A stretch of DNA of 64,000 nucleotides, taken from positions 43,015 through 107,014 of the forward strand of contig JABLTG010000050.1 of the NCBI GenBank assembly GCA_016618085.1, read 5' to 3'. The notes beneath the pieces were generated by a model that ran no database searches, was not told the origin of the DNA, and saw only the letters and a program-made list of their open reading frames with translations. Position numbers and translations under genes: made by a program. Below are positions 1-64,000 of the stretch, piece by piece. Position 1 is the stretch's first letter. Every line of letters starts with the position of its first letter. This stretch comes from Neovahlkampfia damariscottae (taxonomy: Eukaryota; Heterolobosea; Selenaionea; Neovahlkampfiida; Neovahlkampfiidae).

Positions 1-1456
1 ACTTTTTCTGAAGGTATCCAGTGAGTATGATTTGAATTGGATTGACAAGCAACTGACAACTTTAAATCACAATTTTGTTCGTTTCTCCATCTTGAATTCG
101 TTTTTTGAATGACGCATCCTTTTGAATATTTTGGTTCTTCTTTGTCCCATGTCCAAATAAAACCTTCCATTTTTTCTGGTATCAACACATCAGAACTTAA
201 TTTTTTTTTTATTTGATTTTTTTTGTTTACCTTGCATAGTGTATATTACAATCAACATATTCTTTCAGTATATGATTATGCCATGGTTCATTATATCCAG
301 ATGCATTAAAAAATGGACCAAAACTTCCAGCATCTTCTGTCAAACGTCTTTTCACAAAAAATGGATTTTTTTCTTCACAAATTGGAAATGGTTTGACTCT
401 TCTTGCTCCTCCTAGAATTTTAAAGATATTAAAAAAATATAATTACCTTCATCCCAAAAGCGTGGATAAAATGTGAATTCATGTGTCCTTTCACCTAAAT
501 GTTCTCTTGAAGGAAAGAGAATTCTTTTTCCATCTTTAATTAATTCATTTGGTGTTGGCCATCTTGTTGGATATTTAGATTCTTTATCTTTTTGACTAAA
601 AACTAAATTACCAAAATGTCTTTGGATAGGTTCAAATAACCATTCTGTTTTATTCCAATTTTTAAAATCAGGATCAATATCTAAAAATATAACAAGTATC
701 TCATCTTTGTTTTCTGGTTTATCATACCAAAGTTTAATTTCTTTTAAACTGTCATCAAAGTTTCGATTTAATCCAGCACAACCTAATTTTTGGGTATTCC
801 AAGGTATTTCCATTCCTATCACAGATCCAATGTTTTTAATGATTTTGTTTATGGAATCTATTTGAACATTTGAAGCATGACAAATTCTTGCATCATTTTG
901 AAACCTTTGAAAAGTTAAAAAAAAAGAAAAAACAGTACCAATGAACATCCAATTCAATATGCCTAATACCCATATTCAATTGATCTGTTACTGAAACCCA
1001 GTGATTTGCTATGATTACCTATAAAATTATAAAAAATCTTCTTTTACCAATGGGTTTTTTTGAGGTGGAAGTAACTTTTTTAAAATACCAGTATATTCAG
1101 GCTGTAGTTCTCCATAAGAGTCTGCATATGTAATCGCACTATTATGGGTTGAAGGCATCATTACATAATTTAAAGGATGTTCATAACTTAAATCTCGTTG
1201 AAGCTTCACTGCTCTTTTCAACCTTAAAAAATAAACAAACCAAATTTGATTACCATAGTGATATTTCAACAGTTCCTTATAAATGAATAGTGGAGAAAAA
1301 AATACCTCTTGCACACATTCCTTTACTGTTTCTTTCACATTTCACCGAAGGTGGAGTTGTTCCAAGAACATGACCATCACTATTCAGCATTAAAAACTTT
1401 TGATCAAGTGCATAAATTGATGTCACAAAAATCAACAACACCAAAACAAACTTCAT
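1..1456 (-). CDS. Secreted PI-PLC-X-like phosphodiesterase (3' end beyond window)
   Basis: Seven exons on the minus strand: 1306-1456, 1254-1275, 1048-1222, 939-1018, 447-904, 231-411 and 1-195, still open at the window edge. The ATG at 1456 is followed by a 16-residue hydrophobic signal peptide (MKFVLVLLIFVTSIYA). The core resembles PLC-like phosphodiesterases of the PI-PLC X fold: PSTHNS supplies the first catalytic His, and GIRHIELDVHW followed by ICH supplies the second His and acidic metal ligands. The C-terminal part (GFIWTW, WRNEQNC, SVACQ) looks like a cysteine-containing carbohydrate-binding tail. The 22-nt second exon is needed to keep frame: one combined 94-nt intron also stays in frame, but its length would be atypical here. 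An ATTGG element lies 15 nt upstream of the ATG. Substrate unknown. Confidence 0.75.
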
Positions 1457-1562
1457 CTTCAAAAAATCCACCAATGGAGAATGCCAGTTTTAAGTAAAGC
1501 AATAAATGTCAAAATGAGGCATCAGGAATTTTGTGATAAGTCTTTTTTATATCACAGAAGTC

Positions 1563-1635
1563 GGCCATTTGGCTCAGTTGGTAGAGCGTGTGTCTAGTAA
1601 GCACAAGGTCGCGAGTTCGATTCTCGCAATGGCCT
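1563..1635 (+). tRNA. tRNA-Thr (anticodon AGU)
   Basis: A complete cloverleaf folds by eye: acceptor GGCCATT/AATGGCC, D stem GCTC/GAGC, anticodon stem TGTGT/GCACA (one G-T pair) with loop CTAGTAA, five-base variable loop AGGTC, and T stem GCGAG/CTCGC with loop TTCGATT. The anticodon AGT at 1596-1598 decodes ACU and, after A-to-I editing, ACC/ACA. There is no intron and no encoded CCA, as expected for a eukaryotic nuclear tRNA. The internal A box (in TGGCTCAGTTGG) and B box (GAGTTCGATTC) are present. Confidence 0.96.
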
Positions 1636-1639
1636 CATA

Positions 1640-1644
1640 TTTTT
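1640..1644 (+). terminator. Pol III T-run terminator
   Basis: Five consecutive T residues begin 5 nt after the tRNA-Thr 3' end, the standard RNA polymerase III stop. No other feature is recognisable between here and the next gene at 1939. Confidence 0.7.
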
Positions 1645-1938
1645 AGGTTTTTTCATTATTTGAGTAATCGAAATTTTTTGGTTTTCATTGGACATTGGTT
1701 TCAAATTTTAAGAATATTGATCATAAAGATTCATTCAAATCTTCGAATTTCATATTCAACATATATTATTCGGAAATTATTTTAATATTTTACCAAATTG
1801 TTGTCCTCTTGATGATTTTACTTTATCCCAGGATGGAAAATTGAAAGGATTTTTTGTTGCAAATGTATCCATCAAAGCATCAAACAAAAAAAAACTGTTT
1901 TCCTTTCATCCAATCAAATCAAACATCCAAGAAGAACA

Positions 1939-2244
1939 ATGGGACAATCAACATCTTCAGTCCTTGAACTTATGTTAGAACCTGAAAACATAGAAACAGC
2001 AAGAGGAAACTTCAAAAAATATGATGGTGACAATAATGGGAAAATTGACCGCGAAGAATTCACTAAGTTCTTCAGTGATTTGTTTGATGCTTTTGAAAAC
2101 CACTGGACAGAAAAAGACACAAAAGAAAATAGTGCTGTTTTTAAAACTTTATCCAACTTTGATAACTACGACAAAGACAAGAATGGTGACATCTCTTTCG
2201 ACGAATTTGTCCAAACTTTAAAAGAAAATCAATTCAGTTTATAA
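1939..2244 (+). CDS. Small N-myristoylated-type EF-hand calcium-binding protein
   Basis: A 101-aa single-exon gene. Two canonical EF-hand loops are visible: DGDNNGKIDREE (about residues 30-41) and DKDKNGDISFDE (about 75-86). Each has D/N at loop positions 1, 3 and 5 and Glu at 12, so both should bind calcium. The N-terminus MGQSTS is a good N-myristoylation signal (Gly2, Ser6), suggesting membrane attachment as in recoverin-like or calcineurin-B-like sensors, although with two hands it is only half their size. CCAATCAAA lies at 1910-1918, 25-29 nt before the ATG. Calcium binding is well supported; the partner is unknown. Confidence 0.88.
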   Translation: MGQSTSSVLELMLEPENIETARGNFKKYDGDNNGKIDREEFTKFFSDLFDAFENHWTEKDTKENSAVFKTLSNFDNYDKDKNGDISFDEFVQTLKENQFSL

Positions 2245-2473
2245 AATTATTTATTCAGTTCATAGGTTCCACTTTGTTTCAACTATATCTTCTTTCTAGT
2301 CGCTATTTTATGTGACCAATTATTTTATTGACCAACTTTCCATGTAAACTTGAATTTCTAAAAAAAATGAATGGAATCTGTTTTCCGGTGAGATACCTTA
2401 AATACTTTTGAAATAAAAACTTTTCTGAGCTCAATTTTTTTTTGTTTTATTTGATTGGTTGATTTTTTATTTA

Positions 2474-3292
2474 ATGAAGAAGACTTTGCAACGATATTCA
2501 CAATCAACATTCAATGGAAAATTACCATTGATCTCTGTTAAATCAAAAAATTCACCTCATAAATCAACTGTTATTTTTCTTCATGGACTTGGAGTAAGAA
2601 AAAAAAAAATTCAAAAAACAGGATACTGGAGATGGATGGTCACAAGAATTTTCGTTTGCTTTTAAAGAAAAATTTCAAGAAACTAAATTTTTATTTCCAA
2701 CAGCGTAATACCTTAAACCATGATTTATTTAATATATTTTTAGTGATAATAGAAGTATTTCTATAAATATGGGTCATAAAATGCCTGGATGGTATGATAT
2801 TTATTCTCTTGAAGATAGAACATCAAAAGAGGATAAAAAAGGAATATTGGAATCAAAAGAATCAAGTAAAATTAAAAAAAAAATTTATTTTCGTGAATAG
2901 TCGAGGAAATACTGGAATGGCAAATTAATGAAGAGAAAATACCTTCTGAAAAAATAATTTTAGGTGGATTTTCTCAAGGAGGAGCAATGTCATTATACAC
3001 TGGATTGACTCTTTCAAAAACTATTGGAGGTATTTTATGTATGTCAGGTTATGTACCAATTCAAGTGGAAGTTGAAAAAAATTTGAACAAAAAGAATATA
3101 AGTACACCTATATTAATGTGTCATGGAACTGGTGATAATGTTGTTCCAATTGAATTTGCACAACACAGTCATGAATTTTTGAAAATGAAAAGAGAAAAGA
3201 ATTTAAATTTTCTGACTTATGCGGGAATGGACCACACAGCCTGTCAAAAAGAATTTGAAGATGTTACAAAGTGGTTAGAAAAAATTTTATAA
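2474..3292 (+). CDS. Acyl-protein thioesterase / lysophospholipase (LYPLA family)
   Basis: Four exons (2474-2593, 2622-2704, 2744-2865, 2901-3292) give 238 aa, the usual length for this alpha/beta-hydrolase family. These enzymes hydrolyse palmitoyl thioesters on proteins such as Ras and G-alpha, and lysophospholipids, in the cytosol. Visible are FLHGLGDTGDGW at the N-terminus (oxyanion region), the nucleophile elbow GFSQGGA (Ser), GDNVVP (catalytic Asp) and MDHTACQ (catalytic His). All three introns are 28-39 nt and their splicing restores the conserved GLGD, TADN and EIL contexts. An ATTGG element is at 2454-2458. Family assignment is secure; substrate preference is not. Confidence 0.93.
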
Positions 3293-3339
3293 ACAAAATT
3301 TTTCAGTTTAATTTTTTTATCCAATAAAAAGTTTTAATC

Positions 3340-4064
3340 ATGACAACATCTAAAGTTGACAGAATACAAACAAGAAATGCTCTCCTTTCGGTTTTAGTAT
3401 GTCTCAGCTTTGTATATTTAATCCTTATTTTTCTAATTCTTTTTTTTTAGTTTGCCGGTATCGTTTTACTTTTTATTATTGTTGGTATTTATGTTCTGGT
3501 GCAGAGTTCACTTTCAATGGCTGATATTACAGCATATAATTCAAATTGGGTATCCTCACCTTGTAAAATCTTATCAACTGCCAGAACTGTAAAAAATTAA
3601 CAAATTGGTTTTTCTCAAATTTTACAACAGGTACCTGTGCGATCAGGAGGTGGTGTTTTTTATAAATATCAATACAATGTGAATTATACATGTAATGCAT
3701 TTCCACAAACAGGTCAAACTTTGGAGTTAACAACAATACAAATTGGTGACAATGAAGAAACCACTTGTATTTTTTTTGTTATTTTTAATTGTAAAACTCA
3801 ATAGGTTTTGCTCAAACGACAAATTGTAAAAATGTTAGATTGACTGATTACAGTATTGCTGTTTCAAATGGTGTCGTGGGTATATTATTAGGTGCTGGTT
3901 TAATTTTAGTCGGTTTTGGTTTATTTATTTTTGTTTTTGGTATTCCATCTATTCTTGCTGTTTTATTTGGTTATTCAGTTATCAAAACGACAACCACTTG
4001 GTTTTCTTTGAAAATGTCGGGAGATAAATCGAAAATGAAAAAAAAAGATATTGAAATGAATTAA
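3340..4064 (+). CDS. Two-TM membrane protein, DUF3592-like
   Basis: Exons 3340-3396, 3451-3588, 3631-3766 and 3805-4064 join in frame to 196 aa. A first TM segment follows a short cytosolic N-terminus. An extracytoplasmic loop of about 90 residues contains W-x-SSPCKIL, a YKYQYNVNYTC segment and further cysteines. A second TM precedes a short Lys-rich tail (KSKMKKKDIEMN). The arrangement of a TM, a W..C.I strand, a Y.Y.V.Y strand and a second TM resembles DUF3592 proteins, whose function is unknown. CCAAT lies at 3321-3325. Confidence 0.7.
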
Positions 4065-4153
4065 TTTGTAAAGTAAAATTTTGATTTCTTTTTTTTTCCT
4101 TTTCCTTTTTTCCTGTTATTATTAGACCGAGAAAAATTCTATTGGACAAAAAA

Positions 4154-6209
4154 ATGTTTGGAGGAGGCAACAACAATAACAACCAAGGATTTGGAGGAAA
4201 CAATAACAACAACCAAGGATTTGGACAAAAAACAACAGGATTATTTGGAACAGGTGGTGGAGGTTTCAATAATAACAATACAGTCGGCAGTTTTAACAAT
4301 AACCAAGGATTTGGTGCAAAAAATACTGGACTATTTGGAGGAAATGGTGCTCCTCCTAACAACAATAACTTGTTTGGCGGTACAGGTGGTGGTTTTAATA
4401 ACAACAACACTCTCACAGGTGGTGGAAATTCCTTATTCCAAACAGCTCCAAAAAACCCATACTATGGAGGAAATACTGCCTTTGGACAAAATAAACCACT
4501 TTTTGGTCAACCTTCAAATACTGGTTTTGGAAATACCAATAACACTTTCAAAAATTCACCTTCACTTTTTCAACCAAAAGTTGATGGAAATACAAGATAT
4601 TACTCAATTTCAGCTCATGAACAATATTCAAACCTTTCTTTTGAAGAAATAGCTTATCAAGAATATCAAAAAGAAAATGGAATCGAAAAAACAATCATTT
4701 TGGAAAAAGAAGAAAAAAAAGTTGAACCAAAGAACAACTCACTTAGTGGAATTGATGAAAATTTTATTCTTCAAAATTATTTTATTCAAACAAAAGAAAA
4801 GATATTTTGTGGTAAGTTTTAAACAATCATTCTTATTTTTAGATTTTTGTAATGAAGAAGATGCAAATCAATACTGTAACAAATGCAAAAAAAGTTGTTG
4901 CTCAGAATGTTTAGAATTTATTCACAGAAAAGGGGAAAAGAAACAACACTTGGAAAAGAATATTACAAAACTTGAAAACCTCACTTTAAAATGTCATCTT
5001 CATAGAAAAGAATTGATTGCATTTTGCACAAATTGTTCACAATTTGCTTGTTTATCATGTGTTTTACAAAATGGATGGCATTCAAAACATAAAGTAATTT
5101 CTATTGAAGAAGCAGAAAAAGAAATCAAAGAATTAACAACAAAAAATTTAGAAAATATAAAACCAATGGCAGAATCATTAAAAAAAAGAAATGAATCTTT
5201 AACTGAACAACAACACAGACTTCATAAAATTGTTGATTATTTTTTTGATTCTCAAATTGATTTAGTCAAAAAAATGGAATCGCAAATTGAAACTATTTCA
5301 AAAACAGAACAATCAGAAGCAACTAACTTCCCTACTTGTATTCAATTAATGAGAATGGATTCAGAAAAGGAAAAAACAATGCAAATGGATTACAAAATTA
5401 TTCAAAGTATGATTGAAGAATCATTTGAAACAAAAGAAAAGAATTATAATTTTGTTATTCATTGCAAAGATTGTCTTGGAAAACAAAATGAAAAATCATG
5501 TTTAAAATGTTTCTTAAAAGATCATACAAATCATGAAATGTTTTATATCAGTTTTGATGATGAATTTGATTGTTCATGTCAAGAAGGAAAAATTAAAAAG
5601 AAATTAGATAAACTCTCTCTTTCAGATGAAAAATCATCAAAAACTGAATTCACATTTGGAAAACCAACAAAAAAGATTTCAACAGATGGAAGTGGTTTCA
5701 ATTTTTCATCTATTTCTTCAAAGACTGATGAATCTTCAACTGATTCAAAAAAACTAGAAAAAGATGATTCATCAGAAAGGAGCAAAGGATTCAGTTTTGA
5801 CTCTTTAGCACCTGTTGAAAAGAAATCAGTAAGTGGATTCAGTTTTGGATCTGTTTCATCATCACCAAAAGTATCATCAACATTTGGATCATCACCTCAA
5901 ACATCTTCAGCTTTTGGTTCATCATCACCTCAAACATCATCAACATTTGGATCTGTTTTATCATCACCAAAAGTATTATCAACATTTGGATCATCAGCAC
6001 CTCAAACATCTTCAGGTTTTGGAACATCAACAAAAGTATCATTTGGATCATCTCCATTCAGCACATCAAAACAAACATCAACATTTGGTTCATCAACACA
6101 AAAGGTTTCTACGCTTGGATACTCTCCATTTCAATCAGTAAGTCAACCAATTGAAGACGATGATGATGATGATGATGAGTCCAGTTCTGGATCAGAAGAA
6201 GAAAAATAA
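4154..6209 (+). CDS. Nup98-like FG/GLEBS protein fused to TRIM-type B-box zinc fingers
   Basis: Two exons (4154-4811, 4843-6209) encode 674 aa. Residues 1-150 are Asn/Gly-rich with FG, GLFG and LFG repeats. Around 150-180 the segment ISAHEQYSNLSFEEIAYQEY closely resembles the GLEBS (Rae1/Gle2-binding) region of Nup98, ITAMKEYESKSLEELRLEDY. From about 218 come B-box-like zinc-binding clusters (CDFC..CNKC..CSEC, then CHLH..CTNC..CLSC), a coiled coil, and another Cys/His cluster (CKDC..CLKC..DHTNH). Residues 500-655 return to FG/FSFGS repeats, ending in an acidic tail. Nup98 normally continues into an autoproteolytic domain, which is absent. A nuclear-pore or mRNA-export role is inferred; the B-boxes are unexpected there. 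The 31-nt intron splits the first zinc cluster, so the fusion is one transcript if it is spliced. ATTGG is at 4141-4145. Confidence 0.82.
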
Positions 6210-6219
6210 ATGTTTTATT

Positions 6220-6628
6220 TTATGGAAATACTTTTTTGGAACTTAATAAGAAGAAAATGATGGCTATAATAGCAGGAACACCTTGAGTAATAAATATTCT
6301 TTTTACAACAGTTACACCTCCAACAACAGCTGCAACCAAAACACAAAACAAAAAGAAAATTTCAATTTCAGTTATACCTAAATAAATACTGTAAAATAAT
6401 CCTAATCCAATGAATAAATTATAAAGACCCATATTTTTTGCCATTGGAGCTGTGGTTTTTGCTTCATCTTCTGTCAAATTGAATAATTTTCTAATTTTCG
6501 TTTTTTGCCAAAGAACTGTTTCCTGAGAAATTATGAACTATTTTTTTGCAATAAAATACCATATAACAGATGTAAACATGTTCAAGAGCCACAATACAAC
6601 TGAAAATCAAAGAGAGAAAATTAAGCAT
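6220..6628 (-). CDS. DUF1304 family four-TM membrane protein
   Basis: Two exons on the minus strand (6560-6628, 6220-6522) give 123 aa. The sequence carries the DUF1304 pattern: an N-terminal helix with ALEHVYICYMETVLW, then KNMGLYNLFIGLGLFY, a third helix, and VVKRIFITQGVPAIIAI. Four hydrophobic segments are predicted. The family is widespread in bacteria and unicellular eukaryotes, with no agreed function. The short first exon is justified because it restores the EH.Y..Y.E...W motif. The start lies 48 bp from the start of the divergent phosphatase gene. Confidence 0.9.
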
Positions 6629-6676
6629 TGATAATTGGTTTAAAAATGTGAACCAATCATCGTCACTTAAATTATT
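6629..6676. promoter_or_regulatory. Shared divergent promoter with two CCAAT/ATTGG elements
   Basis: Only 48 bp separate the two start codons. CCAAT at 6653-6657 lies 20-24 nt before the rightward phosphatase ATG. ATTGG at 6634-6638 reads as CCAAT on the minus strand, 6-10 nt before the leftward DUF1304 ATG. The role is inferred from recurrence of this pentamer before nearly all genes in the window. Confidence 0.55.
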
Positions 6677-7285
6677 ATGACTGAAAAGGAAGAAGAGAAG
6701 AAAAAAACACTTTCAACAATTTTAGAAAATAGATTATTTTTAAGTGGTGAATATTCAACACAAAACATACAAGAATTAAAATCAAAAGGAATAACAGCAA
6801 TTCTAAATTGTACAACAAAATTGCCAAATCATTTTTCAGATGATTTTTCATATTTAAATTTAGATTTAATAGATGATGATAAACAAAATATAGAATCAAC
6901 TTTTGAAATATCTCATAAATTCATCAAAGAAAATGATACAGTTTTGATACATTGCCAAGCAGGTGTTTCAAGATCACCTACAATAGTTATTTCGTATTTG
7001 ATGAAGTATGAAGGATATAACTTAAGGGATGCAATGAATTTTGTTAAAAAACAAAGAGAAATCGTTTTTCCAAATGTGGGTTTTGTATTTCAATTGATTG
7101 AATATGAAAAAAAAATTTTGAATTTAAAAAGTTCAACTCTCGATTTTTCTAGTTATTTATGTGAATATTTTTTTGATTTATTTGATGATAAAATGAGTCA
7201 ATTGGAATTAAAACAAAAAATTGAAGAAATTTTGAAACAGAAAATTTTATTGGATGATATTATTTTGGAAATTTATAATTTATAA
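6677..7285 (+). CDS. Dual-specificity protein phosphatase
   Basis: A 202-aa intronless gene. The DSP catalytic domain spans about residues 12-155. The active-site loop HCQAGVSRS has the Cys nucleophile and the Arg that binds phosphate, and LDLIDDDKQNI supplies the general-acid Asp. The preceding RLFLSGEYSTQNIQEL and GITAILNCT match the start of atypical DSPs. It should dephosphorylate Ser/Thr/Tyr residues on proteins such as MAP kinases. No CDC25-like domain is present, but a short, possibly helical C-terminal tail (160-202) ends the protein. It shares a 48-bp promoter with the DUF1304 gene. Confidence 0.92.
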   Translation: MTEKEEEKKKTLSTILENRLFLSGEYSTQNIQELKSKGITAILNCTTKLPNHFSDDFSYLNLDLIDDDKQNIESTFEISHKFIKENDTVLIHCQAGVSRSPTIVISYLMKYEGYNLRDAMNFVKKQREIVFPNVGFVFQLIEYEKKILNLKSSTLDFSSYLCEYFFDLFDDKMSQLELKQKIEEILKQKILLDDIILEIYNL

Positions 7286-7491
7286 AATGTTTCAATGCAA
7301 TTTATCAAATTTATCATTTTATTAAAGGTTTGAATTCAATTACATATCGAGGATTACCATTTTAACATTCTTTGTTATTTTCATTGAAAATTGAATTTCC
7401 AATCAGAAACATTCTTTGTTGAATTGTTTCGTTCAAAACACCATTCATTTCTGTATTGTATTTTTCCACCAATTAGACAAAGACCATAAAA

Positions 7492-7983
7492 ATGAAAACC
7501 ATAACCAACAAGATACAATCAAGTGTTCAAATTGGAAAACAATTTGAAAAAGAGACAATATCAACTTTAAAAAAGTTAAATTTTAACATAAAGAACACAA
7601 AATCATCTTATGACAGAGGAATTGATTTTTTTGGAAAATGGAATTTGTTAGAAGACTGTAATATTATAGGACAATGTAAATGTGAAAAAAAACCATTAGG
7701 TGAAAAATACATAAGAGAATTAGAAGGAACTCTTAGTCATCACGACGAAAATCAAAAAAATCCTTCCATTGGAATACTGGTCAGTTCAAATGGATATTCA
7801 AATTTTGCTTTAAATTATCATAGAACATCGTCATATTCAATAATTTTAGCAACTGTAAACGAAGGACAACTTAATTTTTTTCTCCTAAATCAAATTCTTC
7901 AGAAAAAATTTCCAAATTTGAAGATTGGATTTACTTATCAACCTAAAAAAGAGATTTATTTCTTTAGTGAAACCGAAAATTAA
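7492..7983 (+). CDS. Mrr-like PD-(D/E)XK fold protein, RRG7/DUF2034-like
   Basis: 163 aa, intronless. The core has GKQFEKETISTLKKLNF, then DRGIDFFGKW and IIGQCKCEK. This is the E-x..D-x..Q-x-K arrangement of Mrr/RecB-type nuclease folds, also seen in fungal RRG7 (required for respiratory growth, mitochondrial). The N-terminus (MKTITNKIQSSVQI) is basic and amphipathic, compatible with mitochondrial import. The conserved Asp, Gln and Lys suggest that metal binding is retained, but nuclease activity is unproven. It could instead be an independent Mrr-type acquisition. Base composition and the upstream CCAAT (7469-7473) match neighbouring genes, arguing against a recent transfer. Confidence 0.75.
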   Translation: MKTITNKIQSSVQIGKQFEKETISTLKKLNFNIKNTKSSYDRGIDFFGKWNLLEDCNIIGQCKCEKKPLGEKYIRELEGTLSHHDENQKNPSIGILVSSNGYSNFALNYHRTSSYSIILATVNEGQLNFFLLNQILQKKFPNLKIGFTYQPKKEIYFFSETEN

Positions 7984-8073
7984 AAAAAAATAAAAAAAAT
8001 TTTTTCTTCATGTTAGATTTGATTGGTTTATTTTCACTATTCAAGTCCAACTTTTTTGACGGTACTTTTCACC

Positions 8074-10963
8074 ATGGTGAAACATAAAAATAAAAATAAG
8101 AATAAAAACAATAATACAAAGTACAAAGAGAAACCAAAGAAAGTTGAACAAACATATAATACATCAATAACGTTTGATTTTTTTTTTTTTTTAATTTTTA
8201 TTTTAAAGTAAACAACCAGATATCATTCTGTCTTGGGAAAGAGATGAAAATAAAGGAAAGTTACCATCTGAAAGAGGATTTCATACAACTACAATTGTCG
8301 GAAACACAAAATTATTTATTTCTGGCGGAGATGCGAAAAATCAATACTTTAAAGGTTTTTGAAAAAAAAAAAATTTATATTTTTAGAAATATTAGTATAT
8401 GACACAGCAACATCAAAATGGTTAGCTACTAAAAACTTACCACCATCAATGCCAAATTCAAGATCTGGTCATACTTGTAATTTATATAATAACAAACTCT
8501 ACATCTATGGAGGAAAACAAAAACATAAATATCTGAGTAGTTTAGTTATACTGGATTTACGTAAGAACGAACTTGATTTTTTCTTAAATTTAAAAAAGTT
8601 ACTAACGAATGGAGAAAACCAAAATTTTCGCAAGATAATTTGAAAACTAGAGGTGCTCATACTGCGACAATCCTAAATCATTGTTTATATATATACGGAG
8701 GACTAACACCATCAGAAGAAGATAATTCATTAATTTATTTACCTGATATCATTATTTTTGATTTAATTAAAGAAAGATGGTTAGTACCAACAATAGAAGG
8801 ATCAATACCACGTAAAAATTACTTTTCTTTTTATTTTTCAAGTTGGTAGAGCAGGTCATTCAGCAACAGTTGTAGGTCAAGATATATTTGTATTTGGTGG
8901 AAGAAGTGGATCATTATTATTACAAGACTCATATTTATTTTCAACTAAAAGATTAAGTTGGATAAAAATTCATCCATCCGGTAATATTCCATGTGCAAGG
9001 TAAAAAAAAAAAAAAAAAAATTTAAATAAAAAAAAGAGCTGGACATACTATTGAAAATTTTGATAATAATTCATTAATTTTATATGGTGGATCAAATTGG
9101 ACATTATTTTTTTCATCAGTTTTTATTTATAATTTAGACAAAGCTGAATGGAGAGAAATCATAACAGATGGAGAAATACCTGAACCAAGAATATGGCATA
9201 CAAGTTCAATTATTGGTTTAAAAATGTATATATTTGGTGGTGGAAATGAAAAATCATTATTTAAGAGTATTTATTCACTTGATTTATTTCAATTGAAAAA
9301 TAAAAAAATTAAAGAAGAAGAAGGAACATTAATTGAAGAAATTATTGAAGAAAATGTAAAAATCAAAACAGTTTATAATGATGAAACAAGAGCATTTTTA
9401 TTTCCAAAATCATTTAATTTCACTGATTTATTATCAAAATTATCAGATGAATATCAAGAATTAAATTTAACTATAAATTATTTAGATGATGAAGAAGATT
9501 TAATTACCATAAGAGGAAATGATGATTTATCAGAAGCAATTAGATTTTTTAAAAAAAATGAAAAAATTTTAAAATTTTTTATTAAAATTCAAAGAGAAGA
9601 CATGTTATCCAATAAAAACACATCAAACAATATGATTGGTTCATCAAAAGATGATATAATTCAAGCAGTTTTAGGTGATTTATTAGGATCAGGAGCATTT
9701 GGAAAAGTATTTTTAGGAATGAATACAATGAATGGTAGTTTAATTGCAATTAAACAAATACCTATAAAAGGATCAAAAAATAAAAAGAATTCAATCTTAA
9801 AGGATGTTATAAATGAAATTAATTTAATGAAAATATTAAACCATGAAAATATAGTTAGATATTTAGGTGCAGAAACAGTTGATGAATATTTACACATTTA
9901 TCTTGAATACGTCTCAGGTGGATCAATTCAACAATTATTATCAAAATTTAAAAAGTTTCAAGAATCAGTTGTTAAATTATACACTAAACAAATATTATAT
10001 GGATTGAAATATTTACATGATAATAATATTATTCATAGAGATATTAAAGGTGGAAATATTTTATTAACTGAAAATGGAATTATAAAATTAGCTGATTTTG
10101 GACATTCAAAATCATTGGATCAATTAGATTTAAAGAAATCATATAAAGGTACTCCATTATGGATGGCTCCTGAAGTTGCAAATAGTTTTCAATATTCAAA
10201 ATCATCTGATATTTGGGCTTTAGGTTGTACTATTATTGAAATGTTAACTGGAAAACCACCTTATCCAGAATTATTATTATCTGATCCTATTGCAATTATT
10301 AGAACAATTGGAAATGATCAAAAAATTATAAATCCAACAATACCTCAAAATATTTCAAAAGAATTAAATTTCTTTTTGAAATCTTGTTTTCAAAGAGATC
10401 CAAAAGATAGATTTAATGTTAATCAATTAATTGATCTTTTAGAATTGAATGATGATATTTCTTCAAATGAAATTATAGAAATTAATAATAAAACAATTGA
10501 ATTGATAAAGGATTTACAAGAAGATTCAGGTGAAAATTCACCTGTTAATTCAGATTATTTTGAAACATTTCCAGATGAATCATATCATTCACGTGTTGAA
10601 GAAGATGATGAATATGATGATGAATATGAAGAAGACGAATATGATGAAGAAGAAGAAGAAGAGAGTGAATCTGATGAAGAAGAAGAGATTGAAGTAGAAG
10701 AGAAGATTGATATTTCTTATCAAAAATCATCTCGTTTTGATGAAACTTTGAAGAGTATAAATCAACAAATAAGTAATCTTGAAATTAGACAAAGGAAAAC
10801 ACCAAAATTTCAAAAACCAATTTTACAATTGAATTTACCAAATGAAAAGGTTGCAGATAAAAATGATATAATTCAATTCTTACAACAACAACAAAAAAAA
10901 CAGAATAGATCAATTAAATCATTCCAAAATCAAAACCAAAAATCATTCAATTATTACAATTAA
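8074..10963 (+). CDS. Kelch-repeat / PB1 / MAPKKK-like protein kinase
   Basis: Six exons (8074-8171, 8209-8354, 8387-8560, 8599-8811, 8843-8999, 9037-10963) give 904 aa. Roughly residues 45-340 are kelch repeats (repeated IYGG, VFGG, RAGHS and W motifs), a beta-propeller. Residues 370-450 resemble a PB1 domain (VKTVYN.E.R.F lysine cluster and an acidic DDEEDLITIRGNDDL OPCA-like patch). A Ser/Thr kinase domain follows (474-735): GSGAFGKV, AIKQI, HRDIKGGN, ADFG, GTPLWMAPEV. The motif pattern is that of STE11/MEKK kinases. A strongly acidic stretch (779-821) and a Gln-rich tail close the protein. All key kinase residues are present, so it should be active. ATTGG at 8022-8026 is unusually far (about 50 nt) from the ATG. 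Confidence 0.9.
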
Positions 10964-10981
10964 AAATATTTTTTTAAAAAT

Positions 10982-11423
10982 TTATTTTTCTTCTTCAACA
11001 TCTTCCTTTAAAGTGTTCAACAAATAATTTTTCGCATGTTTTTTCAAATTTGAAAAGAATGTCGATGTTGACAATTTCTTATCAATGCTTCTAGTAAGTT
11101 CATTTAATTTATCATCAATTTGTTTTTCGTTTTCGAAAAATTTTACAAAAATTAGAAATAAACTCTCTGAAAATAAAATGAAAACAGTATAAAAAACTAT
11201 TTTAAATTCAACAAAGTATGACAAAGGAGATGGTCTTGAAATGGTTTCAAATCCATACAATAAAAAGTATAAAATCCAATAACTTATCCACTTTTGATGT
11301 TGTTTTTTATCTTCACTTTGTGTAACTTTTAATGTTTCAAAGATAGGATATATCAAACCAAGAGATAAACTAAGATTTAAATTGAAGTTCCACTTACCAA
11401 ACAACAGTTGAAATAAAGTACAT
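10982..11423 (-). CDS. TB2/DP1/HVA22 (REEP) ER-shaping protein
   Basis: Two exons (11398-11423, 10982-11369) give 137 aa. The hallmark GLIYPIFETLKV followed by KWISYWILYFLLYGFE is the conserved hairpin region of the TB2/DP1/HVA22 family (Yop1p, REEP5), which inserts into the ER membrane and stabilises tubule curvature. Later come two more hydrophobic stretches and a charged C-terminal helix (KQIDDKLNELTRSIDKK). The 28-nt intron removes a segment that would otherwise separate a short N-terminus from the family signature. The minus-strand CCAAT (11435-11439) lies 12-16 nt before the ATG. The 3' end is 18 bp from the convergent kinase stop. Confidence 0.9.
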
Positions 11424-11457
11424 TTGCGAAAATGATTGGACAAAAAAATTTATTCTT

Positions 11458-13804
11458 TTAAGGCATATATTTGGGATAAAGATTAATCAAAGAAGTGCAA
11501 ACACTTGTTATTTTTGGTGATTCCGTCATTAAAACCACAGGATCATCATCTTGTGGATGTAAAATATTCAAACCAATAACAACAGCTAAATTTGTTTCTG
11601 TCATTAAATTTTCTTTCGAATAATCTGTAATTGAAACCATCAAATCCATTAATAAATTTAACATAACTTGATTTACATGATTTAATTCAGAAATCAAATT
11701 TTTCAATTTTTCAATTTTTTCATCATCCTCTAAACCTAAAATTTCAAGAAATGAAGAATACAATTTAAAAGTCAGCATTGGAGTTGGCATTAATTTTAAG
11801 AATAATTTCAATAATGAAGTTGCAACAAATATGTTCATTAAATTCCAATCAATTTCTTCACCTTTATCAATTCTTAATCTACAAGATGCAATTGAATCAG
11901 TATCACCTGATATTCTAAATACACCTGGTGTTTGAATACCATTCTCTTTAACATATTGAATTAATTGTTTATAAATTTTTGGACAATCTTCTGTTTCATC
12001 TTCTCTTTTCATTATTTCTTCAATTTCAGTAGCAAATACTTTTTTTGTTAAATCATCATCTAAATCAAATGGATCATCATCTGTTACATAGGTTAATAAT
12101 TGTGAACCTGATAAAGAGAATGATGCTTTTTTACTTTTTGTTGAAACATCAGGTGAAGTAGAAGGTGATTCATTTGGTGTTAATGATCTATTTGCAGATC
12201 CTGATCTTTTATCTTTTCTACCAGATGCCATTTCTTTTAATAAAACTTTATACTCTTGTTTATTCTTCATTAATACTTTTGGTGTATTTTTATCTTTATT
12301 TTTAATTTCTAAATTAGCAGAATTTAAACCCATCATTAATATTTTTGATGATGAAATTTGATCATTTTTAATAGATAGATGTATAGCTGTATCTCCATTT
12401 TTATCTTGTACATCTAAATTTGCATCTAACATTGAAAGAAATGATAAAAAATGATCTAATTTTAGAATGACTGCATAATGAAGTGGTGTTCGTCCAGATA
12501 ATAAATCTGTTGAATCAAATATATTTTTTATAGTATTTGGTTTCTTATTTTGTAATTCTTGTAATTCTTGAAAATTTTCTGTTAATAAACAAAGATGAAC
12601 TATATTTTGTCCAAAATTATTCTTCAATGTTAAATTTGATCCTTGAACTAAATCTGTCAATGCTAAAGTTGATCTCATTAAAATACATAAAAATATAGGT
12701 GTATATCCATTATCATCTCTAATATTTGGATCTGCACCCATTTTTAATAAAAATTGTACTTTTTCAGGTCGATACATTGAAAATAAATGAAGTAAAGTTT
12801 GTCCTGTATTATTTTTTTGATTCTTAAATAATTAGTAAAAAAATTAATTCTTCACTTACAATATCAAATCCAAATAACAAAAAATCAGAAAGAATTACTT
12901 CATTTTTACAAAGTAAAAAAGGTGTAAATCCAGAATGTGATTTTGATGATCCACCACCTTCTTGTATAAAATAATAGGTTGATTCTCTATTATTACATAA
13001 AACTGATAAATGCATTGGTGAGTATCCACTTTAGAAATGTATTAAAAAAATTTTTTTTTTTTTACTCAGTGAATGTTCTCGAGTTGATATCGGCACCATA
13101 ATAAATCAAAGTTTTTATAAAAGGTACTAAATTTCTATAAGCAGCTTTTTAAAATGTTTTTAGATGATTTCTTTTTTTTGTTTACCAAAATGAAGTAAAG
13201 TTAAACCATCTGTTGTTGATAAATGTATAACATCTGGGTTCACTTCTAAAGCAATTTCTAAACCTGGTAAGTCTTCGTCATCAATTAAAAAAAAATGAGG
13301 ATCATCAGGTGTTTCTATGAATGGTTTTTTTTCATAATTTTCTTTTATTTTATCATAAAATGCTTCGTGACTGTACATTACCTCTGCTTCTTGACATTTC
13401 TTTTTTTTTCTGATTAATTCGTTTCCAGATGATAAATGGTTCAATGATTTTGTTGGTTCTGATTTTCTTTTGTTTGGTGATAGTGGATCATTTCCAGAAT
13501 TTCTAATACTTCCTGAACTTCTTTTTTTTTGCTCTTCAACGGAAAGTTTTTCAAAATTGGATATTAAAACATTAACGCTTTGATTTTTTGATAATGGTTT
13601 TTGAGAAGGTGAACCTGATTCATCAGAATTAGTAGATCCAAAATTTCTTAAAGTTTCGTCTTGAGGTTGTTCAACCGTCAGTTCAATTTCTGCTGCATTT
13701 GTTCGTGTTTCTATTGATATTTCTTCCAGTGACTCCATTCTTCTTGGGCCAACTCCTGGTTGTATCATCGTTTTACCTTTTGGGTTTTTACGAAAAAACG
13801 ACAT
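11458..13804 (-). CDS. Ankyrin-repeat RhoGAP
   Basis: Four exons (13186-13804, 13066-13144, 12860-13028, 11458-12822) give 743 aa. Residues 1-175 are low complexity, rich in Ser, Glu and Lys. About 180-460 contain ankyrin repeats (GLTLLHF, LIYYGADINSR, GYSPMHLSVL, GADPNIRDDNGYTPI, RTPLHYAV, NGDTAIHLSI). A Ser/Pro-rich linker precedes the RhoGAP domain (550-740), with the arginine finger in GVFRISG and the conserved VATSLLKLFLKLMPTP (family K..LR.LP.P). It should stimulate GTP hydrolysis by Rho/Rac/Cdc42-type GTPases. It lies near the LRR-RhoGEF gene at 15065-16848, and both read leftward. The three introns of 37-41 nt restore ankyrin consensus. Confidence 0.92.
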
Positions 13805-13882
13805 TGATACAAAACTAATTTAATTACCCAATCAGGCAAGTTGACCAATGATTTTATTTAAATAATAAAAAAAAAATAATTT

Positions 13883-14871
13883 TTATTTTTCATTTATAAA
13901 TCTTAATTTTTGATTTAACTCCTTTTCGTTGATTACATTTTCTTTAAATAGAATTTTTAATCTTGACATGTAATTCTTTTCATAAGTGGTAAATTCTTCT
14001 TTTTGAAAGTTGGACAATTTCTCTTCAAATATCTCAATTTCTCTTTTCATCTGTATAAAATAAGTTAACTTCTTTTTTTTCTTACCATCAACATTTCATT
14101 TTTGTATTCATTTTGAATTGTATTATAACAAGAAATATAGAATTGTTTTCCTTCTGTTTCAACATAAATTACACCATCAAATGAAATATATTCAGTTTCT
14201 TTTGAATTTGAACACAAAATCATTTCTTGTTTTATTTCTTCGGATGAAAAATCTTGAAAGCAATCTTCTGAGTCTGCATCTTCATAATCTTCTATTTCTA
14301 CATCTTCTCTGCTCTCATTTAAATCATCTTTTATGAAATTTTCAATACTAACATATTTTCCTTCTTCAGTTTTAACCTAAAAGTTGAAAAAGTTAATATT
14401 TTAATGTTATTAACAATTTTAAGTTTTTGTAGTTCAGTTAATGTTTCTAATGCCAGTATATCTTTTTCATCGTCATTTTCGTCACTTAAAGCATACTCAT
14501 CAGTTTCTACACCTGATTGTTGACTAATTTCACTAATACAACTGATACTTTGGGACTTTTTTACTATCAATAATTCTTCTTTTATTTGATCCACATCCAA
14601 TTTTTTTGATGCCTTCTTCAATGCCAACTGGTATTTATTGAACAACTGTTTTTCAGAAAAAATATTAATCAAAACAGCAATTTACTTCTATATATTCTGA
14701 ATAAGTGTCATTTTCATTTGGATTGGTCAAGGAAATATACAATTTAGAGGTTTCAGTTTGAAAAATGAAACAATCAGGACATTTTTGAACTAGCAATGTT
14801 TCATCATTGCAAGTTGTTTTGAAATACTTTTTGAATTTATTCAAGTTGCTCATAACTTCTTTTTCTTTCAT
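13883..14871 (-). CDS. Uncharacterised 291-aa acidic protein with coiled-coil end
   Basis: Four exons (14686-14871, 14415-14645, 14086-14376, 13883-14050) join without stops. I do not recognise the family. The N-terminal 60 residues contain a CPDC pair and FIFQTETSKLYISL. A related segment, VIYVETEGKQFYISC, recurs near residues 205-220, suggesting an internal duplication of a small beta unit. Between them are Lys-rich and very acidic stretches. The C-terminal 80 residues are Glu/Lys-rich and probably helical. No signal peptide or TM is visible. A second in-frame ATG six codons in (MSNLNKF) is an alternative start. Minus-strand CCAAT lies at 14911-14915. Confidence 0.65.
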
Positions 14872-15064
14872 CTTTTTTTTTATACCTCCTTTAAATTCCT
14901 GTTTTTGTTGATTGGTTCAGAGGTCTCAGTTTGATTGGTCGAATAATATTATTTTTCACATGCAACAAATTCAAAGAATGTTTCTGTATTGATAAATCTT
15001 TTCAAGTTTTTCAAATGTATTCAACACAAATCAAAAAAAAGGGAATGTCATTTTATGTCATTTT

Positions 15065-16848
15065 TTATTCATTTGATTTTAAATGGAATATTAAATCTAA
15101 AACTTTCTTCTTCCATTCAAATGATATTTTTGAATTTTCAAATTTCAATTCATAAAAATTATCAATACTCTTTAAAATCAATTGTGATTCATCATTTCCT
15201 AAATTCTCTGAATATAAATTACATTGTTTTAATTTAATCTTTTCTACATCATTATTTGATTTAATAATGATATATTCATCAAATAAATATAATTCAACTT
15301 TTTCTTTTCCTTTCATTGCAATACCTTCTAATATTAATTCATTTTCATTTGAAAGTGTCTATTGTAAGAAGAGATTAGATTATATTTATTTACGTCTGAA
15401 AATTCTAAAATTAATTCTCTTCCTAATGTTTTTCTATTTCCAATTTTTAAAGAATCTAAATAATTATATGATTTAATTTTTAATGTTTCATAAATTTCTA
15501 TTAATAAATTATAACTTTGATTTTCATTGGATAAATTATTAATTAATGAATCAAAGAAATTTAAATATTTTTTAATTGAATTTAAAGGTAATTCTAATAA
15601 ATCATATAAATCCCTTTTTGAATTTTGAATTGTCATCACATACCAATTTTTAAATTGAACATTATTTTTTAAATTAAATTTTAATTGTTGAATTGAAGAT
15701 GAATAAATGGATGCATAAGAAATATAAAAATTTAAAAAAATGATATTTCTTTTAAATTCTTCTAAAAATTCACGTAAATTTGAAAATTCAATTGAAAAGA
15801 AATTTTGAGTAAATTTAATAATATTAATTAAAGATTCATCAAAAATTAAATTAAATTCATCTTTGGAAAAATAATTTTTAATTTCTTTTTTTAAAGGAAA
15901 ATAAAAATAATTTAAAATAATTTCTAATTCATTTTTAAATAATAATTCATTTTCTAAAAATGAATTTAAAATTGAATCTGCATTTGATGAATATCTTATT
16001 TTTTCAATAAAATGTTGTGATTGTTTAATTTTATTTAATCTATTCTTTTTTTTATTTAATTTAAAATCTGGATTAAATTTTGTTTCAATTTCATTAAACT
16101 TTTCAATATTCTCTGGTATATTTCCATTAATTTCTAATTTTTTTAAATTTTTTAATTCTAAAATTGAATCTGGTATATCTTTTAATTGATTATTTGTTAT
16201 GTTTAATTCAACTAATTCATTCATAAATGATACTTCAAATGGTAAAATTTGAATTAAATTAAAACTTAAATTAATGATTTTTAAATTTTCTAATTCTAAA
16301 ATATCATATGGAAATTCGGATAAATTATTATGACTTAAATTTAAATTTTCTAATTCATTTAATTCATTAATTTCATATGGTATTTCTGATATTAAATTAT
16401 AACTTAAATTTAAAATTTTTAAATTTCTTAATTCATTTATAAAACTTGGACAGACGGAAATTAAATTTTTAGAAAAATTTAATTCTTTTAAATTTATACA
16501 TTCTGATATAATGTCAGGTATTCTTATCAATGATTTGTTTTGAAAATGTAATTCTTCGCATTCAAGGTCGGAATATATTTCTTTCAAAATTACTTTTTCT
16601 TTTTCAAATATTTTTCGTTGTTGATATCCTCTTAATGCTGCTTGTATAGGTACAAATATTTTTTGATTTTCTTTTAATCTTCGTTCTCTTTGTATTGTAT
16701 CATCTTTTAATAACTGAAATATTAATTTTTTTCTTGCTGTATCTTTAGCGCATGGTAATCCTCTCATGTACAATAATTTTTCTAAACTGTTTTTTGGAAG
16801 TGTGTCATATGGTGATTCAGACCAAGTGATAAACTCGTTCCTCTTCAT
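15065..16848 (-). CDS. IQ-motif / leucine-rich-repeat RhoGEF (DH-PH) protein
   Basis: Two exons (15394-16848, 15065-15358) encode 582 aa. The N-terminus has a SAP-like helical segment (LEKLLYMRGLPC) and a single IQ motif (IQAALRGYQQRK, about 68-79) for calmodulin-type binding. Residues 95-255 hold about seven leucine-rich repeats (NLKELNFSKNLI, NLKILNLSYNLISEIP and others). Residues 270-470 match a Dbl-homology domain (helical, with LLELPLNSIKKYLNFFDSLI as the conserved final helices). A PH domain crosses the intron (KVELYLFDEYIII, FEWKKKVLDLIF). It should catalyse GDP/GTP exchange on a Rho-family GTPase. LRR-DH-PH is a protist-type architecture. Confidence 0.87.
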
Positions 16849-17009
16849 ACTGATTTATCCCTCTTATTTTTTTCTGGTTTTTTATTGGTCTAAATTTCTA
16901 ACTGGTTTTTAAGGTGTTTTTGAACAACTTTATTTAAAGTTATTTAAACCTTCAGAAGAAGTTTGGATATTTTAAACAAAAAAAAAAAATTTTAAAAAAA
17001 AATAGAAAA

Positions 17010-19377
17010 TTAATTTGGTTTCTTAAATTTTGTGATATAATTTTCAATAACTGATCCCAAATATAGATAACCATCTTTTTCCCTAACTTCACTAACTCTT
17101 GTGAACACTTCACCTGAAACATCACGATAAATATGTTCAATTTGATCAGTTTTTTCATTGATTCCAATAATCATACCACCTTTACTTGCAAAGAATGGTA
17201 TGAGTTTTTCATTTAAAAATGAATTCAATTTCCAAACAACCATTGTAATTCTTGGCCAACCTTTGAGAAAATCAATTACTTTTGATCGTTGTGAAAAACA
17301 TCCAACCCATAAAATACCATCATCATTTGAAATTATATTATCTGGAACACATGGAATATTTTCTTGAATTGTTTCTTCCACTCCTTTTTTTGGACCTGAA
17401 ATGAATAATTTCTTGATTGTGTATCTATTTGTTTCAACAAAATACAAAGCAGTTTCATCTTTATTCAATGTTATACCATTTGGGAATGATAATTTATCAA
17501 CTAAAACATGTAATTTCTTATTTTTCAAATCATATTGAAATATTCTTCCTTCTTCTCCATTGTGTAAAAGAACATCTTGATAATTTCTTCTATGAAATAT
17601 TGAACTAGAATCTGAAAAGTATAATGAATTTTCTTTTTTGCTATAACGAATTGCATTCAAAAATGCCATTTGTGTGACTGATTCAAATGGTTTGACAAGT
17701 TTTGTTAAATTTTTAAAATCAAATTGCATTATTCCAAAGTATGCATCTGCTATGAAAAGTTTTTCTTCTTTTTCATTTGAAAAATATTCTAATCCTAAAG
17801 CTCTACCACATCTATGTTCATTTTTTGGAGTATTACATTCTTTCAAATCAACATTATTTTCAACTCCTGTTCTGAATAAAATATCATTTTGTGTATTTTG
17901 ATTGTCAAAATTAATTCTTCTCACTGTTCCATCTGATAAACTTGTGATAATATTTCCATTTTTATCAAAAACAATACTTTCTGGTCCATGAACACCTTTG
18001 AAATAAAATTTTTCTGATGATAAAATATGATGAATTGGAGCTGTTTGATTTTCAATTGAATTTGAATATTCTTGATGATAAGCTTTTGGTTGAATTCCAA
18101 CAGGTGTAAATAAGAAAATTAAATACATAATTCCAATAATTGCAATAATTGAATAATAGAAAATATTTCCAAATGTGAAGATTGTTTTTTTTTTTTTAGT
18201 TGCTGCTGATTGCCAAATATTTTCTTTTACTTTTGATTTTTCTCCAATTGTATTCTTTAAAGAACCAAGTGGTTCCATTTTTAATTCAATCACATCTTTT
18301 TCTTGAAGTAAATATCCATTTTCAATTCCAGAACAATTTGGTAATGTTCCTGTTCCAATAACTTCTCCTGGTAAAATGGTTTCACTTAAACAAGCAAATG
18401 ACACCTTTCAATAAATAAAATGAAAATAAATTACCATTTCTTCAATTTCAAATTGTCTATTCAATGTAGCTCCCGTTGCAACTTTTTTATCATTGATAAA
18501 AACTTCACCAACTAATTTATCAAAACCAAATTCATCAATTTCATCAGCTGTGACAACTACATTCCCAAAAGCATTTGCAAAATTTTTACATTTTGAAAAA
18601 CCGAAACCGCTAAAATTTTGATTAATTTTTTCAATAAAAACCTGTCAAATTCTGATAATTGAATATCTCTACATGAAAAATCATTGAATAAAACATAACC
18701 ACCAATTGCACTTCTAACTTCATCAACAGTGTTATTGTATAATTTCTTTGTAATTATGACACCAATTTCCAATTCATCTATTTCAAAAATTAATAAAAAT
18801 AAAGGTTGTTACAATCTAAACAATCTGTGTAAGTTGGCCAAGGAATTTCGTCGTCATTGGTATAAAGATTATGAGGATTTTCAAGAAAGTGAACAGGATG
18901 ATCATACCATGCCGCTTTTGGTTTAAAAAGTGGAAAATTTGTGAAAGTAAATAATTCATAAATAAAAATCAAAATATAAAAAGTTATGTCATAAAATTGA
19001 TAAAATAAACCTCTTGCAGCCTGTACCATATGTTTTTCCCATAAAGAAAAATCTCTTATTAATCTATTAATTTTAATATCAAAATAAAATTTTTGTTACG
19101 TTGGTTTTAAAGGAATTTCATTTTTTTCAGTTGAAGAAAATTTTTTCATTTTTGAATTTGTTGATTTAATTAAAGATTTTAAATCTTTTTTCATTTCTTC
19201 ATAATTTTGGAGGAATTTGATTAAAGAAAACTGAGATTGTTTCAAAAGGTCGTATTTTTGATATTTTTTGAGTTCATTCTTTCCAAGTTCTAAAATACGG
19301 TCAGAAAGTTTCACCCATTTGCCAAGTGTTTCGTCGTAACAGGAGACGTTATCGCCGTCAACAACTTTTACCTTCAT
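17010..19377 (-). CDS. Fumarylacetoacetate-hydrolase domain fused to APMAP/strictosidine-synthase-like domain
   Basis: Six exons (19100-19377, 18813-19063, 18642-18777, 18435-18609, 18405-18434 being intron, then 17010-18404) give 744 aa; the coding exons are therefore five. Residues 95-335 are a full FAH-type domain: LIRDFSLWEKHM, WYDHPVHFLENP, the metal-ligand region LDYELEIGVII, GYVLFNDFSCRD, and SETILPGEVIGTGT. A lysine-rich linker and one TM helix (about 361-380) follow. Residues 400-744 are a six-bladed propeller like APMAP/strictosidine synthase (GPESIVFDKNGNI, LSFPNGITLNKDE, VPDNI, WVG). FAH enzymes cleave or decarboxylate 2-oxo acids and APMAP-like proteins are lactonases or arylesterases. 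The fusion is unusual; the TM would place the two domains on opposite sides of a membrane. Confidence 0.85.
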
Positions 19378-19435
19378 TCAGAGTAAAAAAATTATCCAAT
19401 AAAAACTGAGGAAGTTTTCCCGAAACAAAAAAAAA

Positions 19436-20822
19436 TTAAAAAAATTTTAATACATCAATTCCAATCATTTTTCCAATTGCTACAGCATCTTTTTGATTTA
19501 AATAACAACCGAATTTTTTTACAAAAGCATTGGCACTTGATTGAACAGAAATGTAATCTTTGGTAATTAAACTTGAAAGAATGGACAAAGGATCAATTGA
19601 ACACCAAATTAATGATTTTTCTTCCAAATCATAATACTCTTTGGTCAAATGTAAAAATATTCCCATCATTTCATCAATGGAAAAAGTGAAGAAATCTTCT
19701 TTTGAATCATCTGATTTGCTTATGTTTTCTTTTCTCGTTTTTCTCATTTTTTTTGGTTCACTTGAAATATTTCTCTTTTTTTTATCAACATTTGAACAAA
19801 TATAAGCTGAAATTAAAATTTGTTTTTCTACAATAGATAATTCGTTGTATTTTAAAAATGGAAAAGATTCATCAATTTCACCAAAAGAAAGAATTTGATT
19901 TTTCGATAAAAGTGATTCAAAATCATCTTCTTTTTGTTCTAATTCATTAAATAATGAAATATAATCATTCAAATTTCTAGTAATCGATATCATTGATCCT
20001 ATCAATTTAATTACGGATTTTTTATATTTTGGTTGATTATATTTCGGAAAATAAAGATATATCAAGTTCATTATTTCAATTTGATTAAATTGTTTCAAAT
20101 ATACTGTCATTGGAAATTTCAATGACTTAAAATGAATCCAAGACACAAATGATATAAAAATTGAAATAACTTTTCCATTTGTTTTCAAAGATAAATCATA
20201 AAAAACATTGATTATATTTTCTGTTAAAGATGGAAATTCTTCTAAATTATCTAAAATCTATCAAAAAAATGATTAAACTATGTTAAAAATACTAAGGCCA
20301 ATCTAAAATGATTCATTTGTTTAAAAACATTAACGAATTGATAAACTGATAATGATTTTGGTATTTTTTTACACATTTGAAGGACAGCATCACTTTCAAT
20401 AAATTTTGGATTTTCTTGATTTTCCAAAATGTGATTTTTTATTTTTTGTATGAAAATCTCCATTATATAATTCAATAACCAATTCAATGTTTGGCATTCA
20501 CAACTATTTACTCTTATAACAATAATTATTGGATCATTGAGTTGTTGTTGATTTTTAATATAATCCAAACAATCTAAAGATAAACCTGAAAAAATAAAAA
20601 AATAAAAATTAGTACTTCTCATTGAATAGAATTTAATATTACCTTGTCTTTCCTGTTCCAATTTGACCAGTGAGAAAAAAGCATTCAAAAAGCCACTGAC
20701 GACACTAAAAAAGTTAAATTTTGAATCAATGTGGTCACCTCTTTTTGATATATTGTGGTCAGAAAATCAATTTCCTTTGATCTGTAAGGATATTTTTTCA
20801 GTAATTCTTCTTTTGTCTTCAT
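19436..20822 (-). CDS. ORC5: Origin recognition complex subunit 5
   Basis: Four exons (20739-20822, 20643-20704, 20293-20614, 19436-20257) give 429 aa, the normal ORC5 size. Visible are an N-terminal YPYRSKEIDFL, the Walker A GQIGTGKT (about 41-48), VNSCECQTLNWLL (ORC5 VNCvEC region) and the Walker B LALILDNLEEF. The C-terminal LSIVEKQILISAYIC and the following basic K/R cluster (KKMRKTRKE) are typical of ORC5. As part of ORC it marks replication origins and helps load MCM2-7 in the nucleus. The second intron must end at the AG at 20615-20616 (28 nt); the stronger-looking downstream AG breaks the frame. It shares a 51-bp promoter with the DTD gene. Confidence 0.87.
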
Positions 20823-20873
20823 AAAAACTGCAAAACAAAACCAAATTTAATTGGTCAGTCACTTTTCTTTAAC
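20823..20873. promoter_or_regulatory. Shared divergent promoter of ORC5 and DTD
   Basis: 51 bp between opposing ATGs, with a single ATTGG at 20850-20854 that would have to serve both directions (20 nt to the right ATG, 28 nt to the left ATG). Function is inferred from recurrence of the element. Confidence 0.5.
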
Positions 20874-21356
20874 ATGAGAGTAGTTCTACAACGAGTGAAT
20901 CATGCAAGTGTTACTGTTAATGAGAAAGTTATTTCAAAAATCGGAAAAGGATTATGTTGTTTAGTTGGAATAGTTGAAGATGATACAAAAGAAGATGCTG
21001 AATACATTTCAAGAAAAATTTTGAATTTGAGATTATGGGATGATCAAGACGGTAAAAGGTGGAGTAAGAATGTAATGGATATGAAATATGATGTTTTACT
21101 TGTGAGTCAATTCACACTATACGCTGTTTTAAAAGGAAACAAACCAGATTTCCACAAAGGTAGAATTAACATATAATTAAAATAAATAGCAATGAAACCA
21201 GAAACTTCACAAGAATTTTTCGATAAATTTGTCAAACAAATCAAATTAAAATATGAAAATGTTCAAACAGGAGAATTTGGTGCTTATATGGACGTGGATT
21301 TGCAAAATGATGGACCTATTACAATTATACTCGATTCAAAAAATAAAGAAAAATAA
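20874..21356 (+). CDS. DTD1: D-aminoacyl-tRNA deacylase
   Basis: Two exons (20874-21159, 21190-21356) encode 150 aa, the standard DTD length. DTD removes D-amino acids and mischarged glycine from tRNA, a proofreading role in translation. Diagnostic motifs are MRVVLQRV at the start, LLVSQFTLYA (the SQFTL active-site loop), and GEFGAYMDVDLQNDGPIT (the N-x-GP-(V/I)-T cross-subunit motif). The 30-nt intron is required: without it the protein stops just before the conserved C-terminal half. Confidence 0.95.
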
Positions 21357-21489
21357 GAGTCCATTTTTCTTTTTCCTCATCCAATCAAACTGGAAGCTTA
21401 TAAGCCAATAAAACTCTGTTTCACTGATCCAATTGAAAAACTCCGAAAACAGTTTTGAACAGCATAATTTAACGGCTAGTTCATCTAAA

Positions 21490-22835
21490 ATGAGTAATTT
21501 CAATTATAATTCAAGTTTTCAACCTCAACAAAATATGACACAAAGAAACGTGTCTCAACAATATCCCGTGCAAAAACAACAAAACGATTTTAAAATTTCA
21601 GAATGGCCTCAAACTCTCGCTTTTGATCCACTGTATGAAAAGTTTTCTCCTATCATGCCTTCATGGGTTTTGGCATTCACTGAAAAAAATTTTACGAAAA
21701 CATTGACTTTTGCACTTTTAGATGAAATTTTATTCATGATCAAAAAAAATACGAAAGAACATACTGAAGGAATTGATATTTATATCATGATGAGAACATT
21801 TCAACCTTCTCAAGCGACACCTTTGGTATTTTCTTGTTTCATATTTTAATTTTTTTTTTTTTCGCAGGTCAGAGTTACTCTGAATAAAAATGAGATAACT
21901 ATTCCTTTAGAACAATATAAAGTTTGATAATTTATTGATTTAATCAATTTTTAAAGCTTAAACATACCAAATATGTCATTCCTATTCCGATATCAAATTT
22001 TTGTTTGACACAAAATGTTCTTTCGGTGAGCTCGAGTGGTGTTTCAACAACAGTACAACCAGCAGTAAAAAACAATTTTTTTAAAAAATAGAATTTTTCA
22101 ATGGTGTTTGGAGTTTTTATCGGTTATAAAAAAGATGTTGCATCAGTAAAATCACAAATAAGAATAATACCTTTCCATGAATGTTTTGCGAATGGTAAAA
22201 CACTGGAAATTACATTTAACATATTAATAGTCACCAAAACTTTCAAAGATTCAGAAGTTGAAGAGTTGTTTTATCAAATTTCAACAAATTGTCCATTCAC
22301 ACAAACAAAGATTAAAATACCTGTTAGATCTATTGATTGTAAACATTTACAATGCTTTGACTTGGACAAGTAAGAAAAAAAAATATGTTAAAATTTTTAG
22401 TTATTTTGAGTTGAATCAAAAAACACATATTTGGAAATGTCCTTGTTGTTTAAATATCATTGGCATTGATAAATTAGTTATTGATGCATATTTTGTTCAA
22501 ATTTTAAGACAAGCACCAGAAGACGTTGATCATGTAAAAGTTTATTCAACTGGAAGTATACAATTCGCAAGAAAGAAAAATAAAAAAACAGAAATTATAG
22601 AAATATCAGATGATGAAGGTGAAGATGTAACTGAAGATGATATTAAAGAATGGTTAGAAATTTCTTTAGAAAAGAATATTCTACCAACAGAAGAAATGGT
22701 TAAAAAATTTTCGAGTGAACTTGAAACATCAGAAGAAAGAGTTAAAAAGTAAGATTTTTAAACTTTTAACAAAAAACTAGGTTAATAAACAGAATTTTAT
22801 TTTCAAAAAACATAAAAAAAGAATTACAATTTTAA
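21490..22835 (+). CDS. PIAS/SIZ-type SUMO E3 ligase (SP-RING)
   Basis: Six exons (21490-21825, 21868-21921, 21957-22064, 22092-22369, 22401-22748, 22781-22835) give 392 aa. Residues 40-215 resemble a PINIT domain (WPQTLAFDPLYEKFSPIMP, VRVTLNKNEI, MVFGVFIGYKKD). An SP-RING follows: CPFTQTKIKIPVRSIDCKH, LQCFDLDKYF, WKCPCC, VIDAYFVQIL, with the expected C..C-H..C..C spacing. Next comes an acidic EIIEISDDEGED stretch, a good SUMO-interacting motif. It should direct SUMO transfer from Ubc9 in the nucleus. The last small exon runs 12 nt into the convergent hslV coding region; if that intron is retained the protein ends at 22752. Confidence 0.87.
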
Positions 22836-23749
22836 TACTGTAAAATTTGAATTAGTGTAAATACAAATATCTGAAGCTATTTTCATTGATTTTAATGCAA
22901 TATCTTCTGCCTGTAAAAATTAGGAAATAAATTTCTCTTTTTAGCTTTACCGTAAATCCATCTTTTTAAAAAAAGATTAAAAACTAATAAATCAAACCTA
23001 TATCAATTAAAGCTAATGCTGCAGCAGTTGCATAGTTTCCACCACTTAATTTATTTAATTGACTATGATTTAGAATTTACCTTCCAATTGCAACAACATC
23101 ATTTGAAGGTTCAACAACATCACCAGACCCAGTTAATACCAAACTTTAAGATTAATTATAGTTTTCTATTTACCCTATAATTCTTTAATTTTTTTTATGT
23201 TTTACTTGTTGTTTTGTCACATACAATTAACTGTGCTTCTAATCTTCTCAAAAATTTATCACTTCTCCACATTTTAGCTTATTTCAAATATTTATCTTAA
23301 TATTTATAAATTCAAACCTAATTCTACACATGCTCTTGTTAATTGTCCTGGGTATTCTTGTACTTTGGTTTCTAATTTTTCAAAGAGTGATAGTCCATCA
23401 GCAGCAGATCCTAAATGGATTAATAATAAAAAAAAATACCAGCAAAACCTGTGAAAAATATATTAAGAAAAATCATAAAACTGAACCTGCAACAATGTCA
23501 GTTCCAATATTTCTCAATTTTCTTGCATTTCCTTTTAAAATTGTATTTCCAAATGATCTAATTATGTTACAATTAAAAAATAATTACACTTGTCCATCGG
23601 CAATAATTACAGTTTGTTCATTTTTTCTCACAGCCAAAACTGTTGTTGAATGAATCTCAAAAAGAAATTTAAATAAAAAGACAACTCACCTTAGAGTAAT
23701 ACTTCAATGAATTTTTCATCATAGATTTGAAATTTTTGCTCAACATCAT
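22824..23749 (-). CDS. hslV: Mitochondrial HslV-type proteasome-like peptidase
   Basis: Eleven exons on the minus strand: 23690-23749, 23588-23655, 23487-23557, 23440-23448 (9 nt), 23318-23410, 23206-23277, 23174 (1 nt), 23081-23143, 22998-23044, 22951-22961 (11 nt), 22824-22910. They give 193 aa. The first 23 residues are basic and amphipathic ([20 protein letters not shown]), a mitochondrial presequence; cleavage before Thr24-Thr25 would expose the N-terminal threonine nucleophile. The rest follows bacterial HslV throughout: [84 protein letters not shown]. HslV forms a dodecameric chamber fed by the HslU ATPase; no hslU is in this window. Confidence 0.9.
23174..23174 (-). other. Predicted single-nucleotide exon of hslV
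   Basis: Minus-strand introns 23175-23205 (31 nt, GTAAAAC...TTATAG) and 23144-23173 (30 nt, GTAAATA...TTAAAG) are separated by one G. Joining A (23206), G (23174) and T (23143) makes AGT, Ser. This gives [15 protein letters not shown], which aligns without a gap to the bacterial HslV segment DETASLIITGNGDVV. Treating the region as one 62-nt intron shifts the frame and stops within four codons. Confidence 0.75.
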
Positions 23750-23784
23750 GTTTTAATTGATTTTAGGATTTGAATTATTCTCCA
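23750..23784. promoter_or_regulatory. 35-bp divergent spacer between hslV and the ITPase-like gene
   Basis: The spacer is pure A/T-rich sequence. The only pentamer is CCAAT at 23782-23786, which overlaps the rightward ATG itself. This is one of the closest head-to-head pairs in the window. Confidence 0.35.
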
Positions 23785-25936
23785 ATGAAAAGAGTCCTAA
23801 AAAACCTCACTCCTCATCAAAAGGTGTTCAAAAAACAAAATTCTTTTTTGAGACAAAATGTATTGAAAGTCACAAAAGCATATTTAAATGTCAGGAGAAT
23901 TATTCTTTTGACTACAAATCAACTAAAATATAGAGAATATTTGAAGTAAGAAATTTAACTTTAACCAAAAAGGAATTTTGAGTTATACGGAATAGGTGTA
24001 CAATTAGAGTCACCAGTTAACAAAACTGAAGAAGATTTTATCTCTCTTTTGTCAGGTAATATAAAAAACTAATTTTAAACTTCAAGACCCAAAATGTATC
24101 TCAATTTTAAAAGTATGTGATTTATTTTTATTTAAAAACAAATAGGATGATACATACTTATTCAAGGCTGGGACAACTGAAAAAGCTGATGTTGACCATT
24201 TAGAACTTGTTGACAATGTGACTCACTTGAATGTCAGATTTTTGAACAAAAGTGGTGAGCTGGTAAAAACTAGTTATGAACACACTACAAGAGGTTATAT
24301 TGATATTCTTAAAAAAAAACCATATCCTTTGGGTGTTTTTGGAGTAAGAAGAATTTTAAATTAATTTTTAGTTTGATGATGTATTTACTGTCCTCCATAC
24401 TGGTAATACCTACTTAGAAATGGATAAATTAGGTCAAAAAATATCTGCAAGAGATATGGTTTTATCAAAATACATAAAAGTAATTCAATGTTTAGATTAA
24501 CCATTTAGGATCGTTTCTATTACAAAAAAAAATTGGATTTAAATTTTGAACCTTTACAATTAGAAGGATCAATTGATTTTTCAAAAAGTGTTTCAGATTA
24601 TCTTAAAAATCATGATTTATTCACAAATGAATGGACAGAAAAATTCAAATTAAGTAACATGTTTGAGGAAATGGCAAACAGAGGAGTTGTATTCAAATCA
24701 TCAAAAAATAGAAGAGAAAAGAATTACTTTTCAACTTTAGTAAATCCAGCTATTCCATTAGTAGCAAAGAGAGACAGAGTAAATAATCATTCTTTATTGA
24801 ATAATATAGGTTCATCAATCCACTTTTATGGCTCATGATTTGGGTCATTTTCATATACTTGAATTACTTTATACTGGGGAAGAAGAAACAGAACTTCAAA
24901 AATTAGTTTATATTACTTATAGAATGATATCTGAAGCAGCAACGATGATGATTGCTGATGTTTTATTTGCAGAGTCATTAAAACGATCTAAAATTGAATA
25001 TGAGTATCAACAAAGAAAGATTCATCCACTTTACTCTGAATCAAATTTAGATATTGATAGAGATGGTGTTGTTAATGTATTGAAGAAATTGATTAAAGCT
25101 AATGTTGAATTTTGTTGTAAAGGAAATGAAGAAGAGTGGAAAAAATTATTAGGAGATAATTTTGAAACTGTTTTTGGAAGATTCAAACAAAAATTTGAAC
25201 CTTTTTTTATTGAAGATTATCGTTGGAATGTTGAGAATTATGAAAATATGTCAAAGCGAAAAAAGACAATGAAAATTTGGTGGAATGAAATCAAACCAAT
25301 GAGAGACTTGACGCCAGATGTTCCAATGTACTCAATAGATGATTTTATTGTTTTGATGACGGAAAAATTAGAAAAGAAAAGTGCAATTCCAACAGAAAAA
25401 ATAGTTGATTTGGTATTGGAAACAATGATGGAAAAAGTAATTTTACCTGTTTTTGAAAAAGATAAAGTTGAACCATTTCCAAATGATAGAAAGTTATACA
25501 ACTGTTTTTTGAGATACATGATTGGACAGTATTTACCGCTCAATTTTTTTTTTAATTTTTTAGATTTGCTTTATTTTCTCAACATGATTCATTATCAGAA
25601 ACTAAAATTTATCGAGATAACTTATTACAATTCTTGAGGGAAAAATCAAAAACGAAATCAATTTCATTGAAGGAAATTAAAAATGCAATGAAATTCTATT
25701 CTTCGTATGTTGATATTTTACTTTCAAAGAATTTGATTTCACTAGATGATAGTTTAACTTATAAAGAGGTAAGAAGAGTATCATTTTCATTTTTCATAGA
25801 TTTGTAATTGATATTTGATTCGTTCTAATTTTTAAAAGATCCTTTATTTGATCCATGTTATGTTTTTTATGATGAAGATGCTGATTTTTATCCTGAATTG
25901 TCATCAGTTTATAAAGATATTTTTCAACTTGAATAA
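23785..25936 (+). CDS. Ham1/ITPase-like domain fused to an uncharacterised H-D-containing domain
   Basis: About 11 exons: 23785-23889, 23934-23945, 23983-24055, 24087-24112, 24146-24343, 24372-24479, 24509-24778, 24810-25528, 25564-25768, 25800-25803 (4 nt), 25839-25936; 605 aa. The middle resembles non-canonical purine NTP pyrophosphatases: GFDDVFTV, TGNTYLEMDKLGQKISARD. Reading exon 1 straight through 23890-23933 gives RRIILLTTNQLKYREYLK, a good Ham1 N-terminus, but this leaves the frame one base off at the next intron. The 5' structure is therefore unresolved. The C-terminal half (HQSTFMAHDLGHFHI, then helical TYRMISEAATMMIADVLF) is an unrecognised domain with a His-Asp-x2-His cluster. A 4-nt exon is needed to reach the acidic C-terminus. 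Confidence 0.6.
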
Positions 25937-25971
25937 ATTTTTCATTTTCAATTTTTTCTTGAAAACAACAA

Positions 25972-27467
25972 ATGATTGGTGGATTATTTCACATTGGTGT
26001 TGTTTGTTTGAGTTTTGTTGGTTTTTTTGTTGCAGGTTATTTTTTATGTCAGGTAATAAAATGATCTAATTGACATAAAAAATACAGAAATTATTCAGTA
26101 TCAACTCCAGTAGTTTAGAAAAAAGTTTTTCTTCTTCAAGATTACTTTTTGCTTTCACTTTTTCATTGTCATGTTTAATTTTTGAATTTATAATATTTGA
26201 ACTATTAAATTTCTTTCCAATTGAGTAAAAATCGAAATTCAATGACAAACTTTTAATAGAATACGTTCAATAACTTTAAGATTAGTTTTATTCATCATGA
26301 TTATAAATTTACTAATTATATTACCATTTTCACAATTTTATTTATCTATTAATATTGGAAAATATTCAATTTATATTTCAATTTTTTTATATTTTGTCTA
26401 CATTTATTTTTTTTGGAAATTGATTGATCCTTTAGATAATGAAAGTAAATTTAACAAAAATTAAACTTCAAGATATTTCATTGTTAGAATCTGCATTATC
26501 ACGTATAAGTATTATTGGAGTAACTTCAATTGCCGTATTCTCAGGTTTTGGTGCTGTTTATTGGCCAATGTCAAATATTGGAATGTTAACAACGTAAATT
26601 AAAACTAATTTGTCATTAATTTTTGAAAAAGACATAATATAATGGATACAATACAAATACAAAAACAATTTGACAAAACTCAAGATTTGATAAAATTGAA
26701 TCAAAAAAAATTAGAAAATTTTGAAAAACATGAAGACAATCAAACCAATGCAAATTTTTTTAGTTCATTTTTTAGAAGTAAACAAAAAAATGAAAAAGAA
26801 ATTGAATTCTTAAAAGATCAAATTCAAATTTTAGAAAATGTTGCTCAAGATATTTCATTTGAACTGAAAGAGGCAAAAGAAGACGAAAAATTTTTAAAAT
26901 TTTCTCAAAGTACATTTGGAAAGATTTGGAGAGTTGTAGCATATATTTTTTCATTTTATTGTATTTACAAGATATTTATGTCATTTATCAATATAATATT
27001 TCGAAGAGAAATTTCAAAAATTGATCCAGTTGAAAGAATCATTCAATTCATTTCAATATTTATTTTGAGACATGAAATTGATGTTCAATATTGGTCACAT
27101 CAAGTAAATTTCATTTTAACAAGTCTATTGATATTCTTATCAATAAGATCATTATTATTAAATTTACATAAAGTTTGATTCATTTTTTCTAAATACATTT
27201 TTAAAGATTTTTAAATATTTTTTATCAAATATTTCATCAGGATCTATTTTAATATTCATTTCACAATTTATGGGAATGTATTGGACAAGTTCATTAATAT
27301 TATTAAGATTACCTTTTGAAAAAAGAAAATTAATTTCAGATGCACTAGGTGAAAAACAGTTTCAATTTTATCATCAATGGTTTCATTTATTTTTTTTATT
27401 TTCATCAATTCTAAGTATTGTGTTATTATTGTATAGAAAGAAATCAAAAATGGAAAGTTTTGAATAA
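25972..27467 (+). CDS. Golgi pH regulator / GPR89-type anion channel
   Basis: Six exons (25972-26052, 26088-26224, 26260-26444, 26473-26593, 26632-27172, 27207-27467) give 441 aa (human GPR89 is 455). The match to GPHR runs end to end: FAFTFSLSCLIFEFIIFELL in TM2-3, FFWKLIDP, SRISIIGVTSIAVFSGFGAV, a central coiled coil, FGKIWRVVAYIFSFYCIYKI, QFMGMYWTSSLILLR, and the C-terminal FQFYHQWFHLFFLFSSILS. About nine TM segments are expected. GPHR proteins are Golgi/ER chloride-type channels required for organelle acidification. The start lies 35 nt downstream of the previous gene's stop in the same direction; the usual CCAAT element is missing upstream, but ATTGG occurs just inside the ORF (25975-25979). 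Confidence 0.94.
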
Positions 27468-27474
27468 AAAATAT

Positions 27475-28820
27475 TTATTCCCAAAATTTTTCAGATAACC
27501 CATGATCTTCTTTACTTTTATTTTTTCCTTTATTCAAAGAACTCTTTTTCAAACCTCCTCCAGTTGCTTTATAATTCTTTTTCTTCATTGATCTTTTTAC
27601 TTTTTGTTTAATATCTTCTTCTGTATATGAAATTTCATATTCATCTGATGGTATTTCAAATTCAACTTTAACAAATTTTTCATAAATTTCATCATTCATT
27701 TTATTTCTTTTTTGATGATAATCAATATTAATTTTCTCTTGTGGAATTAAATTAAGTTTTATGAGATTTTCTTTTTTATTTTCTTTTTCTTTTATTTCTT
27801 CTTCTTCTTCAATGGCTTCTTCTCCATTTTGTTCTGCTAATGCACGTTGTAATTCTTTATCTAATTCTTTTGAGAAACCAGATGCAGATACTTGAGTATC
27901 TAAATCAGTTTTCTTAATTACATCTGATAATTCAGGCCAATAGTCAGAAACTAAACCAAATCTTTTGTTAAAAAATGTATGAATGCATTCAACATCTCTA
28001 TTAAAATACATGTCTGCATTTATATGTGATGTTGAAACCATTTGAGGAAAATCAATTACAAATACTTCTTCTTCATCATTACAAAGTAAATTAAATTCAT
28101 TAAAATCACCATGTATTAATCCATATTCGGCAAATTTAATGATTAAATCAATACATTGTTTAAATACTTTTTCTGGATGACCCATTTGTTTAATTTGAAC
28201 TAAAGGATATCCTGGAACTACAGACATTAATACACAATGACGACTTTGATCAATAGGTGTTGGTGTTGGAAAACCAGCTTCGTAAAGAGCTTTCATGAAA
28301 GCATATTCTTTTAAAGCACCTAATCTGGAAATATATAACCAATTTCCAATTTTATTTGTTCCTCTTTGATAATCTCTTGTATTTCTAACTTGTCTAAATG
28401 AAGTCTATATTGTAAAATTTTTTTTTTTTTTTTTTTTACTCTTCCGAGTCTTTGACATTTTAAAACTAATTCTTCTTCTTCATCATTAATTACAATATAA
28501 ATATCAGATTCTTTTCCTACACCAATTTGTCTTCCAACACCAGAAACAGTTCCTCTTTTTACAAATGTTTTTAAAGCTAAATAATCATATCCTGGGTAAG
28601 TTAAATAATAACCATCATATTTTTTGTTGTCATGATGTATTAATCTTAATTTTTCTAAAGAACTGAGACACTTTTTAGCACCACCAAATCTCAAACTCGC
28701 AAGTTTTTGAATCATTTGAGTTGGTACAAGTTCATGATTTTTCATACCCATTTCAACAGCTGTTAAAACTCTGAATTCTTCTTGAGATAAATACCTCAAT
28801 TGATTTACGTCCAACTTCAT
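27475..28820 (-). CDS. RIOK2: RIO2 atypical protein kinase
   Basis: Two exons (28440-28820, 27475-28404) give 436 aa. The N-terminal winged helix (FRVLTAVEMGMKNHELVP, SLEKLRLIHHD) precedes the RIO kinase fold: the GRQIGVGKESDIY nucleotide loop, LVLKCQRLGRTSFR, ISRLGALKEYAFMKAL, HCVLMSVVPGYPL, the catalytic loop GLIHGDFNEFN and the metal-binding VIDFPQM. These are RIO2-specific signatures. RIO2 acts on pre-40S ribosomal particles in late small-subunit maturation. The 35-nt intron contains a long A-run and falls within the kinase core. The C-terminus is Lys/Glu-rich. It shares a 57-bp promoter with DGAT1. Confidence 0.95.
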
Positions 28821-28877
28821 TTTGAATTCGAAATCGATATTATTGGTGGAAAATTTCCAACAAATCAAACTAATCAA
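28821..28877. promoter_or_regulatory. Shared divergent promoter of RIO2 and DGAT1
   Basis: 57 bp between opposing ATGs with one ATTGG at 28842-28846, placed 22 nt from the left ATG and about 32 nt from the right ATG. Confidence 0.5.
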
Positions 28878-30631
28878 ATGGGAAAAAAAGTAAAACAGGA
28901 CCACTTCAAACCTATTAAGCTTGTAAAAAAAGTTAATGAGCTTAATGTAAAAATCCCAGTTGCAGATTTTTCAGGAGATGAGGAAGCATTTCAAGCATAT
29001 AGAGATTCAAGGTTTTTAATTTTTATCGTTTTTTTTTTTACTTTTTAGTTATGAAGTAAATTATGATGAATTAGATTTTGTTGACGATCACGAAGAAGAA
29101 GAAGAATATTATGAAGTAAAAGCGGTGACACCACCTGGATCACCATTCAGAAGTCGACCAAAATCACCTGTGGCTGCTTATCCGATCAGGAGAAAAAAAT
29201 CAATTGCAAAAACTAATATTCCAAAAAAAGATCATTTAAAATGTGTTGAAAGACCATCAGTGCTTTCAACTGATTCACAAAAAGTTTATAAATATGACGG
29301 GTTTTTTAACCTTGGAGTTTTATTACTTGCTGTATCAAACTTCAGAATTTTATTTGATAATGCAAAGAAGTATGGACTTCTTTGGAATCTTTATGGATAC
29401 TTTATTGAATATTTATCATTTTCTAATTCATGGATTATGCTTTGGACTGTATGTAGTTATGCAGTTTGGATATTTCTTACTTTTCTCATGGAAAAATGGA
29501 TTGCAAGTTATTATGTAAAATAAATTAAAAAAAAATTAAAATTGTTTAATGAAGGATATTGAAAAAAAGAAAAAGCCAACAAGTTCAATGGAATGGTTAA
29601 TTTTTGCATCACAAATTTTATGTTGTTATTTTTTTATTCATTTGACAATACAAGTGATATTTTTATTCCAAGAAATACATCCTGCTTCTGGAATAGTTGC
29701 TATGGCAATTTTAGTTGTTCTATTTATGGTAAATATAAAACAATTGAATTGACATTTTTTTACAGAAACTTTATTCTTATATTGATACAAACAAAACATT
29801 AAGAAAAGATTATTCATCACAAAATGTTTATCCAAAAAATATTACATTTTTAGACATGTGTTATTTCATTTGTGCACCAACATTAGTTTATGAAGATAAT
29901 TACCCAAGAACTGAAAAAATTAGATGGAGTGTATTGGCAAAGTTATGTGCACAATTTGTAAAATAACTTTTTAATTAACATGTTCAAGTTCTTATTTGCA
30001 TTACTCATGGAAATGATGGTAGAACAATTCATGCTTCCAATTGCCGAAAATCAAAAATATCATGATTTAGAAAAACTTTTAAAAATGGCAGTAAACCAAA
30101 AAAAAAAAGAGATTAAATTTCATATAGATTCCTAATATAACTATTTGGTTGATAATGTTTTACACAGTTTTTCATTTAGGATTGAATATTTTAGCAGAAA
30201 TTTTAAGATTTGGTGATCGTTTATTTTATTTAGATTGGTGGAACTGTACATCAATGGATTTCTTTTGGAGAACCTGGAATTTACCTGTACATAAATGGAT
30301 GGTTGTTCATGTTTATATTCCTTTACTTCAAAAAGGTGTTCCAGCTTCCTTTGCATCTTTTATGGTATTTTTTGTATCTGCAGTTGGTCATGAAGTAATT
30401 ATTAGTATTCCATTTAGAACTTGGAAATTTTGGGCTTTTAGTGCCATGATGGCTCAAATGCCACTCTGTTTATGGACAAGAATATATACGAAAGGACATT
30501 GGTATGGAAATGTATTATTTTGGTCATCATTTATGTTTGGACAGTAATTAACATTATCAATTTTTACCTTTTTTTTTTTCAGAGCAAATTGTATCTTGAT
30601 GTATTTCAGAGATTTTCAATCTAAACAATAA
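28878..30631 (+). CDS. DGAT1: Diacylglycerol O-acyltransferase 1 (MBOAT family)
   Basis: Seven exons (28878-29011, 29049-29514, 29555-29728, 29766-29957, 29989-30090, 30128-30543, 30583-30631) give 510 aa, typical for DGAT1. It makes triacylglycerol from diacylglycerol and acyl-CoA in the ER membrane. Hallmarks are a long hydrophilic N-terminus, RPSVLSTDSQ, GFFNLGVLLLAVSNFRIL, FLDMCYFICAPTLVYE, the FYLDWWNCTSMDFFWRTWN signature (FYxDWWN), and the MBOAT His in FFVSAVGHEVI. About nine TM segments are visible. All six introns are 31-40 nt, and joining restores the conserved C-terminal FGQANCILMYFRD. Confidence 0.95.
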
Positions 30632-30747
30632 AACTAATTTTTTATTGTGATTCAAAATGATTAAAATTTGAGAAATTTCTAATTCTTGTAATCTAAAAAA
30701 TCTTGATTTTACAATTTTCTTTTTTTTTTTTTAATTCAAATTTAAAA

Positions 30748-32636
30748 ATGAATCTTCCAATTGGATCATTTGAACGAATCAAAATGCTACTATACATTTC
30801 TTTGTTTGTGGTGACTTTGTTGAGTTTTTATTTCTTATATAACTTGTACAATAAACCACAACCAAAAATAGAAAGAAAGAATAATGGACCACCAAAAAAA
30901 GAAACAATTCGAATCCGAATTTTTTATGGTTCTACATCAGGAGTAGCAAAATCATACGCAAAAAAATTTTTTGAAGAACTTGAATATAAAAATGGAGTAA
31001 AAGTTTCAATGCACAATTTAGAAAAGTTCAACACAGAAGATTGGGAAACTATGAATGAAAAACAAGAAAGATTAGTTTTTTTTGTTGGAACAGGAGAAAA
31101 AGGAGGACCTCCAGATTCATGTAAAAGATTTTTTGAAGAATTAGTTGATCATAGAAAAGATTTCAGAGTTTCAAAATACAGTTTCAGAAATATTAAATAC
31201 ATTGTTGTTGGTGTTGGAAATTCAGATTATGGTGAAAAATTTTGTAAATTCGCACAAGATTTAGATAATGAATTAAGTGAATTATCTGGTAAAAAAATAG
31301 CTAGACTTTTAGGAGACGTTAAAGATGATAGAATAGAAACACAATATCAAAGATTTTTAAAAAGAGTTATGCCATTAATATTAGGTATAAAACAATTACC
31401 ACCAGATAAAAAAGTATTTAAAAAAGAACAAGATGAAGAAGAAAAGAAAGATTATTTTGATGATATTGAAGAATTAGAAGCTGAAGGAATGCCAACATCA
31501 GGTGAAATGATAAATGAAAAACTTGGTAATTCATTAAGAAGACAAGGATATAAATTAGTTGGAACTCATTCAGTTGTTAAACTTTGTAGATGGACAAAAA
31601 GTATGTTAAGAGGAAGAGGAGGTTGTTATAAACATACAGCTTATAACATAAACTCAAGTCAATGTATGGAAATGTCGCCTGCTATTGCTTGTGCTAATAG
31701 ATGTGTTTTTTGTTGGAGACATAATACGTAAAAATTTTGAATTTTAATTCTATTTTTAGACATCCAACCAGTAAAGAATGGAGATGGAAAGTTGATGAAC
31801 CAGAAGATATTGTAGAGGAAGCAATTAAAAAACATCAAGCAATGATTTATTCAATGAAAGGGGCAGAAGGAGTAACTGAAAAGAAGTTACAAAAAGGAAT
31901 GACTGTTAAACATTGTGCTTTATCATTGATTGGTGAACCAATCACATATCCAAGAATTAATGAATTAATGGATTCATTGCATAAAAGAGGAATTTCTTCT
32001 TTTTTAGTGACAAATCCACAATTTCCAGAAGCATTACAAAATTTAAAAATGATTACACAACTTTATGTTTCTATTGATGCTCCAACTAAAGAAGAATGGG
32101 ATAAAGTAACAAGACCTGTTTTTGAAGATGGATGGGAAAGATTTTTAGCTTGTCTTGATATTATTAAAAACAAACAAGCAAGATCAGTTTATAGATTGAC
32201 ATTGGTTAAAAATTGGAATATGGATCAACTTGAAGCATATAAAAAATTAATTGAAAGAGGAGAACCTTGCTTTATTGAAATTAAAGGTGTTACATTTTGT
32301 GGCTTTACAACATCAAATCTTACAATGGATAATGTCCCGTATCATGAAGAAGTTAGAAAATTCTGTGAAGCATTAGCTGATATTTTAGATGATTATGAAA
32401 TTGCATGTGAACATGAACATTCACATTTGGTTTTATTATCTCATAAAAAATTCAAAATTAAAAATGAATGGCACACATGGATTGATTATCCAAAATTTAT
32501 TGAACTTTCTCAATCAAAGAAAGATTTTGGACCAATGGATTATATTGAAAAGACACCTTCTTGGGCATTGTACAATTCAAAAGAACAAGGTTTTGATCCT
32601 GAAGAAATTAGAATTAAAAAAGTAAAAAGTAAATGA
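30748..32636 (+). CDS. TYW1: tRNA 4-demethylwyosine synthase TYW1
   Basis: Two exons (30748-31727, 31760-32636) give 618 aa. A short N-terminal membrane anchor (LLYISLFVVTLLSFYFLY) precedes a flavodoxin domain (IFYGSTSGVAKSYA, FFVGTGEKGGPPDS). The radical-SAM domain begins with CANRCVFCWRH (around residues 315-325), the CxxxCxxC that binds a 4Fe-4S cluster. It continues through LSLIGEPITYPRI, FLVTNPQFP, LYVSIDAPT and the EIKGVTFCG region. TYW1 condenses pyruvate with m1G37 of tRNA-Phe to build the tricyclic wyosine base. The 32-nt intron lies directly after the cluster motif. No CCAAT pentamer is seen immediately upstream, an exception in this window. Confidence 0.96.
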
Positions 32637-32687
32637 TTTTTTTTTATCCAATCATTTTGTTCAAAAAAAACGTCGGTTGACTACTTG

Positions 32688-34627
32688 ATGGAAAAAATAC
32701 AAACAATTCAAGTTGAGATACGTGAAGGTTTTTATCTTGAAATGGCTGAAAAAGAGTTTTTATGGCCAAGTCCTTTTGCAAAGATACAAATTGGAGAAGA
32801 TAAAAAAGAAACAACAACAAGAGATTATTCTATTTTTCCTCAATGGTATGAAAGTTTTAATTTTGTGTAAAAAAAAATATTTTTTTGACCAATATTTCAG
32901 ATTTGATGAAAAAGAGACCATAACTATTGAAATCTATTCAAAAACTAATTTCATGTCTTCAAACAAGTTTTTAGGAAAATTAGAAATCCCTTTGAATTCA
33001 ATTGTCTTGAAAAAGGGAAAAGAATTTGATTTTAGATTTCCACTTGATGAGGGGTACTTTGAATCGGCAATTAGAGTCATTATTAAGTCTATTGATTTTT
33101 CAAAAGATGATAAAAAAACAATGGACAATTGGGAAAAGTTGAAAGATTCATATGATAAAATTATACAAAAAAATAAAGAGAAATATGAAAATGAATTAAG
33201 ATCTCATTCAGATGTCTCAGAATATTACAAACTACTTGATCATTGTAAAATGACTGGAAATGCATCTGAATTATTTGAATTGATTAAAACGCTTGAAATG
33301 AAAATAACTAATCAACAAAATGAAGGAATATTCAAAAAATTAACACATTTTATCTCTGATTTACATACAGTTGAACAAGGTTTCAAAGTTGGTGTTCAAA
33401 AAAGATATACTGATTTGATTGCTGATTGTATAATTGAATATTCAACTTTAAAATTACAATATGATAAATCATTTATTGTTTCATTGTTAGAATCTACAGA
33501 AAAGAAATTTCCAAAATCTAGTATTTCTAAGTTATTGGATAAAATTGAATTGGATGAATCATCATTAAATTATACAATGATTCGTGGACATAGAATACAT
33601 TTACCGGAAAAATTAACAAATATTGAATCATTACCGATGGATATTCGAAAGGAAGTGTTAGCTAGTTTCTTTTCGTTAGATTTTTTTAAACTAACTTTTC
33701 AGATGGTCAGTTTATGAACATAATCCAAGAATGTAAGAATTAGAATATTTAACATGTAGGATGTTTAATAAAGAGTTTTCAGAAGAGCACCATTTTCGAT
33801 TGAAAGGCTATGATCATTGGAGAGTCTGTAATGAAATTCATATTGAAAATTATGGAATCAATTTTCATTGCCAATTTGGTGTTTCGTCAAAATTTGGAAT
33901 GGTAATTATTGGAATTAGAGGTACTGAATTTGAGCCAAATGAAAGAAAAATAGAAATGGCAAAGGGATGGTTTACAAATTTAAATGCTGTTTTAGTTGAG
34001 TTTCCATTTCCAAAAAAATCTAACGCAAAAGTTCACAAAGGATTTTTTGATAACTATTTAGAATCAAAAGAATTATTTTCTTGCCAATGCTTTGAATACC
34101 TCAAATCTGGATATAAAATCGTGATTGCTGGGTAAGAGAAATCAAATTCTAAATTGATCTTAAAGTCACTCTCAAGGTGCTGCCATTTCATCCATTGCAG
34201 CAGCTCATTTGGGATTTTTGTATCCAGAATTTCTCAATCATATTTCAGTAGTCACATTTGGTTGCCCAAAAGTAACAACTTTTATATTTCTAACAATGAG
34301 AAGGTTGGAGATGATAATTTTGCTCTTTTGTTCAATAGTTTATTTCCTAAAACACCAAGATACGTTGCACAATCTAAATCATTGACTGTTGATTTTGTGA
34401 CCACTGTTCCACCTGATAATATGGGATTCAAACATTTTGGAGAAGAAATTTTGATCAGAGGCAAATCAGAATGGTACGGAAACCCAAACCCAATTAAAGG
34501 AATCACAACATCATTTTGTGATCAAAATGCATTTGACAGGATTGGATTGCATTCACAACAAGTTTATTTTGATGGTTTATTTGATGAAGAAAAATTACAA
34601 GCAACAATAACTTTGAATGACATTTAA
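32688..34627 (+). CDS. C2-domain class-3 lipase
   Basis: Six exons (32688-32866, 32901-33674, 33703-33732, 33760-34131, 34166-34271, 34304-34627) give 594 aa. Residues 5-125 are a C2-like beta-sandwich (PSPFAKIQIGEDKK, PQWYESFNF, KFLGKLEIPLNSI), a probable calcium or lipid-targeting module. A helical linker follows. The lipase_3 domain (about 320-570) has GMVIIGIRGTE, KVHKGFF, the nucleophile elbow AGHSQGAA, TFGCPKVGDDNF and LPP-like VPPDNMGFKHFGEE. It probably acts on membrane diacyl lipids or triacylglycerol. A 30-nt exon (33703-33732) between 28- and 27-nt introns is needed for frame. CCAAT lies at 32648-32652. Confidence 0.9.
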
Positions 34628-34648
34628 AATAATTTGAAAAAAAGAATT

Positions 34649-36521
34649 TTAATCTAACATTTGCCTATCATGTAACTTTTTGTATTTTCCTTTCCTATTT
34701 AAAAGCTCTTCGTGGTCTCCACTTTCCACAATTCGACCTCTTTCAATTACAAAAATTTTGTTTGCATTTTTTATCGTTGCAAGACGATGTGCAATGATTA
34801 AAGTTGTTCTACCTTTCACCAATCTATCCAAAGCTTGTTGAACCAAAAATTCGGATTCACTATCCAAAGCCGAAGAAAATTCATCCAAAATCAAAATTGA
34901 TGGATTTTTCAATCTTAAAAAATGAAAAAATAATAATACCACTTACAATGCTCTGGCAATAGCTATTCTTTGTTTTTGTCCACCTGACAATTGAATTCCT
35001 CGTTCTCCTATTTTTGTATCATAACCAAATTCCAGTTCACTAATGAATTCATGAGCATTTGCCAATTTTGCGACTTCAATGATTTTAGTTCTTGAAATTG
35101 GATATTTTGACCCAAATGATATATTATCTTCTATTGAATAACCAAATAAACAAGGTTCTTGATCTACAGACGCAAATTTTTCTCTATACCAATCATAATT
35201 TAAATCTTCAATTTTAACATTATCAATCAATATCTCTCCATTATCTCGATTGTAAAAATGTTGAATCAATCTTGAAATTGTTGATTTTCCACCACCAGAA
35301 AATCCAACTAATGCATAAACATTTCCAGGTTCCAGAGATAATGAAAAATTATCCAAAATTAGTTGATTTGGTCTTGTAGGATAAGAGAAATCAACATTTT
35401 TAAATTCAATATTTCCTTTGAAATCTTTCAATATTTCACCTTTTCTTTTGACATTAATTTCAGGTTTTTTAAAAATTAACGAATAAATTCTTTCTGTAGC
35501 TCCAAAAGATTTAACAGTTTCAAAATATAAGTTAGATAATCCTTCAAATGATTTTGCAACACTAAATGAATATACAATATAACTAGTCAAATTTCCCATT
35601 GAAATTGCATTATTTAACACTAAATGACCACCATACCAAAGAAGTACATTAATCACAATATTTCCTGTTGCAATCATCAAAGATCCAGATAGTCCAGATG
35701 TAAAATGTAATGTCTTTCCAATTTCAAACGAATCTTTTAATAAATTTTGATACATTTTAATTTGTCTCTCTTCTTGTCCGAATGACCTTACTGTTCTGAT
35801 ATTACTCAATGTTTCATTTGCTACATTAGCTGGTTTGGCAATTGAATCCGAATATTTCTTTGATGTTTTACTGTACCAACCTCCAAAAATATATAAAATT
35901 AATAATGCAAAAGGTGTTAACATTAACATCATAAATGATAGTTTCCTTGAAATTGTTAACATTAAAATAACTCCAATAGAAATTTCAAGTATTTTACTAA
36001 ATAATGTTGCAAAAGTATAAGTTATAACATTCTCTAGTATTTTAGTATCATAAGAAATTCTATTCAAAATTTCACCCATTTCTGTTTTATCAAAAAATGA
36101 AATTTCTTGAAATACAATAGAGCTGAATAATTTTAATCTTAATTTATTTGTTAATCTTTCACCTGCTATACCAAATACATATGAACGAACAAATATAGAT
36201 ATGGTTTGAATGATGAAAATAAAAAATAAATAAAATGACATTGTTGTTAATAAATTTGATGATTCATCCTTAAATTTAATGAATTTTCAATTTACCAAAC
36301 TTGTTTTTGTTAAACTATCTGTTATTTTTCCAATATATATAGGCATGACTATTGTTTTAAGTATAATATCGATTACCTAAAGAGGATGCACTGTGTATCA
36401 ATAATAGAATAGTTCCAATGGAAATATATAACCACTCTTCAGAGGCAAATGAATATAACCAATAAAGCTGTTTTTTGTTAAAGTTAAAGAAGTGAGTGGT
36501 TGTATCAATTTCAAATCCCAT
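34649..36521 (-). CDS. ABCB-type half ABC transporter
   Basis: Four exons (36377-36521, 36296-36348, 34947-36268, 34649-34913) encode 594 aa with one six-TM domain followed by one nucleotide-binding domain, the ABCB half-transporter plan (TAP, ABCB8/10, Mdl1). The NBD shows Walker [10 protein letters not shown], the Q-loop region [14 protein letters not shown], the signature LSGGQKQR, Walker [13 protein letters not shown] and H-loop IAHRLAT. The first Ser/Ala of the usual DEATSALD is DEFSSALD here. It should work as a homodimer. No clear mitochondrial presequence is visible; the hydrophilic N-terminus ([12 protein letters not shown]) fits other organelle membranes. It is head-to-head with SOD1, separated by 34 bp. 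Confidence 0.93.
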
Positions 36522-36555
36522 TTTAATTGGTCAATTGATCGATCCAATTAGAACC
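36522..36555. promoter_or_regulatory. 34-bp divergent promoter of the ABCB gene and Cu/Zn SOD
   Basis: The spacer contains ATTGG at 36526-36530 (5 nt from the leftward ATG) and CCAAT at 36544-36548 (8 nt from the rightward ATG). The two pentamers face each other, one per gene. Confidence 0.5.
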
Positions 36556-37229
36556 ATGAGTTTATCAGACCAACAAAAAAACATTTTGACAATTTTAGGA
36601 GTTGGAACTGTTTCATTCTTAGGAGGAGCAGGTAAAATTATTTCTATTTTTAATTTTTTAGTCATTTCAAAATACTTATGTAAAGAAGAAAAAGTAACTG
36701 TTGCAACTGCTTATGTTTGTGCTGCCAATTCAACTGTTGAAGGTGTAATTACATTCACACAAAAAAATTGTTGTGTCAATGTAAAAGGAACAATCAAAGG
36801 ATTGACTGAAGGAAAACATGGATTCCATATTCATCAATTTGGGTTAGTATTCAAAAAAATAAACTAAGTTATTAAAGTGATTTATCAAATGGTTGTACTT
36901 CAGCAGGAGGTCATTTTAATCCACATAAAAAAGAACATGGTTCACCAGAAGATTCAAATAGACATGTTGGAGATTTGGTATGATTTTTGTATTCTTCTGA
37001 CTCATTACAATAGGGAAATATCGTCGCTAATAAAGATGGTGTTGCTGAAATCGATTTTGATGATAAATTAATTTCTTTATGTGGAGTTAATTCAATTGTT
37101 GGAAGATGTGTCGTAGTTCATGGTTTAGAAGATGATTTAGGAAAAGGAAAAGACGAAGAATCAAAAAAAACTGGCAATGCAGGACCACGTGTTGCTTGTG
37201 GTGTCATTGGATTGCCAAAACCAGAATAA
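36556..37229 (+). CDS. SOD1: Cu/Zn superoxide dismutase with N-terminal hydrophobic anchor
   Basis: Four exons (36556-36631, 36662-36842, 36878-36977, 37014-37229) give 190 aa. The mature domain has all metal ligands in standard motifs: [43 protein letters not shown], and the closing VACGVIGL. Cysteines of the conserved disulfide (NGCTSAGG and RVACG) are present. It converts superoxide to hydrogen peroxide and oxygen. Ahead of the domain is an extra segment of about 35 residues with a hydrophobic stretch ([19 protein letters not shown]), either a signal anchor or a targeting sequence; cytosolic SOD1 lacks this, so a secretory or organellar enzyme is likely. Confidence 0.94.
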
Positions 37230-37248
37230 AAATATAATTGCATTTTAT

Positions 37249-39069
37249 TTAAATTGGAATTGATGATTTTCTAACTTCCAACATTGCATCTCTTAATTTT
37301 ATACCACGTATATACACTATGTAATCTTTTTGAAATCTAAATCTATTGAAAGTATCAAATAAATTAGAATCAACAGTTGCTTCAATTTTTGAAAATAAAT
37401 TTTCATCAATTTTTTCTTCTTCAATGTTTTTTTTAACTTCCATCCTTGAAGGTGTATCTACATTCACTTCCATTGGAGCTTCGGAACCATTCAAATATTG
37501 CGCGTAAATTTCATTGGCCATTTTTTTCATGGACGAAATTTCTTTTAATTTTTTATATTTCAAAAGGTCATTTTTGATATATAAATTCTCCAGTGACCAT
37601 TCACTTTTAGCAAATTCATGAAATAATAGATATAATTCACCATCTTTAAAACATGACTCAACAGGTCCCTTGTCCTTGAATTCATCACTTGATTTACAAT
37701 CTCTATATTTTTTGATAATCAATTGTATAATAGTTACAACAACAGAAAATAAAGTTGTAACTGAAAATAACCAAAAATAAACAATATAATTAAAAACAAA
37801 TACAGTAATTCCACTTAATCCAGCAACTGAATATCCAACAAAATAAATTATTAAAGGTATTGATGAAATCATTTCTAATCTGAAAAAGAAAGGATCTTTT
37901 CTAATAAAGAAATCAATTAAACTGATTTTGCATGAAATTAATCTTGGTAAATTAACAAGAAAATCAAAAACTTGAAATCCAACAATTAAAATTCCAATTA
38001 AGCCTGTAAATGCAAGATGTGTCAAATTAAATAATGTTCTTTGAAGAGGATTGCATTGAAATTTAAAAATGGATAAAATAATTGAAAATACAATCATTAA
38101 AAATATAATGTATGCAAGTGTGACTAAAACTACAACGATTGGTGAAGTCAATCTTTTAATGATTTTTACAATTGATATAAATTTGATTTTGTTTTTTTCA
38201 TTTTCATTAAATAACTTGATTCTAATTCTATTTAAATTAATAATCAATAAATAACGAATGAAATTTAATAAAACTACAATGTAGACGCATTCAACTGCAG
38301 GATAAATTAAATATCCTTCAAAATAACATAGATAATGATTTCTAAATTCATTTGTTGTAGCAAAGTTTAGAATGCCATAAGTTGTTAAAATGATCATTTG
38401 TAAAATTGTTCCGAGCATTGGTGCAAATCTCCGAATATAAATAGGTCTTAATTTAAATATAAACATGAAGAAACAAACAATAGCAATGATGAAATAAGCA
38501 GCCAAACTTATTGCAAAAGGAGCAGGATGTATAGAGTCTATTCTTCCAATACCAACAAGTTGATCAAAACAATTAATTGAACTATCATTCAACAGACTTA
38601 TTTCTCTTGTTCCTATCTCTGTATAATCCAATTTGTTTCCTAAATCTTTATCTTTGTTGAAAATAAAAAAAACAAATTTTTGATTTTGAAAATAACTTTT
38701 TGGAAGAGTAAAATGAAAACCAAGAACGTTATCAATATAAAAATTCCATTTAAAATCCCATTGTTTGTATCCTAATTGTGTGTGAGTTGATTTTGATGTT
38801 AAATTTTCAAATTCAACAATATTTGAAGGTAAATGTCCAACAATAAAACTCTTTGAAGATGTGACATTAACACTTTCAGAAAATCCTATTCCTGACCAAC
38901 CTTGACGATTTAATGTAAAAAACTTTATCAACATTGAAGAGGTTCCATTGTAATTTGTTGGTTCATATGAAATGTACGAATTTTGATATAGAACACATCC
39001 TTTTCCATGAACAAATCCTACAAATACAATGAACAACAAAATAAAAAGTGGTTTGTTAGTACTTTCCAT
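37249..39069 (-). CDS. DOMON - seven-TM - RGS receptor-like protein (copy A)
   Basis: Intronless, 606 aa. A signal peptide (about 1-23) leads into an ectodomain of about 155 residues. Its GWSGIGFSESVNV and SFIVGHLPSNIVEF fit a DOMON-like sandwich (haem- or sugar-binding family). Seven hydrophobic helices follow (about 190-460). The cytosolic tail from about 475 is an RGS domain: FHEFAKSEWSLENLYI, NEIYAQYLNGSEAPMEVNV, LFSKIEATVDSNLFDTFNRF. RGS domains accelerate GTP hydrolysis by G-alpha, and 7TM-RGS fusions are known in plants (AtRGS1) and several protists. It is adjacent to a tandem paralogue. The ligand is unknown. The upstream region has no CCAAT pentamer, only ACCAACC. Confidence 0.8.
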   Translation of the reverse strand: MESTNKPLFILLFIVFVGFVHGKGCVLYQNSYISYEPTNYNGTSSMLIKFFTLNRQGWSGIGFSESVNVTSSKSFIVGHLPSNIVEFENLTSKSTHTQLGYKQWDFKWNFYIDNVLGFHFTLPKSYFQNQKFVFFIFNKDKDLGNKLDYTEIGTREISLLNDSSINCFDQLVGIGRIDSIHPAPFAISLAAYFIIAIVCFFMFIFKLRPIYIRRFAPMLGTILQMIILTTYGILNFATTNEFRNHYLCYFEGYLIYPAVECVYIVVLLNFIRYLLIINLNRIRIKLFNENEKNKIKFISIVKIIKRLTSPIVVVLVTLAYIIFLMIVFSIILSIFKFQCNPLQRTLFNLTHLAFTGLIGILIVGFQVFDFLVNLPRLISCKISLIDFFIRKDPFFFRLEMISSIPLIIYFVGYSVAGLSGITVFVFNYIVYFWLFSVTTLFSVVVTIIQLIIKKYRDCKSSDEFKDKGPVESCFKDGELYLLFHEFAKSEWSLENLYIKNDLLKYKKLKEISSMKKMANEIYAQYLNGSEAPMEVNVDTPSRMEVKKNIEEEKIDENLFSKIEATVDSNLFDTFNRFRFQKDYIVYIRGIKLRDAMLEVRKSSIPI

Positions 39070-39170
39070 TTTTCTTGTTTGACCAACCAACAACAGCAGA
39101 GTTGTCTAAAATAGATGAGGAAAAAGAAATCACCAAATCGGGAAAAAAAGCGATTTAACTAAGTTTTCCT

Positions 39171-40934
39171 TCAATTAATTAAAAAATCTCCCTCTTTGTT
39201 GATAAATTTTTGATATTTCATTGATAACTTAAATCTATTGAATGAATCTAAAATTACTTCATCAACCATCATTTCGATTTTTTTGAATGTGTCACAATCA
39301 ACTGTATTTTGATCAATTTGAATTTTAACTTCTTTAATCATGGAAGAATTAATATCAATTACAGAATCTCTCAAATATTTTTGATAAATATTTTTTGATA
39401 AAAATAACAATGAAGGTACATCTTCTATTTTTGAATATTTCATTAAATCTTTTTTAATATAAAGATACTCAAGAGTCCATTCATTCTTTGAAAATTCTTG
39501 AAATAATTGAAATAAACTTGTATTTTCAAATATCAACTCAACTTCATTTCTTTCTTCTTTTGATAGATAATTTCTAATTTTCAAAATCAAATTTTGAACT
39601 ACGGTAATAAAAAGAGAAAATAAAGTTGAAATCCAAAAGAACCAAAAGTAAACAATTGAATTCAATATCATTGCTATGTTTCCTTTCAACCCGTATATTG
39701 AATAAGATAAATAAAAAGTTAATAAAAAAAATGAGGATATCATTTCTAATCTGAACAAATAAGGATCTTTAACGATAAAGAAATCCCAAATACTCATTTT
39801 ACATGCAATAAATTTTGGAATACTTCTTAAAAAATCATATAATTGAGAAAATAATAATAAAAATCCGAGGGTCATCGTTGAAAACATTTGAATATAGTTC
39901 ATAATATCATGTTGCAATGATGAACATTGAAAATTAAAAAATTCAAAAATTAAAGTCATAATTAAAAGGAATAGAATAACATATATTCCAGTTATTACAA
40001 ATAATAATAATGGTGATGATAATTTTTTTGTGAATTTAATGAGTTTTGATGAAGTTATAATTTCATAATTTTTGAAGAATTGAATTTTACTTCGATTTGA
40101 ATTAATAATTAATAAATAACGAAAATAGTTCAATAATATTATCAAATAAATGGTTTGTACTGCTGGATAAATCAAATATGCTTCATAATAACAACCATAA
40201 AAATTTCGATATTCATTGTCAGTTGTAAAATTTAATAAGCCATAGGTGATAACAATTGTTAATTGTGAAACTGTTGCAATCATAGGAGCGAATTTTCTGG
40301 AATAAATTGGTTGTAATTTGAAATAAAAACATATTCCACATAAAATTCCGATGATCAAATAAAAAATGACAACAATAGAAAAAGTGAATCCATTGGTTGT
40401 TTCTATTTTTCCAATTCCGGCTAAATGATTAATACATTCAATTTTGGTATCATTTAGCAATGTTTTTCTCCTAAATTCCAATACTTTAAAAGTTTCCAAT
40501 GAACTTAAATTTTTGAAATTTTCTTCTTGTTTATTTTCAATAAAGAAAACAAATTTTTGCTTTTGAAAAAAAGTTTTTGGTAAAACAATACTAAAAGATA
40601 AAATATTATCAAAATTAAAGTGCCAATTTGTGTTCCAACCTGTATGTAATATTTTTGGTTTTGTTGCTTTTTTTGAAATATTTTTGAATTCAACTATATT
40701 TGAAGGTAAATATCCAACAACAAAAAAATTGATATTTTTCGAGTTGTTTTTATTACTAAACCCGATACCGGACCAACCATTCCTATTTAAAGTGTAATAG
40801 TTCACAGAAAAACATTTAGTTCCATTCCAACGAACTTCTTCATAAGTAATGAATGTGTTTCTGAAGAGTACACAACCTTGTGAATTAACTCCATAGAATA
40901 ATGCCAAACAAAAAAAAATAAGAAACTGTTTCAT
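39171..40934 (-). CDS. DOMON - seven-TM - RGS receptor-like protein (copy B)
   Basis: Intronless, 587 aa, the same architecture and orientation as its neighbour 101 bp downstream: signal peptide, GCVLFRNTFITYEEVRWNG, GWSGIGFS, VGYLPSNIVEF, seven TM helices with conserved KLQPIYSRKFAPM and CYYEAYLIYPAVQT, then an RGS tail (LFQEFSKNEWTLEYLYIK, TFKKIEMMVDEVILDSFNRF). The two copies have clearly diverged while keeping the helices and RGS core, so the duplication is old. The ectodomain disulfide candidates (GCVL and ECINHLAGIG) are shared. CCAAT lies at 40943-40947. Confidence 0.8.
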   Translation of the reverse strand: MKQFLIFFCLALFYGVNSQGCVLFRNTFITYEEVRWNGTKCFSVNYYTLNRNGWSGIGFSNKNNSKNINFFVVGYLPSNIVEFKNISKKATKPKILHTGWNTNWHFNFDNILSFSIVLPKTFFQKQKFVFFIENKQEENFKNLSSLETFKVLEFRRKTLLNDTKIECINHLAGIGKIETTNGFTFSIVVIFYLIIGILCGICFYFKLQPIYSRKFAPMIATVSQLTIVITYGLLNFTTDNEYRNFYGCYYEAYLIYPAVQTIYLIILLNYFRYLLIINSNRSKIQFFKNYEIITSSKLIKFTKKLSSPLLLFVITGIYVILFLLIMTLIFEFFNFQCSSLQHDIMNYIQMFSTMTLGFLLLFSQLYDFLRSIPKFIACKMSIWDFFIVKDPYLFRLEMISSFFLLTFYLSYSIYGLKGNIAMILNSIVYFWFFWISTLFSLFITVVQNLILKIRNYLSKEERNEVELIFENTSLFQLFQEFSKNEWTLEYLYIKKDLMKYSKIEDVPSLLFLSKNIYQKYLRDSVIDINSSMIKEVKIQIDQNTVDCDTFKKIEMMVDEVILDSFNRFKLSMKYQKFINKEGDFLIN

Positions 40935-41011
40935 CTGGTCATCCAATTAAATTGATACTTCTTCCAAATGTTTTGATTGGAGAACCATCGTATAACAAAA
41001 AGTACTCGAAG

Positions 41012-42054
41012 ATGAAGGTAAAAATTTCATCCAATAACGACAAAAGAAATTGTTAATCACAAGAAAAATACCTTCAAAAGCCTTCAATTTGTTGAAAGAA
41101 TCAAAACAATTTCAAATCATTTCAAAAAATAATGAAGAAAAAATATCCAATGAAGATTTCTTATCACTTTTGAAACAAAACCAAGATTTAGAAGGGATAA
41201 TATGTACTCTAGCGGATAAAATTACACCATTAGTTTTAGAAAATTCTCCGAACCTAAAAATAATCAGTACTATGTCAGTGGGTTATGACCATATTGATTT
41301 AGCTGCTTGTAAAAATTCAAATGTCATTGTTGGAAATACTCCTGGTGTATTGACTGATACAACTGCTGATTTGGCAGTTTCACTTCTTCTAGCAACCAGT
41401 AGAAGAATTCCAGAGGGTATTTCTTCTGTAAAAAAAGGAACTTGGCCACTTTGGAAACCAGAATGGCTATTAGGAAAAGACGTTTCAAATTCAACTGTTG
41501 GTATTATCGGATTTGGAAGAATTGGTCAAGCATTTGCAAAAAGAATGAACAAAGTTTGAAAAAAATAAAATTAACCTGATTAAAAGGGATTTAATTGCAA
41601 AATTCTATATACAGGTTTCAGTGGAAGAAAGGAAGATGTTGAAAAGGAAACTAATGCAAAATATGTTGACCTTGATACTCTTTTAAAAGAAAGTGATTTT
41701 GTTTCAGCGCATTGTGGATTGTCTGAAAAAACCAAACATTTTTTCAACAAAGATTTTTTTAAAAAAATGAAGAATGATGCAATTTTTATCAATACAACAA
41801 GAGGAGATTGTGTTAATCAAGATGATTTATTTGATGCTCTTAAAAATCAAGAAATTCTTGCAGCAGGATTGGATGTTACAACACCAGAACCGATTTCAAA
41901 AGATTATAAATTAGTTAAACTTGATAATTGTGTGATACTTCCACATCTTGGATCTGCAACTCGAAATTGTCGTGATGATATGGGTATTTTGGCGGCTAAA
42001 AATGTCATTGCATATTTTAATAATGAAGATATTCCTGCAAAAGTTGAATTGTAA
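41012..42054 (+). CDS. D-2-hydroxyacid dehydrogenase (glyoxylate/hydroxypyruvate reductase type)
   Basis: Three exons (41012-41017, 41047-41553, 41587-42054) give 326 aa. Exon 1 is only ATG AAG; joining it to AAATTGTTAATC yields MKKLLITRKIP, the expected start. The Rossmann NAD(P) motif is VGIIGFGRIGQAFAKR. Catalytic residues of the family are present: Arg in INTTRGD, Glu in TTPEP and His in LPHLGSATR. Such enzymes reduce glyoxylate and hydroxypyruvate, using NADPH or NADH. The GRHPR subtype is favoured by overall length and the SVGYDHIDLAACK and GVLTDTTADLAVSLLLA motifs. ATTGG is at 40976-40980. Confidence 0.92.
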
Positions 42055-42143
42055 GAAAAATTAATGTATTGAAAAAAAATAAACTATGAATTTTCCACCA
42101 ATGGTGTTGATTCAATTCTAACCAATCAAATTATAATCTGTTA

Positions 42144-43055
42144 ATGAGTGACTTTGGAGCAGGTAAATTTTATTTCTTTTGTTAATTATTTTTTTTAGGT
42201 TGGGAGTCAAAACCTCATGCAAGAGGTAACCAAGGTGAAAGTCTTGGAGATGAAGATGACACAGATCAAGTCATCATGAGATACAAAGATAAAGATTACA
42301 CATTAGAAAAATTCTCTGAAAAAATTCAAGATTTGGGGTAAAACAAAGAAAAAAAATAACTTTGAAGAATCCAAGTCAATAAAATTAAGAAATATCTGAA
42401 AGGACAAAATAAACAACAATTGGAAGAAGAAAGAAAAACAGCAAATAACAATCGTGAACTTATTAAAAATTTGCTTCAAACCTTTGACCCTACGAAAGTT
42501 GGTAAAATGTTAAGACAAAGAGTTGAAAGAATAAAAGGAACTTTTGAACAAATTGATGAAAAATTAGAACTTATTGATAGAGAACTTCAAGCAGAAGAAG
42601 AACATAGACAAAGAAAAATACAAGAAGAAGATATAGATGACGAAAATGATGATGATGAAGCCTATGGTCAAAATGAAGAATCTCAAAGATTAATTGAAAA
42701 ACAAGAAGAAAAAAAAAGTTTGACTGGTTGGCAAGCACGTTATATCAAAGTTGAAAAAGACCTTGCTGTAGAAACTTTAACAAGAGTTCAAGATCTTGAA
42801 GGAGAATTTAGAGACTTGAATACCATGTTTAAAGATATGGATGCTTTAGTTGACAGACAAGGTGAAGGTTTAGATGTAATTGAAGAAAACGTTGATGAAG
42901 CAGTTGAAAACGTTGAAGTTGCTGTTGAAAAATTAAAAATTGGAGTTTCATATCTTAAAGGATCAGCTTGGAAAACAGTAATGATTTCAGTTATGATTGT
43001 TGTAACAGGTCTTTTAATTTTACTTGGTGTTGTATTAGCAGTTGTTTTAAAATAA
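42144..43055 (+). CDS. Syntaxin-type Qa-SNARE
   Basis: Three exons (42144-42162, 42199-42337, 42368-43055) encode 281 aa. The order is a short acidic N-terminus, an Habc-like helical region with an acidic insertion (EEDIDDENDDDE), a SNARE motif (about 195-250) with the zero-layer glutamine in VDRQGEGLDVIEENV, and a single C-terminal TM anchor (MISVMIVVTGLLILLGVVLA) with almost no lumenal tail. Similarity is closest to endosomal syntaxins (syntaxin 7/12, Pep12), so endosome or vacuole fusion is likely. CCAATCAAA begins at 42122, 18-22 nt before the ATG. Confidence 0.9.
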
Positions 43056-43069
43056 TTTAAAAAATAAAT

Positions 43070-44720
43070 TTAAGATTTATTATCAAGATGTTTTGTTAAT
43101 CCATCTCTACAATCTTTTAATAAATGATTTAATCTCTTTTCAGCACTTTTAGTTGTTGAAATTATTATATCTCTATTAAATGATTCAACAGGTGCTTCTA
43201 ATATCTCTGATAAATATTCTGTTGTTCTTTCTAAATCTTCTTGAAGATATTCAAATAAATTCTTTTCTGATCCTTCATTTAAATAATATCCATAAACATA
43301 AGTATATTTTAATGAATTTCTACATTCAATTAATTGATCAACACCTTTTTGAACATAATCTACATCAATCCAAGAAGAATATTTGTTTTTAATTTGAAGT
43401 TCTTTCATTCTTTCTTCTGTTTTATCTCTTAATACTTTTTCAAATTTTTGTGATTGTGAATGATTTGCATATCTTTTAAAATAATGTATATATTTTTCAA
43501 TAGCTTCTCTGGCATTATCTTTTTCTATATTTTTATATTTTTTATCTATTTCTTCTGCTTGATATTTGTTACATTTGTAATAACCTCCAGTTGATGCTCC
43601 ATGTGCTGTCCATTCATCATTACAAACCCAACAAAATTCATATTTACATAATGTGCAAGTCATATGATTACAACCTCCATTCTTTTCAATTTGTCTTTTA
43701 CATTTTGGGCATACTTTTGTATTCTTTTTTGAAATTTTAATTTTAATTTTTTTTTTACCGCAGTTAACCAATTTGCTGTTTCAGATTCATCTTTTTCTTT
43801 TATTGACCATTCTCTTAAATTATCACATGATGCAGGTGCATGTGATTCATTGTTACACTTAAAACAAAAACTATTCCCACAACTACAAAGTACATCATTT
43901 TCAGTTGATTCTGGACAGTAAACAGCTCTACCACAATCCTATTCATAATTATTAAAAAAAAAAAACTTTTTCTCAAACTGGAGCTGGACACCATTTTATT
44001 CTTGGATTCTAAAAAAATAAAATAAAAAAAAACTTCTTACATCATCAACAAAAGACCTTGACAAATATTTTGTGAATTTTATTTTGATTTCTTTGTCAAC
44101 TAACTCAGAAATCAAAGATTCATCAACAACATTGTTACATTTTGGATAAGGACATTTTGTATGTAAACATGAAGGACCATTATTAATAGAAACAGTCAAA
44201 AAACTCTTCCAACATTTCTTACATAAAAAATGATCACAATTCAATGAATACATATCTATTCCAGTGAAGTCATCATAACAACAACCACATTCATAAGTCT
44301 TTTCTTTTTGACCAATATGAAAGGTTTCTGAAGTTGAATTTATATTTGATTTCTTAAATACTTTTTTTTGATCTTCAAAGAATTCTCCAAATAATCTAAA
44401 AACGATGAATATTATTTTTTCTTTAACTTTTCTTGATCCCAGTTATAAGCTCGAAGTAAAACTCCTGAAATTGAAACTGGAATATCAAGAACCTCAGAAG
44501 TGTTAAGAACTTCTAATTGTTGTTTGTTTATTAATTCTTCTGCTGAAAGTGACTCAAAAGAATTTGTAGTTGACACCAATTTTGAATCCAAAGTTCCGAT
44601 CCATTCTTCACTATCTTCACCTATTTCATACGCGTCGTCACTGTCAAATTCATAGTTTTCTTCAAGAACATCTTCTTCTGTTCTCTCATCAGAATATACA
44701 TCGTCTTCCATCATGGACAT
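43070..44720 (-). CDS. Ariadne-type RBR E3 ubiquitin ligase
   Basis: Five exons (44428-44720, 44041-44395, 43979-44008, 43759-43938, 43070-43723) give 503 aa. After an acidic N-terminus comes RING1 (CGCC..C..CDHFLCKKCW..C), an IBR domain (IKWCPAPDCG, CSCGNSFCFKC) and RING2 (WLTANTKVCPKCKRQIEKNG, then GCNHMTC..C..EFCWVC). The GGC cysteine of RING2 is the catalytic ubiquitin acceptor in RBR ligases. The C-terminal helical Ariadne domain (KRYANHSQSQKFE..., LEYTYVYGYYL-like region) completes the family pattern. A 30-nt exon encodes the start of the IBR. It should ubiquitinate substrates, often with neddylated cullins. Confidence 0.94.
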
Positions 44721-44842
44721 CAAAAAGAAACTGAACACAAATTTTTTTAAACCAATGGGATCTCAGAAATAAATATTTCCCGTAAAATGAAATATAGTTT
44801 TTTAAATTGAAAATGTAAAAATATTTCCAAGAAAAAATTTTT

Positions 44843-47233
44843 TTATTGAGAATAAAATTGACTAATGACCAAAGGAACTAATGTTCTGAATATCGTTACT
44901 GCAGTTACCAGTAATGTGGCTCTGCCAAATAATGATCCAATTGTTAAAGGAACAACTGCTGCAAATTTGAATTGAAATAATTTCGTAGAAGTATAATTTT
45001 CAAATCTTCTCAATTGTTCAATAGTTTTCATCTTTTCTTTTTTTTGACCACCTCTGAAATTATCATTGATTTCAATTATTGAACTCTCAATGGTTTCATT
45101 GTATTTGAAAGAATAAAATGCAGAAATAATAGCATAAATGAGTAATAAGAAAAACGAAATTCCTCCGAATACGAAAAAGTACAAATAGCGTCCAATTCCT
45201 GCTGAAAATCTTGATCCAAATCCAAATATCTCCAGTAACAAACCAAACCCGACAGTACCCAAACAAAGCACAACACAAGGCACAATAAAGATATTTGCAA
45301 GATTTTGAGAATGAATCAAATCATTTTGAAAATCAAATAATTTTGCTGTATGTGTAACAAAATTGAATCTATTTTCAACAATATCATTTTTCATTTTATC
45401 AAAAAATGAAGTGATTTGAAGATAATAATGAATAAAATCCAAAAGAATAATCAAAACTGAATAATATGCTCCAATTCCTACAATTTGCCAATATAAAATG
45501 ACTGAAATTTCTCTAAAAGTTGACCAACCTCCTTTGATAATATCCCAATCACCACCATCCCATGCATTGAAAACGCCAATAATACAAACAACAACTGCTA
45601 TAATACCTAAAGAACCAATAATAATGAATACATTTGAAAAACGTGATCTCTTTTTGATGATAATACCAGATGAAAAAAATGTAAAACCAATTAAAAATAA
45701 ATAAGAACATAAAGGTGTGAATGGAACTAATTGATATTCTAAACTTGATGCAATAGCTTCAATTAACGCAATGGAATCATACTGAAATATTGGTGCAGCA
45801 GTATTAATAATAAAGAATGCAAATGATAATGAAAGCAAAGATGTTAAGACTAAAAAGTTATGAAATAGACGCCAAATTCTCGGAATTGATTTGGGATATG
45901 CCAATCCAACAGTTGAAAACATCCATGCAATAAATGTCGGCAATGGTCCATCATCATAAAGTTCACGTTTTTCTTTTTGTCGATCTTTGAACTTTTGAAG
46001 AAATCCTTTTTTTTTAACTGGTTTTCCATTTTGGATAATTTCTTCCTTTTTTTCTTCCTTTTCTTCTTCTTTCATTTCTTCTTTCAATTCTTCTTTGTTT
46101 TGTTCTTTTTTATTCTTTTTTTCATTTTTTTTGTAAAGGAATATTTCTCTGAATAATAAAAATAAACCCAATAGTATTGAGTCTACAAAAACAAATCCCA
46201 TTAATATAACACAAATCAGTTGTAATGTAGTTACAATGATCCTATGAGTATCTGCAGAAGCACCTAACAATTGAAAAAGTGGTTGTTCAGTTTTTTCCCA
46301 TTGTTTTGAATATACAATTTTGCACTTCCAATCTACACACTTATTTCCAACAAAAGTTGTTCCAGAAATTTCAAATCTTGATCTTTCGTCACCAAAAATG
46401 ATACTTCCTTGTTTTGTGACTTGATTATCGACAAAATACGAATTTTCAATCACTAAATCCGAAATTTTGAGAGCAGATACAAGAAATATTGCAGCTCCAT
46501 TGATACCTCTATTTTTTTCAACTTTAGTTTCCGTCAATCGCACCATTGTGGAAGACAAAAGGTAAATAGCTCCATCACCTCCTGATCCAGCACTATCACC
46601 AGTTAAATAAGGTGTATTTCCACCCATAAAGCTATTTGTAATATTAAAATTTGATCTTTTGTTATTTGTAAAAAAATTTTGGAGAATGTTGTCTTGTCTT
46701 AAAGCTGTATTGTTATGGATGTACAACTTTTCAAATAACAAATTTTCGGAAAGTGAAGAATATATAGCTGATCCAAATCTGGCCATGTTGTCTTGTAAGA
46801 CACAGTTCGTCATAACAACTTTTGTGGTAGTTTCAATTTTAATTAAACTTCCAACAGCAGGCATTTCCACTCTTCCAACTAAATCGAATCCAGAAATTGT
46901 AACATTCACTGAGTCTTTAATATAAAAAATATTTCTTTCAGTTGTCAACAGAGAACTACCAGTTTTGAATAAAATTGTGTCTTGTGGATTTTTTGAAATA
47001 CTTTCAATTGAAATATCAGTCCTGTTGTTTAAGATTATTTCAACATTATAATAACTACCAGCTGCCACCTTTATATTTAAATTGTTTCGTGAAAGTGAAA
47101 GTGCTTTGGTGAAAGTTTTGACAGGTGCCATTTCTGTTGTTCCAGAGTTTGTATCTGTTCCGTTTACTGCAATGAAAACATCCAGAGCTTGACAGTGATA
47201 AACAATCAGTATAAACAATACAACAATTTTCAT
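44843..47233 (-). CDS. Secreted beta-helix ectodomain fused to a multi-TM domain
   Basis: Intronless, 796 aa. A cleavable signal peptide (MKIVVLFILIVYHCQA) is followed by about 290 residues that read as a parallel beta-helix (pectate-lyase-like fold): VFIAVNGTDTNSGTTEMAPV, FTKALSLSRNNLNIKVAAG, repeated N-x-x-F/I-x-x-N turns, and DRSRFEISGTTFVGN. There is a hydrophobic segment near 330, a very Lys/Glu-rich cytosolic loop (about 370-425), and then about seven further TM helices to the end (for example IFQYDSIALIEAIASSLEYQ, LFLIGFTFFSSGIII). No catalytic residues are recognisable. A surface sensor or transporter role is possible. CCAAT sits 8 nt before the ATG. Confidence 0.75.
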   Translation of the reverse strand: MKIVVLFILIVYHCQALDVFIAVNGTDTNSGTTEMAPVKTFTKALSLSRNNLNIKVAAGSYYNVEIILNNRTDISIESISKNPQDTILFKTGSSLLTTERNIFYIKDSVNVTISGFDLVGRVEMPAVGSLIKIETTTKVVMTNCVLQDNMARFGSAIYSSLSENLLFEKLYIHNNTALRQDNILQNFFTNNKRSNFNITNSFMGGNTPYLTGDSAGSGGDGAIYLLSSTMVRLTETKVEKNRGINGAAIFLVSALKISDLVIENSYFVDNQVTKQGSIIFGDERSRFEISGTTFVGNKCVDWKCKIVYSKQWEKTEQPLFQLLGASADTHRIIVTTLQLICVILMGFVFVDSILLGLFLLFREIFLYKKNEKKNKKEQNKEELKEEMKEEEKEEKKEEIIQNGKPVKKKGFLQKFKDRQKEKRELYDDGPLPTFIAWMFSTVGLAYPKSIPRIWRLFHNFLVLTSLLSLSFAFFIINTAAPIFQYDSIALIEAIASSLEYQLVPFTPLCSYLFLIGFTFFSSGIIIKKRSRFSNVFIIIGSLGIIAVVVCIIGVFNAWDGGDWDIIKGGWSTFREISVILYWQIVGIGAYYSVLIILLDFIHYYLQITSFFDKMKNDIVENRFNFVTHTAKLFDFQNDLIHSQNLANIFIVPCVVLCLGTVGFGLLLEIFGFGSRFSAGIGRYLYFFVFGGISFFLLLIYAIISAFYSFKYNETIESSIIEINDNFRGGQKKEKMKTIEQLRRFENYTSTKLFQFKFAAVVPLTIGSLFGRATLLVTAVTIFRTLVPLVISQFYSQ

Positions 47234-47709
47234 TTTTCAGCCAATCAAAGTACCTTTGCACAGCAAATTCAACCAACGAATCAAAAAAGGAGAAGTTGTT
47301 TGGACTTTTTTGGACTGGAAAAATCGTTTTGGATTTGATTTTTCAGAACTTGAGCTTTGTAAGGTTTCTAGGCTTTTCAATTTTTAGACTCTACGTTCAT
47401 TTCAAACAAACACATTTTGAAAATGAAAATATTGTTCTATTGTAATTCTAAAAACGATAATTATCTAGATTTATTCTTTGAACCAATGTACTTTCCAAGA
47501 TTTTCCAATGATATGAATATTGTACAAACTCTTTGATCTTTGGTTTGATTTATCTTGATGTATTGCTTATTGGATTTTATCTTATTTTTCAAATTTATCG
47601 GTTTTGGAAAGGAATGCTTACAAAAAATGGTAAAACATGAACATTTTTTCATGAACTTAATGTTAATTCAGTTTTTGATTGGTCATTCATCTTGAGGTGA
47701 AGAGAAAAC
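47234..47709. other. Intergenic region without a recognisable gene
   Basis: 476 bp between divergently transcribed genes, much longer than usual here. It holds a CCAAT at 47241-47245 (leftward gene) and ATTGG at 47678-47682 (rightward BTB gene). I see no ORF of useful length, tRNA boxes, snoRNA C/D boxes or repeat. A non-coding RNA cannot be excluded. Confidence 0.6.
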
Positions 47710-49011
47710 ATGAAAATTTTTATTTGCAAATGGCCTGATTTTGACATTACTATTATCAGAGCTGAAAATATTCGTGAAGCAAAAGTGTTTTTGGATGAGT
47801 TTGGAGATCCTGGATCATGTATAATATCAGAATATGAAGGACCTATGGTTTTTGACTTCAGAGGACCAAATTTACTCAAAAAAAAAAGTTCACATGTTCC
47901 ATTCTTTATTGAAGGAGAAGAAGTATTATATAATGGAAGAGAAAATGAATACGTGAAACCTCAGAATAGTTTCTATTCAAAATATTTCAACAAAAATACT
48001 TTCAGTGATATAAAACTTTTAGTTGAAAAAAAAGAGATTCCTTCTCATAAAATAGTACTTTCACAATTCCCAAACTTTACTGAAGATATTTTAAATTGTG
48101 ACGAATTAGAAATTGATAATATTTCTTATGAACAATTTATGATTATTTTATACTTTATGTATCACAATCATCTTGATGGATTTCAAAAAACAAAAGAACA
48201 AGAAAAATATGAGTTTTGGTTGGATTGTTTTAAATTTGCTAAAAAATTAAAATTAACAAGACTTACTGATTTAATACAATTACAAATGGTTTATTTGTCA
48301 AAAGAAAGAATTTTCCAAAATAAGTATTTAATATTTTTTTTAAAAGTTTGAAGTTTGATTATCACTGTGAATGAAAATGAGGCAAAAGAACTCTTGAAAG
48401 TTGTTCATCTGAGTCAACCTTATGGTGCTATCAAATTTATTTATTTCGCTTTGGAAATGATTGCCTCATCATATGATGGAGATGTAGAAAAATTAGATTC
48501 AAAATATGGAGAAAAGATGAAATCTTATAAAACAGGATATACTTCAATTTGGAATGAAAAAGCGATTCAAGAAATGAAAGAAATTTATCCTTTTAATTTT
48601 AGATTGAATCATAGAGGTGGTGATTCATCTGTTCCAAGAAAAATGTGGGAAAAAATTCAACTTCAATTAATCCCTGATTTACATAAATCATTGTGGGCAG
48701 GGAATCAAGATTTTGAAAGAGTTATTGATGAAGAAAAATGGAAAAATAAAGTGAAAGAAGATATTTTAGCTGAAGAAAAGAAGTCATTAGAAATGTTAGA
48801 AGCTAAAAAAAAGTCATTAATAGATCAAAATCCTAATCTTTTTGCAGCAATGAATATTTTTGGTTTGACTGATCCAATTTATGATTTAGATCATTCATTG
48901 CCTTCAATTTTTAATGAAGAAGTACCTGAATATCCAGAAGTTTTTGAAAAATTGAAAAAGAGAAAAAAAGAAGTGAACGAAACCAAAAATAAAAAGACCA
49001 AAAATAAATAA
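47710..49011 (+). CDS. BTB/POZ-domain protein
   Basis: Two exons (47710-48323, 48354-49011) give 423 aa. After a beta-rich N-terminal region of about 90 residues, a BTB/POZ domain spans about 95-205 (NTFSDIKLLVEKKEIPSHKI, then the LDGF..AKKLKLTRL helices). A BACK-like helical part and a Lys/Glu-rich coiled region follow, ending in a basic, probably nuclear-localising tail (KKRKKEVNETKNKKTKNK). The domain mediates dimerisation and often recruits substrates to Cullin-3 ligases; no kelch or MATH domain is present. The 30-nt intron joins FQN to NLIITVNENE. Role otherwise unknown. Confidence 0.8.
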
Positions 49012-49039
49012 TATTCCGCCAATCAATTGTTTTTTTTGG

Positions 49040-49969
49040 ATGAGGATGAAAGTGTTGTTCTTTTTGAGTTTTTTTTTACTGATATTTGGAAAAAGTTTCA
49101 ATTCATATGAACACTTGAAAATGAGAATCAGTAATACAATAAAAAAAGGTATAATTCCAACAAATCCAACAGACAATCAAGTTTTGGATTGGAAGGAAAT
49201 TGTTTCAAAAATGTTGAATAATTCAAATTCATGTGAAAGTATTAATTTAAATTCACTTCAAAAATATTATAAAATTCATTCTTTAGAAAACAAATTTTGT
49301 GTTTTAGAAACTAAATTATCTGATTCTAAACAACAATGGGGTACTTTCATTGTTAAAATGAATCATGAAGATAAAAAATTTGTTCACTTTCAATGTCCAC
49401 ATCCTATAACTGATGGATATGTTCTAGAACAAAGCTTTAGGGTATTCAAAAAAGTGATAAAATCAAAATCATTATTAATTTCAGGTACAATGAGAAATGT
49501 CAGTTTATCAGAAAAGAATGATTGTCAGAAATATTTGAAATATGATAAAGCTCATAATGATGAATTTTTGTTTCAAAAAACTACAGAAATGATTTCCAAA
49601 GATGATATTCTCTTTCAATTTCATGGAATGGCTGAAACAACATGTAAAGAAGATGTATTCATCAGTAACGGTTTTAAGTATTGGAATAAGACAGAAATAT
49701 CGATTGGTGATAAAAATATGTTGAAATTAACTTCAATTTCTCGATCAATCTCGAAAGATTGGAATATTCAAAATTCAAAAACCAGTGAATGTCGTTTAGT
49801 GGGAGCATCAAACGTACAAGGAAGATTACATAATGGAGTAAATCCCAAAAAAGTTTGCAAAGAAAATCCAAAATTACCTTTTGGGAATTTTATTCATATT
49901 GAACAAAAGATTAAAGCAAGGGATGATTCAAGGAGATGGATTGAAATTTTGAATAAAATGTGGTTCTAA
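49040..49969 (+). CDS. Secreted protein of an HP-x2-D / G-x2-RN family (hydrolase-like)
   Basis: A single 309-aa exon with a signal peptide (MRMKVLFFLSFFLLIFG). The conserved-looking core FVHFQCPHPITDGYVLEQSF plus LLISGTMRN, followed by FQFHGMA and a late VGASNVQGRLHNG, resembles secreted bacterial and protist proteins with an HPLAD..T motif and a GAHR-type motif. I recall these only as uncharacterised. The His/Asp positions would suit a metal-dependent amidohydrolase-like active site, which is inference. Several Cys residues suggest disulfides. CCAAT lies at 49019-49023, 17-21 nt before the ATG. Confidence 0.65.
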   Translation: MRMKVLFFLSFFLLIFGKSFNSYEHLKMRISNTIKKGIIPTNPTDNQVLDWKEIVSKMLNNSNSCESINLNSLQKYYKIHSLENKFCVLETKLSDSKQQWGTFIVKMNHEDKKFVHFQCPHPITDGYVLEQSFRVFKKVIKSKSLLISGTMRNVSLSEKNDCQKYLKYDKAHNDEFLFQKTTEMISKDDILFQFHGMAETTCKEDVFISNGFKYWNKTEISIGDKNMLKLTSISRSISKDWNIQNSKTSECRLVGASNVQGRLHNGVNPKKVCKENPKLPFGNFIHIEQKIKARDDSRRWIEILNKMWF

Positions 49970-50029
49970 TGTATTGAAAATTCTAAATTAAATGTCCTTT
50001 GAATCCAACCAATCAACAACAAATTCTCT

Positions 50030-50239
50030 ATGATCGATCAATTTCAATACGAAAATTCAAGCATGTATCCAGAATCGAAAGGGGCAAAAAATGAAGAAAC
50101 TGAAAGCTCAAAAGATGTTGAAGATATTTTTGAAGAAATGACGGAAATGGTAGAATTTGCAAGTTCACCAATAGTTGAAATTGGTGTTTTTGTATCAACT
50201 TACTTTGTAGTATTGACAATTATTTTAAATTGTTTTTGA
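50030..50239 (+). CDS. Small tail-anchored membrane protein
   Basis: 69 aa. The N-terminal 45 residues are acidic and Ser/Glu-rich (ESSKDVEDIFEEMTEMVEF). The C-terminal 22 residues are one hydrophobic helix (VFVSTYFVVLTIILNCF) with almost nothing after it, which fits a tail-anchored protein. No homologue is recognised. Reality as a gene is supported by CCAATCAAC at 50009-50017, the same spacing (17-21 nt) seen at the preceding gene, and by its isolation in its own frame. Confidence 0.6.
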   Translation: MIDQFQYENSSMYPESKGAKNEETESSKDVEDIFEEMTEMVEFASSPIVEIGVFVSTYFVVLTIILNCF

Positions 50240-50259
50240 TGAATAAAATTTTTAATGAT

Positions 50260-53200
50260 TTAATTTTTAACATCTACACAATCATCTACACCCAAATCCA
50301 TCAATATCTCAGATAATTCTTGTTCTTCTTGTATTTTTGGATCAATTGGTTCTATTGGTTTTTCAGTCTCTTCTGTTGAAAAAGAAAAATCAGTTTCAAA
50401 TTGATTAAAAACAGGTTTTTCTCTTCTTGATGTTTTAGGAGCTCTTTGAGATTTCTTTGGAACAATTTCAGTTTCTTCCTCTTTTGCGTCAGATGAAGAA
50501 AAGTCAAGTGAAAAATTTGTATCAAATTGATTGAATACTGGTTTTTCTCTTTTTGTTGATTTTCTTCTTGAAGATTTTGATTCTTGTTTTGGATTAACTT
50601 TTGGTATTTCTTCTTTTGAATCTATTTCATCAACTGAGCCTTTCAAATTTTTTTTTAGTATTTCAACATCTTGGGTTGTTTCGGTTTCTTCTGTTGTTGA
50701 AAGTGAAAAACCAGATTCAAATTGATTGAAAACAGGTTTTTCTCTTCTTGACTGTTTTCTAGGAGCTCTTTGAGTGTTCTTAGAGACTGAATCTACAGTT
50801 TCTTGTTCTTCTTCTTTTGTAGGTGACAAATCAAGTGAAAATTTTGGTTCGAATTGATTAAATACTGGTTTCTCTCTTCTTGACTGTTTTCTAGGAGGTT
50901 TATTTTTAACTTGAGGTAAATCATGTAAACTTTTTGACAGTTCACTTGCTGGTTTTGAAAGTGGAACTTCTTCTTCTTCCAATTTTGGTAATTCATTAAA
51001 TCTAGATTTTGTTTTTTCTTTTGATTTTTTTGCTTTTTCAAAAATGAGATTTAAATTTGATGTTGGTTTTTTTTCAACGTATGGTACATTTTTGTCAACT
51101 TTTGGTTGCTCCTTTTCCTGTTTTTCTTTCATTTTTTGTTCTGCTAATTTATGGAATGGATTTTCCTCTTTTTCTTTCATTTTTTGTTCTGCTAACACAT
51201 GAAATGGATTCACTTCTGTTTTTTCTTTCATTTTTTGTTCAGCCAATTTATGGAATGGATTTTCATCTTTTTCTTTCATTTTTTGTTCTGCTAATTTCTG
51301 GAATGGATTTTCACCTGGATTTACTTCTATTGAAACAGCTGTTTTTGCTTTCAACCTTGCACTTAATAATCCAGATGAAAAATTTTCTTCAACTTTTCTT
51401 TTGCCTCTTGAACTTAATAATCCAGAAGAAGGAATATTTTCATGAGTCTTTTTTTTTTCAAGAGATGAGCTGACCATTGAAAGAAAGTCCATTTCTTCAT
51501 CTTCTTCATCTTCTTCTTCAACTTTCTTTTTTTTTCCTCTTGCTGTTAATAATCCGATCAATGACTTTGATTCTTTTTCTTTTTCTGGTTTTGCACTTAA
51601 CATTGACATGAAATCCATTGGTTCATCTTCTTCAACTTCTTCTTCTTTCTTTTTTCCTCTTGCTGTCAATAAATTCAAGATACTTTTTGGTACTTCTTCT
51701 TGTTTTGATGATTTTCTTGATGTATTTGGACTTGACCTGAAAAATTTCATTACATTACTCGCAGAACGTGTATTTTCTAATTTCATTTCTCCTTTTGATT
51801 TCTTTTTTTCTCCTGTACTTCCTGAGTCATCAAAGTTTATACTTTTATCGCTTGACGTCTTTTTTATCGATTTTTCATTTGTACTTTTTGTCGTTGGTGA
51901 ATTTGGTTGTGATTTACGATTTTTAAACAAAGCACTGAATGATGGACGTTTCTTGTTAATTTCGAATTTGGATGGTGTATCAACTAAACTTCCATTTCTT
52001 TGTTCTTTTTTAAAATTAAAATATTTTTTGTTTGAGTTTTCAACTTTTGTTTCTTCAACTTCTTCCAATTTTGGTGATAAAACAGGTTCAACTTCAACTT
52101 CATCCAATTGAGGTTCTTCTAATTTTGATTCAACTTGTTTCTCAAATTTTCTACTCTCTTCCTTTGATCCAGCAAGAGAACCCATGGTAGATGAAGGTAA
52201 AGAAGAACTTCTTTTATCCATTAAATCAGACATTGAAATATATAAACTATCTGTACTTTCATCACCTTCACTTGTTTCAGAAGTCTTCTCTTCTGACAGT
52301 ATACATCTAGGAGTTGTATTTGGATCCTTATTGTCTTCACTTGTTGCATCTTCTGCGTCATCTAATAAAAAAATATCAGGTTGTTTTGAATTTGTTTTTG
52401 AATTTCCACCCATCATATCTTCAAAAAAGTCAGCTTTTCCACCTCTTCTTTTATTTTTTAAACCAACAAATTCTGTTATTTTTTCAAGTTCATGTAATTC
52501 ATCTTCGTTAACAATTTCTGAAAAGTTTCTAGGTGAAGAAATGTTAGAAGTGAATGAAGCAGTTTTTAAATTTGAAAATGAACTTTTTTTTGAGTTTTGG
52601 TCAATTGTAAGTTTTTCTTCTTCTTTATCTTCTTTCATTTCAAAAGTTGTCAATTTTGAAGTAACAAAGTTTGATGAATTTAAACCACGTTTTGGTTTTG
52701 AAGGTTTTAAAAATGAAGGTGTTGGTGTTGGTGAACCTTTTGGAGTGAGTGATTCTTCTTTAGGTGATTTTGGACTTAAACTTCCTTCACTACTAGGTGG
52801 ACTAAACCTACCTTCACTTCCTGGTGATGCTAGTGGTGAAGCTGTGCGACCTGCTGAAGTTTTTCTTGAAATTTGAATTTTTGCCAACAGCTGAACAGAC
52901 GGTCTTCTTTTATTATTATGTTCGATCATTAACTTGTCTTTTTTCTTTTTACCAAAAAAATCACCTATAGCTTCAACAACTGAACCTCTTCTTTCTTCTT
53001 GTCTCGAATTTTCTTTTACTTTTTCAACTACTTCATTGTTTCGTTTGTTACAAAATCTCATTACTGTATCATTCATTAAAAATTCAATAGTTTTTTGTAT
53101 TTTATCAAAAAGGTCAACTGGTGAACCTTCTTCCATGATACTCTTTACTTCTTGAATTTGTGCTTGATTTATATTCAGTTCAAATAAAGAATCTTCTGTC

Positions 53201-53421
53201 ATGAATTCTTCAATAATTTTATCTGCCTTTTCTCTCCGCGAATTTTCTTTTGAAGTTGCTTTATATTCGTTACATTTTTCCAAAAAAATAAAATTCTCCA
53301 CAGACCTTGAAAATTTTAAAATACAAAAAATTGTTTACAGTTCTTTCATACAGAAGCACCGAAAAGCAGATTTTAATTCTTCATTTTCAAGTATTTCATG
53401 TAGAGACAAATCCTTTTCCAT
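50260..53421 (-). CDS. RGS-domain protein with long disordered, motif-repeat tail
   Basis: Two exons (53339-53421, 50260-53305) give 1042 aa. The short first exon completes an N-terminal RGS domain (about 1-120): LHEILENEELKSAF, LSVENFIFLEKCNEY, ELNINQAQIQEV, LFDKIQKTIEFLMNDTVMRF. It should act as a G-alpha GTPase activator. The remaining ~900 residues are disordered (Ser, Lys, Glu, Pro-rich) and carry three families of linear repeats: LLTARGKKK-type (four), NPFHKLAEQKMKEK-type (four, contiguous) and RREKPVFNQFE-type (four). The protein looks like a scaffold with several docking sites. Without exon 1 the RGS would lack its first helix. Minus-strand CCAAT lies at 53451-53455. Confidence 0.83.
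50358..50910 (-). repeat. Four RREKPVFNQF(E/D)xxFS coding repeats
   Basis: Four copies in the C-terminal tail of the RGS protein, each preceded by a basic S/T-rich stretch and followed by an acidic spacer. The ten-residue core is almost invariant while the spacers differ, which suggests a selected docking motif, not recent slippage. Confidence 0.8.
51110..51325 (-). repeat. Four tandem NPF(H/Q)xLAEQKMKEK coding repeats
   Basis: Contiguous units of about 17-19 residues within the RGS protein. Each begins with NPF, the core of EH-domain ligands, so endocytic adaptors are candidate partners. The EH link is inference from the tripeptide. Confidence 0.75.
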
Positions 53422-53812
53422 TCTCAAACTTCAGAAATAAAATGTTATTGATTGGTCATTTACAAAACTTCTATTATTAGAAGTTTGATTCTCCAAAAAA
53501 AATTGGTATCCTAAAAATGGGAATGTCTATTCTTTAAAAAAGCGAAAAATTTTCTGGAAAATTGAAAGTATTAACAATAGCAACAAAAATATCCAAAAAC
53601 AATGGTGAAGATTTGACATGAATCTAGTAAAATACCAATTTGAACTTGAAGGAGTGTTTCGCTGAAAATCAAGTGAAATTCTCTAATTTATCTTCTCTTC
53701 CATTCACGAAACTCAGAAATATGTAACCACGAACATTCGATTTTTTTCTCCAATCAAAGTTGTCCATTTTTCATTTTGTTGTTTGAAAACGTTGTAATTT
53801 TTATAGTTGAAC
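53422..53812. other. Divergent intergenic region of RGS gene and SAC3
   Basis: 391 bp. ATTGG at 53451-53455 belongs to the leftward RGS gene and CCAATCAAAG at 53750-53759 to the rightward SAC3 gene. No additional ORF or RNA gene is recognisable between them. Confidence 0.6.
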
Positions 53813-56800
53813 ATGTTTGGACAACCTTCATTCAATTTTCAAACACCAAATCAACAAAGTGGTTCCACTAATTTTAATGAAACTTCACGAGGCAGAGGTG
53901 GAAGAGGAACAAGAGGTCGAGGAAGAGGCACGAGAGGTGGAAGAGGACGTGGAAGAGGAACTTCAATTCAAAGTGAAAATCTTCCAAAGTTTCAATTTAC
54001 ACCTCCACAACAAAGCAAACCTGGAATGTTTAATTTTTCTGCGGAAGCACCTTCATTCACTCCACCTTCATTTTCACCTCCACAGTTCAATCAACAGCAA
54101 GGAAAGAATAATAAAAAAAAAAACAAAAAAATTCAACAGAAACAAGTTACAGATGAACCAACTTTTGATTTTCACAAACCACAAACAGTCCAGAGTCATC
54201 AGAAACAGAAATTTGTTCAGAAAGATGGTCCAATGTTTGATTTTCAAAAACCAAAACCTAGAAAAAATACAGGATTTAATCTTGATGCTCCTACTTTTTC
54301 TTTTACTCCACCAAGTGAACAAGAAAATATTCAAAAAAAAAAAATTCAAAAACAAAAAAAACCAAAACAAGAAAATACTCATCAACCACAACAAGAGTAT
54401 CAACAACATGAAATCTATCATCCAAATCATCAAAATACTCAACAATTTCACACAATTCCGGAACAAAAAACTGAATACAAACCAAAAAAAGAATTTAAAA
54501 AAGAACATCCAAAATTTGAAAAGAAAAAACCAAAAGTTTATCAAGAAGAAGATGAAGTTGTTCAAGTTAAAAATCAGAAAACAAAATATGAAGGAAAACC
54601 AAAATATCAAAAATCAAAATTTGACGGCAAAACGAAAACAGACGTCGTTGAAGCACATAAAAAAACAGACAAGTTTCAAAAACAAAAGGTTGCCACTCAA
54701 GCATCTGGTGCACCAACAAAACCAACTTTTCAAAACAAAGTTTGGACAAGACCTGGATTGATAAAAGAAGAAGCGAAAAAAGAAGAAAAACCAAAGTCTG
54801 CTCTTGATAGAATTAAAAAGAAAGTACCTGCTAAACCAATACCAAAAATGACTCATACAATTGAAGAAGAACAAGAGGAAGAGGAAGAACAAGAATATGA
54901 AGAAGAAGAAGAACAAGAAGAACAAGAAGAACAAGAAGTTGAATATTCTGAAGAAGAGGAAGAGGAAGAACAAGAATATGAAGAAGAGGAAGAGGAAGAA
55001 CAAGAAGAGAATGAATCTGAAGAAGAAGATGTTATCATTTCCAATCGACCAACATTTGAAAAAAAAGAAATGAAAAAGGTTACTCAACCAAAACCTATAT
55101 CAACACAAATTTTGGATGAATCAGGTCCAATTGTTGGTATTTGCCCTTATATGTGCCCTCAACAAGAAATCATTGACAGAGAAGTACAAAAAGATTTGAG
55201 TATATTTGAAATGACTCCAGAATCGATAATAAGAAAGAGAGGTGGTCCACCAGCCAAAGCAAATCCAGATTGGTGTGTTAAAAAATATACTAGATCTGCA
55301 GCTGGTGAAGATACTCCTCTTCCAGAGAATGTTAGACCTCCAAAAGTTCTTCATACAACTTTAGATTATTTGGTTTCAAAAGTATTAGATAGAAGTGATT
55401 TTCCATTTCCAGAAATTTATAATTTCGTTAGAGATAGATGCAGAGCAATTATAAAAGATTTAACATATCAAAATATAAGAGATGAAAATTCTGTTAAATT
55501 ACATGAAAGAATTGCAAGGTTTCATATTGTCAGTTATCATCAACTCTGTGATCATCCAATTGATGAATTTAATCCACAACAAAATTTTGAATTACTAAAC
55601 AAATGGTTGAAGTCTCTGAGAGAAATGTATCATGACTTGAAAGAACAAGGAATTACTTGCCCAAATGAACCTGAATTCACAGCTTTTTTTATTTTATCAC
55701 GTTTAGATAGTCATGAATCAGCAAAAGATCTGAGTTCACTCTCACCAGAATTATTATCAACAACAGAAATTCAATTTGCAATTGATGTTTTGATTGCATT
55801 TACTACATCAAATTTTTACAAATTTTTTAAATTATTAGAAAAAGCTAGTTATTTAAATGCATGTTTAATGCATTCATTTTTTACTCCAATGAGACAAAAG
55901 GCATTAGAAATTATGAATCGTTCATTTGGAACAAAAAATAGCAATAATATTTATCCTATAGAAGATGTAGTTAATTTATTGGCATTTGAAAATGTTAAAG
56001 AAGCAATTAAATTCTGCAAACATTATGGAATTTCATGTACTGATGAAGAAATTATTTTTAAAAAAACTCATATGATCACACCAACATCAAAAATTTTATC
56101 TGCTCATAATACAAGAATCATTGAAAACAAAGCTATTTCATCCAAATTTTCACAAATTGTGAATGGTAAAAAAATCAGAAAAATTCCACTTTCAAAGGAT
56201 ATTAGCATTAGTATTCCAAAAGAAGGTATTTTTTCACCAAAATTATCACCTACTCCTTTTACACCTTTAAAATCACCTGTAAAAGTTGTTAAAAAATCAT
56301 CTCCTCCTTCACAAATAAGTGAAAAGAGTATATCACCCGAAAGTGAAGTTGTTGCACCAGAAACACCAATTCGTCGTTTATCAATTCAATCACCCTCTTT
56401 TGGATTTGATTCAAAACCAACAGGGTTTGGAGAAGAATTGAAATTACCAACACCATCAAAATTTAATATTTCAATTGATGAAACTCCAATTAAAAAAGTT
56501 TATGAAGAACCAATATCAATTGGAAATACACCTTACACTGTTGAAAGTAAAAAAGATTTAAAATTTGGACATACTTTGGATCATATTTTATCTGGAATTC
56601 CAATGAGAGATATTAAACCAAATCAACAACCAATTACTATTCCAGAGGAATTATCACCAATTAGAAAAGAACCAGAAATTGAAGAAATTGAAGAAATTTC
56701 ACCTGTTCTGGATAAATATGAATTTATTACTAGAATGAAAGAAACAATGGCAAGAGGATGGTTAATAAAATGGAGAGAAGCAGTTGTATTTAAAAAATTG

Positions 56801-58756
56801 AGATTACAAGAACAAAGAGAATATTTCAAAAATGTTGACAAAGAATTTCCAAAACCAATGAATCCTGAAGAACTTTTTAATCAAATTCCAAAGAATCCAA
56901 GTAATATAATTGAAACTCGTGAATTAATTCAAAATTTTTTTTGGAAATCACATTCATTGGAATACAAAAAATTGATTCAACATCCAATTGATTTACCAAG
57001 GTATCTATTTCCACAATTATCAAAGAAAAATTCATCAAAACAAATTTATTGGAAATGTGTGATTATTACCAATGAAATTGAAGAAAAAAAAACATTTACT
57101 GAGATATTTTGTTCAAAGTTTACAACACAAAAAATAGATTCAAATATTATTTCTCAATTCTCATTCAATGGAAATCATTTTGAAGATAAAGATTATTCAA
57201 AAGATCAACAATTAAATGTAGTCATTTCAAGGTTATCAAATGAACCAAATGAAAATACATTCAAAGGAGTTTCAGGATTAATTTATGTTGTTCCTTCAAT
57301 TGGTGATTTAGAAGAATATGATTTTTGGCATTATCAATATAAGTTATATCATTCTTATTTAAGACAATTTTATCTTGGTCATTCAACTTCACCTAGAGTA
57401 CCAATGATTATTGTCTTTGAAGAAGAACCAAAACAAGATAAATCTTTGATTATGAATCATATGATTGCAATTATTAAAAAAGTTGAAGAAACTTTTAAAA
57501 AGAATTTAATTTCATCTGTACATGTTGAATTATTTGTTAAGTATCCAAATGTTGAAGATTTTAATAATCAAATTTCAAAATGTATTACAAAATTATCAGA
57601 AAAAGCTCCAAAGAATCCAATTATAAATTGTTTTCAATTTAATGAAATTTTTGAAAGTATTTTTGATGAATATTATGATATTAAAGTTCCAAGATATTAT
57701 AGAGAGATTATAAATACCACTCCAAATGTAACAATTCATCCTTTCAATTTACAAGATTTTATCAATCATTTTAATTGGATAATTCATATTGCTTCGGAAG
57801 AAATAAAAAAACAAACTCTAAAAATATCAGAAATTAATTGGCCTGTTGTTGAATTTTTACAAAATGAAAATGACTCTTTTTATGATTACAATCAACAAGA
57901 TTATTTTGATAATGTCAATGGAATCTTAGAGAAATTATCTTTACCAACATTTCATAATCAAAAATTTAAAAAAGAACAATTTCAAATTTCATCTTTAGAA
58001 TCATTATATGAATCACAAATTGAATATATCTGTGATTATTTGAAATTATTACAATATCATTATGGATTTGATATTTCTTCTCAACTAAAATTATTATCTT
58101 CTCAATTGATGAATATTTTATTACCTTACTATTCAGGAATTGGAAAAAGAATCCCATTTTATAATATTTTTGAAACCATTATTTTATTTCATTTGGAAAT
58201 ATTAACTCAAGGTGATTTTTATTTGTTTCTCAAAGATTTCAAATCTTCTAATGATTTTGTTCAATTAATTTTGGATGAAACTTTGAAAAAAAATTTATCT
58301 CCTATTCAAGTGGATGATGGAATATCACTTATAAAAAGACAACAACAAGAGCAACCTTTGTCCCCAATATCAGACGTGTCAGAAATTTCAGATGTTTCAG
58401 ATATTTCTGAGATTAAGATTGTTGAATCTGAAAATCAAATTTTGAATTCTTCAGAAATTATTTTTGACAGTGCCCCAAAACAAATTAAAAAATTTGATGG
58501 TAATTTAAAAAGAAAATTGGTATTTGAATCAATTGAAGAAGAAGAAGAGGAAGATTTTGAAAGTCAAGTTAAAAGAATTAAATTTGATGATGATAGTTTT
58601 TGTAGAGAAATAGCTTTATTTACAGAAGAAACATTTAAATATCAACAATTGTTAGAAAATGCAACATCAAATCAATCATTTGTAGAATTTCAAGACACAT
58701 CACAAATTGATTCTGTTGATTATCAAACTTATCTTATCAGTCAACTAAATAAATAA
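53813..58756 (+). CDS. SAC3: SAC3/GANP (MCM3AP-like) mRNA-export scaffold of TREX-2
   Basis: Intronless, 1647 aa. The start MFGQPSFNFQTP resembles the FG-like N-terminus of GANP. An RGG/RG box (about 25-50) follows, then F-x-F-P/T repeats and a long Lys/Gln- and Glu-rich region. The SAC3/GANP domain begins near 440 with GICPYMCPQQEI (family GTCPDMCP) and runs to about 800 (DRCRAIIKDLTYQ, NPQQNFELLNKWLKSL, AFENVKEAIKFCKHYG). The remaining ~800 residues include PIRKEPE/EEIEEIS linkers and a region comparable to the MCM3AP C-terminus. It scaffolds TREX-2 at the nuclear pore basket. The same window holds a Nup98-like gene. Several long opposite-strand ORFs here are composition shadows. Confidence 0.92.
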   Translation: MFGQPSFNFQTPNQQSGSTNFNETSRGRGGRGTRGRGRGTRGGRGRGRGTSIQSENLPKFQFTPPQQSKPGMFNFSAEAPSFTPPSFSPPQFNQQQGKNNKKKNKKIQQKQVTDEPTFDFHKPQTVQSHQKQKFVQKDGPMFDFQKPKPRKNTGFNLDAPTFSFTPPSEQENIQKKKIQKQKKPKQENTHQPQQEYQQHEIYHPNHQNTQQFHTIPEQKTEYKPKKEFKKEHPKFEKKKPKVYQEEDEVVQVKNQKTKYEGKPKYQKSKFDGKTKTDVVEAHKKTDKFQKQKVATQASGAPTKPTFQNKVWTRPGLIKEEAKKEEKPKSALDRIKKKVPAKPIPKMTHTIEEEQEEEEEQEYEEEEEQEEQEEQEVEYSEEEEEEEQEYEEEEEEEQEENESEEEDVIISNRPTFEKKEMKKVTQPKPISTQILDESGPIVGICPYMCPQQEIIDREVQKDLSIFEMTPESIIRKRGGPPAKANPDWCVKKYTRSAAGEDTPLPENVRPPKVLHTTLDYLVSKVLDRSDFPFPEIYNFVRDRCRAIIKDLTYQNIRDENSVKLHERIARFHIVSYHQLCDHPIDEFNPQQNFELLNKWLKSLREMYHDLKEQGITCPNEPEFTAFFILSRLDSHESAKDLSSLSPELLSTTEIQFAIDVLIAFTTSNFYKFFKLLEKASYLNACLMHSFFTPMRQKALEIMNRSFGTKNSNNIYPIEDVVNLLAFENVKEAIKFCKHYGISCTDEEIIFKKTHMITPTSKILSAHNTRIIENKAISSKFSQIVNGKKIRKIPLSKDISISIPKEGIFSPKLSPTPFTPLKSPVKVVKKSSPPSQISEKSISPESEVVAPETPIRRLSIQSPSFGFDSKPTGFGEELKLPTPSKFNISIDETPIKKVYEEPISIGNTPYTVESKKDLKFGHTLDHILSGIPMRDIKPNQQPITIPEELSPIRKEPEIEEIEEISPVLDKYEFITRMKETMARGWLIKWREAVVFKKLRLQEQREYFKNVDKEFPKPMNPEELFNQIPKNPSNIIETRELIQNFFWKSHSLEYKKLIQHPIDLPRYLFPQLSKKNSSKQIYWKCVIITNEIEEKKTFTEIFCSKFTTQKIDSNIISQFSFNGNHFEDKDYSKDQQLNVVISRLSNEPNENTFKGVSGLIYVVPSIGDLEEYDFWHYQYKLYHSYLRQFYLGHSTSPRVPMIIVFEEEPKQDKSLIMNHMIAIIKKVEETFKKNLISSVHVELFVKYPNVEDFNNQISKCITKLSEKAPKNPIINCFQFNEIFESIFDEYYDIKVPRYYREIINTTPNVTIHPFNLQDFINHFNWIIHIASEEIKKQTLKISEINWPVVEFLQNENDSFYDYNQQDYFDNVNGILEKLSLPTFHNQKFKKEQFQISSLESLYESQIEYICDYLKLLQYHYGFDISSQLKLLSSQLMNILLPYYSGIGKRIPFYNIFETIILFHLEILTQGDFYLFLKDFKSSNDFVQLILDETLKKNLSPIQVDDGISLIKRQQQEQPLSPISDVSEISDVSDISEIKIVESENQILNSSEIIFDSAPKQIKKFDGNLKRKLVFESIEEEEEEDFESQVKRIKFDDDSFCREIALFTEETFKYQQLLENATSNQSFVEFQDTSQIDSVDYQTYLISQLNK

Positions 58757-58873
58757 TTTTATTCATGATTACTTTCAACCTCATGTTGATACTGCATTTA
58801 TCTAAAATTAATTCACGGAGGTTTTATAATTGGTTGGTTCTCTCCACCAATCAAACTACTGTTTTTTGTGTCA

Positions 58874-59329
58874 ATGTTTGGGGTGCTTTTATTTTTGGTT
58901 CATTCAGTGATTGAGTTGATGGCTTTTTATCTTGTTGGAAGTGGAAAATCTGCAAGTGATAATCTACTCACAGAGGAGGACAAGAGTAGTTTAAAAAGTT
59001 TGACAAAAAATGCAACTTTCCTTTCAGTCACAAAGAAAGGAAGATATTTAGGTGAACCAATTTTTGTGTACTTATTTTTTAAAATAGGAGGGGCTTTATT
59101 GACATTTTCACTTCTTGGTTTTTATGCTTTGGTGCAAACAAACATTCAAGCACATGATGCCGAAGCAACTTTAATTGGAAAAGTTTTGGGTTTATTTCAT
59201 TTTAATGCTTTCATGGTTGATTTTATTTCAAGTTTCATCACAAAACAACAAGGTCCATTTTTTGGAATCGCTTCGCCTCATTTACCATTATTTCTCGGTT
59301 TTCTTGTTTATACATTAAAATATATCTAA
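58874..59329 (+). CDS. Four-TM membrane protein, unknown family
   Basis: 151 aa, one exon. About four hydrophobic segments: an N-terminal one (LLFLVHSVIELMAFYLV), one around 70-92, one around 103-122 and a C-terminal one (PLFLGFLVYTLKYI). Between the first two is a charged loop (EEDKSSLKSLTK). No family is recognised. Coding potential is supported by the length in an AT-rich setting and by CCAATCAAAC at 58847-58856, 23-27 nt before the ATG. Confidence 0.65.
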   Translation: MFGVLLFLVHSVIELMAFYLVGSGKSASDNLLTEEDKSSLKSLTKNATFLSVTKKGRYLGEPIFVYLFFKIGGALLTFSLLGFYALVQTNIQAHDAEATLIGKVLGLFHFNAFMVDFISSFITKQQGPFFGIASPHLPLFLGFLVYTLKYI

Positions 59330-59550
59330 TTTATCACAATAAACCTTTTACAATTAGTATTTCAAAACCCATAGCTGAGATTCAATTAATATATTTGTCT
59401 ATTGTAAAAGTGAGTGTTTCAAGACATCCCTGCAAATGGCGTTGGGCTATATTTCCAATCACTTTCATTTGTTTGATTGTATAATTTCATTGGAGTGTAC
59501 AGGTGTTGTGAAAACATTTAAAGAGTATTATTGGTTTTACAAGTAATATT

Positions 59551-62463
59551 TTATTCATCTACAGACTCATCTCTTTTTATAACTTCTAAAAATACATCCT
59601 CCAGTGATGTTTGACTTAAACCCCAATTTTTAATAACATTTTTTTCTCTCTTTTTTTTTTCAATTTCTGAAAACAAAAAGGAAATCTTTGAGTTTTCATT
59701 TGGAATATTAAATACTGAAATACCATAAAATTGATTGATTAATTTTGAATCTGGAATTAATTCATTGATAAATTTGAATATTTCATTTTCATTTTTAATA
59801 TCTAAATAATCATTATGAATTTATTAATTTATTACCATAAGAAATACTCAATCTATAACCTTCTCCAAATTTCTTTTTTAAATGAGTTGAATCACCAAGA
59901 CACATTAAATTACCATGTGACATAATTCCAATTCTATCAGATAAAATATCTGCTTCTTCAACTATTTGAAAAATTAAACAAAGAATATCAAACGTGAATG
60001 TGTTGTTAAAATAATACAATTATTTTCTTTAATATTTGAAATAATATCCCAAATTTCTCTTTTGGAAGTTGGATCTAATCCTCTAAAATGAATCAAATGT
60101 AAAAATAAATATAATCTTACGTGGTTGGTTCATCCAATAAAATCACTTTTGGATTTCCAACCAATGACATTGCAATACTTAATCTTCTTTTCATACCACC
60201 TGATAATTCAGAACTTAATTTATTTTGATGATCTTGTAAAGAAACTAAATTTAGAACATTATCAACATTCGTTTTTTCATTTCCAATTGGAATACCTCTT
60301 AATCTGGCATAAAAATATAAATGTTCAGAAACAGTTAAATCATTCCATTGAATATCTTTTTGAGGACATAATCCCAAAAATAAACGAATTTTATCCATAT
60401 CTGTATTTATATCATGATTATCAATCTTTGCATTTCCACTTGATGCAGAGAATAAACCACTTAAAATACTTAATGTAGTTGTTTCTTTCTTTTTAATAAT
60501 TTTTGTAATATAAACTTACTTCCTGCACCATTTGGTCCAAGTAAACAAAATACTTCACCTTTTTGAATAGAAAATGATAAATTATTAACAGCTTTAAAAC
60601 TTCCATAATACTTATTTAATCTATCAATAATAACCATTGAATTTGATAATTCACCTGATAATATTTTTTCTCTTTCTTCTTCAACATCACTATCATCTTT
60701 ATAACATTCTTCTTTGATTAATAATTCATCATTTGTTTTTCTCATATTTGAAATTAATTTCAAAAATGGTTTATAAATTGGTTTTAAACAATAAAAGTAT
60801 CCTTTTTTTAAACCCCATGCTTTTTTAAAATAAAAAATTGAATCAAAAATGAAATATTACTTTTTGGAAGTGTATCATCAAAATAGAATCCAATAATCAA
60901 ATACAAAATTGAATCAAAAATCATAAAAAATATACCCATTGTAATTGAATTAATTTCAAATAATGAAAAAATTGAAGGACAATTTCCTTTTTCACATGGT
61001 AATATTATACCTGATTCTAATGCAGAATGAAGTGGAAATGGCTTTTTTAAATATTAAAATAAATAAAATCAAACTAATATCCATAAAGTAAGTAAATAAT
61101 TTAAAATATTTGATCCAGGAAAATATCTAAGTGAAAGATAAACACCTAAAATTGGTTCAAATAAAGCAATAAAATATCCTAAAATGAGTGCAACTAAAAC
61201 AGATCTTGAAATTGAAGAAAGAAAAATTGAATAACTCTAGATTAGATATTAATACATTTTTTTTGAATTCATTACAATTAAAGTGAATCCCCAAATGAAT
61301 AAAATTAAAAGTGTAATTAAAGGATTTCCATATAAAGCAAATTTAAATTGAAATGCTAAACAAAGTAGAAATGTTGAAATTGCAATAAAAAGATAAATCA
61401 AATAATTAAATGTAAAAAATACAATCCAATAATATTGCATTTTTAAACCCATTAATTTCATCATTTCACGAATATTTTCCGTTTTTTCAAGTACAATTGT
61501 ATATAAAAATACTGGTAATGGAAGTAATAATAAAACAGGAACTATTTAAAAAATGAGAAGAAAAAAGTTATTTTTTTACTTGTTAAAAAACCACTAATCA
61601 TAACTTGTTTCAATTGAGATAATGCTGGTATTCCAAAAGTCCATGTTGGCATTTGATTTATACTTGCTTCAACTCCTGGTATATTTTTTGATTTCACTTT
61701 AAAGAGTTTTAATTTATTTTTTAAACAAACAATAAGCATTATTTAATATTGACATTAAAGCAGTTTGTATTAATTGTTTAGCTTGTTTAGAATCTAATGT
61801 TGACTGTCTATTTGGATCATCAGGTGAATCTAAAGTACGAAAATGATGATTAAAACAAGAACCACAATCAGCATCATGTGTAATTGTATATTTCAAATTG
61901 GTATCAGTAAAACTTTTAATATCATATGCACCTATTAATTGAGCCATTTCAAGTGATATTATTAAATTTTTTCTTTCAAAATCAATTTGAGCATACAGAT
62001 AATTATCAAGTTCATTTGTGTCGTTAAATTGTGAATTACTGAATGGAACATTTCCAAAATATTTAACTTTAACTTGATCAATATTTGATAATAAACCATA
62101 ACTTATTGAATGTTGAGACAAATTTCCGACTCGTTCTTTCAATTCAGGAGGTAAAGTTATAAAAAATGTTTTAGGTAAAATTAACCTAGTGGTATTATCT
62201 GATTTTGTATCTGAAGTTATATTTGAAACTCTTTTCATTTGATTCAATAAATCATATTTTGGTGTGATCATTAATCTTTCTTTTTGAAAAATATCAACAT
62301 TTAAAATTAAAGGTGATAAAATTGAAAATAAAAAACTAAGTGATAAAATTATAATTGGGTATGATACTAAACAAATTAAACTCTTCTTTTGTCTGAATTG
62401 AAGAATAAATTGTTTTCTAAATAAGCCTCTCAGTTGTTGTCTTGCTAAATGTAGAGACTCCAT
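59551..62463 (-). CDS. ABCA-type half ABC transporter
   Basis: Ten exons: 61731-62463, 61580-61696, 61276-61541, 61075-61236, 60861-61041, 60520-60819, 60121-60484, 59994-60082, 59836-59961, 59551-59801; 862 aa. The order is N-terminal TM, large extracytoplasmic loop (with CGSCFNHH), TM cluster and one NBD. The TM cluster starts with the ABCA signature EKTENIREMMKLMGLKMQYYW. The NBD has LGPNGAGKTTTLSILSG, the signature ELSGGMKRRLSIAM, Walker B VILLDEPTTGLDP, H-loop TTHSLEEAD, and the ABCA C-terminal WGLSQTSLEDVFLEV. This is the half-size ABCA layout known from plants and protists, probably a lipid exporter. The Walker A junction needs the second of two AG acceptors (intron 60485-60519). Confidence 0.92.
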
Positions 62464-62994
62464 TTGATTGGTTAAAAAAAAATTTTAATTGAACGTGTTT
62501 ATTCTTCAAATTTTGGGAAAGTTGTTTGTTTTTCACTATATTATCAAAGAACTTTCTTTGTTCATTTTCATCACAAGCAAATTTAATAATTACTTTAATT
62601 TGCTTTTTGAGTCTCCCAAGTCCGAAGGAATCCCAATCAATTTTAAATTAGAATTTTATTTTTTTGATATCTTTGCATGCCATTACCTCTTATTGGCAAT
62701 ACTCTTGTTGTTTCTTTTCCAATTCCTGTGTTTGACTCGAAACACAGGAAAGACAACAATTTTTCTTTTCGGAAAACATCTTTGAAACTTCTTCAGCTGC
62801 GTTGATATCCGTTCGGAGTAGAATTTGTTTTTTAAAATCTACGTGTTTAAAAATCCTCTGGTTTTATTGGATGATGTTTTCTTCAATTTTTGCTCTGCCA
62901 ATTTAACATCATTTATATAAAGAAAGAATAAATCAATTTATGAGAATAATTTATCTGCGCAACTTTTCCGTTCAATTTTGAGTCAACCAATCAA
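62464..62994. other. 531-bp spacer, one weak small ORF only
   Basis: Between the ABCA start and the next gene. On the minus strand an ATG at 62779 opens MFSEKKNCCLSCVSSQTQE; a 32-nt GT-AG intron (62671-62702) would end it as a 34-residue peptide. Support is weak. The long plus-strand ORF here is hydrophobic antisense of polar codons. A minus-strand CCAAT occurs near 62870. Confidence 0.3.
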
Positions 62995-63165
62995 ATGACA
63001 AAGCAAAAAGAAGAAAAAAAAGTTGAGAAAATAGAAAAAACCACAGTTTGGTTTGTTGTCAAAAACGTAGCTATTGTTGTGTTATTTGTAGGTGTATTTT
63101 CAATATTTTTTGATACTATCATCTCATTTTCACTGAAAAAACTTTTTGGAGGTGACGAAAAATAA
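62995..63165 (+). CDS. Small single-pass membrane protein
   Basis: 56 aa: a charged N-terminus of 17 residues (MTKQKEEKKVEKIEK), one TM helix (VAIVVLFVGVFSIFFDTI) and a short tail (SFSLKKLFGGDEK). The size resembles small subunits of membrane complexes such as Tom, Sec61 or V-ATPase assembly factors, but no diagnostic residue is recognised. CCAATCAA directly precedes the ATG (62987-62994), which supports it as a real gene although it is shorter than usual ORF cut-offs. Confidence 0.6.
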   Translation: MTKQKEEKKVEKIEKTTVWFVVKNVAIVVLFVGVFSIFFDTIISFSLKKLFGGDEK

Positions 63166-63375
63166 AATTAATTTTTTTTATTTGAAAACAATTTTTATTC
63201 TATTCTATTTGTAAGAGAAAAACAAAATGAAAAGAGAATGACATTATTTGAAAAAGTAATATATCCAACAATAAATGTGCTTTGGTATTAACAGAACAAT
63301 AGCGTTTAACAGTAATCGTTCTGCTGCAATCTTTCAGAATATAAGATGAAGAAACTTGCTGTCAAATTTGTTCCA

Positions 63376-63395
63376 TTTTTAGTTGAAACTAAAAA
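63376..63395. repeat. Short inverted repeat TTTTTAGTT-ga-AACTAAAAA
   Basis: Nine-base perfect arms around a 2-base centre, 50 bp upstream of the SEC-C ORF. It could be a transcript-end hairpin on either strand or chance in AT-rich DNA. Confidence 0.4.
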
Positions 63396-63446
63396 ATAAA
63401 TTAGACAGTTGATTGGTTGAATATTATAAACAATACTCAACGCAAA

Positions 63447-63590
63447 ATGAATCATTCGCACAGTAATCAATACTCACTCGAGAAAATATGCCCTTGTGGT
63501 TCAGAATCAAAGAAAAGTTACAAATATTGTTGCTACCGCTATCTTAAAACTGACTTTCTGTTCATTCTGATTAATCAGACCAGACATTAA
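63447..63590 (+). CDS. SEC-C zinc-motif ORF, apparently truncated
   Basis: 47 aa from an ATG preceded by ATTGG at 63412-63416 (standard promoter spacing). Residues 15-29 read CPCGSESKKSYKYCC, the SEC-C/YchJ-type zinc-binding motif CPCGS..K.YK.CC. The sequence then runs into LFILINQTRH and stops. SEC-C proteins normally continue into another domain (YchJ family: about 120-150 aa). The last 84 nt overlap the opposite-strand Fanzor ORF. I read this as the 5' stump of a host gene cut by the Fanzor element, although an unrecognised intron could also explain the loss of the rest. Confidence 0.55.
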   Translation: MNHSHSNQYSLEKICPCGSESKKSYKYCCYRYLKTDFLFILINQTRH

Positions 63591-64000
63591 AATCAAGGTT
63601 TCTTTCGGGATAGGACCGTCACCAGCAGTACTGGCAGTTTTTGGATTTCCAATAAAATTTTGTATATTCATCAGAAATATATTTCTTGGTCCATTATAAT
63701 CTCTTGGAAGAGAAAAATTACAATATTTACAATTGAAATAATCTTTTTTTCCAAGTTTCCAATCTATTTTTCCACATAATCCACATGTACAACTGGTATA
63801 ATGTTCTGAAACTTCATGTACTTGAACAGAATCTTTTTGAGCAAGATGTTTTAGTGTTTGACAAAATTGAAAATGAGACCAATGAAGCATTTTTCTCACT
63901 GTTGTACTATGAATTTTTCTTTCCCATTTTTTAATCATTCCTTTGACTGGAAATTTTGAAATCAAAATTTCATCATTATTTTCACAAAGATCTTTGGAAA
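63507..64000 (-). CDS. Fanzor (TnpB/OrfB-like) RNA-guided endonuclease, C-terminal part
   Basis: About 164 codons, open at the right edge, so the N-terminal and most RuvC parts are outside. What is seen: KKWERKIHSTTVRKMLHWSH (conserved helical region before the zinc ribbon), QVHEVSEHYTS, the zinc ribbon C-T-CGLCG ... FNCKYC, then PRDYNGPRNIFL with the third RuvC catalytic Asp (bacterial TnpB: DRDxNAAxNI; Fanzor: D-x-NGARNI). All four zinc cysteines and the Asp are intact, so the visible part is not decayed. Fanzor proteins are eukaryotic homologues of TnpB that cut DNA guided by an RNA encoded at the 3' end of their gene. Here that region would be about 63200-63560. The last ~20 residues may be host sequence read through. 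Confidence 0.85.
   Translation of the reverse strand, partial: SKDLCENNDEILISKFPVKGMIKKWERKIHSTTVRKMLHWSHFQFCQTLKHLAQKDSVQVHEVSEHYTSCTCGLCGKIDWKLGKKDYFNCKYCNFSLPRDYNGPRNIFLMNIQNFIGNPKTASTAGDGPIPKETLILMSGLINQNEQKVSFKIAVATIFVTFL

Follow-up and report, generated by a model that had tools for sequence, protein, structure and literature searches.

TnpB and Fanzor proteins are described as sharing a motif that comprises an aspartate, [TS][TS]xx, a C4 zinc finger, and RD within 5-50 residues (PMC3627910). According to PMC10711439, Fanzors and their bacterial "pro-Fanzor" kin are set apart from other TnpBs by two marks, namely a DPG motif at RuvC-I, about 120-160 residues upstream, and a RuvC-II glutamate located six residues before the zinc finger, hereafter called the alternative glutamate. 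The same account gives GG as the place of recombination in IS607 elements, and for ISXfa1 it counts the right-flanking nucleotide as part of the RNA scaffold. Within this family, Fanzor2 proteins are already known in protists (PMC3627910, PMC10432273, PMC10711439).

Here, we compare with these systems a gene end at the right edge of the window, by which we mean the whole stretch of 64,000 nucleotides analysed, whose G+C content is 26.9%. The list of open reading frames gives a minus-strand frame at 63507-63998 that is open over 163 codons and runs off the window edge. We assign it, from profiles, tree, and fold, as the C-terminal 163 codons and stop of a Fanzor2-type nuclease gene with its 5' part beyond the window's right edge. 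The earlier note had called it a Fanzor-type RNA-guided nuclease and had proposed a search against family profiles. Three profiles match the frame, all pointing to the TnpB family with E values from 3.1e-13 to 2.3e-18: the TNB zinc ribbon of Pfam (PF07282, E 3.1e-13, all 60 profile positions covered), the NCBIfam guided_TnpB profile (NF040570, E 2.6e-17), and PHROG 506 (E 2.3e-18). The NF040570 match spans positions 278-386 of 389, that is, the last 28% of the profile, and its 63 bits fall below the whole-protein cut-off of 100, as expected since the query is a C-terminal fragment. Among 25 distinct PDB sequences matched, the mimivirus TnpB-like protein L79 ranks first (9b0l, E 4.4e-13; titled 'Cryo-EM structure of Acanthamoeba polyphaga mimivirus Fanzor2 ternary complex'). 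At the level of sequence, these matches are far above chance and confirm that the frame is the end of a real TnpB/Fanzor-family gene.

The residue map places the two halves of the zinc ribbon at CGLCG (C72 and C75) and CKYC (C90 and C93), giving a C4 ribbon C72-x2-C75-x14-C90-x2-C93 at 63720-63785, and the catalytic aspartate of RuvC-III, D100, within RDYNGPRN at 63699-63701, as the alignments also indicate. The TnpB-like ribbon and RuvC-III motif noted earlier on this strand are thus all present. The RuvC-II glutamate had been expected upstream of the window, but is in fact inside it: E65 (63804-63806), an invariant alignment column, stands six residues ahead of C72, the first ribbon cysteine, at the alternative position of Fanzors and pro-Fanzors. 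The canonical TnpB glutamate is absent, its place being taken by S14 in a 40-row alignment where, for example, L025 has E, so the frame carries the Fanzor and pro-Fanzor mark of an alternative glutamate without a canonical one. The motif of Bao and Jurka (2013) can likewise be followed through T68 S69 C70 T71 C72, the four cysteines, and R99 D100, its first D falling beyond the window. The window therefore holds the acidic residues of RuvC-II and RuvC-III (E65 and D100) in addition to the zinc ribbon; the third, in the DPG of RuvC-I, would be expected at about 64,206-64,232, past the edge. The visible piece of 163 codons looks undamaged. No second copy was detected in the window outside the frame, where the best tblastn match to its translation has an E value of 0.94, and a tblastn search of the window minus the frame with five relatives and two proteins taken as IS607 TnpA reached at best E 0.18.

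Relatives were sought in genome contigs, the query being an alignment that combined the window with L79 and a fragment from one viral contig; this gave at least 592 pattern stretches, of which at least 97 were confirmed and 80 retained. Among the matches listed, the cyanobacterial loci L095 and L096 rank first, and 12 of the best 14 come from cyanobacteria, with a single Anabaenopsis genome accounting for six; the 12 are 40-49% identical to the window over all or part of the region. The other two lie on MAG contigs labelled Desulfatirhabdium (L097) and Thiotrichales (L108), for which mis-binning is possible. In 11 of the 17 alternative-glutamate loci listed, DPG occurs 134-142 residues before the glutamate, while the remaining six have cut frames (L098, L106, L112) or DLG (L123, L132, L144). 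A scan of viral contigs with the window frame as a single protein gave three pattern matches, none of which was confirmed. With a wider alignment, at least 600 stretches were obtained, of which at least 81 were confirmed and 80 retained, the closest new loci among the matches listed being L175-L188, with DPG in 12 of 14 (L187 has DCG and L185 a cut frame).

How distinctive the alternative glutamate is can be judged from 251 loci fetched by pattern, which are no random sample. Leaving out ribbons that miss a cysteine, the alternative place is occupied by E in 35, by P in 103, and by another residue in 37 of 175 distinct intact zinc ribbons. DPG occurs 100-165 residues upstream in the same frame for 8 of the 35 alternative-E ribbons vs 2 of the 140 others. 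The other 27 alternative-E ribbons, from viral contigs and haloarchaea, have cut frames or another DxG, so the alternative glutamate by itself is no proof of a Fanzor, and it is the tree and the similarity that carry this call.

The tree was built from 40 rows over the C-terminal 114 alignment columns: the window (117 residues), L79 (109 residues) as the sole Fanzor2 reference, and 38 loci hand-picked from the 251, comprising 22 pro-Fanzor-like loci, eight other alternative-glutamate loci, and eight without the alternative glutamate, with no Fanzor1 included. Seventeen of the 22 pro-Fanzor-like rows have DPG; L106 and L185 have cut frames, L187 has DCG, L075 has DQG, and the sequence seen of L108 does not cover RuvC-I. 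A branch with 98/97 support separates the window and these 22 rows, among them proteins of cyanobacteria and viral contigs, from the eight rows without the alternative glutamate and the eight other alternative-glutamate rows. L79 also falls outside, although the data do not reject a tree that keeps it inside (p-AU 0.54). The window row itself is long (1.68) and its placement within the clade is weakly supported (86/67).

Two observations concern the relatives themselves. In eight ORFs from viral contigs (L176, L177, L178, L183, L184, L186, L188, and L075), the zinc-ribbon cysteines are replaced (for example, TSKTVSWTGE...) while the alternative glutamate and the RuvC-III aspartate are kept; seven of these Fanzor2/pro-Fanzor-like ORFs have DPG and L075 has DQG, and in the tree all eight group with L181 and L185 at 100/99 support. 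Furthermore, 16 of 24 pro-Fanzor-like loci, near-copies counted, carry Y[CA]RVS[ST], which we take to be a serine-recombinase-type motif, in another frame that overlaps the 5' part of the nuclease or lies shortly upstream of it. At another locus examined (L001, 8-3195), our reading of the frames is of an IS607-like element with a pro-Fanzor-like gene, apparently split by a second IS607-like element with TnpA and TnpB frames of its own.

An AlphaFold2 model of the frame, computed from 18 sequences (the window and 17 loci), has a mean pLDDT of 69 and a pTM of 0.49. Confidence is 72-91 per ten-residue block over residues 1-110 and under 50 for residues 117-153 and 156-163. A Foldseek search of the PDB ranks the mimivirus Fanzor2 structure 9b0l first of 211 (E 2.7e-05), and Cas12f structures come next. 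TM-scores stay low (for 9b0l, 0.41 normalised to query length), the model being that of a fragment whose tail is disordered. Against the viral library, E is at most 0.001 for 42 models, headed by a Pandoravirus japonicus transposase, and the named matches are mostly giant-virus transposases, including those of Yasminevirus and Klosneuvirus, with some Campylobacter phage transposases lower. On its C-terminal evidence, the frame is Fanzor2 or close kin, a member of the clade of Fanzor2 and pro-Fanzors, as judged from the alternative glutamate, the grouping with pro-Fanzors (98/97), and the mimivirus Fanzor2 as the best solved structure. Profiles and fold thus bear out the family named in the earlier note, and the tree narrows it to the Fanzor2/pro-Fanzor clade.

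The right end of the element can be estimated in two ways. In six Anabaenopsis copies (L098, L100-L103, and L105), similarity extends over 153 nt, counted from the first base of the RuvC-III codon, beyond which the copies diverge; the same end motif is found at 153 nt in L104 and L106 and at 154 nt in L107, so that nine cyanobacterial loci end 153-154 nt after this codon. Counted from the RuvC-III codon of the window, 153 nt leads to 63549, beside a TTAA at 63544-63547. The length from RuvC-III to the end does vary, as the end motif lies at 126 nt in another cyanobacterial locus, L099. The second estimate comes from an A-rich stretch with ATCGG that recurs in several other relatives; 13 ends hand-picked from 24 loci could be aligned, their positions being set by the shared motif and not by comparison of copies. 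In the window, TTTTAAGATAGCGG ends at 63536, at one of the two CGG in the 301 bases searched. This candidate right end, GCGG, has no TnpA match accompanying it in the window by tblastn. The two estimates are 13 nt apart and, by length homology or by the GATAGCGG terminus with GG at 63536-63537, put the right end on the minus strand at about 63536-63549. The GG may hint that the element is IS607-like. Of 23 inverted-repeat pairs at 61500-64000, mostly AT-rich, none was taken as a terminal repeat.

With a right end at about 63536-63549, the scaffold of an omega-RNA would overlap the 3' end of the ORF, and this is probably, though not certainly, the arrangement here. The candidate scaffold occupies 63537-63650 on the minus strand, where the codons are predicted to be unfolded as protein and where G+C reaches 0.50 at 63601-63650, between RuvC-III and the right end. 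It includes a hairpin, TCTGA-TTAA-TCAGA, at 63566-63579 (minus strand) that is alignable with hairpins near the right ends of cyanobacterial pro-Fanzor elements, namely L100, L104, and L107. Across four sequences, a single pair out of the five is altered in both partners (U-A, C-G, G-C), a covariation that is not significant in this set of four (31 of 500 shuffles reach its score, and a partner slid by -3 scores equally). For the right ends of L100, L104, and L107, 16, 113, and 6 of 1000 randomised sequences, respectively, align as well as the tail does; for L097, L183, L185, and L095, which the tail does not match, the numbers are 365, 927, 986, and 489 of 1000, in seven comparisons without correction. 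The 141 nt at 63540-63680 fold with a z of -1.97, a value that 7 of 200 shuffles reach; z is -0.22, -0.59, and -0.27 for three further stretches. On these four values, folding by itself does not single out the RNA. Rfam returned one match on 62000-64000, a plastid element at E 0.74, far below its gathering score. The candidate guide would fall within 63515-63549 on the minus strand, as the first ~20 nt past the right end, and at about 63517-63535 if the right end is 63536; the latter stretch has no match elsewhere in the window with up to three mismatches. The earlier note had placed the guide RNA at 63200-63560, of which we retain some 11-25 bases of element together with a guide of ~20 nt; most of that region is rejected, as 63400-63540 shows no unusual fold (z -0.59) and 63447-63548 can be read as a host-gene start.

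This last reading, weak as its profile scores are, probably also overturns the earlier view that 63200-63560 has no other clear function. On the plus strand, an ATG at 63447 opens MNHSHSNQYSLEKICPCGSESKKSYKYCCYRYLK, and the frame continues into the antisense of the element up to a stop at 63590. The probable gene start at 63447-63548, MNHSHSNQYSLEKICPCGSESKKSYKYCC(YRYLK), resembles a SEC-C/YchJ-like N terminus, lies antisense to the element, and is apparently broken. The pattern C-x-C-G-S-x(4-10)-C-C, which was chosen after the sequence had been seen, is found a single time when all six frames of the window are scanned, and in none of 100 order-2 Markov simulations. With 30-35 codons visible, Pfam SEC-C gives E 0.9-5 (7.5-10 bits vs a cut-off of 20.4), and PRK01617, presumably the YchJ family, gives E 0.009-0.014 (15.7-16.4 bits vs 141 for the whole protein) over its N-terminal positions 3-22 or 3-23 of 154. 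The PRK01617 match depends on the length of the query, with E 0.014 for 35 residues and no match for 30, and Nop10p competes at E 0.01-0.015. As no score reaches its cut-off, we label the frame YchJ-like, not YchJ, and have moderate confidence that it represents a host gene interrupted by insertion of the element. Elsewhere in the window, AACCAATCA occurs 11 times vs 1.86 expected, a number reached in 0 of 100 shuffles, for example at 62465-62473 (minus strand), 62985-62993 (plus strand), and 6651-6659 (plus strand). An ATG follows within 17 nt in 8 of the 11 copies, some of which are perhaps no gene starts, and this suggests a core-promoter motif of the source genome.

Taken together, we are confident that the window ends in the C-terminal third of a Fanzor2 gene in a mobile element of an AT-rich protist genome, with the omega-RNA and flank as inferred parts. 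How such an element might work can be proposed from the mechanism model for characterised Fanzors and TnpBs, as given in PMC10432273 and PMC11423790. The Fanzor2 protein would bind an omega-RNA transcribed from the right end of the element, whose 3' extension would copy the flank, within about 63515-63549, as guide. The guide would then direct double-strand cleavage of an unoccupied site, where by analogy the DNA would match the flank-derived guide and adjoin a transposon-adjacent motif, and repair after cleavage would copy or keep the element. More tentatively, the element may sit in the first codons of the SEC-C/YchJ-like host gene, in which case, given this position, that gene would be the target of the guide. 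The most specific version of this proposal, that of a live IS607-type Fanzor2 whose frame runs through its own omega-RNA scaffold and on into the flank, in the first codons of a YchJ-like gene whose intact allele is cut by the guide so that the element homes, strikes us as distinctly unlikely in its entirety. If true, the element would home into a YchJ-like SEC-C gene and so act, in a protist, as a natural gene drive does.

Other readings of the same locus differ chiefly in the vehicle and in whether the gene is alive. It is quite conceivable, while short of probable, that we are dealing with Fanzor2* in the sense in which PMC10711439 defines that category, carried not by an IS607 element but by a eukaryotic DNA transposon of the ordinary kind, which has terminal repeats and a target duplication. 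In its favour, length homology with the Anabaenopsis copies leads to 63549, the neighbouring TTAA could be a target duplication, and the YchJ-like match requires residues to ~63548; in contrast, GATAGCGG at 63536 resembles the 13 aligned ATCGG ends of relatives, hand-picked as these are, and many relatives look IS607-like by the recombinase motif in another frame (16 of 24 loci). We regard it as rather unlikely that the gene is a dead Fanzor2 derivative, truncated or decaying, with only its C-terminal part sound. Its 163 codons are free of stops in 27% G+C sequence, and E65, C72/C75/C90/C93, and D100 are all retained, even though the visible sequence stops at 64000, the terminal branch is long, and usually conserved places differ (NGPRN for NGARN and TSCTC for TSKTC).

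Two further readings would place the protein outside Fanzor2. Fanzor1 proteins have the D-[TS][TS]xx-C4-RD motif too (PMC3627910), but none of the 25 PDB sequences with E no higher than 10 carries a Fanzor1 name, and the Spizellomyces and Parasitella Fanzors come only at ranks 31, 32, and 35 by fold, with E 0.16 or worse, among the best 50 of the 211 Foldseek matches, which makes this assignment very improbable. A canonical TnpB or Cas12f-like protein, present through prokaryotic contamination or recent transfer, is the least probable reading of all: PF07282 is common to TnpB and Cas12f, and Cas12f structures are among the matches, but the alternative glutamate is there and the canonical one is missing, the window lies apart from the eight tree rows without the alternative glutamate, and the gene lies on a contig that also has a RIO2 kinase and gene models divided among several frames, by introns on our reading.

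Within the reading that we prefer, a Fanzor2 gene in a protist element, the gene end is well supported and ordinary for its family, whose occurrence in protists is established. Because this copy lies beside a recognisable stretch of host gene, it yields a candidate right end and, from that, a predicted guide and target, and its interest comes mainly from this testable prediction, which a small-RNA library could check directly.

Compared with named systems, the locus has most in common with Fanzor2 and the pro-Fanzors. Canonical TnpB of IS200/IS605 and IS607 elements and Cas12f have a RuvC and a TNB zinc-ribbon domain, as the window does, but by the description in PMC10711439 their glutamate lies ~50 residues before the ribbon vs six in the window, and the alternative place, E in the window, is mostly proline in the fetched loci (103 of the 175 distinct ribbons). 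The mimivirus Fanzor2 (L79, 9b0l) shares the alternative glutamate, the C4 ribbon, and RD-x-N, likewise lacks the canonical glutamate, and is 34% identical to the window over 105 columns of the fold alignment; it is virus-borne and outside the supported branch, whereas the window contig looks cellular and eukaryotic. NlovFz2 of Naegleria lovaniensis, likened here by its description in PMC10432273 only, is also a Fanzor2 of a free-living protist. The cyanobacterial pro-Fanzors with DPG and the alternative glutamate, for example those of Anabaenopsis elenkinii (L100) and Chamaesiphon (L096), are bacterial, are 40-49% identical in the C-terminal region, have the alternative glutamate as in the window, and in some cases have an alignable right-end hairpin. 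In the Anabaenopsis copies, the stop codon precedes the right end (123 vs 153 nt after the RuvC-III codon), whereas the frame in the window runs through the right end and into the flank.
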